From contig CANQDK010000005.1 in the NCBI GenBank assembly GCA_947591785.1, forward strand, positions 46,416 to 110,415: 64,000 nt of DNA, read 5' to 3'. The position numbers were made by a program, and so were the translations under genes. Shown piece by piece: positions 1 to 64,000 of the stretch (positions are counted from its first letter, which is position 1; the number at the start of each line of letters is the position of its first letter). The notes under the pieces were generated by a model, which saw nothing but the letters and a program-made list of their open reading frames with translations, ran no database searches and had not been told where the DNA came from. The stretch comes from an uncultured Clostridia bacterium (GTDB taxonomy: Bacteria > Bacillota > Clostridia > Christensenellales > UBA1242).

Positions 1-118
1 ATTGAAAATTAGTAAGAATACAAGTTAATTGTTTTATTATTAAAATTAAAATATATTTAAACTAAACAATAATTAAGTTAAGCAATAATTAAACTAAAAC
101 ATAATCCTATTAAAATGT

Positions 119-153
119 TTGACAAATTAAAAAAAAGTTGATAATATATTAAT
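119..153 (+). promoter_or_regulatory. rsfS promoter, predicted leaderless
   Basis: TTGACA at 119-124 and TAATAT at 142-147 are separated by 17 bp. The ATG of the next gene begins six bases after the -10, where transcription should start. No Shine-Dalgarno sequence is present, so the mRNA is predicted to be leaderless. Confidence 0.7.
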
Positions 154-465
154 ATGAATCTTAAAGAATTTGTTACATTACTGCAAGACAACAAAATGAA
201 AAACATTTCTGTTTATGACCTTTCCGAAATGGGAGAGGAGAAGTTTGTTGTGCTTTGCACGTCCAATAAAGTGACTGACAGCAAAAAAGTTGCAGATGTA
301 ATTGCAGAGAAATATGGATACCAAGACAAAATCGAAGGCTATTTCAAAGGTGAATGGATTGTTTTTGATTTTCAAAACCTAACTCTTCATATATTCTTAC
401 CAAAAGTTCGTGAAAAATATAATCTTGATAAAATGTATAAACCAAAGAAAATCACCATTAAATGA
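154..465 (+). CDS. rsfS: Ribosomal silencing factor RsfS (Iojap/DUF143)
   Basis: RsfS proteins bind ribosomal protein L14 on the large subunit and block subunit joining when nutrients are scarce. The 103-residue length is normal for the family. The family pattern is visible: an early strand with FVVLCTSNKVTDSKKVAD, then EGYFKGEWIVFDF and the C-terminal LHIFLPKVREKYNLDKM. The start lies six bases after a -10 box and has no ribosome binding site. The upstream neighbour lies outside the window; a hairpin terminator follows. TGA stop. Confidence 0.9.
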   Translation: MNLKEFVTLLQDNKMKNISVYDLSEMGEEKFVVLCTSNKVTDSKKVADVIAEKYGYQDKIEGYFKGEWIVFDFQNLTLHIFLPKVREKYNLDKMYKPKKITIK

Positions 466-506
466 TTCTCTTAAATTCTAATTAAAAATCCACAATTACT
501 TGTTTT

Positions 507-540
507 AAGGAGATGTTTGACTCTCCTTTTCTATTGTTTT
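507..540 (+). terminator. Terminator after rsfS
   Basis: AAGGAGA (507-513) pairs with TCTCCTT (522-528) across an 8-base loop and is followed by a T-rich tract. It fits rho-independent termination of rsfS. Confidence 0.6.
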
Positions 541-934
541 ATAATTCTTGTTTTTAGTTGTTTTACTTTTTTGTTTTTAATTGTTATCTATTTATTTTTT
601 TTATTATATTGAGGAATATCTCCAACAATTTAAGACTTTCAACGAAAAGAAGAAAACTTTTTCCCTAAGATATTTTCAACAACCAACACTTTCTGTGATG
701 CTGTCAATTGTTTGAGAAAATGACAAAACCTTTTTTTATTAATTTAAGTGCTTGTTTTCAATATTAGGACTCAAAATAATGAGATAGCAAAAACCCTTTA
801 TATTATTATTCTTAATTTTATTTAACAAACTTGTAAAATTGTTTTGATTTTTTTTCGATTTGGTTTACAATAAGCATATTAGGACAAAAATTTTTACTAG
901 TATAGAAAACCTATTTTATTTGAAAGGTGTGTCT
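541..934. other. AT-rich intergenic region, no gene seen
   Basis: The region between the rsfS terminator and the phosphatase gene is strongly AT-rich. No coding pattern or clear structured RNA was found. A TACAAT-like -10 near 864-870 could belong to the downstream promoter. The track ORF extension (860-934) is non-conserved sequence upstream of the real start. Confidence 0.5.
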
Positions 935-1363
935 ATGATTGAAATATGTTTTGTTTGCACTGGAAACACTTGTCGTTCTATTATGGCAGAGCGTATCGCA
1001 AAAAAAATGGCGAAACAACGAAAAATTAAAGATGTAAAATTTTCTTCAGCAGGAATTTATGCAAATGGCGAAAATATTTCTCAAAACGCATCTCTTGTTC
1101 TAAAAAAATTGGGCTATGATGGGCGTGCAAGAAAGAGTGTTAAACTGAAAAAAATTAAACCTGAAACAATTTATATCGCTGTTACAAATGAGCATAAACG
1201 CTTCATTGACTCGAAAAAAGTTCTAAGCTTTGAAGATTTTGCAGGTGTTGTTGGTGATCCTTATGGACAAAGTTTGGAAATTTACGAAAAATCAGCACAT
1301 CAAATTGAAAAAAATGTTGAAATGTTGTTGGATAAAATTAATCTTTTGAGAGGTGTTAAATGA
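935..1363 (+). CDS. Low-molecular-weight protein phosphatase (YwlE/Wzb type)
   Basis: Low-molecular-weight phosphatase fold. The P-loop signature CX5R reads CTGNTCR right after the first strand (residues about 7-13), and the catalytic acid is in the C-terminal DPYG motif. Substrate is protein phospho-arginine (YwlE) or phospho-tyrosine (Wzb). The neighbour rpiB matches the ywlE-ywlF order of Bacillus and favours YwlE. The start at 935 rather than 860 is set by AAAGGTG seven bases upstream and by the family N-terminus. It overlaps rpiB by four bases. Confidence 0.88.
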   Translation: MIEICFVCTGNTCRSIMAERIAKKMAKQRKIKDVKFSSAGIYANGENISQNASLVLKKLGYDGRARKSVKLKKIKPETIYIAVTNEHKRFIDSKKVLSFEDFAGVVGDPYGQSLEIYEKSAHQIEKNVEMLLDKINLLRGVK

Positions 1364-1794
1364 TTATAATGGCAAGTGATCATAGGGGATTCACTATGAA
1401 GGAAGATTTAAAGACTTTCTTTAATAAAGAAAATATCATCACTATTGATGTTGGAACTTACAGCAAAGAACCTGTTGACTATCCTGATTTTGCAAAACTT
1501 GGTGTGGAAAAAGTTCTGGCAGATAAGAATAATATCGGAATTTTTATTTGTGGTATGGGCAACGGAATGAGTATGGCAGCAAACAGAAACCCTAAAATTC
1601 GTGCAGCATTGTGTGTTAATCCTAAAATGGCAATATTTGCAAGAAAAGATAATGATGCAAATGTTTTATGCTTGCCAGCTTTTTTAAGAAAGAAAAAAGC
1701 AATTTCTATTGTTAAGGCTTTTTTAACAACAAATTTTGAGGGAGGCAGGCACGCTCGAAGAATTAAGAAGATTTCTGGAGGTGCGGATAAGTGA
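1360..1794 (+). CDS. rpiB: Ribose-5-phosphate isomerase B-like protein
   Basis: RpiB/LacAB sugar-phosphate isomerase, which interconverts ribose-5-phosphate and ribulose-5-phosphate. Visible motifs: ASDHRGF, DYPDFA, the catalytic cysteine in FICGMGNGMSMAAN, and EGGRHARRI near the end. Length 144 is typical. The histidine normally found in the AR-x-HN-x-AN motif, which helps open the furanose ring, is replaced by aspartate (ARKDNDAN), so activity or substrate may differ. It overlaps its neighbours on both sides by four bases, indicating translational coupling. Confidence 0.9.
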   Translation: MIIMASDHRGFTMKEDLKTFFNKENIITIDVGTYSKEPVDYPDFAKLGVEKVLADKNNIGIFICGMGNGMSMAANRNPKIRAALCVNPKMAIFARKDNDANVLCLPAFLRKKKAISIVKAFLTTNFEGGRHARRIKKISGGADK

Positions 1795-2558
1795 TAAACA
1801 TCATTGTTCCAATTGTTGAATCACCTGAAAAATATGTCGAATTCCTTAAAAGAATTAACACAAAAGACATCAAAATTTTTGTCGGAATAAGAGAAAATCT
1901 TATAAACAATTTTAAAATTTCATCGAAACAAATTGAAATCCATAAATTTGCTAGTAACTCAAATCTTGAAGAAATCCTTAATTCAATGCATTCATGCAAA
2001 ATGCAAAAAGGCAGGATTTTGATTGTTAGGCGTCCTCTTAGCAATGCGGAATTTGAAAAATTGACAAATTCAACAAAAGACATTTCAACTTTGAAAGCAA
2101 AACACAATAAGTTTGTCATGGCAATAAAAAATTTTGCAAAGAAAATTGTTAAAAGATTTTTCTCTTTCACATTTTTTGAGGATATTTCGGCAATATGCTA
2201 TAACGAAAATTTGTTTGAACTTATATCTGTTTGCACAAACTTGTCAATGACAAGCAGATTGAATAGATATATTGGAATCTCAATTGAAGAATTTGAAACT
2301 GAAACAAAACAAGTGAAAAAACAATATTCAAGATGGAAAAACGCCTTGCTGTTTATGTTGAGTTGTTTGCTTTTTATGGGAAGTGTGGCAGGTGGAGTTT
2401 TGATTTGCATTTTCACACCTTTAAGAGCATTCACAATTATAGCTGTTGTTTTTTGGATAGTTTTAGCATTGTTCTTATGGTTTATTGCACTTCTTAATTT
2501 TATTAGAACTATTGTTGTTGGAAATCTTAGATATGGCAGGGTGAGTGAGATTATTTAA
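1791..2558 (+). CDS. Membrane protein, possibly a degenerate glycosyltransferase
   Basis: 255 residues. The N-terminal two thirds is a soluble alpha/beta-looking region starting MINIIVPIVESPEKYVEFL, which resembles the first strand of GT-A glycosyltransferases. No DXD motif is evident. Two hydrophobic helices follow (about 185-210 and 215-240), then a short basic tail. It is coupled to rpiB by a four-base overlap, so co-expression is likely. I do not recognise the family; the glycosyltransferase link is a guess from layout. Confidence 0.6.
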   Translation: MINIIVPIVESPEKYVEFLKRINTKDIKIFVGIRENLINNFKISSKQIEIHKFASNSNLEEILNSMHSCKMQKGRILIVRRPLSNAEFEKLTNSTKDISTLKAKHNKFVMAIKNFAKKIVKRFFSFTFFEDISAICYNENLFELISVCTNLSMTSRLNRYIGISIEEFETETKQVKKQYSRWKNALLFMLSCLLFMGSVAGGVLICIFTPLRAFTIIAVVFWIVLALFLWFIALLNFIRTIVVGNLRYGRVSEII

Positions 2559-2622
2559 TAAGCAAAAATAGTAGGTCATTTCTGCATCTGTATGTTGAAT
2601 GTTAAAACCAAATTACTGTTAA

Positions 2623-3681
<1,059 letters not shown>

Positions 3682-3847
3682 TTTACTTCTAAAGTAATTT
3701 GATGTTATGTGTAAAATATGGTTTAATCATTTTTAAATCTATAACAAAAAATTAAGTATATTTGAACAAAAATATGTTAAGTCATGAAAATTATATTTTT
3801 TAAGAAATAACATATTTAAAGATGAAAATTTAGGAGAGTAACAACTC

Positions 3848-4795
3848 ATGAAGAGTGAGCTTAACAAAGAACTAATTGAAGGTTTGAGCGAAAGTGCTAA
3901 TCAAAAGTTTATAGACAGTGTGAATGAACTTGTCTATAATCTTGTTTCAACTGCAGTTGAAAATGTTTCTTTAAAATCTCCTTTTGTTGTTCTTGACAAG
4001 TGTGTGCTTTTGTCTGTGAATGAAGTTTACACAGGGGCCTTCACTCAACTTTCAACTTTTGATTACTTTCTTGGAATAGATAATCCTCAAATTGAAATGA
4101 ACACAAAACTTAGAAAAAACTTTTGGAAATTTGTTTGGAGAGAGTTTCGTGCTTCATGGAGATTAGGGCGTAAGAAATATAAGAAAAAGAAAAAAGAAGA
4201 AATCCATGAGGTTTCAGTTGGAAAATATCAACTCAGTGATTTTAGGCATGACATTGTTGAAAAATTGTCGGAACTATTGACAAGCAGTTCTATTATTTAT
4301 GAATATAATCGAAGTATTTCTATTGTTGGGAAAGATGATTTTGGAACAAATGTTCGAGTTAATTTGTATATATGTGCATACGACATGCATAGTGGCGATT
4401 TTAAGTTGTACACAAACTCTAGAAACAAATTTAAAATAGTGAATTTTGGTGATAGATTTGATAATTTGGAGTATAAAAAGGCCGTTTGTGGTGATGTTTA
4501 TACAAAGATGTTGAGAGTCTTTAATTCAATCTACTCGAAGAAATATAACAAGATTCCAAATCAGGTTTTGCTTGAAAGTTTGTTATTCAATTGTCCTAAC
4601 ATACTTTTTGATAAGAATGATATTTACAAAACCTTTGTTAATGTTGCAAACTATATTCGTTTTAAACAACCAAATTCTTTTGTTTCAATCAGTGACACAA
4701 GTAAGTCTGTTTTTGAAGATGGACTTATTGTTAATACTGGTAAACAAGTTGAATTTGGGAAAATAATTAATATGCTTGACGAATATAAATATTAA
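3848..4795 (+). CDS. Unknown protein, nucleotidyltransferase-like (OAS/CD-NTase fold?)
   Basis: 315 residues, not firmly recognised. A segment around residue 60 (VYTGAFTQLSTFDYF) looks like an eroded GS...DxD nucleotidyltransferase motif. The C-terminal half (KFKIVNF..., YTKMLRVFNSIYSKKYNKIP, LLESLLFNCPNILFDKND) resembles the helical region of OAS/CD-NTase-like enzymes. A lysine-rich loop (KKYKKKKKEE) interrupts the middle. The catalytic acidic residues look incomplete, so it may be inactive. No CBASS-type effector is adjacent. Fold assignment is inference. Confidence 0.45.
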   Translation: MKSELNKELIEGLSESANQKFIDSVNELVYNLVSTAVENVSLKSPFVVLDKCVLLSVNEVYTGAFTQLSTFDYFLGIDNPQIEMNTKLRKNFWKFVWREFRASWRLGRKKYKKKKKEEIHEVSVGKYQLSDFRHDIVEKLSELLTSSSIIYEYNRSISIVGKDDFGTNVRVNLYICAYDMHSGDFKLYTNSRNKFKIVNFGDRFDNLEYKKAVCGDVYTKMLRVFNSIYSKKYNKIPNQVLLESLLFNCPNILFDKNDIYKTFVNVANYIRFKQPNSFVSISDTSKSVFEDGLIVNTGKQVEFGKIINMLDEYKY

Positions 4796-4929
4796 AATTT
4801 CTCTCTAAATTAGAAATGTTTTGTTGTTTTTGAGTGTTTTAAAACTTATTCTTAGCATAAAATCTATGCTATATGTTATTTTATGTATAATTTTTCTCTT
4901 TTTACTCATCATAAGTTTAGGGAGGAAAA

Positions 4930-5124
4930 ATGAAAGAAGTTTTTATGATTGTAGGGTTTGGTGCAGGGCTAATTACAGGTATGCTGCTCTATAAGCATTG
5001 TGATGATGCAAAAAAAATTGTCAACAAGGGTGAAAAGGCTGTAAAACAAGAAGTTGAAAATCTAAAATCTTCTGTTAAGAAAGAAATTAAACCTAAGAAA
5101 CAAGAAAAATCTGCATCAAAATAA
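4930..5124 (+). CDS. Small YtxH-like membrane-anchored protein
   Basis: 64 residues: an N-terminal glycine-rich transmembrane helix (about 5-22, IVGFGAGLITGMLLY) followed by a charged, lysine-rich amphipathic tail. This layout is typical of YtxH-type small stress-related proteins. Function unknown. GGAGG lies just upstream of the ATG and a clear terminator follows, so it forms its own unit. Confidence 0.7.
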   Translation: MKEVFMIVGFGAGLITGMLLYKHCDDAKKIVNKGEKAVKQEVENLKSSVKKEIKPKKQEKSASK

Positions 5125-5138
5125 AACCTAACAAACAA

Positions 5139-5166
5139 AAAACACCTGAAAAGGTGTTTTTTTATA
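5139..5166 (+). terminator. Terminator after YtxH-like gene
   Basis: AACACCT and AGGTGTT form a seven-base-pair hairpin followed by a run of T (TTTTTTTA). Confidence 0.85.
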
Positions 5167-5348
5167 TTTTAAAGACTTTTAAATTGTATTTTTTATACTT
5201 TAAAGATTCTTACATTGATTCTTATATTAGTTACTTTAATATTTATACATTTATTTATTAATTTAAAGTTAAAGGATTCTTACATTTTCTTATTTTGATA
5301 GTTTTAAAGCATTTTTATATTGCTATTTTATTATTCTTAACATTTTCA

Positions 5349-6254
5349 TTATTTCTTTATTTTTTTACCACATAGTGGACAATAACGTTGCTCTGGAAGG
5401 ACATCTGCTCCGCAGTTTGAACATTTAAAATAGTTTTTTTCAAACGGGTTATCAAAGTTTGTTTCTTGTGATGTTGTTTGGGATAATTCTTTCTTTGGTG
5501 GTGGGTTATTATTTGAAAATTCTTTACCATTTTGCTTTTCTGCGTTATAGTTTTTCTTAACTTTAATGTGAAGAAAGATATAAATTACGATTATACTTAA
5601 AAAACATGTTGCAGTTACAATAAACAGAATGTTTCGGATTGTGACATTTTTTCTAGCAACAATCCATTCTCCATCTTGGGTGAGAGGCATATCTTTATAA
5701 TCCATTGGGATAGAGTCTGTTTCTGTTGTTACTTCTGAAGAATTCACGGCAACAGAAATATGCTCATCAACTCGGGGAACGGTTGTTAGAGTGTAAACTG
5801 AAAAGGAATATCCTTCCAATTTTCCACTGCCATCATCGGTGTCAAGTTCGTAAATTATATAATACTTTCCACATTCCTCATTTAAAGCAAAATCTTTGAC
5901 AACGGCTTCTCTAATAAGATTCTTGTCAGGATTATTTTCGGCATAAGAAATCATATCTTGATAATACATGTAATCTTGTTCTATTTTGCTAAGGTTTAAA
6001 GAGAGAGTAAGAAAAAGTATTGCGAAGAAAAGAGTGAAGATTGCAATAATAAATAGGAAAGAACATAGTATGCTTGCCCATTTATATTTTTGGGGAACAC
6101 TTGTTCTTATTCCACGACTGATAAATATAGTTGAGAAGAAGGGAAATCCAATATACCTGCTGTGTGAACTGACTCTGTTTGAAGAGGTTTTTACATGAGA
6201 TGCTCCACCACTTCTGTGACTTCCAGAACTTCCAAAATGACTTCCTGATGGCAT
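5349..6254 (-). CDS. Membrane protein with C-terminal zinc ribbon
   Basis: 301 residues, family unknown. A Gly/Ser/His-rich N-terminus (about 1-45) precedes a first transmembrane helix (about 60-85). An extracytoplasmic-like domain of about 110 residues follows, then a second helix (about 205-230) and a polar linker. The C-terminus is a four-cysteine zinc ribbon, CSNCGA...CPLCGKKIKK. The start is supported by GGAG upstream. It is the only minus-strand gene in the first 28 kb. Confidence 0.75.
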   Translation of the reverse strand: MPSGSHFGSSGSHRSGGASHVKTSSNRVSSHSRYIGFPFFSTIFISRGIRTSVPQKYKWASILCSFLFIIAIFTLFFAILFLTLSLNLSKIEQDYMYYQDMISYAENNPDKNLIREAVVKDFALNEECGKYYIIYELDTDDGSGKLEGYSFSVYTLTTVPRVDEHISVAVNSSEVTTETDSIPMDYKDMPLTQDGEWIVARKNVTIRNILFIVTATCFLSIIVIYIFLHIKVKKNYNAEKQNGKEFSNNNPPPKKELSQTTSQETNFDNPFEKNYFKCSNCGADVLPEQRYCPLCGKKIKK

Positions 6255-6652
6255 AGGCTTTTCTCCATTTATTTTTTATATATTTTTTGTTCATTAAAAT
6301 TATATAATAATGAAGATATGAATGTCAAATAAAATAAAAAGTTCTATTTATAAATGTCAAATAAAAAGAAAAAATCAATTAAAGTGTTGTAAATAAATAT
6401 AATTATAAAATTTAAAATGGAATATGTTGTGTATTATGCAACATTCTACACTTAATCTTGTGGTGATATGCATATATAGATTTCTTGTTTATAAATACAA
6501 GTTTCATAAAGTTATTTTTAGCGAATTTTATTATTCGACAAAATAAGACATGAAATTATGTCAAATATGCTTGCTTTTTTTATCTTTGTATGATAGAATT
6601 TATAAGATTTTATTATTAAATCGACATTTTCTATGATACACGGAGGAATTTT
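6255..6652. other. Divergent intergenic region with a palindromic repeat copy
   Basis: This 398-bp gap holds the promoters of the divergent zinc-ribbon gene and tig. It contains a degraded copy of the dispersed GTATTATGCA element at about 6427-6475. No gene was found; the track ORF 6518-6733 is not supported. Confidence 0.5.
6427..6475. repeat. Dispersed palindromic element, degraded copy
   Basis: Contains TTGTGTATTATGCAACATT and, further on, GTGGTGATATGCATAT, both relatives of the TATTATGCA/TGCATAATA element seen elsewhere. Confidence 0.45.
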
Positions 6653-7921
6653 ATGTACACAATCGAAAAAAACAAAACTAAAGTCGAAGTAAACTTGACA
6701 ATTGATAACAAGGAATGGGAAGAGGGAGTTCAAAAAGTTTACGAATCTTCAAAAGGAAAATTTAATGTTGAAGGTTTTAGAAAAGGGCATGCACCAAGAA
6801 AAGTTATTGAAAAAACTTATGGTGACAGCATCTTTTTTGAGGATACTGTAGATTTTTTTGTCAATAAAGTTATGAATGAAATTTTGGACAAAAATCCTGA
6901 ACTTGAACCTGTTGCTATGCCAAAAACAAAATTTGAGAGTTATACTGCTCAAGATGGACTCAAAATGAAAATATTATTTGAAATTGTGCCTGATTTCAAA
7001 ATTTGTAAATATACTGGAAATGAAATTAAAGTTCATTCTGCTGAAGTAAATGAACATGATATTGAGCATGAATTACATCATCTTCTTGAAGAACATGCAA
7101 AATTTGACACTGTTGATAGAGCTGTAAAAAATGGAGATATTGCTGTTATTGATTTTATTGGTTTTATTGACAATGTTGAATTTGAAGGGGGCTCTGCAAA
7201 CAATTATTCATTAGAAATTGGTTCTCACAGTTTTATTGATAATTTTGAAGAACAACTTATTGGACATAAGAAAGGCGAAACTGTTGATGTTAATGTAACT
7301 TTCCCAAGCAATTATCCAGCAAGTGAATTTAAGGATAAAAAGGCAACTTTCAAAGTTACGATTAATGAAGTCAAAGAAAAAACTCTTCCAACTCTTGACG
7401 ACAAATTTATTGCTGATGCGACAGAATATGAAACACTAGATGAGTATAGAAAAGCAACAACAGCTCATATTCAAGATATGAAGAAGAATGATCAAGATGC
7501 TGAGTATGAATATAATATTCGCGAATATCTCTTGGAGAATACAGAAATTGATATCCCAGAAATTATGGTTGATAACTTTGTTCATCAAGAAATTCATAAT
7601 TTGGAAGATGCGTTAAAGCCATACAATATGAGTGTTGAGGAGTATATTTCAAGAACAGGCGGAACATCATTTGAAGACTATTTAAAAATGATGAAAGAAA
7701 GAACTTTGAAAAGTATTAAAACCAGATATATTTATCGCAAAATTATTGAACTTGAAAACATTGTTATATCTCAAGAAGAACTTAATGAAGCAACTAAAGG
7801 AATGACAAACCGTGAGGACATAATTCGCACTGAAAACGAACTTTCATTACAAAAGCTTCATAAATTCTTGAAAGATAACAATAATATGGTTATTATTCCT
7901 GAAAGCAACGAAGAGTGCTAA
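6653..7921 (+). CDS. tig: Trigger factor chaperone
   Basis: Ribosome-associated chaperone and peptidyl-prolyl isomerase that meets nascent chains at the exit tunnel. The ribosome-docking signature is at about residues 42-52 (GFRKGHAPRKV). An FKBP-type domain spans about 150-235 (GDIAVIDFIGF ... IGSHSFIDNFEEQLIGHKKGE) and a helical SurA-like domain follows. 422 residues is normal. The GGAGG site precedes the ATG. tig-clpP-clpX is the classical order. Confidence 0.96.
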   Translation: MYTIEKNKTKVEVNLTIDNKEWEEGVQKVYESSKGKFNVEGFRKGHAPRKVIEKTYGDSIFFEDTVDFFVNKVMNEILDKNPELEPVAMPKTKFESYTAQDGLKMKILFEIVPDFKICKYTGNEIKVHSAEVNEHDIEHELHHLLEEHAKFDTVDRAVKNGDIAVIDFIGFIDNVEFEGGSANNYSLEIGSHSFIDNFEEQLIGHKKGETVDVNVTFPSNYPASEFKDKKATFKVTINEVKEKTLPTLDDKFIADATEYETLDEYRKATTAHIQDMKKNDQDAEYEYNIREYLLENTEIDIPEIMVDNFVHQEIHNLEDALKPYNMSVEEYISRTGGTSFEDYLKMMKERTLKSIKTRYIYRKIIELENIVISQEELNEATKGMTNREDIIRTENELSLQKLHKFLKDNNNMVIIPESNEEC

Positions 7922-8036
7922 AAATTTGTTTCAAATTTTGCCTTAAAGTTTTAACTTAAACCAAAAGTGTATAAAATTATTAAACATTTAAAAATGTTGA
8001 TTCAAACTTAAATTTTTGTTAATGGAGGTGATTTAT

Positions 8037-8636
8037 ATGATGATACCAATGGTTATTGATCAAACAGGTGGAAGTGAAAGATCTTATGATATTTATTCAA
8101 GATTATTGGAAGACAGAATTATTTTCCTTAGTGGAGAAATAACAGATGCAACAGCAAATGTTGTTATTGCACAATTAATTTACCTTGAAGGCAAAAACCC
8201 AGATAAAGACATATATCTTTATATAAACAGTCCTGGCGGTTCAGTCAGTGCAGGTATCGCAATCTATGACACAATGAACTATATTAAATGTGATGTTTCA
8301 ACAATATGTATTGGCCTTGCAGCATCAATGGGAGCATTCCTTCTTTCAAGTGGAACAAAAGGTAAAAGATTTGCACTCCCAAACAGCGAAATTATGATTC
8401 ACCAACCACTTGGTGGGGCACAAGGGCAAGCTAGTGATATTGAAATTCAAGCAAAACACATGAAAAAAACAAAAAATATGCTCAATAAGATATTAAGTGA
8501 AAACACAGGCAAAACATTGGAAGAAATTGAAAAAGACACGGATCGTGACAACTATATGACACCAGAAGAAGCAAAGAAATATGGTTTGATTGACAATATC
8601 TTTATCACAAGAAAATCTAAAAAGGAAGATAAATAA
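8037..8636 (+). CDS. clpP: ATP-dependent Clp protease proteolytic subunit
   Basis: Serine peptidase that forms two stacked heptameric rings and degrades substrates fed by ClpX. Catalytic triad visible: Ser in GLAASMGA, His in MIHQPLGG, Asp in [11 protein letters not shown]. The N-terminus [24 protein letters not shown] matches the family, so the start is 8037, eight bases after GGAGGTG; the track start at 8016 is too early. 199 residues is standard. Confidence 0.97.
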
Positions 8637-8648
8637 ACGCAAGATAAG

Positions 8649-8672
8649 GTGTATTATGCTTTGCATACTACA
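8649..8672. repeat. Dispersed palindromic element (clpP-clpX gap)
   Basis: GTGTATTATGC-TT-GCATACTACAC is an 11-bp inverted repeat with one mismatch. A related half element (AGTATTATAT) follows. It lies within the clpP-clpX intergenic gap. Confidence 0.7.
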
Positions 8673-8705
8673 CAAAATATAGTATTATATAATTTAGGAG
8701 TGAAA

Positions 8706-10001
8706 ATGAAAGATATTGAAATGTGTAATTGCACTTTCTGTGGGCGTCCACAAAAAATGGCTAAAAAACTTATTGCAAGTCCTAATGGTGATGCCTTTAT
8801 TTGTGATGATTGTATCAAAATTTGTGCAGACATAATTCATGAAGAAACTTTAAAGGTTAAGACTCTTAAAGACCTTGTTTTGCCATATCCAAAAGAAATC
8901 AAAAAACTGCTTGACGATTATGTCATTGGGCAGGAACAGGCAAAAAAAGTTCTTTCTGTTGCTGTTTTTAATCATTATAAAAGAATTAATTACAACTATC
9001 ACAATAAAGTTAATGCAAAGAAAAATAAAGAGGGAGTTCAAGACAAATCTCCTCTTGAATTGGAAAAAAGTAATGTCCTTATGATTGGGCCAACTGGTTC
9101 TGGAAAAACTCTTCTTGTTAAGACTTTGGCAAAGATTCTTGATGTTCCTTTTGCTTGTGCAGATGCAACAACTTTAACTGAAGCTGGTTATGTGGGAGAA
9201 GATGTTGAAAATGTGCTTTTAAAACTTATTCAAAATGCTGACTATGATATTGAAAAAGCACAACGAGGAATTATTTATATTGATGAAATTGACAAACTTG
9301 CTCGCAAGAGTGAAAATCGCTCTTTGACACGCGATGTTGGTGGTGAAGGGGTTCAACAAGCACTTTTAAAAATTATTGAAAGCACTGTTGCAAGTGTTCC
9401 ACCTCAGGGTGGTAGAAAACATCCTCATCAAGAGATGTTACAAATCGACACAACAAACATTTTGTTTATTTGTGGTGGGGCTTTTGTTGGACTTGATGAT
9501 ATTATTCATAAGCGTCTTTCTTCATCATCAATTGGTTTTAATGCTAATGTTAAGAATTCAACCGAAAAAGCAAAAGTTGATTATTCTAAAGATGTTCAGC
9601 CAGATGATCTCATTAAATTTGGACTTATTCCAGAGTTTGTTGGAAGATTACCAATTGTAACAGGACTTGATAATCTTGACGCAAAAGCACTTCAAAGAAT
9701 TTTGGTTGAACCTAAAAATTCTCTTATTAAACAATACAAACAAATGTTTAAAATTGATGGACTCGAAATTGAGTTTAATGATGATGTTATTGCCTACATT
9801 GCTCAAAAGGCAATCGACTTAAAAACTGGTGCTCGTGGAATTCGCACAATTATGGAATCAAAAATGTTGGAACTTATGTTTGATTTGCCAGATCCAGCAA
9901 TGTATGAAAAAATCGTTATAACACGTGATTTTATTGAAAATGATGGTGCTCCAATTCTTATAAAAAGAGAAACTAAAACCGAAGAAAAAAAGGCAGTTTA
10001 G
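8706..10001 (+). CDS. clpX: ClpX ATPase subunit
   Basis: AAA+ unfoldase that recognises and threads substrates into ClpP. Order of elements: N-terminal C4 zinc finger (CTFCGR...CDDC), Walker A GPTGSGKT, Walker [12 protein letters not shown], sensor and C-terminal small domain. The start at 8706 has TAGGAGTG upstream and begins directly before the zinc finger. The track's longer form starts inside a palindromic repeat. A short lysine-rich insert ([15 protein letters not shown]) sits just before the Walker A region. Confidence 0.96.
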
Positions 10002-10138
10002 TGCCTGAAATCTCTTAAATTTTGGAATTGTTTGACTTATCTGTTATGTAGAGAGTGTGATTTCGTTTGAATAATAAATTCGTTAGACATCTTAATTAAT
10101 ACCATAATTAAAAAGATTTTCAAATTCTATTTAATTTG

Positions 10139-10200
10139 TTTGACAAAAAATAAAAAAAAGGGTAAACTTAAATTGATTTAAGAGTTTGCCCTTTATTTTT
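10139..10200 (+). promoter_or_regulatory. Hairpin between clpX and rny, with overlapping promoter-like motif
   Basis: AAAGGGTAAACTTAAAT and its complement (ending TTTGCCCTTTATTTTT) form a long hairpin with a T tract, suiting a clpX terminator. TTGACA at 10139 with TAAACT 18 bp downstream suggests a promoter overlapping the same hairpin. Either reading needs transcript ends. Confidence 0.5.
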
Positions 10201-10254
10201 CGTCATTTGGGGCTTTGTCTTAAAAGAAAAGAGGATTTTTGAAGAGGAGATATT

Positions 10255-11850
10255 ATGAGAAATTTACTACTTGCTGGTTCTTCCTCTGCGATTATCGTGT
10301 CGGGCGTGGTGTCAGGCATCATTTGTCTTTTGGTTGGTTTGGCCATTGGACTTTTGGTGTTTAAACTTTATAGCAACAAAAAATTACAAAAAAACAAATC
10401 TAATGCCATTAAAATCATTGAAGATGCGTATGCAGAGGCGAAAACCATAAAAAAAGAAGCGATTATTGAAAGTAAAGAACAATCGCAAAAATTAAAGGAA
10501 GAAGTTGAAAACGAAATTCGCGACAGGCGTTTGGAAGTAACCAAACTTGAAGAAAGACTTTCTCAACGTGAAGAATACATTGAGAAAAAAGAACAAGCCG
10601 TTGATAAAAAAAATGAACTGCTTGACGAAGAAAGAAAAAGTGTTCAAGATGCTAAACAGGGGCTTGAAAAAATTAAGCAAGAACAAGAAACTTTAAAAGA
10701 ACAAATCGTTGAACAACTTGAAAAAACTGCACAATTTTCAAAACAAGAAGCAAAAGATATGCTTATTGAAAATATGCGTAATGATGCACAAAAAGAAGCA
10801 GTAAGCATTGTCAAGAAAATCGAAGATGATGCTCGTGAAGAAGGAGAAAATAAGGCTCGTTGGATTATTGGACAAGCTTTGCAAAGATGTGCAACTGAAA
10901 CAACAAGCGAAATGACTGTTTCTGTTGTTTCTCTTCCTAATGACGAAATGAAAGGAAGAATTATTGGCAGAGAGGGGCGAAATATCAGAGCAATTGAAGC
11001 GGCAACTGGGGTTGAGCTTATTATTGACGACACTCCAGAAACAATCACAATTTCTGGGTTTGACCCAATAAGAAGAGAAGTTGCAAGATTATCACTTGAA
11101 AAACTTATTTCTGATGGAAGAATTCATCCAACTCGTGTTGAAGAAATTGTTGAAAAAATGCAGAAAGAAGTGGATAAGATTGTCAAACAAGCAGCTGATG
11201 ATGCTTGTAATGAAACGGGAATATTCAATCTTAATCCTGAAATTTTGAAAACTCTTGGCAGACTTAAATACCGCACAAGTTATGGACAAAATGTTTTAAA
11301 ACATTCCATTGAAACATCCATTATTGCAGGGCTTTTGGCAAGCGAAATGGGAGCAAATGTTAAAGTTGCAAAACGTGGAGGACTTCTTCATGATATTGGA
11401 AAAGCTCTAGACCATGAGCAAGAAGGAACTCATGTTCAAATCGGTGTTGAGCTTGCAAGAAAATGTGGAGAAAGCGAAGCGGTTGTTCACTGCATTGAAG
11501 CTCATCATTTTAATGTTGAATTTAAAAGTATTGAAGCTGTTATTGTTCAAGTTGCAGATGCAATTTCAAGTTCAAGGCCAGGTGCAAGAAGAGATAGTTT
11601 TGAAAACTATATCAAACGTTTACAACAACTCGAAGAAATTGCAAATGGTTTTAAGGGTGTTGACAAATCGTATGCGGTTCAGGCTGGAAGAGAAGTAAGA
11701 ATTATTGTAAAACCAACAGAGGTTTCTGATAGTGAAGCAATGTTTATGGCAAAAGAAATTGCTCAAAAGATTGAAAAAGAAATGCAATATCCAGGACAGA
11801 TAAAAGTTAATGTTATCAGAGAGAGCAGATATACTGAAACAGCAAAATAA
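10255..11850 (+). CDS. rny: Ribonuclease Y
   Basis: Membrane-bound endoribonuclease that starts mRNA decay in Firmicutes. N-terminal transmembrane helix (about 13-38), long coiled coil (about 50-185), KH domain with GRIIGREGRNIRAIE, and HD domain with the metal-binding GLLHDIGKALDHE motif. The C-terminal region is family-typical. 531 residues is normal. Good GGAG site upstream of the ATG. Confidence 0.97.
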   Translation: MRNLLLAGSSSAIIVSGVVSGIICLLVGLAIGLLVFKLYSNKKLQKNKSNAIKIIEDAYAEAKTIKKEAIIESKEQSQKLKEEVENEIRDRRLEVTKLEERLSQREEYIEKKEQAVDKKNELLDEERKSVQDAKQGLEKIKQEQETLKEQIVEQLEKTAQFSKQEAKDMLIENMRNDAQKEAVSIVKKIEDDAREEGENKARWIIGQALQRCATETTSEMTVSVVSLPNDEMKGRIIGREGRNIRAIEAATGVELIIDDTPETITISGFDPIRREVARLSLEKLISDGRIHPTRVEEIVEKMQKEVDKIVKQAADDACNETGIFNLNPEILKTLGRLKYRTSYGQNVLKHSIETSIIAGLLASEMGANVKVAKRGGLLHDIGKALDHEQEGTHVQIGVELARKCGESEAVVHCIEAHHFNVEFKSIEAVIVQVADAISSSRPGARRDSFENYIKRLQQLEEIANGFKGVDKSYAVQAGREVRIIVKPTEVSDSEAMFMAKEIAQKIEKEMQYPGQIKVNVIRESRYTETAK

Positions 11851-11946
11851 TTGATAAAATTAATTGGAATATATGTCTTATTTATTTGGTTGTGTTTCAA
11901 ACTCATTTTTATGATGTTTGTTTCATAATATTTTTAAGGAGGGGTT

Positions 11947-12309
11947 ATGTCTGAAAAAAAAGAAACTAAAACAAATGAAACAAAGACGACTGAAAAGAAA
12001 ACTAAAACTGTAAGGACTTGGTCAAGCACAAAAATTTTGGATTGCTTAGCATATTTTGCAATCATGTTTATTGCTCTTGCTTTGATTTTACACTTGATAT
12101 TTAGAGACAACAGTCCACAAGTTGCGAGTGCATTTCAATCTGTTGGAGAATGCTTGGCGTATATCATCTTAATCTGGTTGGCGTTCTATTGGACTTTGCG
12201 TAAACGTGGGGCTGGTTGGAACAATCGCTCAGTCTGGTGGCTTGTTGCATGGATTATTGCAACTGTTTTGATTATTGTGTTCTATATTTTCACTATTGTG
12301 AAGATTTAA
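11947..12309 (+). CDS. Small membrane protein
   Basis: 120 residues. A Lys/Thr-rich cytoplasmic-type N-terminus (about 1-30) is followed by three hydrophobic helices (about 35-55, 70-85, 95-115). It starts after a strong AAGGAGGGG site. No family recognised. The next small gene has a similar size and topology, and the two may form a unit. Confidence 0.6.
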   Translation: MSEKKETKTNETKTTEKKTKTVRTWSSTKILDCLAYFAIMFIALALILHLIFRDNSPQVASAFQSVGECLAYIILIWLAFYWTLRKRGAGWNNRSVWWLVAWIIATVLIIVFYIFTIVKI

Positions 12310-12385
12310 GTTTTTAAATTGAAACTTTATATCTATAATTTTGTTGTTTTTTAAAAAGATTTTATTTGAAAACTTGGAAGGGCAA

Positions 12386-12763
12386 ATGAAAAATATACCA
12401 TATATAATCACAGCAATTTTGATTGTTTTGGCAGGAATTTTTGCATTATTAAATAGAGTTTGGGCAGGGTTTGTATATTTTGTCCTGTCCTTTCTTTTGT
12501 TGTTGTCAATATTTTGGGCAGTTTGGCTTATAATTGAATACTTTACCACATTTAAAAGAGAACTTGATGAAAGTTTTAAACTATATCGTGCTGATACGAT
12601 AAATAGCAAAGAAGTTTCTGCACAGCAATTTGATGCAAATATTCCCGTCTATAAAAAACAATTTAACAGAAAAATTTTAAAAGTCAAATTGGTTAAGTGG
12701 GGGATTGTTATCTTCTGTTTTGCTGTTGCTGTGGCATTTTTGGTTGGAATGATTTTATATTAA
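12386..12763 (+). CDS. Small membrane protein
   Basis: 125 residues with two N-terminal helices (about 5-20 and 25-48), a polar middle of about 45 residues, and a C-terminal helix (about 100-123). The start at 12386 follows GGAAGGG; the track start at 12341 lacks a site. Family not recognised. Confidence 0.55.
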   Translation: MKNIPYIITAILIVLAGIFALLNRVWAGFVYFVLSFLLLLSIFWAVWLIIEYFTTFKRELDESFKLYRADTINSKEVSAQQFDANIPVYKKQFNRKILKVKLVKWGIVIFCFAVAVAFLVGMILY

Positions 12764-12847
12764 AAACGAAAAAATTTGTTCATTAAAGTTAATTTCATTT
12801 CTAAAACAAATCGCAAAATAAAAATGTTTTTGAAATGTTTTTGCTAA

Positions 12848-12878
12848 AAAGAAAAGTGCAAAGCTTTTCTTTTTTTGT
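12848..12878 (+). terminator. Terminator before comM
   Basis: AAAGAAAAG (12848-12856) and CTTTTCTTT (12864-12872) form a perfect nine-base-pair stem that runs into a T tract. Confidence 0.8.
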
Positions 12879-12984
12879 GTGAAATTTTTCTTATTTTTTG
12901 ATTTGTGTTATTTTGTGTGTTATTAGATAAATTGTTTTGAAAAGATAAGAGAATTTGATATAATATCTATTATGTGAGGTGAAA

Positions 12985-14520
12985 ATGTTATCAAAAGTTC
13001 TAGGCTTTGGACTTATAGGTATTGATGGCTTTCCTGTCCAAATTGAAACTGATATGATAGGTGGAATTCCAAATATCGAAATTGTTGGACTTGGTGATAC
13101 CGCTGTTAAAGAAGCAAAAGAACGTGTCAAATCTGGAATACGAAATTCTGGTTTGGAATTTCCAGTGAAACATTATACAGTGAATCTTGCTCCAGCAGAT
13201 GTCAAGAAAGAAGGCCCATGTTTTGATTTGGGTATTGCTGTTGGAATTTTGTCTGCTTCACAACAAATTAAAATAAAAAAATATAAAAATTTTGTTTTTA
13301 TTGGTGAACTTTCTCTTGATGGGAGTTTAAAGAAAGTTAGAGGTGTTCTTCCAATGCTTATTTCGGCAAGAACAATGGGGTATAATAAATTTATCATTCC
13401 AGAAGAAAATGCGGAAGAGGCAAGATATATTGATGGAATTGACATTTATGCATTGTCAAATCTTAAAGATACTGTTGATTTTTTAAATGATGAAAAGGAA
13501 ATTAAACCGCTTGAAGTCAAGTCTTTTGATGAAGCTGTTAATGCCGAAGAAAACACTCTTGATTTTGAGAATGTTAAAGGGCAGGCTCAAGCAAAAAGGG
13601 CTTTGGAAATTGCAGCTGCAGGAGGGCATAATGTTTTGATGATTGGGCCACCTGGCAGTGGAAAAAGCATGCTTGCAAAATGCTTTCCTGGAATCCTTCC
13701 AGACTTAACATTTGAAGAAGCTCTTGAAGTTACAAAAATTCATTCAGTTGCAGGAGAATTGGATTTAAAAAAAGGCATTATTTCAAAAAGGCCTTTTCGT
13801 TCTCCGCATCACACAACAACATCAGTGAGTATGACAGGCGGTGGAAACAAGACAAAACCTGGAGAATTCAGTATGGCACATAATGGTGTTTTGTTTTTAG
13901 ATGAATTTCCAGAATATTCAAAACAAATGATTGAAACGTTGCGTCAACCACTTGAAGATGGAAAAATCACCGTTTCAAGATTGAATCAAACGATAACTTA
14001 TCCATCAAATTTCACATTGATTGCAAGCATGAATCCTTGTCCATGCGGATATTATGGTTCTACTGATAGAGAATGTAAATGTTCGCCAGTGCAGATACAT
14101 AAATATTTGTCAAGGATTTCTGGGCCAATTATGGACAGAATCGATATTCAAGTTGAAGTGGACAATGTTAAATTTTCTGAACTAAACAGCACGGAAAAAG
14201 AAGAGAGCTCTGTAGAAATCAAAAAGAGGGTTAACAAAGCAAGAAAAATCCAATTGGAACGCTTCAAAAATTCAAAAAATTATTCTAATGCTAAAATGAC
14301 AGTTCCTCAAATGAAGAAATTTTGTCAACTTTCTCCAGATTGCACACAACTTATGGAGCAGGCGTTTAACAGCCTTAAACTTAGTGCAAGAGCACATGAT
14401 AGGATTTTGAAAGTTGCAAGAACTATTGCTGATTTAGATGGAGAAATTGATATTAAACCACAGCATATTGCTGAAGCAATTTCTTATCGTGGGCTTGACA
14501 GAAAATATTGGAGTATTTAA
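12985..14520 (+). CDS. comM: ComM/YifB-type Mg-chelatase-like AAA+ ATPase
   Basis: AAA+ helicase-like protein. ComM promotes branch migration during natural transformation in some bacteria, and the role varies. N-terminal Lon-like domain (about 1-170), Walker A GPPGSGKSMLAK (about 220), Walker B FLDEF, a CPCGYYG cysteine motif, and a C-terminal Mg-chelatase subdomain. 511 residues is typical. The start at 12985 follows GAGGTG; a GTG six bases earlier is the track start. It lies next to dprA, another DNA-uptake gene. Confidence 0.92.
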   Translation: MLSKVLGFGLIGIDGFPVQIETDMIGGIPNIEIVGLGDTAVKEAKERVKSGIRNSGLEFPVKHYTVNLAPADVKKEGPCFDLGIAVGILSASQQIKIKKYKNFVFIGELSLDGSLKKVRGVLPMLISARTMGYNKFIIPEENAEEARYIDGIDIYALSNLKDTVDFLNDEKEIKPLEVKSFDEAVNAEENTLDFENVKGQAQAKRALEIAAAGGHNVLMIGPPGSGKSMLAKCFPGILPDLTFEEALEVTKIHSVAGELDLKKGIISKRPFRSPHHTTTSVSMTGGGNKTKPGEFSMAHNGVLFLDEFPEYSKQMIETLRQPLEDGKITVSRLNQTITYPSNFTLIASMNPCPCGYYGSTDRECKCSPVQIHKYLSRISGPIMDRIDIQVEVDNVKFSELNSTEKEESSVEIKKRVNKARKIQLERFKNSKNYSNAKMTVPQMKKFCQLSPDCTQLMEQAFNSLKLSARAHDRILKVARTIADLDGEIDIKPQHIAEAISYRGLDRKYWSI

Positions 14521-14535
14521 ATTTTAACTTATATT

Positions 14536-14576
14536 GTGGTGGTATGCATGCATAATACACATTATTTGGTATTATG
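14536..14576. repeat. Dispersed palindromic element (comM-dprA gap)
   Basis: GGTATGCATGCATAATAC forms the core palindrome, followed by a second half element, GGTATTATG. It lies between the comM stop and the dprA start. Confidence 0.75.
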
Positions 14577-14595
14577 TCAAATTTGGAGGTTTGTT

Positions 14596-15687
14596 TTGAT
14601 TTCGCAAATAGATAGATTTTTAGTGTTTATGTCTATGAATGAAATTCCAAATAAGAAACAAGAGATTTTAATTAATCAATTTTATAAAAATGACGAAAGT
14701 TTTTCGCTTGATGAACTGCTTTTTAACGAGGATTTAAGTTCAATATTTTTGGAAGATGAACTTAAAACTTTAAGAAAAAACTACGATGGGCAACAACTTG
14801 ATGGCACTATTGAAAATATGCTTAATTCTGGCATTAAAATTTTGACGGTGTTTTCCGAGGATTTTCCAAAATCTCTTTATGGACTTTCTGATAGGCCACT
14901 TATTTTATATGCAAAAGGCGATGTTTCTCTTTTAAAAGGAAAATGCTTCAGTGTTGTTGGAACGCGTATGCCAACTTCCTATGGAAAAATTATCACTGAA
15001 AAATTCGTTAAGAAACTTGTTCAGGGCGGGCTTACAATTGTAAGTGGTTTATGTTTTGGAATTGACGAAATTGCTCATCGCACCACTCTTGAAATGAGCG
15101 GAAAAACAATTGCAATTATTGGAAGTGGTTTTTCGCATATTTATCCGTCAACAAATGTAAATCTTGCAAAACAAATTGCTGAAAAGGGACTTATTTTAAG
15201 TGAATATCCACCATCTTTTCTTGCGAAAAAATACACTTTCCCAAGAAGAAACAGAATTATTGCTGGTGTTAGTATGGGCATTTTGATTCCAGAAGCTGGA
15301 ATTAAAAGTGGAACTATGCATACAAAGGAATATGCACTTGAATATGGAAAGGATATTTTTGCTGTTCCTGGAAATGTTGTGAGTAACAAAAGTGAACTTC
15401 CAAATATGCTTATCAAAACCGCTCAAGCAGAGTGCGTTTTAAGTGCTGATGATATCTTGGAATTTTATGGATTAAACTGTCAAAAACGCCCTGAACAAAA
15501 TAAATATATTGAACTTTCTTTTGATGAGCAAATGATTATCAATTTATTGAAAAACGAGGAGCGTAGTTTCGATTTCCTTGCAAAAGAAACTAAAATTCCT
15601 GTTAATATTTTGAATAGTTGTTTGACAACATTGGAAATTCGTGGTTTAATAAAAAAGTTACCAGCACAAAAATTTTGTTTGACTTAG
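14596..15687 (+). CDS. dprA: DNA processing protein DprA
   Basis: Binds incoming single-stranded DNA and loads RecA during transformation. The Rossmann-like DprA domain spans about residues 80-290 (SVVGTRMPTSYG, SGLCFGIDEIAH, GSGFSHIYP, EYPP, FPRRNRIIAG). A C-terminal winged helix follows. The start is TTG at 14596, six bases after GGAGG; the upstream track ATG lies in the repeat element. 363 residues. Confidence 0.93.
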   Translation: MISQIDRFLVFMSMNEIPNKKQEILINQFYKNDESFSLDELLFNEDLSSIFLEDELKTLRKNYDGQQLDGTIENMLNSGIKILTVFSEDFPKSLYGLSDRPLILYAKGDVSLLKGKCFSVVGTRMPTSYGKIITEKFVKKLVQGGLTIVSGLCFGIDEIAHRTTLEMSGKTIAIIGSGFSHIYPSTNVNLAKQIAEKGLILSEYPPSFLAKKYTFPRRNRIIAGVSMGILIPEAGIKSGTMHTKEYALEYGKDIFAVPGNVVSNKSELPNMLIKTAQAECVLSADDILEFYGLNCQKRPEQNKYIELSFDEQMIINLLKNEERSFDFLAKETKIPVNILNSCLTTLEIRGLIKKLPAQKFCLT

Positions 15688-15733
15688 ATATCAATATGGT
15701 GCTAAATTTATATAAAATAAAAAGGAGTTTGTT

Positions 15734-17812
15734 TTGAAACTTGTTGTTATTGAAGCCCCAGCAAAAAGGGACACTTTAAAAAAATATCTTGGTGACGGTT
15801 ATGAAGTCTTTGCAACAAAAGGGCATATTAGAGATTTGCCTGCAAAGGCATTTGCAATTGACTTAACAAACAATTACGAACCGCATTATGAAATTAACCC
15901 AGACAAAAAAGCTCTTATTGAAGATTTAAAAAAGAAAGCAAAGCGAGCTGACGAAGTCTTGATTGCAACCGACCCTGATAGAGAAGGAGAGGCGATTTCT
16001 TGGCATGTTGCTTATGTTCTTGGGCTTGATCCAAAGACAAAATGCCGAATTCAATTTAATGAAATTTCAAAAAAAGCAGTTCTCAAAGCATTGACAGAAC
16101 CTCGAACAATTGACATTAATCTTGTTAATGCTCAACAGGCAAGGCGTGTTCTTGATAGAATTGTGGGCTATAAGCTTTCACCAATTCTATCACGTAAAAT
16201 TGCACCAAAACTTTCTGCGGGCAGAGTTCAGTCTGTTGCACTTAAACTTGTTGTTGACAGAGAAAAAGAAATTGAAAATTTTAAGCCAGAAGAATATTGG
16301 ACTGTTTCTGCATTGCATGAAAAGAACAAACTCAAATTTAAATCGAATTTGACTTCCTTTAAAGAAAAGAAAATAAAACCAGCAAATCGAGCCGAAGTTG
16401 ATGTTGTTCTTTCTGCTGTTAAAGGAAAAAATTTTGAAGTTGTTGAAATTAAGAAATCGCGAACAAAATCTCATGCACAAGCTCCTTTCACAACAAGCAC
16501 TATGCAACAAGATGCTTTAAACAAGCTTGGAATGAGTTTGCGAAAAACAACTCAATCAGCTCAAGAACTTTATGAAGGTGTTGAAGTTAAGGGTGAAGGT
16601 AAAATTGCACTCATAACTTATATTAGAACTGACAGCACGCGTGTTTCTGTTGATGCACAAAACGCTTGTCGTCAATTTATTGTTGAAAAATATGGCAAAG
16701 ATTATGTTCCTGAAAAACCAAACATCTATGCAAGCAAAAAGAACGCACAAGATGCTCACGAAGCAATAAGGCCAATCAATATGCAAATGACACCAGAGAT
16801 GGTTAAGGACAGTCTTTCAAAAGACAATTATCGACTTTATAAACTTATATATGAGCGATTTATGGCAAGTCAAATGAGTGAAGCGGAATATTCAAATGTT
16901 AATGTGACATTAAATTGCGAAGGATATGAATTTAAAACTGTTGGAAAAACGCTTGAATTTGCTGGATACACAGCAGTTTATAAAGAATTTAATGATGAAG
17001 AAAAAGATTTGAATAAAAACAATTCAGATAAAATTCCTCAACTTAGTGAAGGAGAAACTTTGTCTGCACTTGAAATTAAGGAAGAACAAAAATTCACAAA
17101 ACCACCTGCAAGATTTACCGAAGCCAGTCTTGTTAAGGCAATGGAAGAAAAAGGGATTGGCAGGCCTGCAACTTATGCAGCAACCATAACGATTCTAACT
17201 GCAAGAAACTATTGTTCTAAAGATGGCAAGGCACTTGTTCCAACTGAACTTGGACGAAAGATGGTTGAATATTTGGAAAAATTTTTCAATAGTGTTATTA
17301 ATGTTAAGTTTACTGCACACATGGAAAATCGACTTGACGATATTGCAGAAAATAAAGATGAGTGGCATAGTGTTGTTGACAGTTTTTGGAATGGATTTAA
17401 GGATTTGCTTAAAAATGCCGACTCAAGCAGTTTAACTATGAAAAGCAATCCAATCGAAACTGATATTTTATGTGAGAAGTGTGGGCATAAAATGTTGATT
17501 CGAGAGGGAAGATATGGGAAGTTTTTGGGTTGTTCAAATTTTCCTAAGTGCAGAAATGTTCGCCCTTATGAAGAACATGAGAAAAAATCTGTTTCAAAGT
17601 GTCCTCTTTGTGGAAAGGATGTGTATGCTCTTCGCACAAAACGTGGAAAATTTTTCTATGCTTGCGAAGATAGAGAACATTGCAATTTCATGAGTTGGGA
17701 TATTCCAACAGGGGAGTTGTGTCCAAAATGTAAAAAACCTCTTGTAAAGAGAGGTAAAAATGTGAAGTGTTCTGAATGTGACTATGTTCAGCCAATTGAA
17801 ACAAAAGAGTGA
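15734..17812 (+). CDS. topA: DNA topoisomerase I
   Basis: Type IA topoisomerase that relaxes negative supercoils. TOPRIM domain with VIEAPAKRDTLKKYLG and DPDREGEAISWH. The active-site tyrosine is in ALITYIRTDSTRVS. C-terminal tail of about three C4 zinc ribbons (CEKCGHKM..., CPLCGK..., CPKCKKPL...). 692 residues. TTG start with AAAGGAG upstream. topA next to hslVU matches the Firmicutes topA-codV-hslV-hslU cluster, but the codV/xerC gene is missing here and a recombinase lies at 53 kb instead. Confidence 0.97.
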   Translation: MKLVVIEAPAKRDTLKKYLGDGYEVFATKGHIRDLPAKAFAIDLTNNYEPHYEINPDKKALIEDLKKKAKRADEVLIATDPDREGEAISWHVAYVLGLDPKTKCRIQFNEISKKAVLKALTEPRTIDINLVNAQQARRVLDRIVGYKLSPILSRKIAPKLSAGRVQSVALKLVVDREKEIENFKPEEYWTVSALHEKNKLKFKSNLTSFKEKKIKPANRAEVDVVLSAVKGKNFEVVEIKKSRTKSHAQAPFTTSTMQQDALNKLGMSLRKTTQSAQELYEGVEVKGEGKIALITYIRTDSTRVSVDAQNACRQFIVEKYGKDYVPEKPNIYASKKNAQDAHEAIRPINMQMTPEMVKDSLSKDNYRLYKLIYERFMASQMSEAEYSNVNVTLNCEGYEFKTVGKTLEFAGYTAVYKEFNDEEKDLNKNNSDKIPQLSEGETLSALEIKEEQKFTKPPARFTEASLVKAMEEKGIGRPATYAATITILTARNYCSKDGKALVPTELGRKMVEYLEKFFNSVINVKFTAHMENRLDDIAENKDEWHSVVDSFWNGFKDLLKNADSSSLTMKSNPIETDILCEKCGHKMLIREGRYGKFLGCSNFPKCRNVRPYEEHEKKSVSKCPLCGKDVYALRTKRGKFFYACEDREHCNFMSWDIPTGELCPKCKKPLVKRGKNVKCSECDYVQPIETKE

Positions 17813-18027
17813 ATTGTTTTTAATTTTGAGTCTTTTTATATTCAATTTTGTTAAAAAAAATTATTTATGTCTTTAATTTGTTTTTAAAGAACTCAAAATT
17901 GTGTTATAATTGATTTGTAAAGATTGTTGAAATGAATAAATTTATTTAAATTTAGTCTTATTTGGACAAAGAAAATTTAAGGTAAAAATCATGTTCAACT
18001 AAATTTCTTAGAAATTAAGGAGATTGT

Positions 18028-18567
18028 ATGGAAAGTATGTTTAGAGGCACAACAATTTGTGCTGTAAAGAAAGATGGTAAAATTGCTGTTGCGGGTGATG
18101 GACAAGTTACAATGTCAAATAGTATTATCTTTAAAAACAACGCAAAAAAAGTTAGAAGAATATACAATAATTCTGTTGTTATTGGATTTGCAGGAACTGT
18201 TGCTGATGCTTTTTCTCTATCTGAAAAATTTGAGGGTATGCTCAACAAATTCGCAGGAAATCTTATGCGTAGTGCAGTTGAACTTGCTCAACTATGGCGT
18301 GAAGATAAAGCATCAAGACAACTCGACGCAATGATGATTGTTGCTGACAAAAACCAAATTTTGATTTTGTCTGGAACTGGTGATGTTATCGAACCACAAG
18401 ATGGAATTTGTGCAATTGGTTCAGGTGGAAATTATGCTTTGGCTTCTGCACGTGCTTTAATTCAAAACACAGATTTTTCTGCAAAAGAAATTGCTTATAA
18501 ATCTTTGAAAATTGCAAGTGAAATATGCGTTTTCACAAACGATAACATTATTGTTGAAGAACTATAA
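18028..18567 (+). CDS. hslV: HslV (ClpQ) peptidase subunit
   Basis: Proteasome-like threonine peptidase that works with HslU. The N-terminal stretch [23 protein letters not shown] contains the TT pair whose first threonine becomes the nucleophile after processing. [24 protein letters not shown] is also conserved. 179 residues is normal. An extended -10 (TGTTATAAT, 17902-17910) lies upstream. It pairs with hslU downstream. Confidence 0.96.
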
Positions 18568-18710
18568 TTTTGCTTTAAGTGAAAATTAGAAATTTGTTAA
18601 TTTTAAAATTTGAAAATTTGAAATTGATAAAATATTTGTTGCATTATTGCAAGACAACAATATGATTATTCAAGAAGAAATCTTATATAAATTATTAAAG
18701 GAGTTTTAAA

Positions 18711-20006
18711 ATGAATTATACACCAAAACAAATCGTGGCTGAACTTGATAAATATATTGTCGGACAGACAAAGGCAAAACGTGCGGTTGCTGTTGCTCTT
18801 AGAAATAGATATCGTCGCAGTCGTCTTCCTGCTGAAACCAGAGACGAAATCACTCCAAAAAATATCGTTATGAGTGGGCCAACAGGTGTTGGTAAAACAG
18901 AAATTGCTCGCAGACTTGCAAAGTTGGTTGGTTCTCCTTTTGTTAAGGTTGAAGCAACAAAATATACTGAAGTTGGCTATGTTGGGCGTGACGTTGAAAG
19001 TATGGTGCGTGATCTTGTTGAAGTTGCTGTGAGAATGGTTAAAGACAACAAAAAGAAAGAAGTTGAAGCAAAAGTTATGCCAATTGTTGAAAACAAACTT
19101 GTTGATGCTCTTTTTCAGAACCGCCGCGTAACTATGGTTGACGTCAACAGAGATTCTCTTTTTGATGAATTGCATTCTGGAAAAGTTGAAGATGAAGTTG
19201 TTGAAGTTATTGTATTGGAATCTCCAAAACCTATGATGGCTTTTGGTGGAAACGAAATTAATTTGGGTTCTATGTTTGATGGGTTGACACCACCAAAACA
19301 TAAGAAAAAGAAAATGTCAGTTCGTCATGCAAGAGAAGCACTTTTACAAGAAGAAAGTGACAAAATTATTGATATGGATAATGTAAACGAAGAGGCCATC
19401 GCACTTGCTGAGGAACAGGGGATTATCTTTATTGATGAAATTGATAAGATTATTGGAAAGAGTCAAGCAACAAACAGTGCTGATGTTTCAAGAGAGGGGG
19501 TTCAAAGAGATATTTTGCCAATTGTTGAAGGAAGCACCGTTCCAACAAAATATGGAAATGTGAAAACAGATTTTATTTTGTTTATAGCTGCAGGAGCTTT
19601 TCATGTTGCAAAAATGGAAGATATGATTCCAGAACTTCAGGGGCGTTTTCCAATTAGAGTTGAACTTGAAAGTTTAACAAAAGAAGATTTCAAGAAAATC
19701 TTAACCACTCCAAAGAATGCTGTAACTTTGCAATATTCAAATCTTCTTAAAGTTGATAACATCAATTTGGTGTTTAAAGATGATGCACTTGATGAGATTG
19801 CAGAAATGGCAGAACGAGAAAATGAAACAAGTGAAGATTTGGGTGCAAGGAGATTGCATACAATTATGGAAAGTGTTTTGGAAGATGTTTCTTTTAACGC
19901 AACAGGCGAACATCCAATGCTTGATGTTGTGATTGACAGAACTTATGTTCAAAATGTCTTTAAGGATAAAACACAAAAGTTTGATTTGAAGAAGTATGTA
20001 TTATAA
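18711..20006 (+). CDS. hslU: HslU (ClpY) ATPase subunit
   Basis: AAA+ unfoldase partner of HslV. Walker A GPTGVGKTEIARRLAKL, GYVGRDVESMVRDLVE, an intermediate domain (about 130-230), Walker B IIFIDEIDKI, and a C-terminal peptide (FDLKKYVL) of the kind that inserts into HslV. 431 residues is shorter than E. coli HslU owing to a compact I domain. AAAGGAG precedes the ATG. The 143-bp gap from hslV has no clear terminator. Confidence 0.96.
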   Translation: MNYTPKQIVAELDKYIVGQTKAKRAVAVALRNRYRRSRLPAETRDEITPKNIVMSGPTGVGKTEIARRLAKLVGSPFVKVEATKYTEVGYVGRDVESMVRDLVEVAVRMVKDNKKKEVEAKVMPIVENKLVDALFQNRRVTMVDVNRDSLFDELHSGKVEDEVVEVIVLESPKPMMAFGGNEINLGSMFDGLTPPKHKKKKMSVRHAREALLQEESDKIIDMDNVNEEAIALAEEQGIIFIDEIDKIIGKSQATNSADVSREGVQRDILPIVEGSTVPTKYGNVKTDFILFIAAGAFHVAKMEDMIPELQGRFPIRVELESLTKEDFKKILTTPKNAVTLQYSNLLKVDNINLVFKDDALDEIAEMAERENETSEDLGARRLHTIMESVLEDVSFNATGEHPMLDVVIDRTYVQNVFKDKTQKFDLKKYVL

Positions 20007-20013
20007 GAAAGGG

Positions 20014-20048
20014 AAGTTAGGACTAAATATTATCCTAACTTTGTCTTT
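20014..20048 (+). terminator. Terminator after hslU
   Basis: AAGTTAGGA (20014-20022) and TCCTAACTT (20033-20041) form a nine-base-pair stem. The T tract is weak. Confidence 0.6.
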
Positions 20049-20054
20049 ATTATA

Positions 20055-20106
20055 TTGCATACTACACAAAATTTTGTGTAGTATTGTTGCATAACACCAC
20101 AATATA
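20055..20106. repeat. Dispersed palindromic element (hslU-tcdA gap)
   Basis: A perfect 26-bp palindrome (ATACTACACAAAA plus its complement, 20059-20084) is followed by GCATAACACCACAATATA. Together they match a full copy of the element. Confidence 0.75.
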
Positions 20107-20197
20107 CATGATTTTTTAAATATAGTTTTTTAATCTTTATATTTAATTTTTATTAATATTGTTTATTTATAAAAATCGTAATAATTGGAGTTTTTTA

Positions 20198-20935
20198 ATG
20201 TGGAATGATAGAACAAAACTTTTGATTGGAAATAGAGGGTTAAATGTGCTTGAAAACAGCAATGTTTGTATTGTTGGAATTGGTGGCGTTGGTGGTTATG
20301 TTGCATACCTTCTGGCTAGAGCGGGAATTGGAAGTTTAACTTTTGTTGATTTTGATAGAGTTGACGAAACAAACATAAATAGACAAATTGTTGCAACAAC
20401 AAAAACTGTTGGAAAGTTTAAGACAGATGTTATGAAAGATATCATTGCAGAAATAAATCCAAAATGTGAATGTTTAGTTGTTAATGAGCGGTTAGAAAAT
20501 GAAAATATGGATAAAATTCTTACATTGAAAAAATTTGATTTTGTTGTTGATGCCATAGACAGTGTTCAAAATAAAGTTGATTTAATTTCCTATTGTAAGG
20601 AACATGGGATTCGTATTGTTTCTGCTATGGGTGCTGGAAATCGTATAACTATTCCAAGTTTTAAGATAATGGATATATACAAAACTTCTAATGATGGGCT
20701 TGCAAAGGTTATGCGAAAAAAATTGCGTGAGAAAAATATTAAATCACTTGATGTTGTTATTTGTGATTCTCAAACTTTAAAAAACAATGTATTTGATGAA
20801 GATTTAAGTGAATTAAAACTTGATGAAAGAAAATCCGTAGTGGGAAGTATATCGTATTTTCCTGCTATGTGCGGTTGTGTTTGTGCAGGATTTGTGATTG
20901 AAAATTTACTTGCTGAAGAAAACAAAACTAAATGA
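20198..20935 (+). CDS. tcdA: ThiF/MoeB-family E1-like enzyme, TcdA type
   Basis: TcdA (CsdL) uses ATP to cyclise N6-threonylcarbamoyladenosine in tRNA to its ct6A form. ATP-binding Rossmann motif VGIGGVGGYVAYLLARAGIG at about 25-45, D-x-D-x-V-x-x-x-N-x-x-RQ (VDFDRVDETNINRQ), and MGAGNR. The start at 20198 gives the family N-terminus MWNDRTKLLIG and follows TTGGAG. 245 residues. A different ThiF-like sulfur carrier enzyme cannot be excluded. trxA and iscS/iscU follow. Confidence 0.85.
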   Translation: MWNDRTKLLIGNRGLNVLENSNVCIVGIGGVGGYVAYLLARAGIGSLTFVDFDRVDETNINRQIVATTKTVGKFKTDVMKDIIAEINPKCECLVVNERLENENMDKILTLKKFDFVVDAIDSVQNKVDLISYCKEHGIRIVSAMGAGNRITIPSFKIMDIYKTSNDGLAKVMRKKLREKNIKSLDVVICDSQTLKNNVFDEDLSELKLDERKSVVGSISYFPAMCGCVCAGFVIENLLAEENKTK

Positions 20936-21016
20936 AACTTTAAATTTTAACTTATTTTGCTTTATTTTTTTATTTGAATTTGATAAAATATGTAATGAAA
21001 TAAAGGGGTGAAGATT

Positions 21017-21328
21017 ATGGAAATAATAACTGAAAAAGAATTCCAAGATAAAACTAAAAATGGTGTTGTCCTTATTGATTTTTTTGCCACATGGTGCGGG
21101 CCTTGCAAAATGATGAGTCCAATCTTGGAAAATGTTCAAAAAGAAATTGGAGATAAATTAACAATCTATAAAGTTGATGTTGATAATGATGAAAAACTTG
21201 CTTGTAGTTTTGGAATTATGAGCATTCCAACTATGATTTTGTTTGTTAATGGCCAAAAAAAAGAAAAACATGTTGGACTTTGGGCAAAGCAAGATGTTAT
21301 TGACACTGTAAGCAAATATTTGCCTTAA
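21017..21328 (+). CDS. trxA: Thioredoxin
   Basis: Small disulfide reductant. The active site WCGPC is within VVLIDFFATWCGPCKMM, and the cis-proline is in SIPTMILFVNG. 103 residues. ATG at 21017 follows AAGGGGTG; the track start (GTG, 21008) overlaps that site. No thioredoxin reductase in the window. Confidence 0.95.
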   Translation: MEIITEKEFQDKTKNGVVLIDFFATWCGPCKMMSPILENVQKEIGDKLTIYKVDVDNDEKLACSFGIMSIPTMILFVNGQKKEKHVGLWAKQDVIDTVSKYLP

Positions 21329-21479
21329 ATTTGACTTCAAAATTTAGTGTTTATTTGGCAAAAATTAATTTAAAACTAAATAATTTTTATATAATATAAA
21401 AATTTTAAACTTTTTCCTATTGACATTACTTTTTTTTGGTGTTAAAATATTCTTGAATTTTATTTTAAAAGGAAAGGTT

Positions 21480-22655
21480 ATGGAAAGAAAAATTTATTTG
21501 GACAATGCATCAACAACTTATGTTTCCAATGAAGTAATGGCAGAAATGCTACCTTGTTTCAATACTCTTTATGGAAACGCAGGTTCCCTTCATAGTTTTG
21601 GGCGTGATGCTGTCGCAATCTTGGATAGGGCTCGTGATAGAGTTAAAAATGCCATAAATGCAAATAAAGCGAATGAAATTTACTTTACTAGTGGTGGAAC
21701 TGAAGCTGACAACTGGGCAATAATTGGAGTTGCTCATGCAAATGCAAATAAAGGAAAACATATCATCACAAGTGCAATTGAACATCATGCTGTTTTGCAT
21801 GCTTGTGAACAACTTGAAAAAGAAGGATTTGAAATAACATATTTGCCTGTTGACCAATATGGACTTGTTAAAATGCCAGAGCTTTTGCATGCTATTAGAA
21901 AAGACACTATATTGATTTCTGTCATGACAGTCAATAATGAAGTTGGAACAATACAAAACATTAAAACTATTGCTAAAATTGCTCACGATTATGGTATATT
22001 GTTTCATACTGATGCAGTTCAAGCAATTGGACATGTTAAAATGGATGTTCAAGATATGGAAATTGACCTTATGTCTATGTCCGCTCATAAAATTCATGGA
22101 CCAAAAGGGGTTGGGGCATTATACGTTAAAAATGGAATAAGAATCGACCCAATCACTTATGGCGGAACAAGTCAAGAAAGAGGAAAGCGTTCAGGAACAG
22201 AAAATATTCCAGCAATTGCTGGGTTTGGTAAGGCCATTGAAATTGCAACAAAAAATTATATCATCACAAATAAAAAACTTCATTCAATTAGGGATTATTT
22301 CCTCGAAAAACTAAAAGAAAAAGTGGAATATTTCCAAGTTAATGGCCATCCACATCAAAAATCAAATGCTATTTTAAATGTTTCATTTTATGGAATTGAA
22401 GGTGAAAGCATATTAATGCTTCTTGACCTTGCAGGAATTTGTGTTTCAACAGCATCTGCTTGCACTTCAAAATCGCTTTTGCCATCTCATGTTTTGAAAG
22501 CGATGGGTGTTCCTGATGATATAGCACAAGGTTCGATACGCTTCTCTTTTGGAACAAATATTTCAAAATCTGATGTTGATTATGTCACAGATGAAATTCA
22601 AAAGGTGGTTGCAAAACTTAGAGCAATTTCACCAATTCAAGCAGGGAGGATTTAA
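21480..22655 (+). CDS. iscS: Cysteine desulfurase (IscS/NifS family)
   Basis: PLP enzyme that takes sulfur from cysteine for Fe-S clusters and thiolation. N-terminus YLDNASTTYVS, PLP lysine in SAHKIHGPKGVGALY, catalytic cysteine in STASACTSKS, and the C-terminal FSFGTNIS motif. 391 residues. ATG at 21480 follows AAGGAAAGG. It lies two bases before iscU, forming a sulfur-donor/scaffold pair. Confidence 0.96.
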   Translation: MERKIYLDNASTTYVSNEVMAEMLPCFNTLYGNAGSLHSFGRDAVAILDRARDRVKNAINANKANEIYFTSGGTEADNWAIIGVAHANANKGKHIITSAIEHHAVLHACEQLEKEGFEITYLPVDQYGLVKMPELLHAIRKDTILISVMTVNNEVGTIQNIKTIAKIAHDYGILFHTDAVQAIGHVKMDVQDMEIDLMSMSAHKIHGPKGVGALYVKNGIRIDPITYGGTSQERGKRSGTENIPAIAGFGKAIEIATKNYIITNKKLHSIRDYFLEKLKEKVEYFQVNGHPHQKSNAILNVSFYGIEGESILMLLDLAGICVSTASACTSKSLLPSHVLKAMGVPDDIAQGSIRFSFGTNISKSDVDYVTDEIQKVVAKLRAISPIQAGRI

Positions 22656-22657
22656 TT

Positions 22658-23071
22658 ATGTATAGCAAAACTGTTATTGATAGATTTCAAAATCCACGTA
22701 ATGCAGGTGGAATGCATGGGGCAAATGCAATTGGAGAAGTTGGAAATGCCGCATGTGGTGATATTATGAAAATGTATCTCAAAATTGATGATAATGGAGT
22801 TATTGAAAACGCAAAATTCAAAACTTTTGGTTGCTGTGCTGCAATTGCATCAACAGATATGGCATGTGACCTTATAAAAGGTAAAACAATTGATGAAGCA
22901 TTAAAAGTGACAAACAAACAAGTTTTGGATTTATTGGGAGAACTTCCACCACATAAAATTCATTGCTCAATTTTGGCAGAAGAAAGCATTAAAGCTGCCA
23001 TTCAAAACTACTATGAAAGAAAAGAAAAAGAACTTAAAAAATCTGTAAAAAAACCAATAAACTATGTTTAG
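22658..23071 (+). CDS. iscU: Fe-S cluster scaffold IscU/NifU-like
   Basis: Scaffold on which Fe-S clusters are built from IscS sulfur. Ligand positions visible: AACGD, FGCCAAIA and KIHCS. 137 residues with a lysine-rich tail beyond the usual end. Co-transcribed with iscS; a terminator follows at 23289. Confidence 0.95.
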   Translation: MYSKTVIDRFQNPRNAGGMHGANAIGEVGNAACGDIMKMYLKIDDNGVIENAKFKTFGCCAAIASTDMACDLIKGKTIDEALKVTNKQVLDLLGELPPHKIHCSILAEESIKAAIQNYYERKEKELKKSVKKPINYV

Positions 23072-23085
23072 TTTTTAATAAAATA

Positions 23086-23099
23086 TTTTGCGAATAGAT
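23086..23099 (+). repeat. Isolated att half-site
   Basis: TTTTGCGAATAGAT is identical to the right half of attR (28748-28761) and lies about 320 bp upstream of attL. The other half of a recombination site is not next to it. Confidence 0.5.
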
Positions 23100-23288
23100 A
23101 AATATTAATAACCAAATATCTTTAAATGTATAATAACTAAATGGAGATGTAATAGCGAATTTTATATTCATAATAATGTAAAAAATCTATGTTGACTTAA
23201 TTTTGAAAAACGATAAAAAAACAAAATTAAATATGTTGCAGACATTTTATTAAGAGTATCTTATTTTAAGTCACATTAAAAAATTATA

Positions 23289-23320
23289 AATCCTACATAA
23301 TTTGTTGTAGGATTTTTTAT
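23289..23320 (+). terminator. Terminator of the iscS-iscU unit
   Basis: AATCCTACA (23289-23297) and TGTAGGATT (23306-23314) form a nine-base-pair stem followed by TTTTTAT. Confidence 0.85.
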
Positions 23321-23351
23321 ATTTTAATATTGTAAACAAAAATTATAAAAA

Positions 23352-23389
23352 GTTTGCATAATACCATATTTTGATAGTATTATGCAAAC
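23352..23389. repeat. Dispersed palindromic element next to attL
   Basis: GTTTGCATAATAC (23352-23364) and GTATTATGCAAAC (23377-23389) are perfect 13-bp arms around a 12-base loop. They lie just outside the left prophage junction. Confidence 0.75.
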
Positions 23390-23406
23390 TGTATACAAAA
23401 TATAGA

Positions 23407-23440
23407 CTAACTATGCGTAAAACCTGTCTTTTGAGTATGT
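23407..23440 (+). other. attL, left Xer-type junction
   Basis: The core CGTAAAACCTGTCTTTTG (23416-23433) is shared with attR, and the shared stretch extends left to 23407 with one mismatch. The left arm CTATGCGTAAAA is palindromic with a TTTTG-type right arm around a CCTGTC spacer. The phage-derived right half is less symmetrical (TTTTGAGTATG). Confidence 0.8.
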
Positions 23441-23517
23441 AATGTAATTTGTAATACAAAAATATTGCAAATATACGCAAGTATACATTTTTTGAGATCT
23501 TAAACCAGGAGGGGTAT

Positions 23518-23835
23518 ATGAAAAATGACATCACATTTTGGACAACGATTGCTTCTACAGCAGTTGGAATTGTTGGGTATGTTATCACTATCATTATCAA
23601 CAAGAAGAAAAATAAAGCTAGCAAGCTTGTTGAGCTTGCTAAAATTGTTCAAAAGTTGCCTGAGTTTATTGCTGAAGCTGAAAAAATTTTCGGATCCGGG
23701 AATGGAACTGCTAAATTAACATACGTTTTGAACAAAGTCCAAATAGAATGTTTAAAAAATAAAGTAGAATACAACGAAGAGCAATTCAAAGGTGAAATTG
23801 AAAACATATTAAGCACACCTGAAAAGAAGGCTTAA
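23518..23835 (+). CDS. Prophage small membrane protein (unknown, possibly holin-like)
   Basis: 105 residues: one N-terminal transmembrane helix (about 8-28), a lysine-rich stop (NKKKNK), then an amphipathic helical tail. Such a first ORF is an accessory gene of the phage. The TM-plus-tail plan with LPEFIAEAEKIFGSGNG resembles LLH-type holin-like proteins, but this is tentative. Strong AGGAGGGG site. It is the first gene after attL. Confidence 0.65.
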   Translation: MKNDITFWTTIASTAVGIVGYVITIIINKKKNKASKLVELAKIVQKLPEFIAEAEKIFGSGNGTAKLTYVLNKVQIECLKNKVEYNEEQFKGEIENILSTPEKKA

Positions 23836-23931
23836 ATGACAAAAAAAATGCTTAAAAAGGAAATTGACAAACTTAAGCTTGAAATAGAGCATAATAGGAA
23901 AATTATAAATTTTATTATAAAAAACCTATAA
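23836..23931 (+). CDS. Prophage micro-ORF, 31 aa
   Basis: The ATG follows directly after the stop of the preceding gene and encodes MTKKMLKKEIDKLKLEIEH..., a short basic amphipathic helix. GAAAAGAAGG lies upstream inside the preceding gene. Too short for firm support; translation would be coupled. Function unknown. Confidence 0.4.
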   Translation: MTKKMLKKEIDKLKLEIEHNRKIINFIIKNL

Positions 23932-23954
23932 AAAATCAAAAAAAAGGAGCAAAA

Positions 23955-24074
23955 ATGAAAAAAACCGTTATGAAAAATAAAAGACGTGACCGTGCGTGCT
24001 TTGAAATCACGGCCAACAAAATTCACAAAAAAAATCTTGACACAACACAATCAAAAGGGGGGATTAGATTATGA
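23955..24074 (+). CDS. VP8/J-like small basic DNA-binding protein
   Basis: 39 residues, rich in Lys/Arg, missing from the ORF track because of its size. It ends with the gokushovirus VP8 pattern: K-[IV]-H-KKNL followed by KGGIRL. In microviruses the J/VP8 peptide binds the packaged single-stranded genome inside the capsid. AAAAAGGAG lies upstream; its TGA overlaps the ATG of VP5 (ATGA). Confidence 0.75.
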   Translation: MKKTVMKNKRRDRACFEITANKIHKKNLDTTQSKGGIRL

Positions 24075-24331
24075 AACTTAAACTATTTGCAGTTAAAGAC
24101 ACAGTGCAAGGTGAAATGATGAACCCATTCTTGCTAAGAAACAATGAAGAAGCAAAGAGAACTTTTGCAACAGCAGTAAATTCTGGAAGAGATAATAACA
24201 TCTGTTTATATGCGAAAGATATGCAACTTTTCGAACTTGGCGAGTATGACACAATAACAGGAGAAATAACACCAAAAGTTGAATACGTATGCAGTGGGCT
24301 TGAATTTAAAGAAGAAAAAAAGGAGGCTTAA
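24071..24331 (+). CDS. Gokushovirus VP5 (non-structural, ssDNA synthesis)
   Basis: 86 residues. The layout MKLKLFAVKDTVQGEMMNPF, then EEAKRTFATAVN and FELGEYDTITGEITP, matches the gokushovirus ORF5/VP5 family, linked to single-strand DNA synthesis or control of the strand switch. GGGGGG lies before the overlapping start. Directly followed by VP3. Confidence 0.85.
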   Translation: MKLKLFAVKDTVQGEMMNPFLLRNNEEAKRTFATAVNSGRDNNICLYAKDMQLFELGEYDTITGEITPKVEYVCSGLEFKEEKKEA

Positions 24332-24892
24332 ATGAATTTCAAAAGCTTAACAAATTTACACGAGCCACACAAATTTGCAGAAGGTGGCTTCAAAGAAACT
24401 GTTGACGTTTATGAAGATATAATAAACGAAAAAACAGGAAAAGTTGAAACAAAGAAAACCAAAGAAGAAAACTTCTATGAAAAAATTCAAGAAATGAAAG
24501 AAAGTCAAATGCTAGAAAACATTATCAAGAGATACAACATTGATTTGAATGAAAATCACATCACAGAAATAAGAGAAGAAATTGTTGATATGACACAAAT
24601 TCCAGAAGATTTGATTGAAACATACGCAATGACAAAGAAACTTGAAACAATGTTCAATGAAACAACAGCGGACATTAAAAACCACTTCAAAGACTTTGCC
24701 GGGTTTTTGCAAAGTGTTCAAAAAGGAACTTTACAAAGTGAACTTCAAAGTCTAAGCAAAAGAAAAATAACACAACAACAAATGCCACAACAACAAGTGC
24801 AACAACAAATGCCACAACAAGAAATGCAACCACAACAACAAATAATGCAACAACCACAAAATCAAAATCAAGGGGGAATAATGTATGCCTGA
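24332..24892 (+). CDS. Gokushovirus internal scaffolding protein VP3
   Basis: 186 residues. Acidic/basic helical protein with an N-terminus typical of VP3 (HEPHKFAEGGF) and the DMTQIPEDL segment near residue 90. The C-terminal 40 residues are a glutamine/proline-rich low-complexity tail (QQQMPQQQ repeats) absent from most relatives. It assists procapsid assembly and is lost on maturation. Overlaps VP1 by eight bases. Confidence 0.85.
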   Translation: MNFKSLTNLHEPHKFAEGGFKETVDVYEDIINEKTGKVETKKTKEENFYEKIQEMKESQMLENIIKRYNIDLNENHITEIREEIVDMTQIPEDLIETYAMTKKLETMFNETTADIKNHFKDFAGFLQSVQKGTLQSELQSLSKRKITQQQMPQQQVQQQMPQQEMQPQQQIMQQPQNQNQGGIMYA

Positions 24893-26588
24893 TAATAGAC
24901 AATTTGTTGAGAATATAGCTCAACTGATAAATAGACAACAAAGAACAAAATTCAATTTGACAGGAAACAACGGTGGCCTAAAATTGATGACCATGAACAA
25001 AGGTTATTTATATCCAATTTTCACACTCGAAGTTTTACCGGGGGATACATGGAGAGTTGATATTCAAGCATTAATACGTGCAACAACAATGATAAAACCA
25101 ATCATGAATAATATGTGGGCACAAATTCAATGCTTTTTCGTTCCAAACAGATTGACCTATAAACACTGGGAAGAAGTAATGGGTGAAAATAAGCAAGGGC
25201 CTTGGATAACAAATAAAGCAACTTATGAAGTGCCAAAATTAACAGCACCTGCAGGTGGGTGGAATCCAAAAACACTTGCGGACTATCTCGGAGTTCCAAC
25301 AAAAATTCCAAACTTGGAAATCAACTCGCTATACACAAAAGGTTATGCAAAAATTTGCAACGATTGGTATAGAGACGAAGACAGAATGAACTTCACACAC
25401 ATAACAGATGACGAAAAAAATTTGACAGGTGTAAACACAAAAAACTATGTGACAGACATTGAACTTGGCGGGGCATTATTTCCTGTTGCAAAAGCACATG
25501 ACATATTTACATCTTCTGCAATCGAACCACAAAAAGGCCCAACTGTTATGCTACCACTTGGAACAAGTGCACCAGTAAGTGTAAATGACCTTATGATTTA
25601 TGGAAACGGAATAACAATGGGCTTAACAGATGGAACCAATAAATTAGGCTTTGGCATAAGCACCGACATGAAAGTTTTCCCATCAGATGCCAAATACGGA
25701 AAAAATGTTGGAGATACGACAAGTGCAACAAATCACGGAAAAGCGAATGCATCATTAGGTTTAACAGAAGAACCAACAAAAAGCGGAATAACAGGAAAAG
25801 GCGAAGGAACTGCTGACCTATCACAAGCAACAGGGAGCTCTGTAAATGACCTAAGAATTGCAATAGCACTTCAACAGATGTATGAACTCGATGCACTTGC
25901 AGGCACAAGATACACAGAAATCATATTCTCACATTTTGGAGTAAGAAGCAGTGATGCAAGACTTCAAAGAAGTGAATATCTAGGCGGAAAGAAAGTTCCA
26001 ATCACAGTAACACAAGTCATTCAAAATTCAGAAACAGCAACAACACCACAAGGAAACTTAGCAGGAATGTCACAAAGCTTTGACGGAGACCACTATTTCA
26101 CGAAGTCATTCGAAGAACACGGAATATTGTATGTATGTTGTTGTATAAAAGGCGAAAACATATACCAACAAGGCTTACCTGCAAAATTCAGCAAATTCAA
26201 AAGAACGGACTATTACGACCCACTTTTCGCAAACCTTGGAATGCAACCAATTTTGAATAAAGAAATTTACGCACAGGGCAATTCAAAAGATAATGAAGCA
26301 TTCGGCTACAAAGAAGCATGGGCAGAATATAGATATTTGGAAAAAGAAGTTGCAGGAGAATTCAGAAGCAACTATGACCAATCAATCGATTATTGGCATA
26401 TCGCAAGAGACTTCAAAGAACTTCCAACAAATGGCGAAGAGTTCATAAAAGAAGGGCAATCAAACCTTGACAGAGCATTAACAGTTTCGAGTGAAGAAGC
26501 AGACCAATTCCAATGTGCATTCGCATTAAATGCAGTAGTAACTAGAGTTATGCCACCACACAGTGTGCCAGGATTAAAACGTTTCTAA
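24885..26588 (+). CDS. Gokushovirus major capsid protein VP1
   Basis: 567 residues, jelly-roll capsid protein that forms the T=1 shell. The family pattern is clear: F-x-L-T-x-x-x-GLKLMTMNKGYLYPIFTLEVLPGDTWRVD at the N-terminus, WAQIQCFFVPNRL, a variable threefold-protrusion region (about 200-310, Gly/Thr-rich), and DARLQRSEYLGG. The C-terminal HSVPGLKRF is also typical. Intact frame. This is the strongest evidence that the element is a gokushovirus. Confidence 0.96.
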   Translation: MPDNRQFVENIAQLINRQQRTKFNLTGNNGGLKLMTMNKGYLYPIFTLEVLPGDTWRVDIQALIRATTMIKPIMNNMWAQIQCFFVPNRLTYKHWEEVMGENKQGPWITNKATYEVPKLTAPAGGWNPKTLADYLGVPTKIPNLEINSLYTKGYAKICNDWYRDEDRMNFTHITDDEKNLTGVNTKNYVTDIELGGALFPVAKAHDIFTSSAIEPQKGPTVMLPLGTSAPVSVNDLMIYGNGITMGLTDGTNKLGFGISTDMKVFPSDAKYGKNVGDTTSATNHGKANASLGLTEEPTKSGITGKGEGTADLSQATGSSVNDLRIAIALQQMYELDALAGTRYTEIIFSHFGVRSSDARLQRSEYLGGKKVPITVTQVIQNSETATTPQGNLAGMSQSFDGDHYFTKSFEEHGILYVCCCIKGENIYQQGLPAKFSKFKRTDYYDPLFANLGMQPILNKEIYAQGNSKDNEAFGYKEAWAEYRYLEKEVAGEFRSNYDQSIDYWHIARDFKELPTNGEEFIKEGQSNLDRALTVSSEEADQFQCAFALNAVVTRVMPPHSVPGLKRF

Positions 26589-26598
26589 GGAGTGAAGT

Positions 26599-27042
26599 AT
26601 GGAAAATCCAAACGGAGCAGTTAGAGAAAACTGGATAACAACAAATATAGGAAGCTTCTTCAATGATATAACAGGAGCAACTGCAACAAACAACTTTAAC
26701 GCAAGACAAGCTCAAATCCAAAGAGATTGGGAAATGGAGATGTCAAACACAGCATATCAGCGTGCGGTTGAAGATATGAAAAATGCCGGGTTAAATCCTG
26801 CTATGTTATATCAAAGCGGTGGACAAGGAGCAAGCACACCATCAGGAGCAAATGCAACAGGCCAAAAAGGCGGAATTGCAATGAACCTAATAGGACAAAC
26901 TGCAAACCTTGTAAACTCAATCACAAACGCGAGAAAAGTCGATGCAATTACAAAACATGACGAAATAAAATCAAATGACGTCTCAAGACTTTATAGAACA
27001 ACTGCAAGAATTGCAGAAATGTTAGCAAAATTTATGAGCTAG
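26599..27042 (+). CDS. Gokushovirus DNA pilot protein VP2
   Basis: 147 residues. The hallmark QRDWEMEMSNTAYQRAVEDMKNAGLNPAMLY and the following GGQGASTPSGA are diagnostic of VP2, the minor spike/pilot that helps the genome enter the cell. It is shorter than many VP2 proteins because the C-terminal helical part is reduced. AAGGAG lies upstream. Its stop overlaps the outer arm of the cloverleaf structure. Confidence 0.9.
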   Translation: MENPNGAVRENWITTNIGSFFNDITGATATNNFNARQAQIQRDWEMEMSNTAYQRAVEDMKNAGLNPAMLYQSGGQGASTPSGANATGQKGGIAMNLIGQTANLVNSITNARKVDAITKHDEIKSNDVSRLYRTTARIAEMLAKFMS

Positions 27043-27172
27043 AATCAACAAAAGTGACACGCTGGTGTCACTTAGCCACTAAATAAACAAGTATATAAAC
27101 ATGGCTAATTTAATAAATAACCTGCGTGTGCACGCACGCACGCGAGAGCGTTTATTAAATTTTGTTGATTCT
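27041..27172. repeat. Contiguous four-way-junction inverted-repeat structure
   Basis: The outer 13-bp arms are perfect (AGAATCAACAAAA 27041-27053; TTTTGTTGATTCT 27160-27172). Three hairpins fill the interval without a single unpaired base between them: GTGACAC/GTGTCAC (27054-27071), TTAGCCA/TGGCTAA (27072-27108) and TTTAATAAA/TTTATTAAA (27109-27159). The last one encloses a GC-rich GCGTGTGCACGC core. Placement just before the rep gene suggests a replication or packaging origin; the function is inferred. Confidence 0.85.
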
Positions 27173-27185
27173 TAAGGAGTGAAGA

Positions 27186-28217
27186 ATGATAAGTTGTCCA
27201 AGACCGATGCACGCGTTCTTCACAGGTGAGAAAACCGCCGGGGGTGGTGAAAAATTGATTTTCCGAGACAGATTCACGGAAGAATTAAAATATATGCACC
27301 ACCTTCCAAAAGGCGGAGATGTTGAAGTAACGCTGACAGAATATGTTGAAATTCCCTGCGGGAACTGTGAAATTTGCAAAGCAAACCAAGCAAAAGCAAA
27401 AGCAGAAAGAGCAATAGCAGAGGCAATGAGTTGGGAACACAACGAAGTCATTAACTTAACTTACAACAACGAAAACCTACCAAAAAAGAAAAGACCAGAC
27501 GGAACGGAAGTAGCAACGTTAAATTATAAAGACGTTCAAGACTTCAAAAAAAGACTTTTGAAACAGTGGAAACAAAAATATAATGCAAATGGAATAAGAT
27601 TTCTATGTGCTTGTGAATATGGTGAAAAATATCAAAGACCACACTATCACTTAATTATGTTCAACTTTGAAGCACATGACAAGAAATTTTATGGCTACAC
27701 GTTAAAAGGCTCAAAAGAATGGGGTAGTGAAGAAATTGCTAAAATTTGGGGCAAAGGTAACATCACTATTGGAGAAGTTACACCGGCAACAATTCAGTAT
27801 GTTGCTAATTACTGTTTGAAGAAATTCAAAGGAAAAGAAGCAAAAGGTTATTACAAAGACCTTGGAATTGAACCAGAAAAGGTAACGTCAAGCAATAGAA
27901 AGGGCCTTGCGGGCGATTTTCTTGAAAAAAGGATAGAATTATACAAAAACACAGGAAAGTGCTTTGTAGGCACTGAAAACGGGCTTAAAACAATAGGTGT
28001 AAACAAATACTTTGACCAAAGAATAGCAAAAATTTATGGTGAAGATGTTTTGAAACAAATCAAAGAAGAAAGAATGCAACTTGCTAGCGACAGAGAAAAA
28101 ACAAGAGCATTCATAACAGGAATTGACATCGAAACACAAAGAGAAAATGATGAAAGACTGTTCCTAGAAAAAATAAAATCTGCCAAACAAAGAACATTTA
28201 AAAGCACAGGTTATTAA
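27186..28217 (+). CDS. Gokushovirus replication initiation protein VP4
   Basis: 343 residues, HUH endonuclease that nicks the viral origin to start rolling-circle replication. Motifs: cysteine pair PCGNCEICK (about 58-66), HUH motif RPHYHLIMF (about 150), and the tyrosine motif YVANYCLKK (about 205) with the nucleophile tyrosine(s). AAGGAG precedes the ATG and lies just after the cloverleaf. Stop TAA falls inside the loop of its own terminator. Confidence 0.95.
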   Translation: MISCPRPMHAFFTGEKTAGGGEKLIFRDRFTEELKYMHHLPKGGDVEVTLTEYVEIPCGNCEICKANQAKAKAERAIAEAMSWEHNEVINLTYNNENLPKKKRPDGTEVATLNYKDVQDFKKRLLKQWKQKYNANGIRFLCACEYGEKYQRPHYHLIMFNFEAHDKKFYGYTLKGSKEWGSEEIAKIWGKGNITIGEVTPATIQYVANYCLKKFKGKEAKGYYKDLGIEPEKVTSSNRKGLAGDFLEKRIELYKNTGKCFVGTENGLKTIGVNKYFDQRIAKIYGEDVLKQIKEERMQLASDREKTRAFITGIDIETQRENDERLFLEKIKSAKQRTFKSTGY

Positions 28218-28236
28218 GCTTGTGCTTTTTCTTTTT
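28200..28236 (+). terminator. Terminator at the VP4 end
   Basis: AAAAGCACA (28200-28208) and TGTGCTTTT (28221-28229) form a perfect nine-base-pair stem followed by TCTTTTT. The VP4 stop codon is in the loop. Confidence 0.85.
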
Positions 28237-28253
28237 CCAAAAAGAAACAAAAA

Positions 28254-28395
28254 GGCTCCGCAAAATTACGACATTTGTCACAAATCTCTATTTTGCTCGT
28301 TCTCCCTAGGCGGGAAGCCTGAGTGTGCAGGCTGTCGGCCTCATTGTCGGCCCGGCTAGTGCGAGCGGGCAGTTTCCGTTAGCTCGTCAGCACAG
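28254..28395. other. GC-rich hairpin cluster in the phage non-coding region
   Basis: This stretch has no ORF and is much richer in G+C than its surroundings. It contains GCCTG/CAGGC (28317-28332), GCCCG/CGGGC (28350-28370), a duplicated TGTCGGCC, and a palindromic GACATTTGTC. Such clusters in ssDNA phages often act in complementary-strand initiation or packaging; here the role is inferred. Confidence 0.65.
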
Positions 28396-28440
28396 AACAA
28401 TCAAAAGAAAAAAATATTTAACTTTTTTTGGCAAAATTAG

Positions 28441-28482
28441 TTGACAAACAAAAATAACATAATTATAATACAAAATGTATTA
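28441..28482 (+). promoter_or_regulatory. Promoter and operator-like palindrome of the RHH gene
   Basis: TTGACA (28441-28446), 17 bp, TATAAT (28464-28469). The perfect palindrome TAATACA-AAA-TGTATTA (28466-28482) overlaps the -10 and the start point. This is the expected position of an autoregulatory operator. Confidence 0.75.
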
Positions 28483-28525
28483 CAAAAATAAATACAAATT
28501 TATATCAATAAAAGGAGGTGAAAAA

Positions 28526-28675
28526 ATGACAAAGGTTCTTTACCAAGTTAGACTTGACGAAGATATAGTGCAAGGAATTGAAACAATCGCTAAACAAAAA
28601 AATAGAAAAAAAAGCGAAATTGTTAGAAAAATTCTTGAAAATTATGTTGAAAATTACAATTTATACAACAAATAA
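28526..28675 (+). CDS. Prophage ribbon-helix-helix regulator (CopG/Arc type)
   Basis: 49 residues. A short beta strand (KVLYQVRLDED) followed by two helices (IVQGIETIAKQKN, KKSEIVRKILENYVENY) is the RHH DNA-binding fold. ATG at 28526 follows AAAGGAGGTG; the track start is too early. It lies between the phage hairpin region and attR, with its own strong promoter and a palindrome over the -10. A lysogeny or copy-number repressor is plausible but unproven. Confidence 0.85.
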   Translation: MTKVLYQVRLDEDIVQGIETIAKQKNRKKSEIVRKILENYVENYNLYNK

Positions 28676-28685
28676 AAAAAACAAA

Positions 28686-28720
28686 ATATTGTATGAATTA
28701 TGTTGCATAATACACTATAT
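28686..28720. repeat. Dispersed palindromic element, copy inside prophage next to attR
   Basis: TATTGTATGAATTATG and TTGCATAATACACTATAT match the dispersed element. It sits just left of the attR core, at a position similar to the copy left of attL. Confidence 0.55.
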
Positions 28721-28725
28721 CTAAC

Positions 28726-28761
28726 CTAACTATTCGTAAAACCTGTCTTTTGCGAATAGAT
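28726..28761 (+). other. attR, right Xer-type junction
   Basis: CTATTCGTAAAA, spacer CCTGTC, TTTTGCGAATAG (28730-28759): the two 12-bp arms are complementary at 11 of 12 positions. This 12-6-12 layout is that of a Xer/dif site with nearly identical arms. The core is shared with attL. Confidence 0.85.
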
Positions 28762-28959
28762 TTGAATTATGAAACAATCAAAAATTTTCATCTCCCCTCA
28801 AAAATTTTTCGGTGTAACTAATTGAAAAGCACCAAAAATATATTCTTAAATTGTAGTTGAAAACATTTCCCTTTTTGGAATTGTTATTCCATCAAAAATG
28901 ACATCTCAAAGGATTTTTCATTAAGGAAAGAAGTTTTCTCTTTTATAAGAAATCGTTCT

Positions 28960-29514
28960 TTATTGAAGTTCTTTCAACATCTCTTTTGCACGAACACTTC
29001 CACCCTTTTGGGCTTTTTCAAAATATTCCCTCGCTTTTTCGTTATTCTTCTCAACTCCCTTGCCTTCGAGATAGAACTTTCCCATATCGAAGCAAGCACC
29101 ATAGTGTCCAAGTTCTGCACTTTTTTCAATATATTGAATTGCTTGCGAAAAATCTCTTTTTACTCCACCTATGCCATAGTTGTGATATGCTCCCAGAATG
29201 AAATGGGAATACATATCCCCTTCCTCTGCAAGTTTTTTCAGTTTTGGATATGCCTCCGCAAAAAGTTTGTTTGCAAGTTTGTTGTCTTTCTCTATCACGC
29301 CCTCTGGCTCACTTTCGCCATCATCATAAAGAAACATCGCATAGCCATATTCACATCTTGGGTCTTTCAAAACCATATAGCCATATTTATATCACTTGAA
29401 CGATGTTTCATAATCCTGTTTACATCCGTTTTCTTGACTGTAGTAACTTCTGCCAACAATATATGCGGCAAGTCCGTTTTGCAAGGCCTTCTTTTTTAAT
29501 GTTTCAATTGACAT
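28960..29514 (-). pseudogene. Sel1-repeat protein gene interrupted by an in-frame TGA
   Basis: Sel1/TPR-like repeats are clear (FILGAYHNYGIGGVKRDFSQAIQYIEKSAELGHYGACFDMGKFYLEGKGV). The true start is ATG at 29514 after AGGGAGAGG, giving MSIETLKKKALQNGLAAYIVG. A TGA at 29394-29392 interrupts the frame after ETSFK, where a tryptophan would suit (FK-stop-YKYG). The ORF track shows only the downstream part, from 29376. TGA is a stop elsewhere here, so this is a broken gene, or less likely readthrough. Confidence 0.7.
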
Positions 29515-29583
29515 TTTTACCTCTCCCTTTTCTTTGATGACATTTTATGTTGATGTTTTAGATGTTTTTGTAAATTTGTTTTA

Positions 29584-30744
<1,161 letters not shown>

Positions 30745-30801
30745 TTATTTTTAAATAAATAATTTAAAAACTAATTTTTAATCACATAAATTCTTAACGA
30801 A

Positions 30802-31029
30802 TTAGTCCTCATTTTTAATTTTTGTGAATCTCAGCATTCTTTTGCCATCTTTTTCAATCTCTTCATTCCACATTGATTTTGGCCTTACCCAAACTTGTCC
30901 ATTGCCATAAAGTGCAATATAAACAACCATATCTTCTAATGTTTCGCTGTGTTTTGCAAGTGCAAGAACTTTGTATTGATTCCCTTTATAATGTTTATAT
31001 GTTGCTCCTATTTCAATATCTTGTTTCAT
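30802..31029 (-). CDS. DUF1653 protein
   Basis: 75 residues. The DUF1653 pattern is clear: YKHYKGNQYKVLALAKHSETLEDMVVYIALYG followed by VWVRPKSMW. Small SH3-like domain of unknown function. GGAG lies upstream. Located between the GNAT gene and tgt. Confidence 0.85.
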   Translation of the reverse strand: MKQDIEIGATYKHYKGNQYKVLALAKHSETLEDMVVYIALYGNGQVWVRPKSMWNEEIEKDGKRMLRFTKIKNED

Positions 31030-31046
31030 ATTTCTCTCCTTTTTTA

Positions 31047-31577
31047 TCAGAGTTGCAAACTTATTTTTGCAACCAACTCTTTCTTACCAAATTTGAGTTG
31101 TGAAAATTCCTCAATTTTTCTAAATCCCAAATCATAAAAAACTTTCAGAGCATTTTCTCGGTTTTCTGGAACATTGTCCGTCAGAGCATCGATTCGTTGA
31201 AATCTTGCTTTTTCAATTAGTTTTTGCATCGCTGGTCGCATATATCCCTGTCCTCGAAATTCGTTTTTGATTAAAATTCCAACACTTGCACTGTTGCTTT
31301 TTTCATCCTTTCTGAAGTTTACATAGCCGACAAATTTTTTGGTTTTTTCATCTTGAATATAGGCAAAAAACATATTTGGATTTTTTATCTTTTCAATCCA
31401 AACGTTCCACATCGCTTTTGGAAAATCAATGCATCCAGTTTCAAAATGATAACCATCGCAATATAGGTCGTAGCCAGCATTGTATGACATTGTGTTTGGG
31501 TCTTGATTGCATTCCTGCCTAAACCACAAATCATCAAGTTTTGGCTCATACAAAACAATTTGTTTGTTTTCTTTCAA
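31047..31577 (-). CDS. GNAT-family N-acetyltransferase
   Basis: Acetyl-CoA-dependent transferase of unknown substrate. Motif A is SVGILIKNEFRGQGYM (R/Q-x-x-G-x-G), followed by the usual C-terminal strand/helix FYDLGFRKIEEF. Start chosen at TTG 31577, six bases after GAGGTG; the track start (GTG, 31586) would overlap that site. 176 residues. The APH-like gene lies 23 bases upstream, so the two may be co-expressed. Confidence 0.8.
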   Translation of the reverse strand: MKENKQIVLYEPKLDDLWFRQECNQDPNTMSYNAGYDLYCDGYHFETGCIDFPKAMWNVWIEKIKNPNMFFAYIQDEKTKKFVGYVNFRKDEKSNSASVGILIKNEFRGQGYMRPAMQKLIEKARFQRIDALTDNVPENRENALKVFYDLGFRKIEEFSQLKFGKKELVAKISLQL

Positions 31578-31600
31578 CTTAAGCACCTCGCTTTTGAAAT

Positions 31601-32512
31601 CTATTTTGCAAAATCGTTAAGTAAATCTTTCAGCCAAGTTCTGTCCATTTTTTTGTAAGCTTGCTCAAAATAATAGGCGAATTGATAAAGTTCAATTCTT
31701 TCTTTTAAAAATGGAATATCAAACAACTTTGGATAAAATTCTTCTAGCCAGCCAAGCACATTTTGATAGTCCTCTTTCTTGACATTCTTTTCGTCCTCTT
31801 CGTTGGCAAATTTCCAAGGTTGATCGCACATTGATTTGATAATCATCAATTCATAGTCAATTGGACAGAACAATACTCTGTCAAAATCAATCAAAAACAA
31901 TTTGCCTTTGTCATAGATGAAATTGTCAAAATGTGCATCATTATAAACCAAACTATATTCGTTTTTGTCCAAGAATTGCAAAGTATTTTTAAGTTTGTTT
32001 ATTGCCTTTGTATTGTTTATTCTAAGTTTTTCAAGGCAGTTTATTATGTCGTCAATTTGAGCCTTCCAGTGCGATTTCCAATCGTCAAAGATGTCTTTTT
32101 GAGGTAATTTAGTCACTTTTGATTGATGAATTTTCATTAAGATGTTTGCCATTTGTTTAACAATATCTCTTCGCTTTATGTCGTCAAGTTTGTGCCATAT
32201 TGAATATAGGCTCTCCCCATTTATTTGTGAAATAATCAAATAAGTCCAACCATCAAATTCGCCACTTGCAATCAGTTGTGGAATGAAATTAAAAGAGAGA
32301 GACTTATAAATATTTGTTTCTTTTTTCAAACTATCTTTTTTGTTTTCATCTTTTGTCAGTTTAATCACGTAACTTTTGTCAACAAGAAAAACATCATTTG
32401 TGAAACCAGATGATGATTTATTGATTTTTGAAAATAAAATATTCTCTTTTTTTAATATTTGCAAAACTACTTCGCAAACATTTTCAGCATTTTTCTTGCA
32501 AACACTTTCCAT
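31601..32512 (-). CDS. APH/choline-kinase-like phosphotransferase
   Basis: Protein-kinase-like fold. The N-lobe has a nucleotide loop (SSGFTNDVFLVDKSYVIKL) with the lysine in VIKL. The catalytic loop YNDAHFDNFIY replaces the usual HGD with ND but keeps the DxxxxN spacing, and the metal motif is LIDFDR. 303 residues. The substrate could be choline, a sugar or an aminoglycoside; sequence alone does not decide. ATG 32512 is preferred over the adjoining TTG. Confidence 0.75.
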   Translation of the reverse strand: MESVCKKNAENVCEVVLQILKKENILFSKINKSSSGFTNDVFLVDKSYVIKLTKDENKKDSLKKETNIYKSLSFNFIPQLIASGEFDGWTYLIISQINGESLYSIWHKLDDIKRRDIVKQMANILMKIHQSKVTKLPQKDIFDDWKSHWKAQIDDIINCLEKLRINNTKAINKLKNTLQFLDKNEYSLVYNDAHFDNFIYDKGKLFLIDFDRVLFCPIDYELMIIKSMCDQPWKFANEEDEKNVKKEDYQNVLGWLEEFYPKLFDIPFLKERIELYQFAYYFEQAYKKMDRTWLKDLLNDFAK

Positions 32513-32674
32513 CAACCTAATTTTTCCCTCGATTCTAATTCTCTCAACATAAATTTGAATATTTGCAAAAGTGATTTTTCTGCATAATTTTCAAATTACA
32601 TTTTATTCTTTGTTTCTTTGCTCCCCTCCCCAATTTCTTCCATCAACTTTTTTGGTTAAAAATTTCTTTATTTA

Positions 32675-33748
32675 TTAAAGTTTTTTATCATACAAAAACA
32701 TTGCATCACCAAAACTGAAAAAACGATATTTTTCTTTTACTGCCTGTTTATATATTGCAAGAGTTTTGTCAATGTCACCAACAAATGCACAAATTAGCAT
32801 AATTAGTGTGCTTTCTGGCAAGTGAAAGTTTGTTATCAATGCATCGACAATTTTGAATTTATATGGAGGATAAATGAAAATTTTTGTTTCACGTTTTTGT
32901 GGAACGAGTTTCCCTTCATCATTAACACCACTTTCCAGCACCCTTACAGATGTTGTTCCAACAGCAATAATTCTTCTGCCTTCTTCTTTTGCACGATTAA
33001 TTTTATCTGCAACTTCTGAAGATATTTCAAAATATTCGCTATGCATGTCATGATTTTGAATATTGTCTTCCTTAACAGGTCTAAATGTCCCTAAACCAAC
33101 ATGAAGCAAAACTTCCAAGATTTCAACGCCTTTTTGTCGAATTTTTTCAAGAAGTTGTGGTGTGAAATGTAATCCTGCTGTTGGAGCTGCACTCGAACCA
33201 TCAAACTTTGCATAAACAGTCTGATAACGATTCTTATCTTTTAGTTTTTCTTTGATATATGGTGGAAGAGGCATTGTTCCAATTTCCATTAAGTGTTCCT
33301 CAAATGTCTTTTGTGGTGAAAAATCAAAGCAAACTTTACATGAACCATACTCACCTTTTTCAATCACTTGACACTTTATATTTTCATTGAAAACAACTTC
33401 GGTTCCTTTATCAAGTCTTTTAGCAGGTTTGCAGATAACTTCCCACTGTTTAAGGTCAATACGTTTTTGTAATAGAATTTCAATTTTTGCCCCTGTTGTT
33501 GCTTTATATCCAAACAATCGTGCAGGCAGAACTTTTGTATTATTTATAACAAGGACATCACCCTTTTGCAAGTAATCAAGTATATCATAAAAATGTTTGT
33601 TTGTAATTTTATCTTTGTCACAATCATAGCACAAAAGTCTGGAGTGGTCGCGAGGTTCGATTGGTGTTTGAGCAATAAGCTCTGGCGGTAAATCATAGTG
33701 GTATGTTTTTCTCAACAAATTTTTTTCACTAATTTCTGTTTTATCCAT
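32675..33748 (-). CDS. queA: S-adenosylmethionine:tRNA ribosyltransferase-isomerase
   Basis: Adds the ribosyl part of SAM to preQ1 in tRNA to make epoxyqueuosine. The N-terminus YHYDLPPELIAQTPIEPRDHSRLL and APTAGLHFTPQLLEKI are signatures. 357 residues. Downstream of ruvB with a 77-bp gap, as in many Firmicutes. Its ribosome binding site is weak. Confidence 0.95.
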   Translation of the reverse strand: MDKTEISEKNLLRKTYHYDLPPELIAQTPIEPRDHSRLLCYDCDKDKITNKHFYDILDYLQKGDVLVINNTKVLPARLFGYKATTGAKIEILLQKRIDLKQWEVICKPAKRLDKGTEVVFNENIKCQVIEKGEYGSCKVCFDFSPQKTFEEHLMEIGTMPLPPYIKEKLKDKNRYQTVYAKFDGSSAAPTAGLHFTPQLLEKIRQKGVEILEVLLHVGLGTFRPVKEDNIQNHDMHSEYFEISSEVADKINRAKEEGRRIIAVGTTSVRVLESGVNDEGKLVPQKRETKIFIYPPYKFKIVDALITNFHLPESTLIMLICAFVGDIDKTLAIYKQAVKEKYRFFSFGDAMFLYDKKL

Positions 33749-33825
33749 TTTTTATTTCCATTTTGATTTTTATTTCTATTTTAATATTTTAATAAAGATT
33801 GATTTTGAATCAAATAAATTATCCT

Positions 33826-34830
33826 TTATTTTATTTCTGGATATGGCAATCCAAGATGTTTATAGGCATTTTCAAGAGCAACACGTCCACGAGGAGTTCG
33901 TGCAATAAAACCAAGTTGAAGAAGATATGGCTCATAAACATCTTCAATTGTTCCTGCATCTTCGCAAATTGTTGCAGAAAGAGTTTCAAGTCCTACTGGT
34001 CCTCCGCCAAATTTATGAATAATGCTATCCAAAATTTTTCTGTCTATAAAATCAAGTCCAAGTTCGTCTATTTCCATCTTTGCAAGTGCTTGGTCAGTGA
34101 TTTCTTTTGTGATTTTGCCACTACCCATAACTTCAGCATAGTCACGCACTCGTTTAAGAAGTCTATTCGCAATTCTTGGTGTGCCACGAGAACGCTTTGC
34201 AATATCCAAACTTGCCTGCGGGTCAATATCAATATTCAATATCCCTGCTGAACGTTTTATAATTTCTTGAAGTTCTGCTGGTTCATAAAGTTCAAGTCTG
34301 CAAATCACACCAAATCTATCACGAAGAGGGCCTGTGAGCATTCCAGCTTTTGTTGTTGCACCAATTAAAGTGAAAGGTTGAATTTTTAAACGCATATTTT
34401 TTGCAGATGGGCCTTTACCAACAATAAAATCTAACGCAAAATCTTCCATTGCTGGATATAAAATTTCTTCCACACTTTTATTTAAACGATGTATTTCATC
34501 TATAAAAAGGACATCATTTTTTCCCAGATTTGTTAATATTGCGGCTAAATCTGCAGCATGCTCAATTGCAGGCCCAGATGTAACTTTAAATTGAGAACCA
34601 AGTTCGTTTGCGATAATATGAGAAAGTGTGGTTTTCCCAAGCCCTGGTGGGCCATAAAGTAAAACATGATCAAGAGCATCTTTTCGCGATTTTGCTGCTT
34701 GAATATAAACTTTTAAACTCTCTTTAACTTTTTCTTGTCCAACATACTGTGAAAGTGCAGTCGGCCTTAGAGAATTTTCAATCTCTGCGTCTGTCCAATT
34801 TTTGCTACTTGTTATAAACCTATCTTCCAT
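33826..34830 (-). CDS. ruvB: Holliday junction helicase RuvB
   Basis: AAA+ motor that drives branch migration with RuvA. Walker [13 protein letters not shown], Walker [11 protein letters not shown], arginine-finger region GPLRDRFG, and a C-terminal winged helix ([21 protein letters not shown]). 334 residues. The ruvA-ruvB gap holds a palindromic element. Confidence 0.97.
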
Positions 34831-34852
34831 ATTCTATCCTTTTTTCAATATA

Positions 34853-34882
34853 TTGTTGTATTATGCATGCATACTACACAAC
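34853..34882. repeat. Dispersed palindromic element (ruvA-ruvB gap)
   Basis: GTTGTATTATGCA/TGCATACTACACAAC is a nearly perfect palindrome between ruvA and ruvB, inside the ruv transcription unit. Confidence 0.75.
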
Positions 34883-34888
34883 ATTTAT

Positions 34889-35491
34889 TTATTTTCCATA
34901 TTCTTTTAAAACTTTCAAAATTATTTCTTCTGCTGTTGCTCCTTCTGTAAATTTTGAGCGAGCAAGCCTGTATGCTTCGTTTTTGTTTACTCCCAAATTG
35001 ATAAGTGTTGAAACAGCATCGTTTAAAACATCTTCATTAATGTTTTCAAAAAGTGGTAGATTTTCATTGATATTTCCAAGAGAAACTGCATTGATTTTAT
35101 CCTTAAGTTCAAGACAAATACGCTCAGCACTTTTCTTTCCCAAACCTTTAACTTTTGAAAGCATAGAACTGTCGCCACTTGCAATTGCTGTCATAAGTTC
35201 AGACAACTTCACTCCTGAAAGGACGGTAATGGCACTTTTTGGTCCAATTCCTGAAACAGTGATAAGTTTTTCAAACATCATTTTTTCTTCAGCAGTTGCA
35301 AAACCATAAAGACAAACACCTGTGTTCTCACTTACTTGCAAATATGTTAAAACTTTTGCTGTTTCACCCTCCATAGGCAAACTGGCAAGAGTATTGTTTG
35401 ATATTGTCAATTCATAACCAACACCATTTACATCGATGACAAGCACATTTTCTCGCTTTTCTTCAATTGTTCCAACTAAATAAGCAATCAT
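34889..35491 (-). CDS. ruvA: Holliday junction protein RuvA
   Basis: Tetramer that binds four-way junctions. OB-fold N-terminus MIAYLVGTIEEKRENVLVIDVNGVGYEL, two helix-hairpin-helix motifs (VSGIGPKSAITVLSG and VKGLGKKSAERICLELKDK), and a C-terminal RuvB-binding domain (LGVNKNEAYRLARS). 200 residues. Confidence 0.97.
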   Translation of the reverse strand: MIAYLVGTIEEKRENVLVIDVNGVGYELTISNNTLASLPMEGETAKVLTYLQVSENTGVCLYGFATAEEKMMFEKLITVSGIGPKSAITVLSGVKLSELMTAIASGDSSMLSKVKGLGKKSAERICLELKDKINAVSLGNINENLPLFENINEDVLNDAVSTLINLGVNKNEAYRLARSKFTEGATAEEIILKVLKEYGK

Positions 35492-35645
35492 TTCTTACTC
35501 CATACTTTAAATTTTTATATTTTAATTTTTTATTTTTGGTTTAATTCTTTAAGGTTCTAATTTGAAAATGAAATTTATGTATTTTCTATCTTTAATTTTT
35601 TTCTTATAAATGATAAATCAAAAATCATTTAAATTTAATGTAAAA

Positions 35646-36134
35646 TTAAATCATATTGTTGTTTAATCTTGGATTTATTTGGCTGTGACACAAGGCAACC
35701 GCAAGTGCATCTGCTGCATCATCTGGTTTAGGAATTTTTTCAAGTCCAAGCACCGCTTTAACCATGAATTGCATTTGTTTTTTTTCAGCTCTTCCATTTC
35801 CTGTTAGTGCTTGTTTTATTTGCATTGGCGTGTATTCAAAAATGCGTTCACAATGTTTCATGGCAGTTAGAACAATCACTCCCCTTGCTTCAGCAACTGG
35901 AATAACAGTTGTCTGATTCCTAAAATAGAAAAGCTCTTCAATCGCGACTTCATCTGGTTTATATCTTTCAAAAAGAACTCTTAAACTTTCTTCAATACGC
36001 ATGAGTCGAACAGGAAAACTTTCTTCTTTTGGTGTTTCGATGACTCCATAATCGACAACAGCATTGTTTCTGTGTGTGTCTATAATTCCGTAACCAACTA
36101 TTCCATATCCTGGGTCAATTCCTAAAATTCTCAT
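35646..36134 (-). CDS. ruvC: Holliday junction resolvase RuvC
   Basis: RNase H-fold endonuclease. Catalytic acids in GIDPGYGIVGYG, AIEELFYF and PDDAADALAVALCH. 162 residues. The ATG is six bases after a TAGAAT -10, so it is predicted to be leaderless. A 154-bp gap separates it from ruvA, so ruvA may have its own signals. Confidence 0.96.
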   Translation of the reverse strand: MRILGIDPGYGIVGYGIIDTHRNNAVVDYGVIETPKEESFPVRLMRIEESLRVLFERYKPDEVAIEELFYFRNQTTVIPVAEARGVIVLTAMKHCERIFEYTPMQIKQALTGNGRAEKKQMQFMVKAVLGLEKIPKPDDAADALAVALCHSQINPRLNNNMI

Positions 36135-36185
36135 AACTTAATTCTAATAAAAAACACCCTTATTTGTCAAACAAAAATGGGTGTT
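36135..36185 (-). promoter_or_regulatory. ruvC promoter nested in the yebC terminator
   Basis: On the minus strand AACACCC (36185-36179) and GGGTGTT (36159-36153) form the yebC terminator stem. TTGACA (36170-36165) lies in its loop, and TAGAAT (36146-36141) lies 18 bp on. The ATG of ruvC follows six bases after the -10. Confidence 0.7.
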
Positions 36186-36297
36186 ATTATATGTTTTATT
36201 TTGTTTAATTTATTAAATTATTTTTGTTAAAATTAATAATGAACAAATTGAAATGATAAATATTTAATTTTAGCACACTTATTCTTTAATTTTATTA

Positions 36298-37026
36298 TTA
36301 TTCTTCTTCATCTAAATTGACATTATGATAAACTTCTTGAACATCATCAAGGTCCTCTAAGGAATCAATCATTCTTTGAAATTTTGCTTGTTGTTCTGCA
36401 TTCAAATCAACATATAAATCTGGAACTAAAGCTGTTTCGCTTGAAACAACATTGTAGCCCTTCTTTTCAAGTCCTTCTTGCATTTTTCCGTGTTCATTTG
36501 GTTCTGTTATGATTTCAACGCTATCTTCATCTTCTTGCACATCAACTGCACCAAGTTCAATTGCATCAAGCATTAAAGCTTCACTATCTTTGACATCAAC
36601 AACAATCACAATACCTTTTCTCTTAAAAAGATAGGAAACGCAACCATTACTTCCCAAACTTCCACCATGTTTGTCAAAGGCATGTCTAACATCACCTGCA
36701 GTCCTGTTTTTATTGTCTGTTAAGCACTCAACTATGACAGCAGAACCACCAACGCCATATCCTTCATAAGTGATTGCTTCATAGTTTACTCCACCAAGTT
36801 CTCCAGCTGCTTTTTTTATGGAACGCTCAATATTATCACTTGGCATATTGTTTTGTTTTGCCTTTGCAATAATATCTTTGAGCTTGCTGTTCACATTTGG
36901 GTCACTTCCGCCTGCCTTAACACATACAGCAATTTCACGCCCAATTTTTGTGAAAATTTTTCCTCTTGCTGCATCAGTTTTTCCTTTTTTTGCTTGAATA
37001 TTATGCCATTTTGAATGTCCAGACAT
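36298..37026 (-). CDS. yebC: YebC/PmpR family (TACO1-like) protein
   Basis: Cytosolic protein of the YebC/TACO1 family, described as transcription regulators and as translation factors easing ribosome stalls. The N-terminus MSGHSKWHNIQAKKGKTDAARGKIFTKIGREI is diagnostic; IITEPNEHGKMQEGLEKKGY and an acidic C-terminus complete it. 242 residues. AAAGGAG upstream. Genomic pairing with ruvC is common. Confidence 0.96.
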   Translation of the reverse strand: MSGHSKWHNIQAKKGKTDAARGKIFTKIGREIAVCVKAGGSDPNVNSKLKDIIAKAKQNNMPSDNIERSIKKAAGELGGVNYEAITYEGYGVGGSAVIVECLTDNKNRTAGDVRHAFDKHGGSLGSNGCVSYLFKRKGIVIVVDVKDSEALMLDAIELGAVDVQEDEDSVEIITEPNEHGKMQEGLEKKGYNVVSSETALVPDLYVDLNAEQQAKFQRMIDSLEDLDDVQEVYHNVNLDEEE

Positions 37027-37104
37027 AGTTTTCTCCTTTTATTTTATATTTATATATTAACATAAAACTTTTTAATTTCAAACTTAAAATTTAGATTTTA
37101 TTAA

Positions 37105-37923
37105 TTAAACAAATTGTTTTTTTGCAAGTTCATACATAATCAAACTGCCGCTCACACCTGCATTTAAACTTTCAATCCCCTCTTTCATTGGAATTTTGAT
37201 TGTTTTGCAACATATTTTTCGCAATTCGTCACTCACACCTTGTCCTTCATTGCCAATCACAACACCAACTATTGCCTCGGTTGTTTTGTATGTAAAAATA
37301 TTTTCACCTTTCATATCACAACACAGAAGATTGAATTTGTTTGTTTTTGCATAGGAAACAAATTCTTGTCTTGTCATTTCATAAACCTTATTTGATAAAA
37401 CAGCACCGACTGAACTGCGAATAAGTTTTTCATTTGTCCTTTTCACACTATCAATCAGAAAAACAGTTTCAAAACCTGTTGCTTTTGCTGTTCTAATCAA
37501 TGTTCCAACATTTCCTGGGTCTTGAAGTCCGTCTAAAACAAGAAAATTTGTTTTTGGAGATTCCACAACATATTGTTGGTGGTATGCAATGCATAATACT
37601 TTCTGTGGTGTTTTTGTGGTTGCAAGTTGTTCCAAAGTTTTTTCTTCAACTTTAAAAATTTTAATTTCAAAATTACTATTCTTGTTTTGATTTTCATCTA
37701 TATCTATATTTGTTTTTTGAGATTGAAAATCAATTAAAATTTTTTCAAGATGTGTTTTTTCAAATTCCTCTTCACTCAAACTTGTGAGAATATATTTTAC
37801 ATCAATATCGCCATTTGAAATTGCATCTTTTATTATTTTAATATTATCCAAAAAAAGCAAAGACTTGTTTTCTCGTTTTTGCTTTTTAAGTTCTATTATA
37901 AAGTTTTTGCTCGCCCTTTCCAA
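37105..37923 (-). CDS. TrmH/SpoU-family RNA 2'-O-methyltransferase
   Basis: SPOUT methyltransferase, rRNA type. N-terminal substrate-binding domain (about 1-125), then motif 1 LVLDGLQDPGNVGTLIRTA, motif 2 VVIGNEGQGVS, and motif 3 IPMKEGIESLNAGVSGSLIMYELA forming the knot and SAM pocket. TTG at 37923, after GAAGG and two bases past the rplT stop, fits the family N-terminus; the track start lies inside rplT. A palindromic repeat copy is inside the coding region near 37573-37599. 272 residues. Confidence 0.9.
   Translation of the reverse strand: MERASKNFIIELKKQKRENKSLLFLDNIKIIKDAISNGDIDVKYILTSLSEEEFEKTHLEKILIDFQSQKTNIDIDENQNKNSNFEIKIFKVEEKTLEQLATTKTPQKVLCIAYHQQYVVESPKTNFLVLDGLQDPGNVGTLIRTAKATGFETVFLIDSVKRTNEKLIRSSVGAVLSNKVYEMTRQEFVSYAKTNKFNLLCCDMKGENIFTYKTTEAIVGVVIGNEGQGVSDELRKICCKTIKIPMKEGIESLNAGVSGSLIMYELAKKQFV
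37573..37599. repeat. Dispersed palindromic element inside the trmH-like CDS
   Basis: TTGTTGGTGGTATGCAATGCATAATAC matches the intergenic copy at 14536 closely. It encodes the linker VLCIAYHQQ between the two domains of the methyltransferase. Confidence 0.65.
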
Positions 37924-37924
37924 A

Positions 37925-38272
37925 TTATGCCTTCTTTGCAACAGCAACAAGTTCTGCAAATGCTTGTGGTTCTTTGACTGCCATATCTGCAAGAACTTTT
38001 CTGTTGAGGTTTACATTGGCTTTTTTCAACCCACTGATAAATCTTGAATAAGAAATATCATTCTGGTGGCAACCAGCATTTATTCTTGTTATCCAAAGTG
38101 AGCGGAAGTTTCTTTTCTTAAGTTTTCTTCCAACGTATGCATATTGTCCACTCTTCATCACTTGTTCACGTGCTGTGCGATAGAGTTTGCTTTTTGCTCC
38201 AAAATATCCTTTTGCTTGTTTAAGGATTTTTCTGCGTTTCTTTACTGCATTTACGCCTCTTTTAATTCTCAT
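37925..38272 (-). CDS. rplT: Ribosomal protein L20
   Basis: Early-assembly 23S rRNA-binding protein of the large subunit. [41 protein letters not shown] is the classical N-terminus. 115 residues. GGAGG upstream. Third gene of infC-rpmI-rplT; in Firmicutes L20 represses this operon through its leader. Confidence 0.98.
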
Positions 38273-38287
38273 AACTGTCCTCCATTA

Positions 38288-38482
38288 TTACTTTGCAAGC
38301 AAGGTCTTAATGTTTTGGCTGTTTTTTCCAGCAATGTATGAACCTTTGCGAAGTTTTCTTTTACGACTTTTAGTTTTCACTGTTAAGAAGTGCCCTTTTC
38401 CTGGTCTTGCAAACTTAACTTTTCCTGTGGCTGTCAGTGAAAATCTCTTTTTTACGCCACTATGTGTTTTTTGTTTAGGCAT
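38288..38482 (-). CDS. rpmI: Ribosomal protein L35
   Basis: MPKQKTHSGVKKRFSLTATGKVKFARPGKGHFLTVKTKSRKRKLRKGSYI matches L35 throughout. 64 residues. AAAAGGAG upstream. Confidence 0.98.
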   Translation of the reverse strand: MPKQKTHSGVKKRFSLTATGKVKFARPGKGHFLTVKTKSRKRKLRKGSYIAGKNSQNIKTLLAK

Positions 38483-38497
38483 TTTACTTTTCTCCTT

Positions 38498-39010
38498 TTA
38501 ACCCTTTTTTGGACTGATTACAACTGAAACATTTCTCCCCATAACAACTGGCTCTTTGTCAGCAGTGCCATAGTCGGCAAGCCCTGCAACAAATTTTTTG
38601 ACATCTTCCACTGCATTATTAACATAGGCTTGTTCACGCCCACGCATACGTAATGAAACTTTTACCTTATCGCCATCTTGCAAAATCTTTTGAGCGTTTT
38701 TGATTTTAAAACTGGTGTGGTAGTCATCAATACGCATTGAAAGTTGAATTTCTTTGATTTCGCTTATTTTTTGATTTTTGCGAAGTTCTTTTTCTTTTTT
38801 CATTGCATCAAACTTATATTTTCCATAATCCATAAGCTTGCATACAGGTGGATTTGCATTTGGTGACATAAGCACAAGGTCAAGCCCTAATGCATCTGCC
38901 TTTTCCTGTGCTGATGCTTTGGAAAGCACTCCAAGTTGCTCTCCTTCCTCGCCGATAAGTCTAACTTCTTTTGCATAGATTTGGTCGTTGATTTGAAGTT
39001 CTTTAAAAAT
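38498..39010 (-). CDS. infC: Translation initiation factor IF-3 (AUU start)
   Basis: Keeps ribosomal subunits apart and checks initiator tRNA pairing. N-domain IFKELQINDQIYAKEVRLIGEEGEQLG, linker YKFDAMKKEKELRKNQK, C-domain EIQLSMRIDDYHTSFKIKNAQKIL and VSLRMRGREQ. The family start and AAAGGAG (39026-39020) point to an ATT start codon at 39010, the non-canonical start that allows IF3 autoregulation. The track's ATG at 39079 lies upstream in the leader. 170 residues. Confidence 0.9.
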   Translation of the reverse strand: MFKELQINDQIYAKEVRLIGEEGEQLGVLSKASAQEKADALGLDLVLMSPNANPPVCKLMDYGKYKFDAMKKEKELRKNQKISEIKEIQLSMRIDDYHTSFKIKNAQKILQDGDKVKVSLRMRGREQAYVNNAVEDVKKFVAGLADYGTADKEPVVMGRNVSVVISPKKG

Positions 39011-39019
39011 TGTCGTAAT

Positions 39020-39056
39020 CTCCTTTAAAAAAAATTCTGCAAAATTGCAGAATCCC
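39020..39056 (-). terminator. Attenuator-like terminator immediately before infC
   Basis: On the minus strand ATTCTGCAA and TTGCAGAAT pair (39053-39034) and are followed by eight T's that run straight into the AAAGGAG site of infC. A leader terminator here fits regulation of the infC-rpmI-rplT operon by L20. Confidence 0.75.
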
Positions 39057-39198
39057 CTAAGAATAATCAAATCTGTCATATTGACAAATCTTAATAATTC
39101 AATTTTAATACCACATTAAAACAAAATTCAATGGGTGAGAAGGGAATCTTCTGCTTTCTTACATCGTTAATATTATCACAAAAGAATTTGTATGTCAA
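39057..39198 (-). promoter_or_regulatory. infC promoter and leader (probable L20 leader)
   Basis: TTGACA (39198-39193) and TAATAT (39175-39170) are 17 bp apart. The leader of about 150 nt contains GCAGAAGATTCCCTTCTCAC (39153-39134), which I believe recurs in Firmicutes infC leaders, and ends in the attenuator. Assignment as an L20-binding leader is inference. The rest of the gap to 39427 is AT-rich with nothing evident. Confidence 0.65.
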
Positions 39199-39427
39199 CT
39201 ATTTTTTAAAAATTTTTTTCTTTTTTTATTTTTAATTTGAAAATAATTTTTTATAAGATAATACAATCTGTTTATGCCTTGATTTTTTATTTCATTTAAT
39301 TAGAAAGAAAATAGGTTTAAATTTTTATATTAATATTTTTTATAATTATTTTAATATTTTTTATAATTTTACATTTTAATAGTTCAGTTTTAGTGTTTTT
39401 AACATTTTTAATAATTTCTATATATTT

Positions 39428-39991
39428 TTATTCCTTTTTTATTTTTCTCCTTCTTCTTACTTTTGTTTTTATAAAATCAAAAAGGGAAAATTCTAGAAAT
39501 TTTCCAGTTGTCATGACAATTCTATCGCAGTTGTCAACTGCATATCCCTTTAATATTGCTTTGCAAAAGATTGTTAGTCCTGCAATCATGGAACTGATAA
39601 AACAAGTAACTAAAAAATATATGCTTGCTTCATTTATGTGCATTGACAACACAAGACTCACCCCACCTGCTCCGCTTAATATTCCACAAATATCTCCAAC
39701 AACATCTCCACAAAAAGATGAAACTTTTTCTCGATTTTGACATAGTTTTTTTGCCGTTTGAAAACCCCTCTGCCCCTCTTTTGTTTGAATTCTTTCAAGG
39801 GAAGTTGATGTGACTGCAACGCCTATCATGTCAAATAGCGATGCAAAAGAAATGAAAAACACAATCACAAAAAGTGACAAAAAAACTGGCAAGGTTGGAA
39901 AAATGCTTTGTGAAATAACACTAAAAAAAACAGATAAAAAAAATGATAGCACAAAAGTTTTTATTGCCCAACTCAAATTTTTTCTTTTCAT
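39428..39991 (-). CDS. Conserved-looking membrane protein
   Basis: 187 residues from ATG 39991. Hydrophobic helices at about 9-30 and 38-62, a polar segment carrying GVAVTSTSLERIQ...KLCQNREKVSSFCGDVVGDICGILSGA, two more helices (about 120-160), and a basic C-terminus (KTKVRRRRKIKKE). It resembles DUF21-neighbourhood membrane proteins of Clostridia, but I cannot name the family. The track start at 40075 lies inside the terminator of the preceding gene. Confidence 0.6.
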   Translation of the reverse strand: MKRKNLSWAIKTFVLSFFLSVFFSVISQSIFPTLPVFLSLFVIVFFISFASLFDMIGVAVTSTSLERIQTKEGQRGFQTAKKLCQNREKVSSFCGDVVGDICGILSGAGGVSLVLSMHINEASIYFLVTCFISSMIAGLTIFCKAILKGYAVDNCDRIVMTTGKFLEFSLFDFIKTKVRRRRKIKKE

Positions 39992-40013
39992 ATTGATATT
40001 ATATTGAATTACA

Positions 40014-40048
40014 AGAAAAAATAGGACAAAACAAATGCTCTGCCCTAT
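40014..40048 (-). terminator. Terminator after the 867-residue ORF
   Basis: On the minus strand AUAGGGCA (40048-40041) pairs with UGUCCUAU (40028-40021), one G-U wobble, followed by a run of U. Confidence 0.75.
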
Positions 40049-40111
40049 CAATAGTTTTCTTCTCAATCTATTCAATATTTTAGTTGTTTACTTCTCAATT
40101 TTTTCAATATT

Positions 40112-42715
40112 TTACTTCTTAAAAGTTTTTGTTCCATTTTTTTCAAGGTCGTCATAAACAGTGTCTTGCTTCATTTTTATGCAAGGAAGTTCTTTTGTTC
40201 CCTGAGATGCTGGCTTTAGTTTCATCTTTTCAACAAATTCTTTGTCTGGAGTTTGAGGATATAAAAGAGTGAAACCTTTTTTGAATTTTACATAAATTCC
40301 TTTATCATCATATTCAACACCTGTTATATCAAGAATGGTGTTGTTCACTTTTTTATCAAATTTCCATTTTCCAGTTCCGCTATCTTGAGCCACCAAAAAA
40401 CAACATTTCAATGCTTCGTGTTTCAACATACTTTGGTTTTGTGTGGAGTAAGGAGAATCGTCATGTAAACTTCTCTTACCAATATTTAAAGTATCAAGTG
40501 TTGAGAGTGGAGTCTTTTTCATTAAACTGTTTTTCAATCCAAACTCATCTGATTTCAAGAAATAAATTTCATTTTCTGAAAGGTCTCTCATTTCTTTAGT
40601 TGCAATAAATAATGTGACTGGAATTATTGGATTGAACATCTTTTCAGAAATTTCTTTTAAAAGTTCAGGATTAAGAATCTCGTCAGTATGATTCTTGAAC
40701 GCTTTTCTAACTTGCGAAACAAATTCAAGTAATTGCAAATTAATGTTTGCTTCATTAAAGAAAATTTGGTTAAATTTGAAAAACAAATTGTTCTTATCAT
40801 TTTTAGTTTTATACAATTCATATTTACTGTGAAGAATTTTATCATTATATCTGCTTATTTGATTTGCAAGGCTTGAAATTTCTTCACATAATTTTGCAGT
40901 GGTTTCTGCTTTTGCAACTGACATCAAATAGTTGTCTGGTAGAACATATTTTTGAATATCTGCTGTTTCATACAATTCAATAGGAAAGTTGTTAGTCATT
41001 ATTTTTGTGATGTGTGATACAATTTCATTGAACGAACTTAGCAAAGACTCGTCGTCAGCAATTAATTTTGCCATTTCTTCACATTTAATCTGTCTTTCAA
41101 TGTTCTTTCTTAGTTCATCAGATTTTAAAAATCTTCTGCTGAAACCATTGCCATACACTTTATCAAGACATAATTCAGAAATATCCAAAATCTTTTGTGC
41201 CGATGACATCTCTTGATTTGATTCGATTTTAGAAATGTTTTGAAGAAGTTCATCATCAATATATTTGAATCTGCTTGTCTTTGTTTTGTTTGATGAATTG
41301 CCATTTGAGTCTTTATTTGTGTTCTCTGTTGCAGTTCCTCTCTTTCTTGAAATAGTCTGCTCTGATGTCGTTTTGGATTCATCTTTATTTTTAAGCTTAT
41401 TAATGACGCTTTCAACATATTCTTTATCTTTTTCAGACAGTCTTGACATCTGTTTTTGTAAAATCATCTTTTCATCATCTGTCAAATTTATTCTATCTTT
41501 CAAAGATTTTAAAGTTAGATTGCTTTTTCTTCTTGAATTATGATTTTCAAAAGGAGTTGTTGAAGGAAGTTTGCTTTCACCAGCGAATGTTGTCAAGGCA
41601 GAAGGTTTTTGCAACAAATTTGCATAAACCCCTTCCTCAATCGCTCTTTTGAAGATAATGTCAAGAACAACTGGATTTGTTTTGATATACTCAAATCTTG
41701 TCAATGCATCAAGCACACTCTCCTTGTCCAAATATTTTTCAAGAGTGTCTTTAACAAGTCCAAGATTTGACATATTTTGTTGTGAAATACCATTAATTTG
41801 AATCAAATTGTCTTTATTAAAGCAAAATGCTTTTGCTTTCTCTTCACTTAGTCCAAGAGAAATAAGTTTTTTCTCTAAATCAGTAACCTTATCAGGCGAA
41901 AGTAATAAAATTGCAGGGTCTTCATCAATCTTTTTAAGTAAATCAATTTTGCTTGATGGGTCTTTCTCATCAACAAAATAGAGTTCCAAAAAAGCCATTG
42001 TATCTTCTAATTTTGACAAAGGCTGCGTTAATATTCCTTTACATTTTCTTATCATATTGACATAGTTGACATTTCCATAGAAAACATTATGCTCTTTATC
42101 ATAAGTGAAATTGCTTAAAAGTTCCAAAACATTTTGAATTGCCTCTGCGTTAAACTTGCAAGCTTCTGAACTGCATTCTTCAAACATGGCTTTCACATCT
42201 TCCATTTCTTCAAAAAGCCTAAATTCTTTGTTTGTGTTTGTGTCAATATAAGTTTCTTCAACAAGTGCATATAGGCTCTTTTTAAAAGACTCAACTGTCA
42301 AATTTTTGAAAGTTGTTTTGTTCGAAATTTTGTATGGGTCAATTCCATAACTTTCTGCTTCTTTAAGAGCATCAAAAAACTCCTGCCTGATTCTTTTGTT
42401 GTCGTTTTTATAAAGTTCAAGTGCCTTAGTCACAATCTTCTCTGCGGATTGTTTTCTGTAAATTTTTTCAGTTTCAGTTAAATCCTTTGAAGAAGTGAGC
42501 AGTGTGCTATATTTTTGGAATATTTCATAGAAATACATCACCGCTTCTTCATTATTCGATTTGAATATTTTTGTAACATTTTCCAACAGTTTTTTTTCTG
42601 TGAAACAGAAGCTGGTTTTGAAAATTTTTTCAAGTTCTTCAAAATAAAGTTCAACGAAATCATAATCAAGTTTGTTTTCCTGTGATATTTTTAGTATTTC
42701 TTCCTTATCAATCAT
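40112..42715 (-). CDS. Large helical protein of unknown function
   Basis: 867 residues, predicted almost all alpha-helical, without signal peptide or membrane segment. A stretch near residues 260-330 (DPAILLLSPDKVTDLEKKLISLGLSEEKAKAFCFNKDNLIQING) resembles mTERF-like helical repeats. A Ser/Thr/Asn/Lys-rich disordered linker (about 435-480) splits two helical halves, and the C-terminal domain is more beta-like (YDDKGIYVKFKKGFTLLYP). It has its own promoter and a clear terminator. Family not recognised; the mTERF resemblance is weak inference. Confidence 0.65.
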   Translation of the reverse strand: MIDKEEILKISQENKLDYDFVELYFEELEKIFKTSFCFTEKKLLENVTKIFKSNNEEAVMYFYEIFQKYSTLLTSSKDLTETEKIYRKQSAEKIVTKALELYKNDNKRIRQEFFDALKEAESYGIDPYKISNKTTFKNLTVESFKKSLYALVEETYIDTNTNKEFRLFEEMEDVKAMFEECSSEACKFNAEAIQNVLELLSNFTYDKEHNVFYGNVNYVNMIRKCKGILTQPLSKLEDTMAFLELYFVDEKDPSSKIDLLKKIDEDPAILLLSPDKVTDLEKKLISLGLSEEKAKAFCFNKDNLIQINGISQQNMSNLGLVKDTLEKYLDKESVLDALTRFEYIKTNPVVLDIIFKRAIEEGVYANLLQKPSALTTFAGESKLPSTTPFENHNSRRKSNLTLKSLKDRINLTDDEKMILQKQMSRLSEKDKEYVESVINKLKNKDESKTTSEQTISRKRGTATENTNKDSNGNSSNKTKTSRFKYIDDELLQNISKIESNQEMSSAQKILDISELCLDKVYGNGFSRRFLKSDELRKNIERQIKCEEMAKLIADDESLLSSFNEIVSHITKIMTNNFPIELYETADIQKYVLPDNYLMSVAKAETTAKLCEEISSLANQISRYNDKILHSKYELYKTKNDKNNLFFKFNQIFFNEANINLQLLEFVSQVRKAFKNHTDEILNPELLKEISEKMFNPIIPVTLFIATKEMRDLSENEIYFLKSDEFGLKNSLMKKTPLSTLDTLNIGKRSLHDDSPYSTQNQSMLKHEALKCCFLVAQDSGTGKWKFDKKVNNTILDITGVEYDDKGIYVKFKKGFTLLYPQTPDKEFVEKMKLKPASQGTKELPCIKMKQDTVYDDLEKNGTKTFKK

Positions 42716-42741
42716 ATTTTCTCCTTAAAATAGTGCGTTAT

Positions 42742-42770
42742 ATTTTAGCACAATATCATTTAAAAATCAA
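42742..42770 (-). promoter_or_regulatory. Promoter of the 867-residue ORF
   Basis: TTGATT (42770-42765) and TAAAAT (42747-42742) are 17 bp apart on the minus strand, about 27 bp upstream of the ATG, with AAGGAG between. Confidence 0.65.
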
Positions 42771-42826
42771 TAAAAAGCAAGAAAATATTTTGCAAATTTT
42801 GGAAATTTTATTTAAGTTGAAAACAA

Positions 42827-42855
42827 AATAAAAAAAGGACTTTTTTTAAGTCCTT
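42827..42855 (-). terminator. Terminator after proS
   Basis: AAGGACTT (42855-42848) and AAGTCCTT (42842-42835) form a perfect eight-base-pair stem with a five-base loop, followed by seven U on the minus strand. It ends the run that begins at spoIIIAA. Confidence 0.9.
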
Positions 42856-42911
42856 GATTTTTATGTTATGATTATTGCTTTGTTTCTAATAATGTTCTTG
42901 TTCTATTTTTA

Positions 42912-44630
42912 TTACATGAGTTCTTCCAAATCGCCCTTAATCATTTCTTTAAGTTCAGAAATTAAGTCGGCAAAATTGATGAAAAGTTTTTCTCCTGTTT
43001 CTCTTATTGTCACTTCGGCTTGGCCATTCACGATTGTTTTTGGACTGATTATCACTCTGATTGGAACACCCATAAGTTCGCTGTCTGTAAGTTTCACTCC
43101 TGCTGATAAGTTTCTGTCATCATAAAGCACTTCAATTCCTGCTTTTTCCATGTCACGATAAAGTTCCTCTGCAAGAACCCCAACATTCTCGTCATCAAGA
43201 CGCAATGGACAAAAATGAACTTGCCATGGTGCTATGCTCATAGGCCAAACAAGCCCTTTGTCATCTGCTTTTTCTTCAATAATGCTTTCCAAACTTCGTC
43301 CAACTCCAATTCCATAGCACCCCATAATAGGTTCTTTCACACTGCCATCTGGCATTGTCACTTTCATTCCCATCTCTTTGGTGTAACGTGTCCCAAGTTG
43401 GAAAATATTTCCAATTTCAATTCCTCTTGTAAAGGAAAGTTCTTCACCGCAATGAACACATCTCTCACCTTCTTTCACAAGTGCTATATCAACAAACTCA
43501 ACATCAGCAAGGTCGCGTGAAGCCGAAACATTTTTGATGTGGAAGTCTTTCTTGTTTGCACCTGTCACAAAGTTTTCAAGATTTTGTAAACTTTTATCAT
43601 AAGCAATCACACTCCCACTTGGAGCATTTAAATTTAGACAGCCAATGTTTCCTGCAAACAAACCAAATTCTTCAACATCGACAGGGACAAGTTCGCTTCT
43701 TGCAATTTTTTGAAGTTTAGATTCGTTGACTTCATGGTCGCCACGAAGAAAAGCAACAACAAGTCTGCCATCTGTTGTCTTATAACATACCGCTTTTGCT
43801 GTGTGCTTAGCATCAATTTCAAGAAAATTACAAACATCTTCAATTGTATGAGCATTTCCTGTGAAGACTTCTTCAATTTCACCTTTGACAGTGCTGTCAT
43901 TTTCGTCTTTAACAGACACCGCAACTTCCATATTACTTGAATAGCCACAATGCTTACATATCACAAGACGGTCCTCACCCGCTTCCGTGACAGCCATAAA
44001 TTCATGAGAAACTTTGCCGCCCATCATACCGTTATCGCCTTCAACAGCCACAAAGTTTTTAAACCCTATACGCTTGAAAATACGCATATATGCATCAAAA
44101 ACTTTTTGATAATAATTTGCCAAATCTTCCTGAGTTGCATGGAAAGAATATGCATCTTTCATTGTGAATTCTCTTGCACGAATAAGCCCACCACGTGGTC
44201 TTGCTTCATCACGGAATTTTGTTTGAAGTTGGAACACCATAAATGGAAGTTGGTCATAACTTTTGATTGTGTTTAGAGCCAAATGAACAGCCGCCTCCTC
44301 ATGTGTCATTCCAAGAACCATATCATGTTGTGTTCTGTCTTTAAATCTTATCATTTCGTCTTTGATTGAAGAGTAACGCCCACTCATTTCCCACAGTTCA
44401 CGTGGCATAACAACAGGAAAAAGCACTTCTTGGCCACCAACAGAATTCATTTCTTCTCTAATGATGTTTTGAATTTTTAAATTAACTCTTTGTGCAGGTG
44501 GAAGTAATGAAAAAATTCCTGCACTCACTTGTTTTATGTAGCCCGCACGAAGTAAATAAATATGGCTTCTTAGTGTTGCACCACTTGGAACATCTTTAAT
44601 TCTTTCACCAACAAGTCTGGACAGTTTCAT
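42912..44630 (-). CDS. proS: Prolyl-tRNA synthetase (bacterial type)
   Basis: Class II synthetase that charges tRNA-Pro. Motif 2 and surroundings FKFRDEARPRGGLIRAREFTMKDAYSFH are clear, as are the class motifs at GCYGIGVGRSLESI. The editing INS domain lies between (about 225-380). 572 residues. Its ATG overlaps the xseB stop (ATGA), so it is co-translated as the last gene of the minus-strand run. Confidence 0.97.
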   Translation of the reverse strand: MKLSRLVGERIKDVPSGATLRSHIYLLRAGYIKQVSAGIFSLLPPAQRVNLKIQNIIREEMNSVGGQEVLFPVVMPRELWEMSGRYSSIKDEMIRFKDRTQHDMVLGMTHEEAAVHLALNTIKSYDQLPFMVFQLQTKFRDEARPRGGLIRAREFTMKDAYSFHATQEDLANYYQKVFDAYMRIFKRIGFKNFVAVEGDNGMMGGKVSHEFMAVTEAGEDRLVICKHCGYSSNMEVAVSVKDENDSTVKGEIEEVFTGNAHTIEDVCNFLEIDAKHTAKAVCYKTTDGRLVVAFLRGDHEVNESKLQKIARSELVPVDVEEFGLFAGNIGCLNLNAPSGSVIAYDKSLQNLENFVTGANKKDFHIKNVSASRDLADVEFVDIALVKEGERCVHCGEELSFTRGIEIGNIFQLGTRYTKEMGMKVTMPDGSVKEPIMGCYGIGVGRSLESIIEEKADDKGLVWPMSIAPWQVHFCPLRLDDENVGVLAEELYRDMEKAGIEVLYDDRNLSAGVKLTDSELMGVPIRVIISPKTIVNGQAEVTIRETGEKLFINFADLISELKEMIKGDLEELM

Positions 44631-44830
44631 ATCTCCTCCTCAACAATTTTATCAAGTTCTTTTTTGACTTGTAATAATTTGCCAGAACTTTTTGCAAGTT
44701 CCTCTTGTGAAAATTTTGCAAGAGTTGATGCACGTTCAAAAAGTTCTTGTGCAGTATTCAAAGGTAGATTTTCATTTTCAAGTTTTTGAATTATTTCTTC
44801 AATTTCCTTAATTGCATCTTCAAAAGTCAT
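44627..44830 (-). CDS. xseB: Exodeoxyribonuclease VII small subunit
   Basis: 67 residues of helical hairpin: MTFEDAIKEIEEIIQKLENENLPLNTAQELFERASTLAKF is diagnostic. Start at 44830 after AAGGAG; the track's longer form overlaps xseA. Partner of XseA. Confidence 0.93.
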   Translation of the reverse strand: MTFEDAIKEIEEIIQKLENENLPLNTAQELFERASTLAKFSQEELAKSSGKLLQVKKELDKIVEEEI

Positions 44831-44831
44831 A

Positions 44832-46025
44832 TTACACTCCTTTTTGAGTCTTATTTTCATTTTTTTTCTCAGCAATCAACTTTCCATCTATAAAGACAAC
44901 ATCAAAACATCTTGCTGTGTCAAGTTGTGAAAGCTTTGCAATATTTTTGCCTTGTTGTTCTATTTTAACATATCCCTGTGCCAAAATGTCAAGCGGATTA
45001 TGTTTATTTAATGTTGCCAATTTCAATTTCAAACCATAATCCTTCTCAACAAGCATTGTGTGTAGTTTTGTTGAAAGAGTTTGTGTCAGTTTCTTTAACT
45101 TTGCCTTGCAGTCCTCAATTTTTTCTTCGTAAAGTTCAAGAACAATGTTTTTTGTGCCTTGATACAACATCGTTTTTTCTGCTATTATGCTGTCTAAAAT
45201 TCTGTTTAATCTTCCTATTTCTCTTTTAAAAGTTTGCTGTAAGTTTTTTGTGTCATTTGTCAAAAGTTCTGCAGCAGCACTTGGAGTTGGAGCTCTTAAG
45301 TCACTGACAAAATCAATTATTGTGAAGTCAACTTCATGCCCAACAGCAGATACAATTGGTTTTTCACAGTTGTAGGTTTCTTTTGCAACAATTTCTGTGT
45401 TGTATGCCCACAAATCATCAAGACTTCCTCCACCACGTGCCACGACAACAACATCAACTCCATCATAGTTTGAAAAAAATCTGATTCCTTCTGCAATTTC
45501 ACTTTCTGCACCATTTCCTTGCACCTTACAGTCATAAAGGACAATATCAACTGAAGGATTTCTTCGCCATGCAACATTTTTGATATCCTGAATCACTGCA
45601 CCGTCTTTTGATGTCACAACGCCGATTCTTTTTATGCTTTTCGGCATTTGTTTTTTATGAGATTGTTCAAACAGTCCTTCCTTTTGGAGTTTTTCTTTAA
45701 GTTCGAGAAACCTTTGAAAAAGAACACCTTGCCCATAGGGTTCAATTTTTGAAACAACAAAATTAAATCTGCCACTTTTTGTATAAAAATTTGGAGAACC
45801 AGTCACAACAACTGAATCTCCTTCTTTTAAGTTTTCTGTTATTTCAGTATAGAAACAAACACATGGCAAAGAACTCTCTTCGTCTTTAATGGAAAAATAG
45901 ACTGCACTTTTTGAAATAGAAACGCCAAAAACTTCTCCAACGATTTGAATGTTGTGGAGAAGTTCTTCTGCGTTAAATATGTTTTTAACATAGTTATTAA
46001 ATTTTGTGACGGTTAATGTGTTCAT
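44832..46025 (-). CDS. xseA: Exodeoxyribonuclease VII large subunit
   Basis: N-terminal OB fold (LHNIQIVGEVFGVSISKSAVYFSIKDEESSLPCVCF), catalytic domain with TSKDGAVIQDI and VVVARGGGSLDDLWAYN, and a C-terminal coiled coil. Degrades single-stranded DNA to acid-soluble oligonucleotides. 397 residues. Overlaps the nusB stop by four bases. Confidence 0.95.
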   Translation of the reverse strand: MNTLTVTKFNNYVKNIFNAEELLHNIQIVGEVFGVSISKSAVYFSIKDEESSLPCVCFYTEITENLKEGDSVVVTGSPNFYTKSGRFNFVVSKIEPYGQGVLFQRFLELKEKLQKEGLFEQSHKKQMPKSIKRIGVVTSKDGAVIQDIKNVAWRRNPSVDIVLYDCKVQGNGAESEIAEGIRFFSNYDGVDVVVVARGGGSLDDLWAYNTEIVAKETYNCEKPIVSAVGHEVDFTIIDFVSDLRAPTPSAAAELLTNDTKNLQQTFKREIGRLNRILDSIIAEKTMLYQGTKNIVLELYEEKIEDCKAKLKKLTQTLSTKLHTMLVEKDYGLKLKLATLNKHNPLDILAQGYVKIEQQGKNIAKLSQLDTARCFDVVFIDGKLIAEKKNENKTQKGV

Positions 46026-46405
46026 TCTTCTTTAATTATTGCAGAAATCAAGCCATTTATAAATTTATGAGATTTCTGTGTGCTGTAAATTTTTGCAAGT
46101 TCGATTGCTTCATTGATTGCAACTGCACTTGGTGTTTCACAATACAATATTTCGCACAGTGCAACATAGACAAGTGCAAGGTCAATTTTGAACAACCTAT
46201 CATAAGAAAAATTTTTCAAGTGTTTTTCAATTTTTTCTTTTAATTCATCTTTGTGGTTACGAAAAGCATTAATAATTTGTTCAAAAAATTTTTGTTCTTC
46301 TGGTTTCAGTTTCTCAAGATTCTCACTGGATAAAAGTTCATCTGGTTCATGAAAAAGACTTTCAAAAACAAGTTTAAATGCATTTTCTCTGGCTGTTTTA
46401 CGCAT
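46022..46405 (-). CDS. nusB: Transcription antitermination factor NusB
   Basis: Helical protein that joins NusE on boxA RNA for rRNA antitermination. MRKTARENAFKLVFESLF and the C-terminal PSAVAINEAIELAKIYSTQKSHKFINGLIS are signatures. 127 residues from ATG 46405 (after AGAGGTTG). Overlaps asp23 by eight bases. Confidence 0.94.
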   Translation of the reverse strand: MRKTARENAFKLVFESLFHEPDELLSSENLEKLKPEEQKFFEQIINAFRNHKDELKEKIEKHLKNFSYDRLFKIDLALVYVALCEILYCETPSAVAINEAIELAKIYSTQKSHKFINGLISAIIKEE

Positions 46406-46763
46406 TTTCAACCTCTTTATCACATTCAACATTGAGAACATGAATATTAATCTTAAGCGGTTTTAGAGCAACCATTGTTGCCAGAGAGTTTCTAACGTTT
46501 TCTTGAACACGATATGCGATGTCAGGCACACTGAACCCAACATAGATGTTTATAAAGACATCAACAGTGAGTGCACCATTTTTTTCAAATTTAATTTCAA
46601 CGCCATCATCATATTTGTTTAGCATTTTTTTATACCATGGCCTTGAAGAGTTTGTGACGCTTTCAACACCATTTATTTCTTTTGCTGCCAAATTGATTAT
46701 TGAAGATAAGATTTTTCTGTCAAGAGTAATTTTTCCACTGCCCTCTTGTTTTTTTGTTGTCAT
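46398..46763 (-). CDS. Asp23/YloU-family protein
   Basis: Alkaline-shock-type protein (DUF322). GKITLDRKILSSIINLAAKEINGVESV and VDVFINIYVGFSVPDIAYRVQENVRNSL are the family core. 121 residues from ATG 46763 after AAGGAG. In Clostridia it commonly sits between spoIIIAH and nusB, as here. Confidence 0.88.
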   Translation of the reverse strand: MTTKKQEGSGKITLDRKILSSIINLAAKEINGVESVTNSSRPWYKKMLNKYDDGVEIKFEKNGALTVDVFINIYVGFSVPDIAYRVQENVRNSLATMVALKPLKINIHVLNVECDKEVENA

Positions 46764-46915
46764 AAAAGCTCCTTGTTTTATGCTTTGAATTTTTCGTTTA
46801 AATTTCAAAACACACAAAAATTAAATTTTCATATCTATGATAACATATTCAAAAGACAATTTGCAAATTATTCAACGCAAAATCTTTGAAAATATTTTAT
46901 TGGACAATCAGAGCC

Positions 46916-47383
46916 TTATTCAGCATAGAAAATTATAATATTTCTTATAGGACATTCAAGTTCTCTTGTGACAGTTGAACAAATACGTGCAACTTCCAAA
47001 TCTGTCAAACTTTCTGCTTGCACAACAATGTTAACTTTGCTTTTTGTTATTGCAATAACGCAATCAGAGAAACCTTGTGCTTTGATAAGTCCTTCTATTG
47101 TCAGTTCTTCATCCATTTTAGCAACAAGGTCAAGTTTTGCTTGTTTTGCAGCAATAACATCTGCATCTGTTGGTTCTCCACTTTCAATAATAGCATCGTA
47201 GTAAAGAAGTTCTTGGTCGCGAGTGCTTGTCCTGTCATTGCGATAAGAAGAAAAATAACTTCCAGCAGTCACAGTTACATTTGTTTCCTTAATTGAGTTG
47301 TTAAGCACGATGTTGAGATAGCCAGTCACCCCTAAAAGCACAATCATAAGTGAAAGAATGATAATTTTAGTTCTCTTTTTCAT
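46916..47383 (-). CDS. spoIIIAH: Stage III sporulation protein AH
   Basis: Mother-cell membrane protein whose C-terminal ring-building domain meets SpoIIQ across the intermembrane space. N-terminal transmembrane helix (about 7-27), then a YscJ/FliF-like domain (AKQAKLDLVAKMDEELTIEGLIKAQGFSDCVIAI...). 155 residues, shorter than the B. subtilis form. AAAGGAG upstream. Confidence 0.9.
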   Translation of the reverse strand: MKKRTKIIILSLMIVLLGVTGYLNIVLNNSIKETNVTVTAGSYFSSYRNDRTSTRDQELLYYDAIIESGEPTDADVIAAKQAKLDLVAKMDEELTIEGLIKAQGFSDCVIAITKSKVNIVVQAESLTDLEVARICSTVTRELECPIRNIIIFYAE

Positions 47384-47662
47384 TTTCCTACTCCTTTATT
47401 TCACAAATTTTTATAACCAATCTTTTGTGTTTTATGTTTATCTTTAATGTTTGGTTCTGTTTTCCTGTTCAAATAAGTTTCATTTCAAATTCATATTCAA
47501 AGAAGTTTCGTTGCATATAAAGTTCAAATAAATTTTTGTTTCATATCCAAGCATTGATTCAATTTGTTTCAAACTTTGAATGAATTGTTGAAATTCTTCT
47601 TTTTGTATTTGCATAGAAAAACATGGTTTGCGTTTGTGCCTAAAAAACATCTTCAAAAATCG
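47384..47662. other. Gap between spoIIIAG and spoIIIAH, no gene seen
   Basis: 279 bp. AT-rich with repeated AATTCATTTCAAA/TTTCATAT-like words but no ORF of coding quality and no clear terminator. Confidence 0.4.
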
Positions 47663-48166
47663 TCACGAAAGAATTTTTATTTGTTTTTCTTCAACCTCCA
47701 ATAGTGTTTCAACTGCTTCAAGCAGTTTCATCTTTACAGTAAAATCCTTTGCCCCAGCGGAAACGACAACCACTCCTTTAATGACAGGATACCATTCTTT
47801 GACAACAACAGGTTCACCATTCACCAAAATGACAGTTTCGCTTGTTATGACAACATCGCCACCATTACTTGTCCGACTTTCAACTTCCTTAGCGTAGTCG
47901 TATGAAAATCCGCTTTCAAGGGTGACAAGCACAGATGTTTTTCCAGCTCCAGAAATCTGTGACAAGACATTATTCAATTTATTCTCAATCCAATCCACAT
48001 ATTCCTCAGCAGATGAAAAGGAATTAGTCGAAATTTGCTCTGTTTTGTCAGTTTTTTTGTTATTGAAGAATGTAAAATAAAAAACGCATAACAAAACGGC
48101 AATCAAACATGCCAAAACAAACTCTTTGTGCCTGATTTTTTTCCATGCTTCTTTAAATTTATTCAT
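47663..48166 (-). CDS. spoIIIAG: Stage III sporulation protein AG
   Basis: Forms a large ring in the mother-cell membrane facing the forespore. One transmembrane helix (about 18-38), a linker, and the ring-building domain with NVLSQISGAGKTSVLVTLESG and IKGVVVVSAGA. 167 residues from ATG 48166 after GGAGG. Confidence 0.92.
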   Translation of the reverse strand: MNKFKEAWKKIRHKEFVLACLIAVLLCVFYFTFFNNKKTDKTEQISTNSFSSAEEYVDWIENKLNNVLSQISGAGKTSVLVTLESGFSYDYAKEVESRTSNGGDVVITSETVILVNGEPVVVKEWYPVIKGVVVVSAGAKDFTVKMKLLEAVETLLEVEEKQIKILS

Positions 48167-48353
48167 AAAAACCTCCAATTCAAACTCAGCCTTTTAGTTC
48201 CATTAACTATTTTGCTCCATAGATTCATTTAATCATTAAATCAAATCGGCTTATTCCCAAAATTAAACTTTCAATTTAATAAATCGGCTTATTCCAGAAA
48301 TTAAACTTCACATTATTCCAAAAAATTAAACTTCACAATTGAGTAAAATTAGT

Positions 48354-48851
48354 TTATTCCAAGAACTCAACTTTCACATTTCTTAAAAGTTCAAACTCTT
48401 TTGTTATATCAACAATTTTTAATTTTGCTTTCACAATATCTTTACTCCCAAATTTAGCAGTATATTCAATATCGCACAAATCGACAAAAACTCCATAAAT
48501 TTCCAAGTCTGTTGTGAGAACATTTGCATTTATTCGGATGCGGACATTCAACATTCCTTCCTTTTCAACTTTGCTATTGAGTTCATCAGTTATTGCTGTA
48601 ACTTTGTCAAGGTTGAGTTGATATAAATAATCTTCCTGCAACTCGCTGTCATAATTGCCTAACAATTGAGAAAAGTTTATATCTTTTCCAAACAATTTTG
48701 GAAGTGGCATTATAATGACAAGCATAATAACAAATGAAAAGATGACTTTAATATATTTGTTGATTTGCCCTTCAGGAAGGATAAATTCTGCAAGAACGCT
48801 TAAAATCACTACACAAGCAATAGAAAGCAACCAAGATGATACAGTGGACAT
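48354..48851 (-). CDS. spoIIIAF: Stage III sporulation protein AF
   Basis: Two N-terminal transmembrane helices (about 5-25, 33-52) with LAEFILPEGQINKYIKVIFSFVIMLVIIMPL, then a soluble domain. 165 residues. Start ATG 48851 after AAGGAG, in preference to the adjoining TTG. Confidence 0.9.
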   Translation of the reverse strand: MSTVSSWLLSIACVVILSVLAEFILPEGQINKYIKVIFSFVIMLVIIMPLPKLFGKDINFSQLLGNYDSELQEDYLYQLNLDKVTAITDELNSKVEKEGMLNVRIRINANVLTTDLEIYGVFVDLCDIEYTAKFGSKDIVKAKLKIVDITKEFELLRNVKVEFLE

Positions 48852-48898
48852 CAAATCTTCTCCTTAACAATTTTTTTCAAGAGTTTTTTATACAAATT

Positions 48899-50227
48899 TC
48901 AAACTAAATTTGCTGAACACATCACAAGCCCTGTCACTATAAAGTACATAAACGAAACAGCAACCAAAAGTGCAACAAGAAGGCTCATTGTCTTAGAAAT
49001 GTCAGAAACAAAATTTGCAATTTTACTGTCACCAATTGGTTCAATAATTCCAGCCATAAATTTAAGTGATAAAATGAAAAGCACAAGGTTTATTATTGGT
49101 GACATAACTGTTGCAAAAAGAAGAAAAAGCCCAACTCCGCCCACAGCATTTTTTATGAGCATACTGCTTGCCATTATGATTGAAAGTCCATCGGAAACAT
49201 ATCCTCCAACAATTGGAATATAGCTTTTTATTGCATATTTTGCTGTTCTAATTGAAAGTCCATCAACCGCACCTGCCATAATTCCTTGAATCGAAACAAA
49301 ACCAAGAAAAACCGTAAAACATAGTCCAATAATCCACTTGAAAGCTCCTTGAAGGAATGACACAAATTTGTCAAGTTTAACATTATTTGACAGATTGCCA
49401 ACAATTGAAAACACGATTGCAAAAATGAATAATGGTAACAAAATGTATGTGATTAGAGAAACAAAAATGTTTGATAAAAGTGCGATTGCAGGTTGATAAA
49501 TTCCAACCGAAACTGTTCCGCCTATAGCAGTTAGAAGTGTCAAAAGAATTGGAAAGATTGCATCAAACATAGTTTTCAACACTGTCAGAGTTTCAGTTGT
49601 GACTTTTATAAGTTGAACAAGCGAACTTCCAAGAAAAACAATAACAATTCCGTAAGTGACAAAATGGACAATGTTACCAATAGATTTTCCGTTTGTCATA
49701 GGTTTTAAATTTGCAACCATACCACCCAAAATAGAAATTGAGATTATGCTTGCAATCATTGGCAAAAATGCTTTCAAACTCTCCCAAAATATTGACATAA
49801 CACCAACAAAGAAATTTTGAGAATTGTCAGTATATTCACCCAAAATAACTGCTCTAAGTTTGTCCATGAAAGAATTTGAATTAAAAAGCATTTTAGCACG
49901 CTCAGATAAACTTGCAAGAACACTTTCAAGTCCGCTCATATCCAAATTTGAGAGTTGATTGTCAACTTCATCTTGGAGTTCTTTTTCAATATCTTCAATT
50001 TCTTCGCTTTCTGCATAAACATTTGGAATAAAACCACTTGAAATATCAAATCTTCCATAGAAACAAGTTATAAAAATGAAAATAACTGCAACAACAGCCC
50101 AAAATCTTTTTTGCTTTGATTGGATTGTTTTGATTTTGGTGTAATGTGATAAATACTTCACGCTTTGGCTTTTATTTCTATCTTTTGAGTCAATTTTAAA
50201 ATTGAAAATTTTTCTGTTTTTTTTCAA
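48899..50227 (-). CDS. spoIIIAE: Stage III sporulation protein AE
   Basis: Polytopic membrane protein of the SpoIIIA-SpoIIQ channel. N-terminal signal-like helix (about 45-65 of the chosen protein), acidic linker, then about eight transmembrane helices from residue 135 on (PMIASIISISILGGMVANLKP... GFVSIQGIMAGAVDG... PIVGGYVSDGLS). Start chosen at TTG 50227, seven bases after GAGGGG; the track ATG at 50284 overlaps spoIIIAD but has no site. 442 residues. Confidence 0.9.
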   Translation of the reverse strand: MKKNRKIFNFKIDSKDRNKSQSVKYLSHYTKIKTIQSKQKRFWAVVAVIFIFITCFYGRFDISSGFIPNVYAESEEIEDIEKELQDEVDNQLSNLDMSGLESVLASLSERAKMLFNSNSFMDKLRAVILGEYTDNSQNFFVGVMSIFWESLKAFLPMIASIISISILGGMVANLKPMTNGKSIGNIVHFVTYGIVIVFLGSSLVQLIKVTTETLTVLKTMFDAIFPILLTLLTAIGGTVSVGIYQPAIALLSNIFVSLITYILLPLFIFAIVFSIVGNLSNNVKLDKFVSFLQGAFKWIIGLCFTVFLGFVSIQGIMAGAVDGLSIRTAKYAIKSYIPIVGGYVSDGLSIIMASSMLIKNAVGGVGLFLLFATVMSPIINLVLFILSLKFMAGIIEPIGDSKIANFVSDISKTMSLLVALLVAVSFMYFIVTGLVMCSANLV

Positions 50228-50280
50228 TGAAAAGCCCCTCTTTTTCAAAGTAAAAAAACAAAAAAGAAATAATAAAAAAA

Positions 50281-50673
50281 TCATTTAGGAAGGAGTTGCA
50301 TGACAATGTCAAGAATGCTGGTTACAATAGGAAGGGCCATAACCAAAATCAAAATTTTTCCACCGAGAAGAACCTTATCTGCCAGACTTTGATTTCCTGT
50401 ATCTCCGCAGATTGAGGCAGTAAATTCTGTCAAATAACCAATTCCAATGATTTTAAAAATAATTGCATAAAGAGATGAATTAACACCTGATGTTGTAAAA
50501 ATATTATCAAAAACATTAAAAATATTGGAAAGGAATGAGAGCATGTAAAATATTATTATTATTCCACCCACAATTGAAATAAAAATTGCAAAGTCTGGAC
50601 GGACAGGCTTAACAATAAGACAAGTCACACAAGTGACAATTGCAATGGCAATAATCTTATAAAAGGTGTCCAT
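50281..50673 (-). CDS. spoIIIAD: Stage III sporulation protein AD
   Basis: 130 residues with four hydrophobic helices. ILKIIGIGYLTEFTASICGDTGNQSLADKVLLGGKILILVMALPI-type C-terminus matches SpoIIIAD (here FKIIGIGYLTEFTASICGD). AAAGGAG upstream. Separated from spoIIIAC by 194 bp that carry a repeat element. Confidence 0.93.
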   Translation of the reverse strand: MDTFYKIIAIAIVTCVTCLIVKPVRPDFAIFISIVGGIIIIFYMLSFLSNIFNVFDNIFTTSGVNSSLYAIIFKIIGIGYLTEFTASICGDTGNQSLADKVLLGGKILILVMALPIVTSILDIVMQLLPK

Positions 50674-50728
50674 TTTTGCTCTCCTTTGAAAACAGAATTT
50701 GGTAAAATTTTATAATAGCAAAATCAAT

Positions 50729-50782
50729 ATATTGTTGTGTTATGCACTGCATAATACACTATATAATGTGGTATTATGCATT
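50729..50782. repeat. Dispersed palindromic element (spoIIIAC-AD gap)
   Basis: TATTGTTGTGTTATGCA-C-TGCATAATACACTATATAATGTGGTATTATGCA. One full palindrome plus a third half-site, inserted inside the spoIIIA operon. Confidence 0.8.
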
Positions 50783-50867
50783 CTCTTTGTCAACATATCC
50801 TTATAAAAATAAGTTAAGCTTTAATTGCAATGCTTTAATTTTTTTGAAATAACAATCACAAAAAAAT

Positions 50868-51080
50868 TTACAAAAAAGGAAGAATAGAAAAATCAAACAT
50901 AGTTTTTATGGAAGAAAACAATTCTCCAATCAATGACAAAACCATAAAAAGCACAACAATAACCCCTGCAAGAGTCGCCAAAGTGGAAATATCTTCCTTT
51001 CCACTGTTTTTCAAAATCTGGCTTACAACCGCAGTCAATATTCCAATAGCACCAATTTTAAATATTATGTCGACACTCAA
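50868..51080 (-). CDS. spoIIIAC: Stage III sporulation protein AC
   Basis: 70 residues, two transmembrane helices (VDIIFKIGAIGILTAVVSQILKNSGKED... TLAGVIVVLFMVLSLIGELF). TTG start at 51080, five bases after GGGAGG, gives the usual short SpoIIIAC; the track start adds ten residues that cover the ribosome site. Confidence 0.92.
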   Translation of the reverse strand: MSVDIIFKIGAIGILTAVVSQILKNSGKEDISTLATLAGVIVVLFMVLSLIGELFSSIKTMFDFSILPFL

Positions 51081-51125
51081 ATCCACCTCCCAAAGATGCC
51101 TTTGCATCATTTCTATTGCAAATTA

Positions 51126-51620
51126 TCACAGAATAATAATTGCAAAGAACAAACCAGCAACAATTCCAAGTTTAATCGCCAAATTTCCATATTTTTTCTG
51201 CTCTTCGTCGCATTTAACTTTTATCTCAGAAAATCTTGAAATAAACGATTGAATTTCTTTTGTTTGATTTTCAACATCGCTCCTGCCTAAATTTTTTAAA
51301 AATAACAAGACTGTTTCTTTCTCTTCCGTTTTTAAGCAATCACATTTTTTAAAGATTTCTTCTGTTGTTAATTCAATTTTTTTATCAAGGTATGCAATGA
51401 AATTTTCATCAACACCAAGCAAATTCTTTCTTGCACCTGCATCAAAATTTTCTAACAAAACTTTAAGTCTTTCCCGTGAAAAATTTATTTCAAGTGACAA
51501 TTTGTCAGCCAACGCAATCAATGAAGAAAAGAATTTCTTTCTGCGTAAATATTTTGTCGATGAGATAAATCCAACAGCACAACACAACACAAAAACAACA
51601 ACAATCAAAATATACTTCAT
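51126..51620 (-). CDS. spoIIIAB: Stage III sporulation protein AB
   Basis: 164 residues. N-terminal helix (ILIVVVFVLCCAVGFISST) followed by a helical domain (LIALADKLSLEINFSRERL) and a C-terminal helix (LAIKLGIVAGLFFAIIIL). This layout is that of SpoIIIAB, related in fold to type II secretion GspF. AAGGAG upstream. Confidence 0.9.
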   Translation of the reverse strand: MKYILIVVVFVLCCAVGFISSTKYLRRKKFFSSLIALADKLSLEINFSRERLKVLLENFDAGARKNLLGVDENFIAYLDKKIELTTEEIFKKCDCLKTEEKETVLLFLKNLGRSDVENQTKEIQSFISRFSEIKVKCDEEQKKYGNLAIKLGIVAGLFFAIIIL

Positions 51621-51653
51621 AAAAACTCCTTAAAAGTGTTTAGATTTTCTCTT

Positions 51654-52562
51654 TTAGTTTTGTCCAGGCATATAAATTCGTGCCAAATTTTCGTTATACA
51701 CTCCCTCAAATGTTCCTGGCCCATTTCTTTTTGATAGAAGCACAAATCTTCTAAATATTTTTTCTTTTAATAATTGCGTAAAAAGCGGTTTTTTACAAAA
51801 GGTTTCCATATTATCTGAGTGAGTTGAAGCAAAAACTTTAACTCCACATGAACTTGCATATCGAACAGCTTCAATATCCTCTTCTTGTCCAAGCTCGTCA
51901 GTTATAATGATGTCTGGTGATAATGCCCTAATGCCATTTTCAAATCCATTTCTCTTACTTGAAAAAGCAATTTTGTCTGTAAACAACGAATTTATTCCTG
52001 AATCAAGTTCTCCCCTTTCATCAAGGAGCAAAATGTTGTAAGGCAAATTTCTCTCTGAAAGTTGATAGACAAAATCACGCAAGAAAGTTGTTTTTCCACA
52101 CCCTGGAGGACTTATCACAAGAGTATTCTCAACTCCGTTTTCTCCAACAATAAAGGGATATGCTGACAGACTGCAATTTTTAATGATATGCGGAACTCGA
52201 ATATTGCATGAACAAAAATTTGTCATCGTTTTTATGTGTCCGTTTTCTTCCACCAAATTTCCGCCTATTCCAATACGAACTGCTTCATCTGTGACAATAA
52301 AACCCTTCTTAATTTGTTCATTAACAGTATAAATTGAACATTCACTTGCACGAAAAATCACATCTTCAATCATAATTTTGCTGGCATATAATGAATTTTT
52401 TAAACTGCTTGTCACACCATTTTCACTAAGAAAAAACATCTTCCCATTTATGTTGACAACAATGGGCTTTTCAGCACGTAAACGAATTTCATTCACCGCC
52501 TTAAAATTAACCTTTTCAGTCAGCACTCTATAAATTTTGTCTGGTAATATTTTTTCAAGCAT
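51654..52562 (-). CDS. spoIIIAA: Stage III sporulation protein AA ATPase
   Basis: Secretion-type ATPase of the feeding-tube channel. Walker A ISPPGCGKTTFLRD (about 155), Walker B-like LLLDERGELD, and IIITDELGQEEDIEAVRYA. 302 residues. First gene of spoIIIAA-AH. AAAGGAG upstream. Confidence 0.95.
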   Translation of the reverse strand: MLEKILPDKIYRVLTEKVNFKAVNEIRLRAEKPIVVNINGKMFFLSENGVTSSLKNSLYASKIMIEDVIFRASECSIYTVNEQIKKGFIVTDEAVRIGIGGNLVEENGHIKTMTNFCSCNIRVPHIIKNCSLSAYPFIVGENGVENTLVISPPGCGKTTFLRDFVYQLSERNLPYNILLLDERGELDSGINSLFTDKIAFSSKRNGFENGIRALSPDIIITDELGQEEDIEAVRYASSCGVKVFASTHSDNMETFCKKPLFTQLLKEKIFRRFVLLSKRNGPGTFEGVYNENLARIYMPGQN

Positions 52563-52579
52563 AATTTCTCCTTTGCCTT

Positions 52580-52608
52580 ATTCTATGAGAACCTACGGAC
52601 TTATTAAG
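52580..52608 (-). promoter_or_regulatory. Possible sigma-E promoter of the spoIIIA operon
   Basis: On the minus strand CATAGAAT (52587-52580) resembles a sigma-E -10 (CATACA-T). An AATAA (52606-52602) lies 14 bp upstream. Position before spoIIIAA fits the known mother-cell control of this operon; the match is loose. Confidence 0.35.
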
Positions 52609-52692
52609 TCGAAATTTATTATCAAAAAAAGCTCAATTTTGTCGAAAGCATTTGATTGATTTTGGAAAGATTTCATCTTTTTAGAAAAATAC

Positions 52693-52721
52693 TTGACAAA
52701 ATTTATTCGCGTGCGTATAAT
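52693..52721 (+). promoter_or_regulatory. SRP RNA promoter
   Basis: TTGACA (52693-52698), 17 bp, TATAAT (52716-52721): an exact consensus promoter just before the SRP RNA. Confidence 0.9.
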
Positions 52722-52728
52722 GATAACA

Positions 52729-52993
52729 CTGGGCTAGATGGGGAGATAGCGGTGCCCTGTAACCTGCAATCCGCTACAGCAGGATTGAACAGTTGTCTCG
52801 GTGCAGTTTGGTTGAATATGTGTGTCAACTTTGAACGTTGAAATCAAGGTCTTATGCAATTAACTCCTTTGAACCGTGTCAGATCCTGACGGAAGCATCA
52901 CTAAGAAGACCTGTTGATGTGCCATGAGGAAACTTTGGTGGAGTTTAGAATTTTCAAGGCAGTCGGTCAGATTGCAACAAAACAACCGCCCAG
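52729..52993 (+). ncRNA. ffs: Signal recognition particle RNA, long (Alu-containing) type
   Basis: The Alu domain is recognisable from GGTGCCCTGTAACCTGCAA and CCGCTACAGCAGGATTGAA. The S-domain helix 8 is recognisable from GTGTCAGATCCTGACGGAAGCA. The ends pair (CTGGGC 52729-52734 with GCCCAG 52988-52993). Length about 265 nt fits Bacillus/Clostridium-type scRNA. It binds Ffh to target membrane proteins. The track ORF 52656-52841 is a false ORF over this RNA. Confidence 0.9.
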
Positions 52994-53003
52994 AAATGAT
53001 AAA

Positions 53004-53028
53004 AACGAGGTTATCCCTCGTTTTTTTC
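53004..53028 (+). terminator. SRP RNA terminator
   Basis: AACGAGG and CCTCGTT form a seven-base-pair stem with a five-base loop and a T7 tail. Confidence 0.9.
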
Positions 53029-53137
53029 TTTACTTTTGTTTTATTTAATTTGTTTTATTTAAGTAGTCCAAATAAATACAAAGTTTGTTGTTGAAAACTT
53101 TTCACTTATTAGTAAAATTTGTGAAATATTTATAAAT

Positions 53138-53252
53138 AAAAAAAGTAGGGATTAAATCCACCCTACTCAATGCTCGACAATCCGAGCGGGCACCCACAAC
53201 CCAAATCCTTCGGATTTGCCCATGAGCCTGTTAGAAGATAACTCAATCTTCA
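53138..53252 (-). ncRNA. Candidate structured small RNA, unidentified
   Basis: On the minus strand, GAAGAT/ATCTTC makes a first hairpin (53251-53234). Then CTCA...TGAG encloses a GGGC/GCCC stem capped by AAATCC-GAA-GGATTT and a GCTCG/CGAGC hairpin. An AGTAGGG/CCCTACT terminator with a U tract ends it (53167-53137). A promoter-like TTGACA (53286-53281) with AATAAT (53263-53258) lies upstream. I do not recognise the class. Confidence 0.65.
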
Positions 53253-53328
53253 TTATTATTATTTCCAAAAGATATAAGAATGTCAATACTTTTTTTAACA
53301 AAAAAATTAAAAAATATGCTTAAATCTT

Positions 53329-53362
53329 TTGAAAAAAAATTTTTGAATGATATAATGAAAAT
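53329..53362 (+). promoter_or_regulatory. xer promoter, predicted leaderless
   Basis: TTGAAA (53329-53334), 16 bp, TATAAT (53351-53356). The ATG begins six bases after the -10 and no ribosome site is present. It is divergent from the small-RNA promoter 43 bp away. Confidence 0.65.
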
Positions 53363-54403
53363 ATGAAAAATCTTTCCTACTATGCCAAACGTGACTTGAA
53401 AAATATGCAAAAAATAGGTTCTTATCTCCAAAATCTACCAGATTTTTGCTATGATTTCTTCACAGGAATTGAAAACAACACCTCAACCCTAACTCGAGTC
53501 AATTACGCTATGGATTTGGCTGTTTTTTTTGATTACCTTGAAAAATATGTTATTAAAAAACCAAAAGCTGAAATCACTCTTGCGGACTTAGAAAAATTGG
53601 AAGCTCGAAACATTGAAAACTACCTTTCCTATCTCTCCTATTATGAGATAAATGACAAAATGCAAAGAAACACAGAACGAGGGAAAGCCCGAAAACTTGC
53701 ATCAGTAAGGAGTTTTTTTAAATATTTGTTTGACCATGATATGTTGTCAAGTAATGTTGCAAGCAAAATAAGAACCCCAAAACTTCATAATAAAGAAATC
53801 ATTAGACTTGAGGAAGACGAAGTTGAACGTATGCTAGATGCAGTTCAAAGTCCAACCACTTTTTCAAAGCGTCAAAAAAATTATAACAAACACACACAGG
53901 AAAGAGATAATGCAATTGTAACACTTTTTCTTGGAACAGGAATTCGTATTTCAGAACTTGTAGGACTTAATATTGAAGATTTTGATTTTTCACAAAATGC
54001 TTTTAAAGTGACAAGAAAAGGTGGAAATCAAACAATATTATATTTTTCATTGGAAGTTAAAACAGCACTTGAAGAATGGCTCGAAAAACGTAAAACCTTG
54101 AAACTTGACCCTGATGAAAATGCGATGTTTGTGTCACTGCAAAATAAAAGAATCTGTGTGAGAGCAGTTGAAAATCTTGTAAAAAAATTTGCAAAAGAAT
54201 CCACCCCTTTAAAGAAAATATCTCCACACAAACTTCGTTCAACCTTTGGCACAAACTTATACCGCGAAACAAAAGACATTTATATTGTTGCGGATGTTCT
54301 TGGGCATAAAGATGTCAACACAACCAAGCGTCATTATGCTGCAATAAGTGAAGATATGAGAAAAAGCGTTGCTGGAAAAATTAAAATACATAGAGCAGAC
54401 TGA
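53363..54403 (+). CDS. XerS-like tyrosine recombinase
   Basis: Tyrosine site-specific recombinase, probably the chromosome-dimer resolvase. N-terminal SAM-like domain with LQNLPDFCYDFF and STLTRVNYAMDLAVFFDYL, which looks closer to XerS than to XerC/D. Catalytic set: Arg in GTGIRISELVGL, Lys in VTRKGG, HKLR (His-x-x-Arg), LGH and Tyr in TTKRHYA. 346 residues, longer than XerC/D (about 300) and near XerS (356). Stand-alone gene; candidate integrator of the microvirus. Confidence 0.88.
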   Translation: MKNLSYYAKRDLKNMQKIGSYLQNLPDFCYDFFTGIENNTSTLTRVNYAMDLAVFFDYLEKYVIKKPKAEITLADLEKLEARNIENYLSYLSYYEINDKMQRNTERGKARKLASVRSFFKYLFDHDMLSSNVASKIRTPKLHNKEIIRLEEDEVERMLDAVQSPTTFSKRQKNYNKHTQERDNAIVTLFLGTGIRISELVGLNIEDFDFSQNAFKVTRKGGNQTILYFSLEVKTALEEWLEKRKTLKLDPDENAMFVSLQNKRICVRAVENLVKKFAKESTPLKKISPHKLRSTFGTNLYRETKDIYIVADVLGHKDVNTTKRHYAAISEDMRKSVAGKIKIHRAD

Positions 54404-54422
54404 TTTAAGCCTGCTTTTTTGT
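54393..54422 (+). terminator. Terminator after xer
   Basis: AGCAG and CTGCT pair across the stop codon region and are followed by TTTTTT. The stem is short. Confidence 0.55.
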
Positions 54423-54661
54423 ATTTACCAATCTGCTCTTTTATTTATAAACCAATTTATATTTACAAGTCTATTTTTTGTTTACAATCTTTTTTACAAT
54501 TTATTTTATTTACAAACCTGCTTTTATATACAAGCTTTCTTGATATCTTTCAAATTAAATTAATAAATATTATACAATATCTTTTTAAATTAATAAAATT
54601 CCATATCAGTCTATATTAGTTTTATATTTAACCATTTTGACATCAAAAATTCTAGTGTTTT

Positions 54662-55834
54662 TTATTGAAGCATAAAATCCGCATAGACTCCAAAACCTTT
54701 TGTTGGATCATTTAAGAAAACATGTGTGACAGCTCCAATAAGTTTTCCATCTTGAATTATTGGCGAACCACTCATACCCTGCACAATTCCACCAGTCAAA
54801 TTAAGCAATCTCTTATCTTTAACACGAAAGACTAAACTTTTGTCACTTGCATTTTTTTGATAATTAGCCTTAATAATTTCAATATCATATTCTTCTGTTA
54901 TTCCACTTACACTTGAAACAATTTTTGCTTTTCCAAGCCTTACACCCAGCCTGCCACCAACTTTAACTGTCAGATTTTCATCAACAAGTCCATTTAAATC
55001 TGTTATGACACCATTTATACCAAATTTATAGTTGTTTTCAATACTTCCTTTTGATTTTGAATTTGTCGCAAAAATACATCTTAGCTCTCCTGGTGCATTT
55101 TTTCTGCCTTTATTTATTCCAATCAAATTGCATGGAACAATTTTCCCTGTTGAAACAGGAATGATATTTCCACTGTTTGCCTCGACAATTGGATGTCCAA
55201 GAGCACCATATTTATGTGTTTTTTTGTTTACAAAAGTCAAAGTGCCAACACCGTTTATATCATCTTTAACCCACAAACCCAATTTTACATGTTTATCTTC
55301 ATCTTTTGTCGTTTTAATGAGAGATTTAAAAGCCTTGTTTTTGTGCAAATATTCAACTTCAACTTCTTCACTACTTGAATCATTTAATAAGTTTGGAATT
55401 TGCTCTAAACTTTCAATTTTTTGTCCAGCAATATGAGTGATGATATCCCCTTCTTCAAGAGAAGAATTGCCATCATTACTTACCACAATTGCCCCATCTG
55501 AACAAATCGAAAGTCCAATCGGCATTCCTCCAAGATAAAATTCTTCTTGCTCACAAAGGTTGACACTTACACGCCTTATTGGAATAAATCCAAAAAGTTT
55601 GAAAACGATTTCGTTTTTCTTGCGTTTTTGTCCATCAACCTGCATTTCTTTTTCTTCAATTTGAGTGTTTATAAAACTGCCAAACTTTCTATCCTCGTTT
55701 GCAATTTCAACGTCTTCATAACTTGCTAAAAATCCATCATTAAATGTAAAAACTTCTCTCAAAGGAACAATGATTGACAGAACAAAAATAAAAACAAAAA
55801 CAATAGAAAGAAACTTGTAATAATTTTTTTTCAT
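54662..55834 (-). CDS. spoIVB: SpoIVB serine peptidase
   Basis: Forespore-secreted peptidase that triggers sigma-K activation. Signal/TM helix (about 8-26), PDZ domain (about 95-170, GGMPIGLSI ... GDIITHIAGQKIESLEQIP), and S55 peptidase domain: His in GALGHPI, Ser in GMSGSPIIQDGKLIGAVTHV, Asp in NDPTKGFGVYADFML. 390 residues. Normally next to recN/spo0A; spo0A is not seen here. Confidence 0.94.
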   Translation of the reverse strand: MKKNYYKFLSIVFVFIFVLSIIVPLREVFTFNDGFLASYEDVEIANEDRKFGSFINTQIEEKEMQVDGQKRKKNEIVFKLFGFIPIRRVSVNLCEQEEFYLGGMPIGLSICSDGAIVVSNDGNSSLEEGDIITHIAGQKIESLEQIPNLLNDSSSEEVEVEYLHKNKAFKSLIKTTKDEDKHVKLGLWVKDDINGVGTLTFVNKKTHKYGALGHPIVEANSGNIIPVSTGKIVPCNLIGINKGRKNAPGELRCIFATNSKSKGSIENNYKFGINGVITDLNGLVDENLTVKVGGRLGVRLGKAKIVSSVSGITEEYDIEIIKANYQKNASDKSLVFRVKDKRLLNLTGGIVQGMSGSPIIQDGKLIGAVTHVFLNDPTKGFGVYADFMLQ

Positions 55835-55905
55835 TTCTTTCTTAGTTTTTGTAGTTTTAAATCAAATATTCAACTAACAAATCAATAATTTCAATAAATC
55901 AAAAA

Positions 55906-56535
55906 TTAGAAATCCGCCTTTAAAACAAACGAATAAAAAGAAAGTTCTTTTTTAAGTTGCTTATAGTTTGGACAAAATTTTTCAACCGACTTCCAAAATT
56001 TTGGTTTGTGATTCATGTGAACACTGTGACAAAGTTCATGATAAATCACATATTCACTCAATTCCTTAGGTAAAATAAGAAGTTTCCAATTCAACTTCAT
56101 AACTTTTGAAATGTTATAACTTCCCCAAATCCTAACAGATGTGGTTGGTTTTATTTCTTTAAACTTCAATCCTGTTTTGTCAGAAATTTCCTTTGCAAGA
56201 GTTTCAAGACGTTCAAAATTTGCTAAATAAAATTTTTTTATAAGCTTTTTCTTCTTTTCTTGGGTTAAGGCATTAAAATCAAAAGCAAGTTCAGCTGTGG
56301 AAGAAAAGATTTTTCCATTTAGATAAAGATAAGTCTCAAAATCAAAACTGTGAGATAAATTTTCTTTTTCTTTCATTTTTATTGAATTTTTCTCCAACCA
56401 CTTGCTTTTGCTTTCAATGAAATCATCAATTTTTTTCTGAGAAAAGTTTGTAGGTGCTTTTAAAACTGCATTTTCACTGTCAACGATTTTCAAAACCATT
56501 GTTTTACGTTTTTCTCTTATAATATTAATTTTCAT
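55906..56535 (-). CDS. YgjP-like metallopeptidase
   Basis: Zinc metallopeptidase of the YgjP/DUF45 (WLM-related) type. VRIWGSYNISKVMKLNWKLLILPKELSEYVIYHELCH with HELCH as the metal motif, then the third ligand region NHKPKFWKSVEKFCPNYK. 209 residues. Start six bases after a TATAAT (minus strand), so probably leaderless. Confidence 0.88.
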   Translation of the reverse strand: MKINIIREKRKTMVLKIVDSENAVLKAPTNFSQKKIDDFIESKSKWLEKNSIKMKEKENLSHSFDFETYLYLNGKIFSSTAELAFDFNALTQEKKKKLIKKFYLANFERLETLAKEISDKTGLKFKEIKPTTSVRIWGSYNISKVMKLNWKLLILPKELSEYVIYHELCHSVHMNHKPKFWKSVEKFCPNYKQLKKELSFYSFVLKADF

Positions 56536-56547
56536 TTTTTCATTATA
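56536..56547 (-). promoter_or_regulatory. ygjP-like gene promoter, predicted leaderless
   Basis: Minus-strand TATAAT (56547-56542) with an upstream TG (extended -10) lies six bases before the ATG. The -35 is unclear. Confidence 0.55.
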
Positions 56548-56593
56548 TCACATAAAAAAATTTTTTGCAACAAAAAAAGATTCAATACAAATA

Positions 56594-56695
56594 CTTGCAT
56601 AATACCACAATATATTGTGCTTGTTATATGCATAACACATTATATTTTGTTGTAGTATGCAAATTAAAAAAAATTGCATAATACCTCAAAAAAAT
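56594..56695. repeat. Dispersed palindromic elements, tandem copies
   Basis: TTGCATAATACCACAATATA, then TTATATGCATAACACATTAT, TTGTAGTATGCAA and TTGCATAATACC. Four half-elements in 100 bp, the densest cluster in the window, between the divergent ygjP-like and padR-like genes. Confidence 0.75.
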
Positions 56696-56724
56696 TTGAC
56701 AAATTTATTTTATAAGTTTAAAAT
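56696..56724 (+). promoter_or_regulatory. Promoter of the PadR-like gene
   Basis: TTGACA (56696-56701), 17 bp, TAAAAT (56719-56724), directly after the repeat cluster. Confidence 0.7.
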
Positions 56725-56805
56725 ACATATAGAATTATTTTAATTAAGTCTTTTGCGTTTCAATTTTGCGTTTCTATCATCAAAACTTTTTTGAAAGGAG
56801 TTTTT

Positions 56806-58629
56806 ATGGCATACAATTCAACAAGTGAAAGTTCTTATCTTATTTTGGATAGTCTTGCTGATGGCTCAAAATATGGCCTTGAAATTATTGAACATATTTT
56901 TAAAAGAACCAATGGTTCTTACATTATGAAAAAACCAACACTTTATTCCTGCCTCACCCGTATGGAAAAGAAAGGACTTGTTTCTTCATCATATTGGGGT
57001 GAAAGTGATATGGGTGGAAAACGCCACTATTACACCATAACAGCCGAAGGAAAACGCGAATACGCTCAACTTTCTCTTGATTTTCAAAATGCATCTTTTG
57101 ATAATGATGAAACAAATGAAGAACCTGTCCAAAAAGATGATGCTGTTTTTATTGAAGAACGTGTTTCTTCTCCAACTGTTATGCAACAAGACAATATTTT
57201 TAATCTTGTGAATGACAAAACTGAATCTTCTTCAACAAAAGAAAAGACTGTAAAGGAAACCGAACCAAATATTGTTGAAAATCAGATGGATATTTTCTCA
57301 ATCCCTCTTCAACCTGAACAATCGAGTCAGGACAATACTTCAAAAGAAAAAGATGCTATTCAAGAACAAACCACATCACAATACACAACAAATGTTCTTT
57401 CAAACACATCATCTGTTGAAAGCAGCCAAGATAAAATGGCTTATTATCAAACAATTTTGGAAGGAGAGCAAAAACATGACGATGCAGTTCTTCTTTCTGA
57501 AAACGAGCGTCTGACACCAAAAGAAGAAAGTGAAAATAAACGGATTTTCGACACTTCAAGTGAACTTAAAAAATTCCGTAAGCGTAAAAGTTTTGCTGAG
57601 AATCAAATTGAAATGAATGTTGTTTACGAAACAGAGGAAGAACAAGAAATTCAAAAGGCAAGAATACAAGAATTAAAAGCTTCTCTGCTTTCTGCAAGGA
57701 ATAAAGGCTTCTCAACTCAAGAAAATCCCCCAAAAGAGAATGTTTTTTATAGTGAAAATTCACCTAAGCCAACTTTTGCTTCAGACAACATTCAAAATTC
57801 CAGAATTTCACAAGAACCTATAATTTCACAAGAAGAACCAAACGATGATGCAGTGTTCATCACTTCAAGATATGACGAAGTGCCAGTTCAAAAGAAAATA
57901 ACTCCCCCTGACATTGAAATAAGTGTCACAACAGAGAATTTGCCTGCACCAAAGAGAAATTCAAATCTTGAACCAACCTATAAAGATATGATGTCGAAAC
58001 TCTTTGAACGAAAGAAAGAAAAAGAACAAGAAAAACAAAACTCAACAAAAAAACAGGCGATTTCTCAAACACAAGCACAAAGCACTCAAACACTCCCTCA
58101 GACAGAAACAAATTTGCAAGTTGAGAATTTTGCGGATTACAATTCTTTAAGGAAATATTATAACGGTCACGGAATAGAATTTAAAGAATATCAATCTTCA
58201 AAAGTTGAAATGAATCACAACACAAATTTTCTTGTTTTCATAAGTTCAATAGTCCTTTTGCTTTTGTCTGGAATTGGAGTTTCTATTGTTTATGGAATTG
58301 GTTATTCGACAAAATTTTTGAATGTAAGCACAAATTTTATGTTCTACACTCTCCCAATTTTGTTTTTCGTTTACACAATTTTCACTTTAATTCGCTATAA
58401 ATTCTGCACAAGCAAAAAAGCAGTCTTTATGTATAACAGTGTTGTAAGTTGGGCAATATTTGTGCTTTCAGTTGTCGTTGTCGTCGTTATAAATATTTTG
58501 TGTGGAATGCAATATGAAAATATGTTGCCTTATGTGACTTCGCTGATTATTCCAATCTATGCAATGCTCCTATGCTTCCCTGTTAATTACTACATTAAGA
58601 AGTTCCTTTATAGACATTACTCAAAATAG
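56806..58629 (+). CDS. Membrane-anchored PadR-family regulator
   Basis: 607 residues. A PadR winged-helix domain fills residues 1-90 (YGLEIIEHIFKRTNGSY...PTLYSCLTRMEKKGLVSSSYW, GKRHYYTITAEGKREY). A polar, Gln/Ser/Glu-rich region of about 370 residues follows, in which a DDAV[FL] motif recurs three times (DDAVFIEER, DDAVLLSEN, DDAVFITSR). Four C-terminal transmembrane helices (about 475-600) end it. ATG 56806 follows AAAGGAG. This architecture is unusual for PadR; the ligand is unknown. Confidence 0.85.
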   Translation: MAYNSTSESSYLILDSLADGSKYGLEIIEHIFKRTNGSYIMKKPTLYSCLTRMEKKGLVSSSYWGESDMGGKRHYYTITAEGKREYAQLSLDFQNASFDNDETNEEPVQKDDAVFIEERVSSPTVMQQDNIFNLVNDKTESSSTKEKTVKETEPNIVENQMDIFSIPLQPEQSSQDNTSKEKDAIQEQTTSQYTTNVLSNTSSVESSQDKMAYYQTILEGEQKHDDAVLLSENERLTPKEESENKRIFDTSSELKKFRKRKSFAENQIEMNVVYETEEEQEIQKARIQELKASLLSARNKGFSTQENPPKENVFYSENSPKPTFASDNIQNSRISQEPIISQEEPNDDAVFITSRYDEVPVQKKITPPDIEISVTTENLPAPKRNSNLEPTYKDMMSKLFERKKEKEQEKQNSTKKQAISQTQAQSTQTLPQTETNLQVENFADYNSLRKYYNGHGIEFKEYQSSKVEMNHNTNFLVFISSIVLLLLSGIGVSIVYGIGYSTKFLNVSTNFMFYTLPILFFVYTIFTLIRYKFCTSKKAVFMYNSVVSWAIFVLSVVVVVVINILCGMQYENMLPYVTSLIIPIYAMLLCFPVNYYIKKFLYRHYSK

Positions 58630-58744
58630 TTTTTATGTTTGTAAAAAGAATTTAAACTTAGTAAGTTTATCAACAAATAAAAATTTTTAAAATTTTTTTG
58701 AATTTGATGAATATTAAAAAAATTTCTTCACATTATAAGAGTAA

Positions 58745-58842
58745 GTTAAGTGACTGCCAAGTGGCAAAAATCTTAACTTAAAAACGAAAAGAGATTGTCA
58801 GTTCATGAAGAACAAATATAACATCTCTTTTCTTTTTTTACA
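58745..58842 (+). ncRNA. Candidate structured RNA with terminator
   Basis: AAGTTAAG/CTTAACTT encloses GCCAAGTGGC, then AAAAGAGAT pairs with ATCTCTTTT across about 30 bases and is followed by CTTTTTTT. It could be a padR read-through terminator with a leader-like hairpin, or a small RNA. No known class recognised. Confidence 0.4.
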
Positions 58843-58872
58843 ATTGCACTTTGCTTAATCTCCAACATTTTT

Positions 58873-58953
58873 CAAGATTGGATAAGCAAGATTGGATAAA
58901 ATTTTAATAAATAAGATTATAATAAAATTGTATTTGATAGCAAGATTGGATAA
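58873..58953 (+). repeat. Three copies of CAAGATTGGATAA
   Basis: CAAGATTGGATAA occurs at 58873, 58887 and 58941, the first two in tandem. The rest of the gap 58843-59141 is AT-rich; the track ORF 58892-59080 (TTG start, no site) lies over it and is not supported. Confidence 0.6.
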
Positions 58954-59141
58954 AAATTATATATTAAAATGGAGTGAAAAATTTTATTATAAAATCACTT
59001 ATACATTAAAGAAGAAGTTTGTGATAAAATCATTGGTTATAACATTTTTTACAAATTTTTACACTTTTATTTGGAGATAGATGTCGAAATATGATATTAT
59101 ATTCTTAATTGATATTTTGCATTCATTTAAAGGAGTTTAAA

Positions 59142-60329
59142 ATGGAAAAGAAAACAGAATATGACTATAAAAATTTGACAAAATCGCAACAGAACTGCCT
59201 TTCCCTTATTGAATCACTTGGAATTTATGAACTTCGTGCTCTTGCACGTGTTTTTGGTGATAATGCTCCAACAACAATAAAAAGAAATGAACATATTGCT
59301 TTTGTTATGAACAAAATTCTTTCTGGTGAAGATATTAAACCTATTCCTCTAAGGCAAGGACGCCCTTATAAAGAACTTTCAAATATAGAAGGAATTTTGA
59401 CAGAACTTTCCCATCTCACTGGCAAGGACTACTCCTTAACTCAAACAAATGTGTCTTCTCAAACACATATTAATAAAGTTGTGCATTTTAAACAGGTTGA
59501 TAATGAAATATACAGCAAAAAAATCAATCCAATAAAAGTCTGCGGCGTTCTTTGTGAAAAAAGTGAAAAGGAAATGTTTTTAGTAAATCAAAATGGTGCA
59601 AAGAAGTCTGTTTTAGTTAAGAAAGACGACTTCCCTAGCCTTGACACCTATGATTTCATCACTGGAACCGCTGTTGTTATGAACTCAAATAAGGAATATA
59701 TTCTTGACACTGTTGAAACAATCAATTTTCAAAATTTGAAAACTTATCAAAGAAAAAAAGTGGAGTTTGAACAAATTATTCCCGAAAAGACTCTTGAATA
59801 TGATGGCAAATCCTTTTTGCTTGGCACAAGATATGTTTTAAAAACACCGAAATTTACAGAATATCAAGGAATTAAAAACTTAATCAAAAAATTCAAAGAA
59901 AATGGAATTGTAACAATTGCCCTAATCCCAAATGTAATGCCTGAAGACGAAATTCTCCTTCAAGGCCTTGGTTTTGACAATTTGTTTAAAATCTTATATG
60001 AAGATAGTGCTTTTTCCGTAAATGAAACACTCAATATTTTTATTGAACATATCAAACATCTTCAAGAAGTTGGACTGTCTTTAGTTATTTTTGTCGAAGA
60101 TGTGGTTTCTCTTGCAAATTATATTGATTTTGCCTTTAAAAACAACACAAAATCAACAGTTGGACATACTGAAGCTGCAAGTAATATTATAAAAAAAATC
60201 TTTATGCTTGCTAAGGCTGGAAAAAACAATCAAAACATCACCCTTATCACAACTTTTGACGATATTGACACTATTGATTCTCTATATCTTTCTGATGTTT
60301 ACAAAATTTGTAAGAAATTGAATTTTTAA
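59142..60329 (+). CDS. Rho-like protein lacking the P-loop
   Basis: 395 residues. The N-terminus resembles the Rho N domain (LIESLGIYELRALARVFG...RNEHIAFVMNKILSG) and an RNA-binding OB-like part follows (ICGVLCEKSEKEMFLVNQNGAKKSVLV region). The segment VEFEQIIPEKTLEYDGK matches the Rho entry into the ATPase domain. The C-terminal NETLNIFIEHIKHLQEVGLSLVIFVEDVVSLANYIDFAFK and later KKIFMLAKAGKNNQNITLITTF follow the Rho ATPase core. The Walker A GKT is missing (GTRYVLKTPKFTEYQG). ATG 59142 follows AAAGGAG. Probably not a helicase. Confidence 0.7.
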   Translation: MEKKTEYDYKNLTKSQQNCLSLIESLGIYELRALARVFGDNAPTTIKRNEHIAFVMNKILSGEDIKPIPLRQGRPYKELSNIEGILTELSHLTGKDYSLTQTNVSSQTHINKVVHFKQVDNEIYSKKINPIKVCGVLCEKSEKEMFLVNQNGAKKSVLVKKDDFPSLDTYDFITGTAVVMNSNKEYILDTVETINFQNLKTYQRKKVEFEQIIPEKTLEYDGKSFLLGTRYVLKTPKFTEYQGIKNLIKKFKENGIVTIALIPNVMPEDEILLQGLGFDNLFKILYEDSAFSVNETLNIFIEHIKHLQEVGLSLVIFVEDVVSLANYIDFAFKNNTKSTVGHTEAASNIIKKIFMLAKAGKNNQNITLITTFDDIDTIDSLYLSDVYKICKKLNF

Positions 60330-60371
60330 GAACTATTTATTTTATTTTTGTTAATAATTTTTCAATAATAA

Positions 60372-60407
60372 TTGACTTAGATAGCTTAATAAAAGTATAA
60401 TATCATT
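60372..60407 (+). promoter_or_regulatory. lgt promoter, predicted leaderless
   Basis: TTGACT (60372-60377), 18 bp, TATAAT (60396-60401). The ATG of lgt begins six bases later. No ribosome site. Confidence 0.7.
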
Positions 60408-61268
60408 ATGAACAATCTTTTTTTAGGCATTACAAATGGTTTCTATCTTTTTGGATTAAAAATAAACTTTTATGGGATAATCAGTGCTTTCTCTTATCTT
60501 CTAGGCGTGATTCTTGTCATGAAATTCGCAAAAAAAAGAGGATTTAAAGCGGAAGACATCTTACTCCTTGCCATCTATGTTATCCCTTTATGTGTGATTG
60601 GTGCAAGAATTTATTATGTTCTTTTCCGACTTGACAGTTATAAAAACTTTTGGGATATTTTCAAAATCTGGGAAGGCGGACTTGGTTTTTATGGCGGATT
60701 GATTGGTGGTGGAATTGGTGTTTTAATTTATTGCCTTATCCATAAAAAAAATTTCTTTGCTCTTGCGGACATTATGATGCCAGCACTTATTTTGTGTCAA
60801 GGAATTGGCCGCTGGGGAAACTTCTTCAATCAGGAAGCGTATGGTTATCCTGTCACCAACCCATCTATGCAATGGTTTCCTTTTGCAGTATTCATCGACA
60901 ACTGTTCAATGGCGGATTGCACATGTGCTGGAAGCGGTTGGCATTTGGCAACTTTTTTCTACGAATTTTTGTGGAATGTGATTGGCTTCACCCTGCTTTT
61001 AATAATGCTTTATCGTATAAATTTTAAGCACAACGGAGTCATTGCATTTTCATATCTTGTCATATATGGAATCGGAAGGGCAATTTTTGAAGGGCTACGC
61101 ACTGACAGTTTATATATCGGTTCGTTGCGTGTTTCCCAACTTTTAAGTATTATTTTTGTCGTTGTCGGTGCATCATATCTTTTGTTTTACGCAATTAAGA
61201 GTTACCTAAACAAAAAAAATGCTTCATCTTTTGACAAGATTATGCAAGTCCTAAGAAAAGACTTATAA
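60408..61268 (+). CDS. lgt: Prolipoprotein diacylglyceryl transferase
   Basis: Membrane enzyme that adds diacylglycerol to the lipobox cysteine of prelipoproteins. Seven transmembrane helices; the signature GRWGNFFNQEAYG (about 140) and the helix with GARIYYV are present, as is YGIGRAIFEGLRTDSLYIG. 286 residues. The start is dictated by the -10 position rather than a ribosome site. Confidence 0.95.
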   Translation: MNNLFLGITNGFYLFGLKINFYGIISAFSYLLGVILVMKFAKKRGFKAEDILLLAIYVIPLCVIGARIYYVLFRLDSYKNFWDIFKIWEGGLGFYGGLIGGGIGVLIYCLIHKKNFFALADIMMPALILCQGIGRWGNFFNQEAYGYPVTNPSMQWFPFAVFIDNCSMADCTCAGSGWHLATFFYEFLWNVIGFTLLLIMLYRINFKHNGVIAFSYLVIYGIGRAIFEGLRTDSLYIGSLRVSQLLSIIFVVVGASYLLFYAIKSYLNKKNASSFDKIMQVLRKDL

Positions 61269-61438
61269 GATTCATATTTTTAATTTTTCATAATAAAAAT
61301 TTTATAAATTGAACTTTCATAAATAAAAAATTCTCATATAGAAAAAATTTTCAGATAGAAAAATAAGAAACCAAACTACAAAAATCTTTCGTTTGCTAGT
61401 CAAATATGTTTCTTGGTAAGTTTAAAATATTAATATTT

Positions 61439-61453
61439 TGATATAATTTATTT
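61439..61453 (+). promoter_or_regulatory. Extended -10 promoter, predicted leaderless
   Basis: TGATATAAT (61439-61447) is an extended -10. The GTG start of the next gene begins six bases after it. No clear -35. Confidence 0.55.
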
Positions 61454-61957
61454 GTGGCTAACGGAAAATTTTTAGGAATAAAAAAGACATACATTCTAAG
61501 GACAATTGCAATAGCTTGTTTCTTAGGTTTTTTATCTTTTGTTTTCATCTCAATCTTCCTTTTCAAAAGTCCTACACTTTGGTTTTATGCATTTTGTGTT
61601 TTTGTTGGTTTATTTGAACTTCTTAAAGCATTTTTGTTCAAATTTGACAGTTCTGTCTATCTTGGAACACTTCTTTTGTGTATTGGAATTTCTGGATTTA
61701 TCTTCACATACACAAACACGGAACCGTATTCAGCATTCTACATTGCGATTTCTTTCATTTTGGCCTCAATCTTCACTTTTATTTTCTGTGGGCAAAGATT
61801 TCATCTTATCATTGCTTTTTCGATATTTTTCGTAAGTATTTACGCAATTTTATATGTAATTAATTTGATAAATCTACCAATTTTAATTGCTTTTTTAGTT
61901 CCATTTTTGTTATTATTAATTGTGGAGATTTTGTGGCTATGTTTTCACAAGAAATAA
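61454..61957 (+). CDS. Small polytopic membrane protein
   Basis: 167 residues with five or six hydrophobic helices (about 12-33, 37-55, 62-80, 85-108, 113-135, 138-162). GTG start six bases after an extended -10. Overlaps the next gene by 25 bases, suggesting coupling with the DivIVA-like protein. Family not recognised. Confidence 0.65.
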   Translation: MANGKFLGIKKTYILRTIAIACFLGFLSFVFISIFLFKSPTLWFYAFCVFVGLFELLKAFLFKFDSSVYLGTLLLCIGISGFIFTYTNTEPYSAFYIAISFILASIFTFIFCGQRFHLIIAFSIFFVSIYAILYVINLINLPILIAFLVPFLLLLIVEILWLCFHKK

Positions 61958-62565
61958 ATGGTTATAATCGCAGAGAAGTTGACAAATATATTCAGCAACT
62001 AAAAACTGAATATGAAGCAAAATTAATGGGTGAAAAACTTAAAGCCCTTGAGAGCGAAAAAAGAATGCTTGATTTGAAAAATGACAGAACAGAAATTGAG
62101 AATAAGGAAAAAAACATTCTCAATGCTCTTTCTGTAATTGAAAAAGCCAAGAAATTTCAAGAAGAAGGCTCAAAGAGTTTAAGTTCTCTCATCGTCAACA
62201 AGTTGGAACTTTTAGTTAAAGAACTTAATGTCAAATTTCCACAATTTATGCGTGATCAAAACTTTGAAGATATTATGGGAGAATTCAACAAACTTATAAA
62301 AAACTATCGCGATAACTTGGAAAAAATGAATAATATAACCAGCCCAATATACTCAAATAACGACAGTATGCGTATTCTGCTTAACAAGATGCAAGACTAT
62401 AAAAAGCAAGAACCAAGCAAAGAAATGCACATAACAACAACAAGAAAATCATTAAAAGATTTTCCAGAAAGCGAAAGCGGATTCAACTTTGAAGAAGCTT
62501 TAAATCCAACCGATGATTTGGAAGAAATCATGAAAGCTTTTGATTTCTATAACGACAACAATTAA
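61933..62565 (+). CDS. DivIVA-like coiled-coil protein
   Basis: 210 residues. N-terminal MAMFSQEINGYNRREVDKYIQQLKTEYEAKL resembles the DivIVA/GpsB membrane-binding motif (F..e..GY...eVd.yi..l), followed by coiled coil (about 20-75) and a longer helical, acidic tail. DivIVA-family proteins localise to negatively curved membrane at poles and septa. The GTG start (61933) follows GGAG. Confidence 0.7.
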   Translation: MAMFSQEINGYNRREVDKYIQQLKTEYEAKLMGEKLKALESEKRMLDLKNDRTEIENKEKNILNALSVIEKAKKFQEEGSKSLSSLIVNKLELLVKELNVKFPQFMRDQNFEDIMGEFNKLIKNYRDNLEKMNNITSPIYSNNDSMRILLNKMQDYKKQEPSKEMHITTTRKSLKDFPESESGFNFEEALNPTDDLEEIMKAFDFYNDNN

Positions 62566-62625
62566 AAAAAGTAAAATCAAATAAATTTCAAAATAAAATA
62601 AAATAAAAATTGAGAGGATAAAAAA

Positions 62626-62877
62626 ATGATTGAATTTAAATTTGACACACAACTTCTTATAGAGGGGAAAAATTTAAGTGATGACAAAATTCGTGACTAC
62701 ATAACAAACAATATAAAAGGAGATTGTTTGCTTGTTGTTGGTGATGACGAAATGATTCGTCTTCATTTTCACACAAACACACCATGGAAAGTTCTCGAAT
62801 ATTGTGACAGCCTTGGTGACATACAAGATATAGTCGTTGAAAATATGGAACGCCAATCAAACGGCCTAAATGGTTAA
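62626..62877 (+). CDS. Stand-alone FakA/YloV middle-domain protein
   Basis: 83 residues. FDTQLLIEGKNLSDDKIRDYITNNIKGDCLLVVGDDEMIRLHFHTNTPWKVLEYCDSLGDIQDIVVENMERQ follows the pattern of the domain after the DAK kinase domain in FakA/YloV (GDS-lvv-dd-kvHvHT-P-vl...G.l..i.i.nM..Q). The kinase part is absent, so the protein is either a small independent version or a relic. GAGAGG upstream. Confidence 0.75.
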   Translation: MIEFKFDTQLLIEGKNLSDDKIRDYITNNIKGDCLLVVGDDEMIRLHFHTNTPWKVLEYCDSLGDIQDIVVENMERQSNGLNG

Positions 62878-62935
62878 TCTATTATAAATAGATAATGTAT
62901 AAAATGATTTTATAAAAGCAATTAAAAATCATATA

Positions 62936-62967
62936 TTAAAAAGGAGATTATCCAATCCCCTGTTTTT
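62936..62967. terminator. Bidirectional terminator between FakA-like gene and nth
   Basis: AGGAGATT (62942-62949) and AATCCCCT (62954-62961) pair with one G-U wobble on the minus strand and have T tracts on both sides. They serve convergent genes. Confidence 0.75.
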
Positions 62968-63012
62968 CTTTCTATAAAAAAATTTATTTAATTAATGCAA
63001 GAAATATAAACT

Positions 63013-63648
63013 TTATATTCTACTTGATGGACAAGTTCTGTTAAAAACACAATTTTCGCAATCAGGTTTCATAGCCTTACAAGTGTATCTTCCAAAAAGA
63101 ACCATTTGATAATGTAATTTTGACCATTTGTTCTTTGGGAAAATCTTACATAATTCCAATTCGATTTTCAAAGGTTCACTTGTCTTAACCAGCCCAAGAC
63201 GATTTGAAACTCTAGCAACATGCGTGTCCACAGCAAGGGCATCTCCACCAAATGCAACCGCCATAACCACATTCGCGGTTTTTCTTCCAACTCCTGCCAA
63301 TGTCAACAAGTCATCAAAATTATCTGGCACTTCTCCGTGAAATCTATTCAATATATCCTGACTTGCAGACTTTATTGCCTTCGCTTTGTTATGGTAAAAT
63401 CCACATGAATGGATTTTTTCTTCTAATTCTTGCAAAGGAATCTGAGCAAAATCTTTTGGTGTGTTGTGAGTTTTAAAGAGTTCTTGTGTCACCTGATTCA
63501 CGCGTTTATCGGTGCATTGTGCGGATAAAATCACAGCAACAAGCAGTTCAAAAGGTGTTCTATGTTCAAGTTCACATCTTGGTTCTGGCACCATAATGTC
63601 CAACCCGTCCATAACAAATTTTGCATAATCAACATCATTTTTTTTCAA
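63013..63648 (-). CDS. nth: Endonuclease III
   Basis: Base-excision glycosylase/AP lyase for oxidised pyrimidines. HhH motif LLTLAGVGRKTANVVMAVAFG with catalytic Lys, catalytic Asp in VDTHVARVSNRLGL, and Fe-S cluster cysteines C-x6-C-x2-C-x5-C (CKAMKPDCENCVFNRTC). 211 residues. TTG start at 63648 after AGGGGG; the track GTG lies too close to that site. Confidence 0.95.
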   Translation of the reverse strand: MKKNDVDYAKFVMDGLDIMVPEPRCELEHRTPFELLVAVILSAQCTDKRVNQVTQELFKTHNTPKDFAQIPLQELEEKIHSCGFYHNKAKAIKSASQDILNRFHGEVPDNFDDLLTLAGVGRKTANVVMAVAFGGDALAVDTHVARVSNRLGLVKTSEPLKIELELCKIFPKNKWSKLHYQMVLFGRYTCKAMKPDCENCVFNRTCPSSRI

Positions 63649-63778
63649 CTGCACAACCCCCTGTTTTGAACTCTTAAAGCCTATGATTTGCCCTTAAAAA
63701 CTTAAATGAAAGAAACTTAATTATAATTTTTGTAATCAGAAAGGCAACTGCTCAAAAACCAAATTTGAAAATCAATAA

Positions 63779-64000
63779 TTATTTAAAATATCTCTTGCCA
63801 TTTTCAATAAGTTGATTGTTGATGATTGTTCTAACCTTCGGCGTTACCCAACCTTTTCCGATTCGAGTTTTTATTTCGATATCTCCAACCTTTGCACTAA
63901 GAGAAACCGCAAATTTAAAAAAGGGTTTCATCTCATCTATAACTTTGCCATCAAAACAAAGTTGACAAGTTGTGATTTTCACAAAAACATCTATCCTATG
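63779..64000 (-). CDS. C-terminal part of an unidentified protein, cut by window edge
   Basis: The frame is open from the right edge to 63779 (VGDIEIKTRIGKGWVTPKVRTIINNQLIENGKRYFK at the end). The GTG at 63982 used by the track has no convincing site, and no stop is seen before the edge, so the gene probably continues outside. Two cysteines (TTCQLCFDGK) near the visible start. Not recognised. Confidence 0.45.
   Translation of the reverse strand, partial: HRIDVFVKITTCQLCFDGKVIDEMKPFFKFAVSLSAKVGDIEIKTRIGKGWVTPKVRTIINNQLIENGKRYFK

Follow-up and report, generated by a model that had tools for sequence, protein, structure and literature searches.

A symmetric dif site and a lone XerS-like recombinase in relatives of Christensenella, and their probable use by an integrase-less microvirus

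Chromosome dimer resolution by a single recombinase is known from few lineages, and the hosts of uncultured gut gokushoviruses are mostly unknown. The XerL-dif system of Legionella and Coxiella combines a single recombinase with uninterrupted palindromic arms; xerL lies more than 400 kb from dif in L. pneumophila, and weakening of one of the sites flanking the Legionella element LME-1 reduced excision (PMC9765430). The XerS site of streptococci and lactococci, difSL, is 31 bp long and has imperfect arms of unequal sequence around an 11-bp centre, and the arms of difH, the XerH site of Campylobacter and Helicobacter, are also unequal and imperfect (PMC5357621). Integrase-less microviruses are known from dif sites as well. 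Enterobacterial gokushovirus prophages at XerCD dif need XerC, XerD and both motif arms and have one conserved and one variable flanking site (PMC7062461), and microvirus proviruses have been described at dif in Bacteroidetes (PMC3091885). Our literature search found no paper pairing Christensenella with Xer and dif, nor XerS with Christensenellales.

The whole 64-kb stretch of DNA analyzed here (the window) carries a complete-looking prophage of a gokushovirus-type microvirus on its plus strand (23429-28741), measuring 5319 bp from attL to attR and lacking an integrase gene. Its genes, all on the plus strand, encode a holin-like phage ORF (23518-23835; phrog_6918 holin, E 3.4e-10), a Chp2-type internal scaffolding protein (24332-24892; PF09675 Chlamy_scaf, 45.8 bits, cut-off 25), the major capsid protein VP1 (24885-26588; PF02305 Phage_F, 450 bits), a DNA pilot protein (26599-27042; phrog_11693, E 6.8e-25), a rolling-circle replication initiator, Rep (27186-28217; PF23343, 63.1 bits; phrog_942), and a small ribbon-helix-helix protein (28526-28675; PF01402, 23.1 bits, cut-off 20.5). 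The Phage_F capsid, Chp2-type scaffold, pilot protein and Rep are those of gokushovirus-type Microviridae, and the nearest database relatives are gut Microviridae (VP1 identity 78.5% and 75%). Neither the ORFs nor profile searches revealed a recombinase gene between attL and attR, and the element has the two features of an IMEX, no integrase of its own and dif-like att sites at both ends.

The right end of the prophage, attR (28730-28759, plus strand), reads CTATTCGTAAAA CCTGTC TTTTGCGAATAG and consists of a phage arm (28730-28741), the hexamer CCTGTC (28742-28747) and a host arm (28748-28759), an exact match throughout. The preliminary description had reported a near-perfect 12-6-12 palindrome with arms one base apart within 28726-28761, and this is what we find: 11 of 12 arm positions are symmetric, the sole mismatch being T/C at arm position 8. 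The left end, attL (23411-23440, plus strand; direct repeat D4), is an imperfect copy in the same direction 5319 bp leftward, CTATGCGTAAAA CCTGTC TTTTGAGTATGT, made up of a host arm (23411-23422), the hexamer (23423-23428) and a degenerate phage arm (23429-23440). Read along the phage genes, the phage attachment site is CTATTCGTAAAA CCTGTC TTTTGAGTATGT. The rightward flank of attR resembles the dif flank of empty relatives, and the left flank of attL can be aligned to the dif flank of relatives. Exchange within the hexamer keeps the left arm of the host in attL and its right arm in attR, and the empty host site can be rebuilt as CTATGCGTAAAA CCTGTC TTTTGCGAATAG, which would be symmetric at 10 of 12 positions. 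This rebuilt site is identical to the intact dif of a genome of the same genus (G003), where the flanks match too. The palindrome first noted is a hybrid of a phage left arm and a host right arm, slightly more symmetric than the host dif; its assignment as an att/dif site holds for attR, but the host's own dif is symmetric at only 10/12. The genome search proposed for it uncovered no second copy within 3 mismatches, either in the 64-kb window or in the 1.2-Mb genome.

Two other sequence features lie close to these sites. A lone exact half-site, TTTTGCGAATAGAT, occurs right after iscU (23086-23099; exact arm TTTTGCGAATAG at 23086). We considered it as the remnant of an old attachment event, and chance is also possible, with 0.33 exact arms expected per 64 kb. 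A dispersed palindromic element, GCATAMTACACAAAATNTNG, has 15 matches against 1.06 expected (positions 8663, 14550, 20057, 28705, 34869, 50749 and others) and is also found immediately left of dif in the window and in relatives, and within the phage left of attR.

We searched for a degenerate form of the dif motif in 101 genomes from the order of Christensenella (by our reading, GTDB Christensenellales), namely the window's own genome and 100 relatives, most of which, including most of those from the same genus, appear to be metagenome assemblies. It was present in 92 of the 101, essentially once per genome, and the named genomes among the matches listed include Christensenella intestinihominis and Christensenella sp. 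Marseille-P2438. The reversed pattern, used as a control, matched in only one genome of the set, and elsewhere in the phylum 2 of 398 genomes had the motif (Fisher p 5e-87 versus 92/101). GC skew in the window changes from plus to minus at ~28 kb, at the palindrome, and genes converge there. In two complete relatives, with skew taken from 20-kb samples around the genome rather than base by base, the switch falls between 2210 and 2340 kb in G090, whose site is at 2270.6 kb, and between 20 and 120 kb in G092, whose site is at 25.3 kb. These chromosomes carry one dif at the skew switch, as in single-recombinase Xer/dif systems, and the palindromic motif is dif. A better, unrelated dif at the switch had been raised beforehand as a counter-finding; the palindrome itself occupies the switch in the window and in both complete relatives.

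Further dif-like sites were seen in individual genomes. Contig 1 of G090 has a second, weaker site at 1776190, CACTTCGCTAAA GTTTAG TTTTGCGAATAG, possibly belonging to another element. A perfect palindrome of the same type, with hexamer CGCGGG, occurs at a local skew switch in Butyrivibrio sp. MC2021 (L133:1446), and no XerS-like gene was found in that locus. In a class-level relative, G347, a different palindrome, CTATCGGAAAAA CAGATA TTTATCCGATAG, lies 108 bp from a XerS-like gene (L285:2580), and site and enzyme may have changed together there.

The only Xer-like gene in the window (53363-54403, plus strand) encodes a 346-aa tyrosine recombinase with PF00589 and PF02899 domains, in which R195, K219, H289, R292, H315 and Y325 are present and, in an alignment of 15 sequences, invariant. 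XerS is its best curated model, at 187.9 bits under a cut-off of 267, ahead of XerC (174 bits) and XerD (157 bits). Orthologues occur in nearly all relatives, and those of order members score 171-200 bits on the XerS model. By sequence the protein is XerS-like, yet we do not class it as XerS because its score is below the cut-off and its site is without the 11-bp centre of difSL. The earlier account of one XerS-like recombinase in the window stands as to gene number and best model, short of the model's own threshold. An FtsK with a gamma domain is also encoded. As had been remarked, there is no XerC beside hslVU: in the topA-hslV-hslU cluster (15734-20006, plus strand), topA ends at 17812 and hslV starts at 18028, and the gap of only 215 bp leaves no codV there.

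A second Xer gene, which the preliminary description had proposed seeking across the genome, did not emerge. The genome encodes four PF00589 proteins including the 346-aa Xer. Those of 309, 461 and 359 aa score as integrases, reaching 85, 63 and 38 bits with the XerC model and 60, 58 and 44 bits with the XerD model. Two of them have a Phage_int_SAM_3 N-terminal domain, and the third has a weak match to a phage-integrase central domain. The genome thus contains only one Xer-type recombinase, instead of the two paralogous recombinases of XerCD/dif, and XerD exceeded its model cut-off in 0 of the 101 genomes of the order. The presence of the xer gene and that of the dif site go together across the relatives (p 1.5e-4), and the dif motif was recovered in most of 37 genomes from other families when the few kb around xer were scanned without bias for inverted repeats of 12-6-12 form. 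Among the matches listed, xer lies ~30-850 bp from dif in most named genomes that have both on the locus, C. intestinihominis and C. sp. Marseille-P2438 among them. In the window the two are 24.6 kb apart, and in the same genus they are non-adjacent, separated by kilobases to tens of kilobases.

The two arms of this dif look equivalent from their pattern of sequence change. In 33 genomes from other families they agree at 11.33 of 12 positions on average and are perfect in 20; when right arms were shuffled between genomes the mean was 10.05 of 12 (z = 9.0), a shuffle that ignores kinship in a set spanning ~30 families. Over 30 distinct sites, 96.7% of cells are paired and two-sided changes occur in 6 of 12 pairs, with changes at positions 1, 2, 3, 5, 8 and 9 mirrored in the opposite arm. 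The covariation score of 0.262 (0.096 in shuffles) was reached in 0 of 500 shuffles and collapses once the register is slid. Position 8 shows a bias, left T/right C being commoner than the reverse (34 versus 4 in two sets). Roughly one site in three shows this one-directional asymmetry, which leaves room for some difference in how the two arms are bound.

In G044, another genome of the same genus, the same dif is occupied by a related microvirus prophage (82% identity in VP1) that lies between iscU and sel1-like/tgt genes as in the window but points the other way. Its attachment site along the phage genes, CTATTCGCAAAA GACAGG TTAGGCAAATGT, has the good arm on the same side as the window phage and a degenerate other arm, with the hexamers in opposite directions. 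The good arm of the phage has replaced the left host arm in the window and the right host arm in G044. Prophages at dif in both orientations make the host arms look interchangeable; insertion of the good arm on either host side should fail with dissimilar XerC and XerD arms and should work with one recombinase. Inversion of the G044 prophage through its ends after insertion was rejected, as the end sites are direct, not inverted. The opposite prophage is known from one assembly, though the occurrence of both hexamer directions among free phages lends it support. A search for more prophages found the capsid gene in only 2 of the 101 genomes of the order.

A half-dif occurs in 6 of the 14 nearest annotated microviruses (L306, L307, L308, L309, L356 and L359), in the gap downstream of Rep; five of these six have an exact arm, against 0.015 per genome expected by chance. 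The IMG/VR microvirus L363 has one as well, making seven free microviruses in all, and no half-dif was found in the IMG/VR capsid matches L105-L108. The hexamers of the free phages run in both directions, GACAGC in L309 and L356 and NCTGTS in the others. A further microvirus prophage adjoins a dif-like site on IMG/VR contigs L303-L305, with serS and a XerS-like gene downstream in L304. On L304, exact single arms were seen at 4982 and 3449 near the XerS-like gene, one of them ~48 bp before its start, and autoregulation is possible.

Site structure, conservation, arm covariation, gene linkage, terminus position, the two opposite prophages and the half-dif of free phages, all read from sequence, make it very probable that a single XerS-like Xer acts on a palindromic dif and that a half-dif microvirus integrates through this host Xer, in line with the suggestion of the preliminary description that the phage may exploit a single-Xer dif. 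For binding, catalysis, FtsK dependence and lysogen stability we infer the following course. Two monomers of the one recombinase would bind the equivalent 12-bp arms of dif, two dif sites would synapse, and strands would be exchanged across the 6-bp centre, probably under the control of FtsK and presumably on its arrival. Because the arms are equivalent, the polarity of the site would come mainly from the hexamer, with the slight T/C bias at position 8. The integrase-less microvirus would bring a half-dif in which a good arm and a matching hexamer are combined with a degenerate other arm, and the host Xer would recombine it into dif to leave one strong and one weak site. Such a pair should favor stable lysogeny through the weakened flanking site, by analogy with LME-1, with a working dif remaining, and the direction of the hexamer in the phage would set the orientation of the prophage.

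This single-Xer reading has to be weighed against several others. It is quite unlikely that the system is a two-recombinase XerC/XerD one, with the second enzyme among the other tyrosine recombinases or missed in the draft and with a fortuitous similarity of the arms. The three further PF00589 proteins, the state of the source assembly (a 16-contig draft at 98% completeness) and the additional XerD-like genes of a few order members (below cut-off, in G064, G068 and G089) leave some room for it, but those three proteins fall far below the Xer models and have integrase-type N-terminal domains, and XerD passes its cut-off nowhere in the order. If each arm had its own protein, neither the compensatory changes in both arms (30-33 genomes) nor the good phage arm on either host side would be expected. 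Only a slim chance attaches to a single-Xer host whose microvirus enters dif by homologous recombination or with the help of a different recombinase. The prophage, encoding no recombinase, would be compatible with this; however, attL and attR are hybrids with an intact hexamer, differing in their arms alone, as conservative Xer exchange predicts, and E. coli gokushoviruses integrated only when both Xer proteins of the host were present and the dif arms of the phage were complete (PMC7062461).

Symmetry alone is little proof of a recombination site, since repeats of 11/12 and 12/12 are also present elsewhere in the 8-kb loci of relatives; it is conservation across the order that lifts the palindrome above chance. 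Inverted repeats are common near gene ends and the site lies between convergent genes, yet it is barely conceivable that the palindrome is a terminator or the operator of a dimeric repressor, matched by the prophage ends through coincidence, when it occurs essentially once in each of 92 of 101 genomes at the replication terminus, adjoins the recombinase gene in many families, is joined to phage DNA at the hexamer in two opposite prophages and recurs as a half-copy in free microviruses.

With a single Xer preferred, the locus is best read as a palindromic dif parallel to Legionella XerL/LME-1 and exploited by microviruses, likened to them by features of site and element. A single recombinase, palindromic arms, order-wide conservation and a site at the skew switch are common to both, and the arms are uninterrupted inverted repeats as in XerL (all 12 positions symmetric in 20 of 33 sites from other families; window sites 10/12 and 11/12). 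LME-1 likewise brings a truncated sequence that mimics dif, and after its insertion one flanking site is intact and the other weakened. The present hosts belong to another phylum, their xer and dif are tightly linked in most families, and the element is a microvirus. XerS-difSL shares the best-matching model, a similar protein length (346 aa here versus 356) and, in many families though not in the window, a gene adjoining the site, but the recombinase here is under the XerS cut-off and the site is a symmetric 12-6-12. XerH-difH shares a single recombinase with its gene near the site, whereas similarity to the solved XerH is weak (E 2.7e-11). The earlier suggestion that symmetry suits a one-recombinase XerS or XerH system is supported as to the single Xer, but the published sites of XerS and XerH show partial symmetry only, and uninterrupted symmetry therefore marks XerL of Legionella and Coxiella instead. 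XerCD-dif of E. coli and B. subtilis (CodV/RipX) has in common a terminus site of ~28-30 bp, a 6-bp centre and the FtsK gamma domain, and differs in that no XerC/XerD pair passes the cut-offs here and the arms are equivalent. Enterobacterial gokushoviruses follow the same phage strategy with different host machinery: they and the Bacteroidetes proviruses face two recombinases and distinct arms, whereas here there is one recombinase and insertion in both orientations.

We consider it likely that the order of Christensenella is a separate single-Xer/dif lineage in which the arms are interchangeable and the hexamer alone orients the site, so that a microvirus half-dif can be used either way and identifies hosts. 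The single-recombinase systems would then include an entire order of bacteria common in the gut, whose dif is almost ideally symmetric, and this opens the question of how a symmetric dif acquires direction and first-strand choice. Microvirus lysogeny would be extended to a single-Xer host with both insertion orientations, and the half-dif would serve as a short sequence tag by which uncultured gut gokushoviruses can be tied to relatives of Christensenella. Dif-like sites were also seen on two tailed-phage contigs with terminase genes (L301:2774 and L302:10730), where CTATTCGCAAAA CTTGTG TTTATCGAATAG lies beside the small terminase gene.
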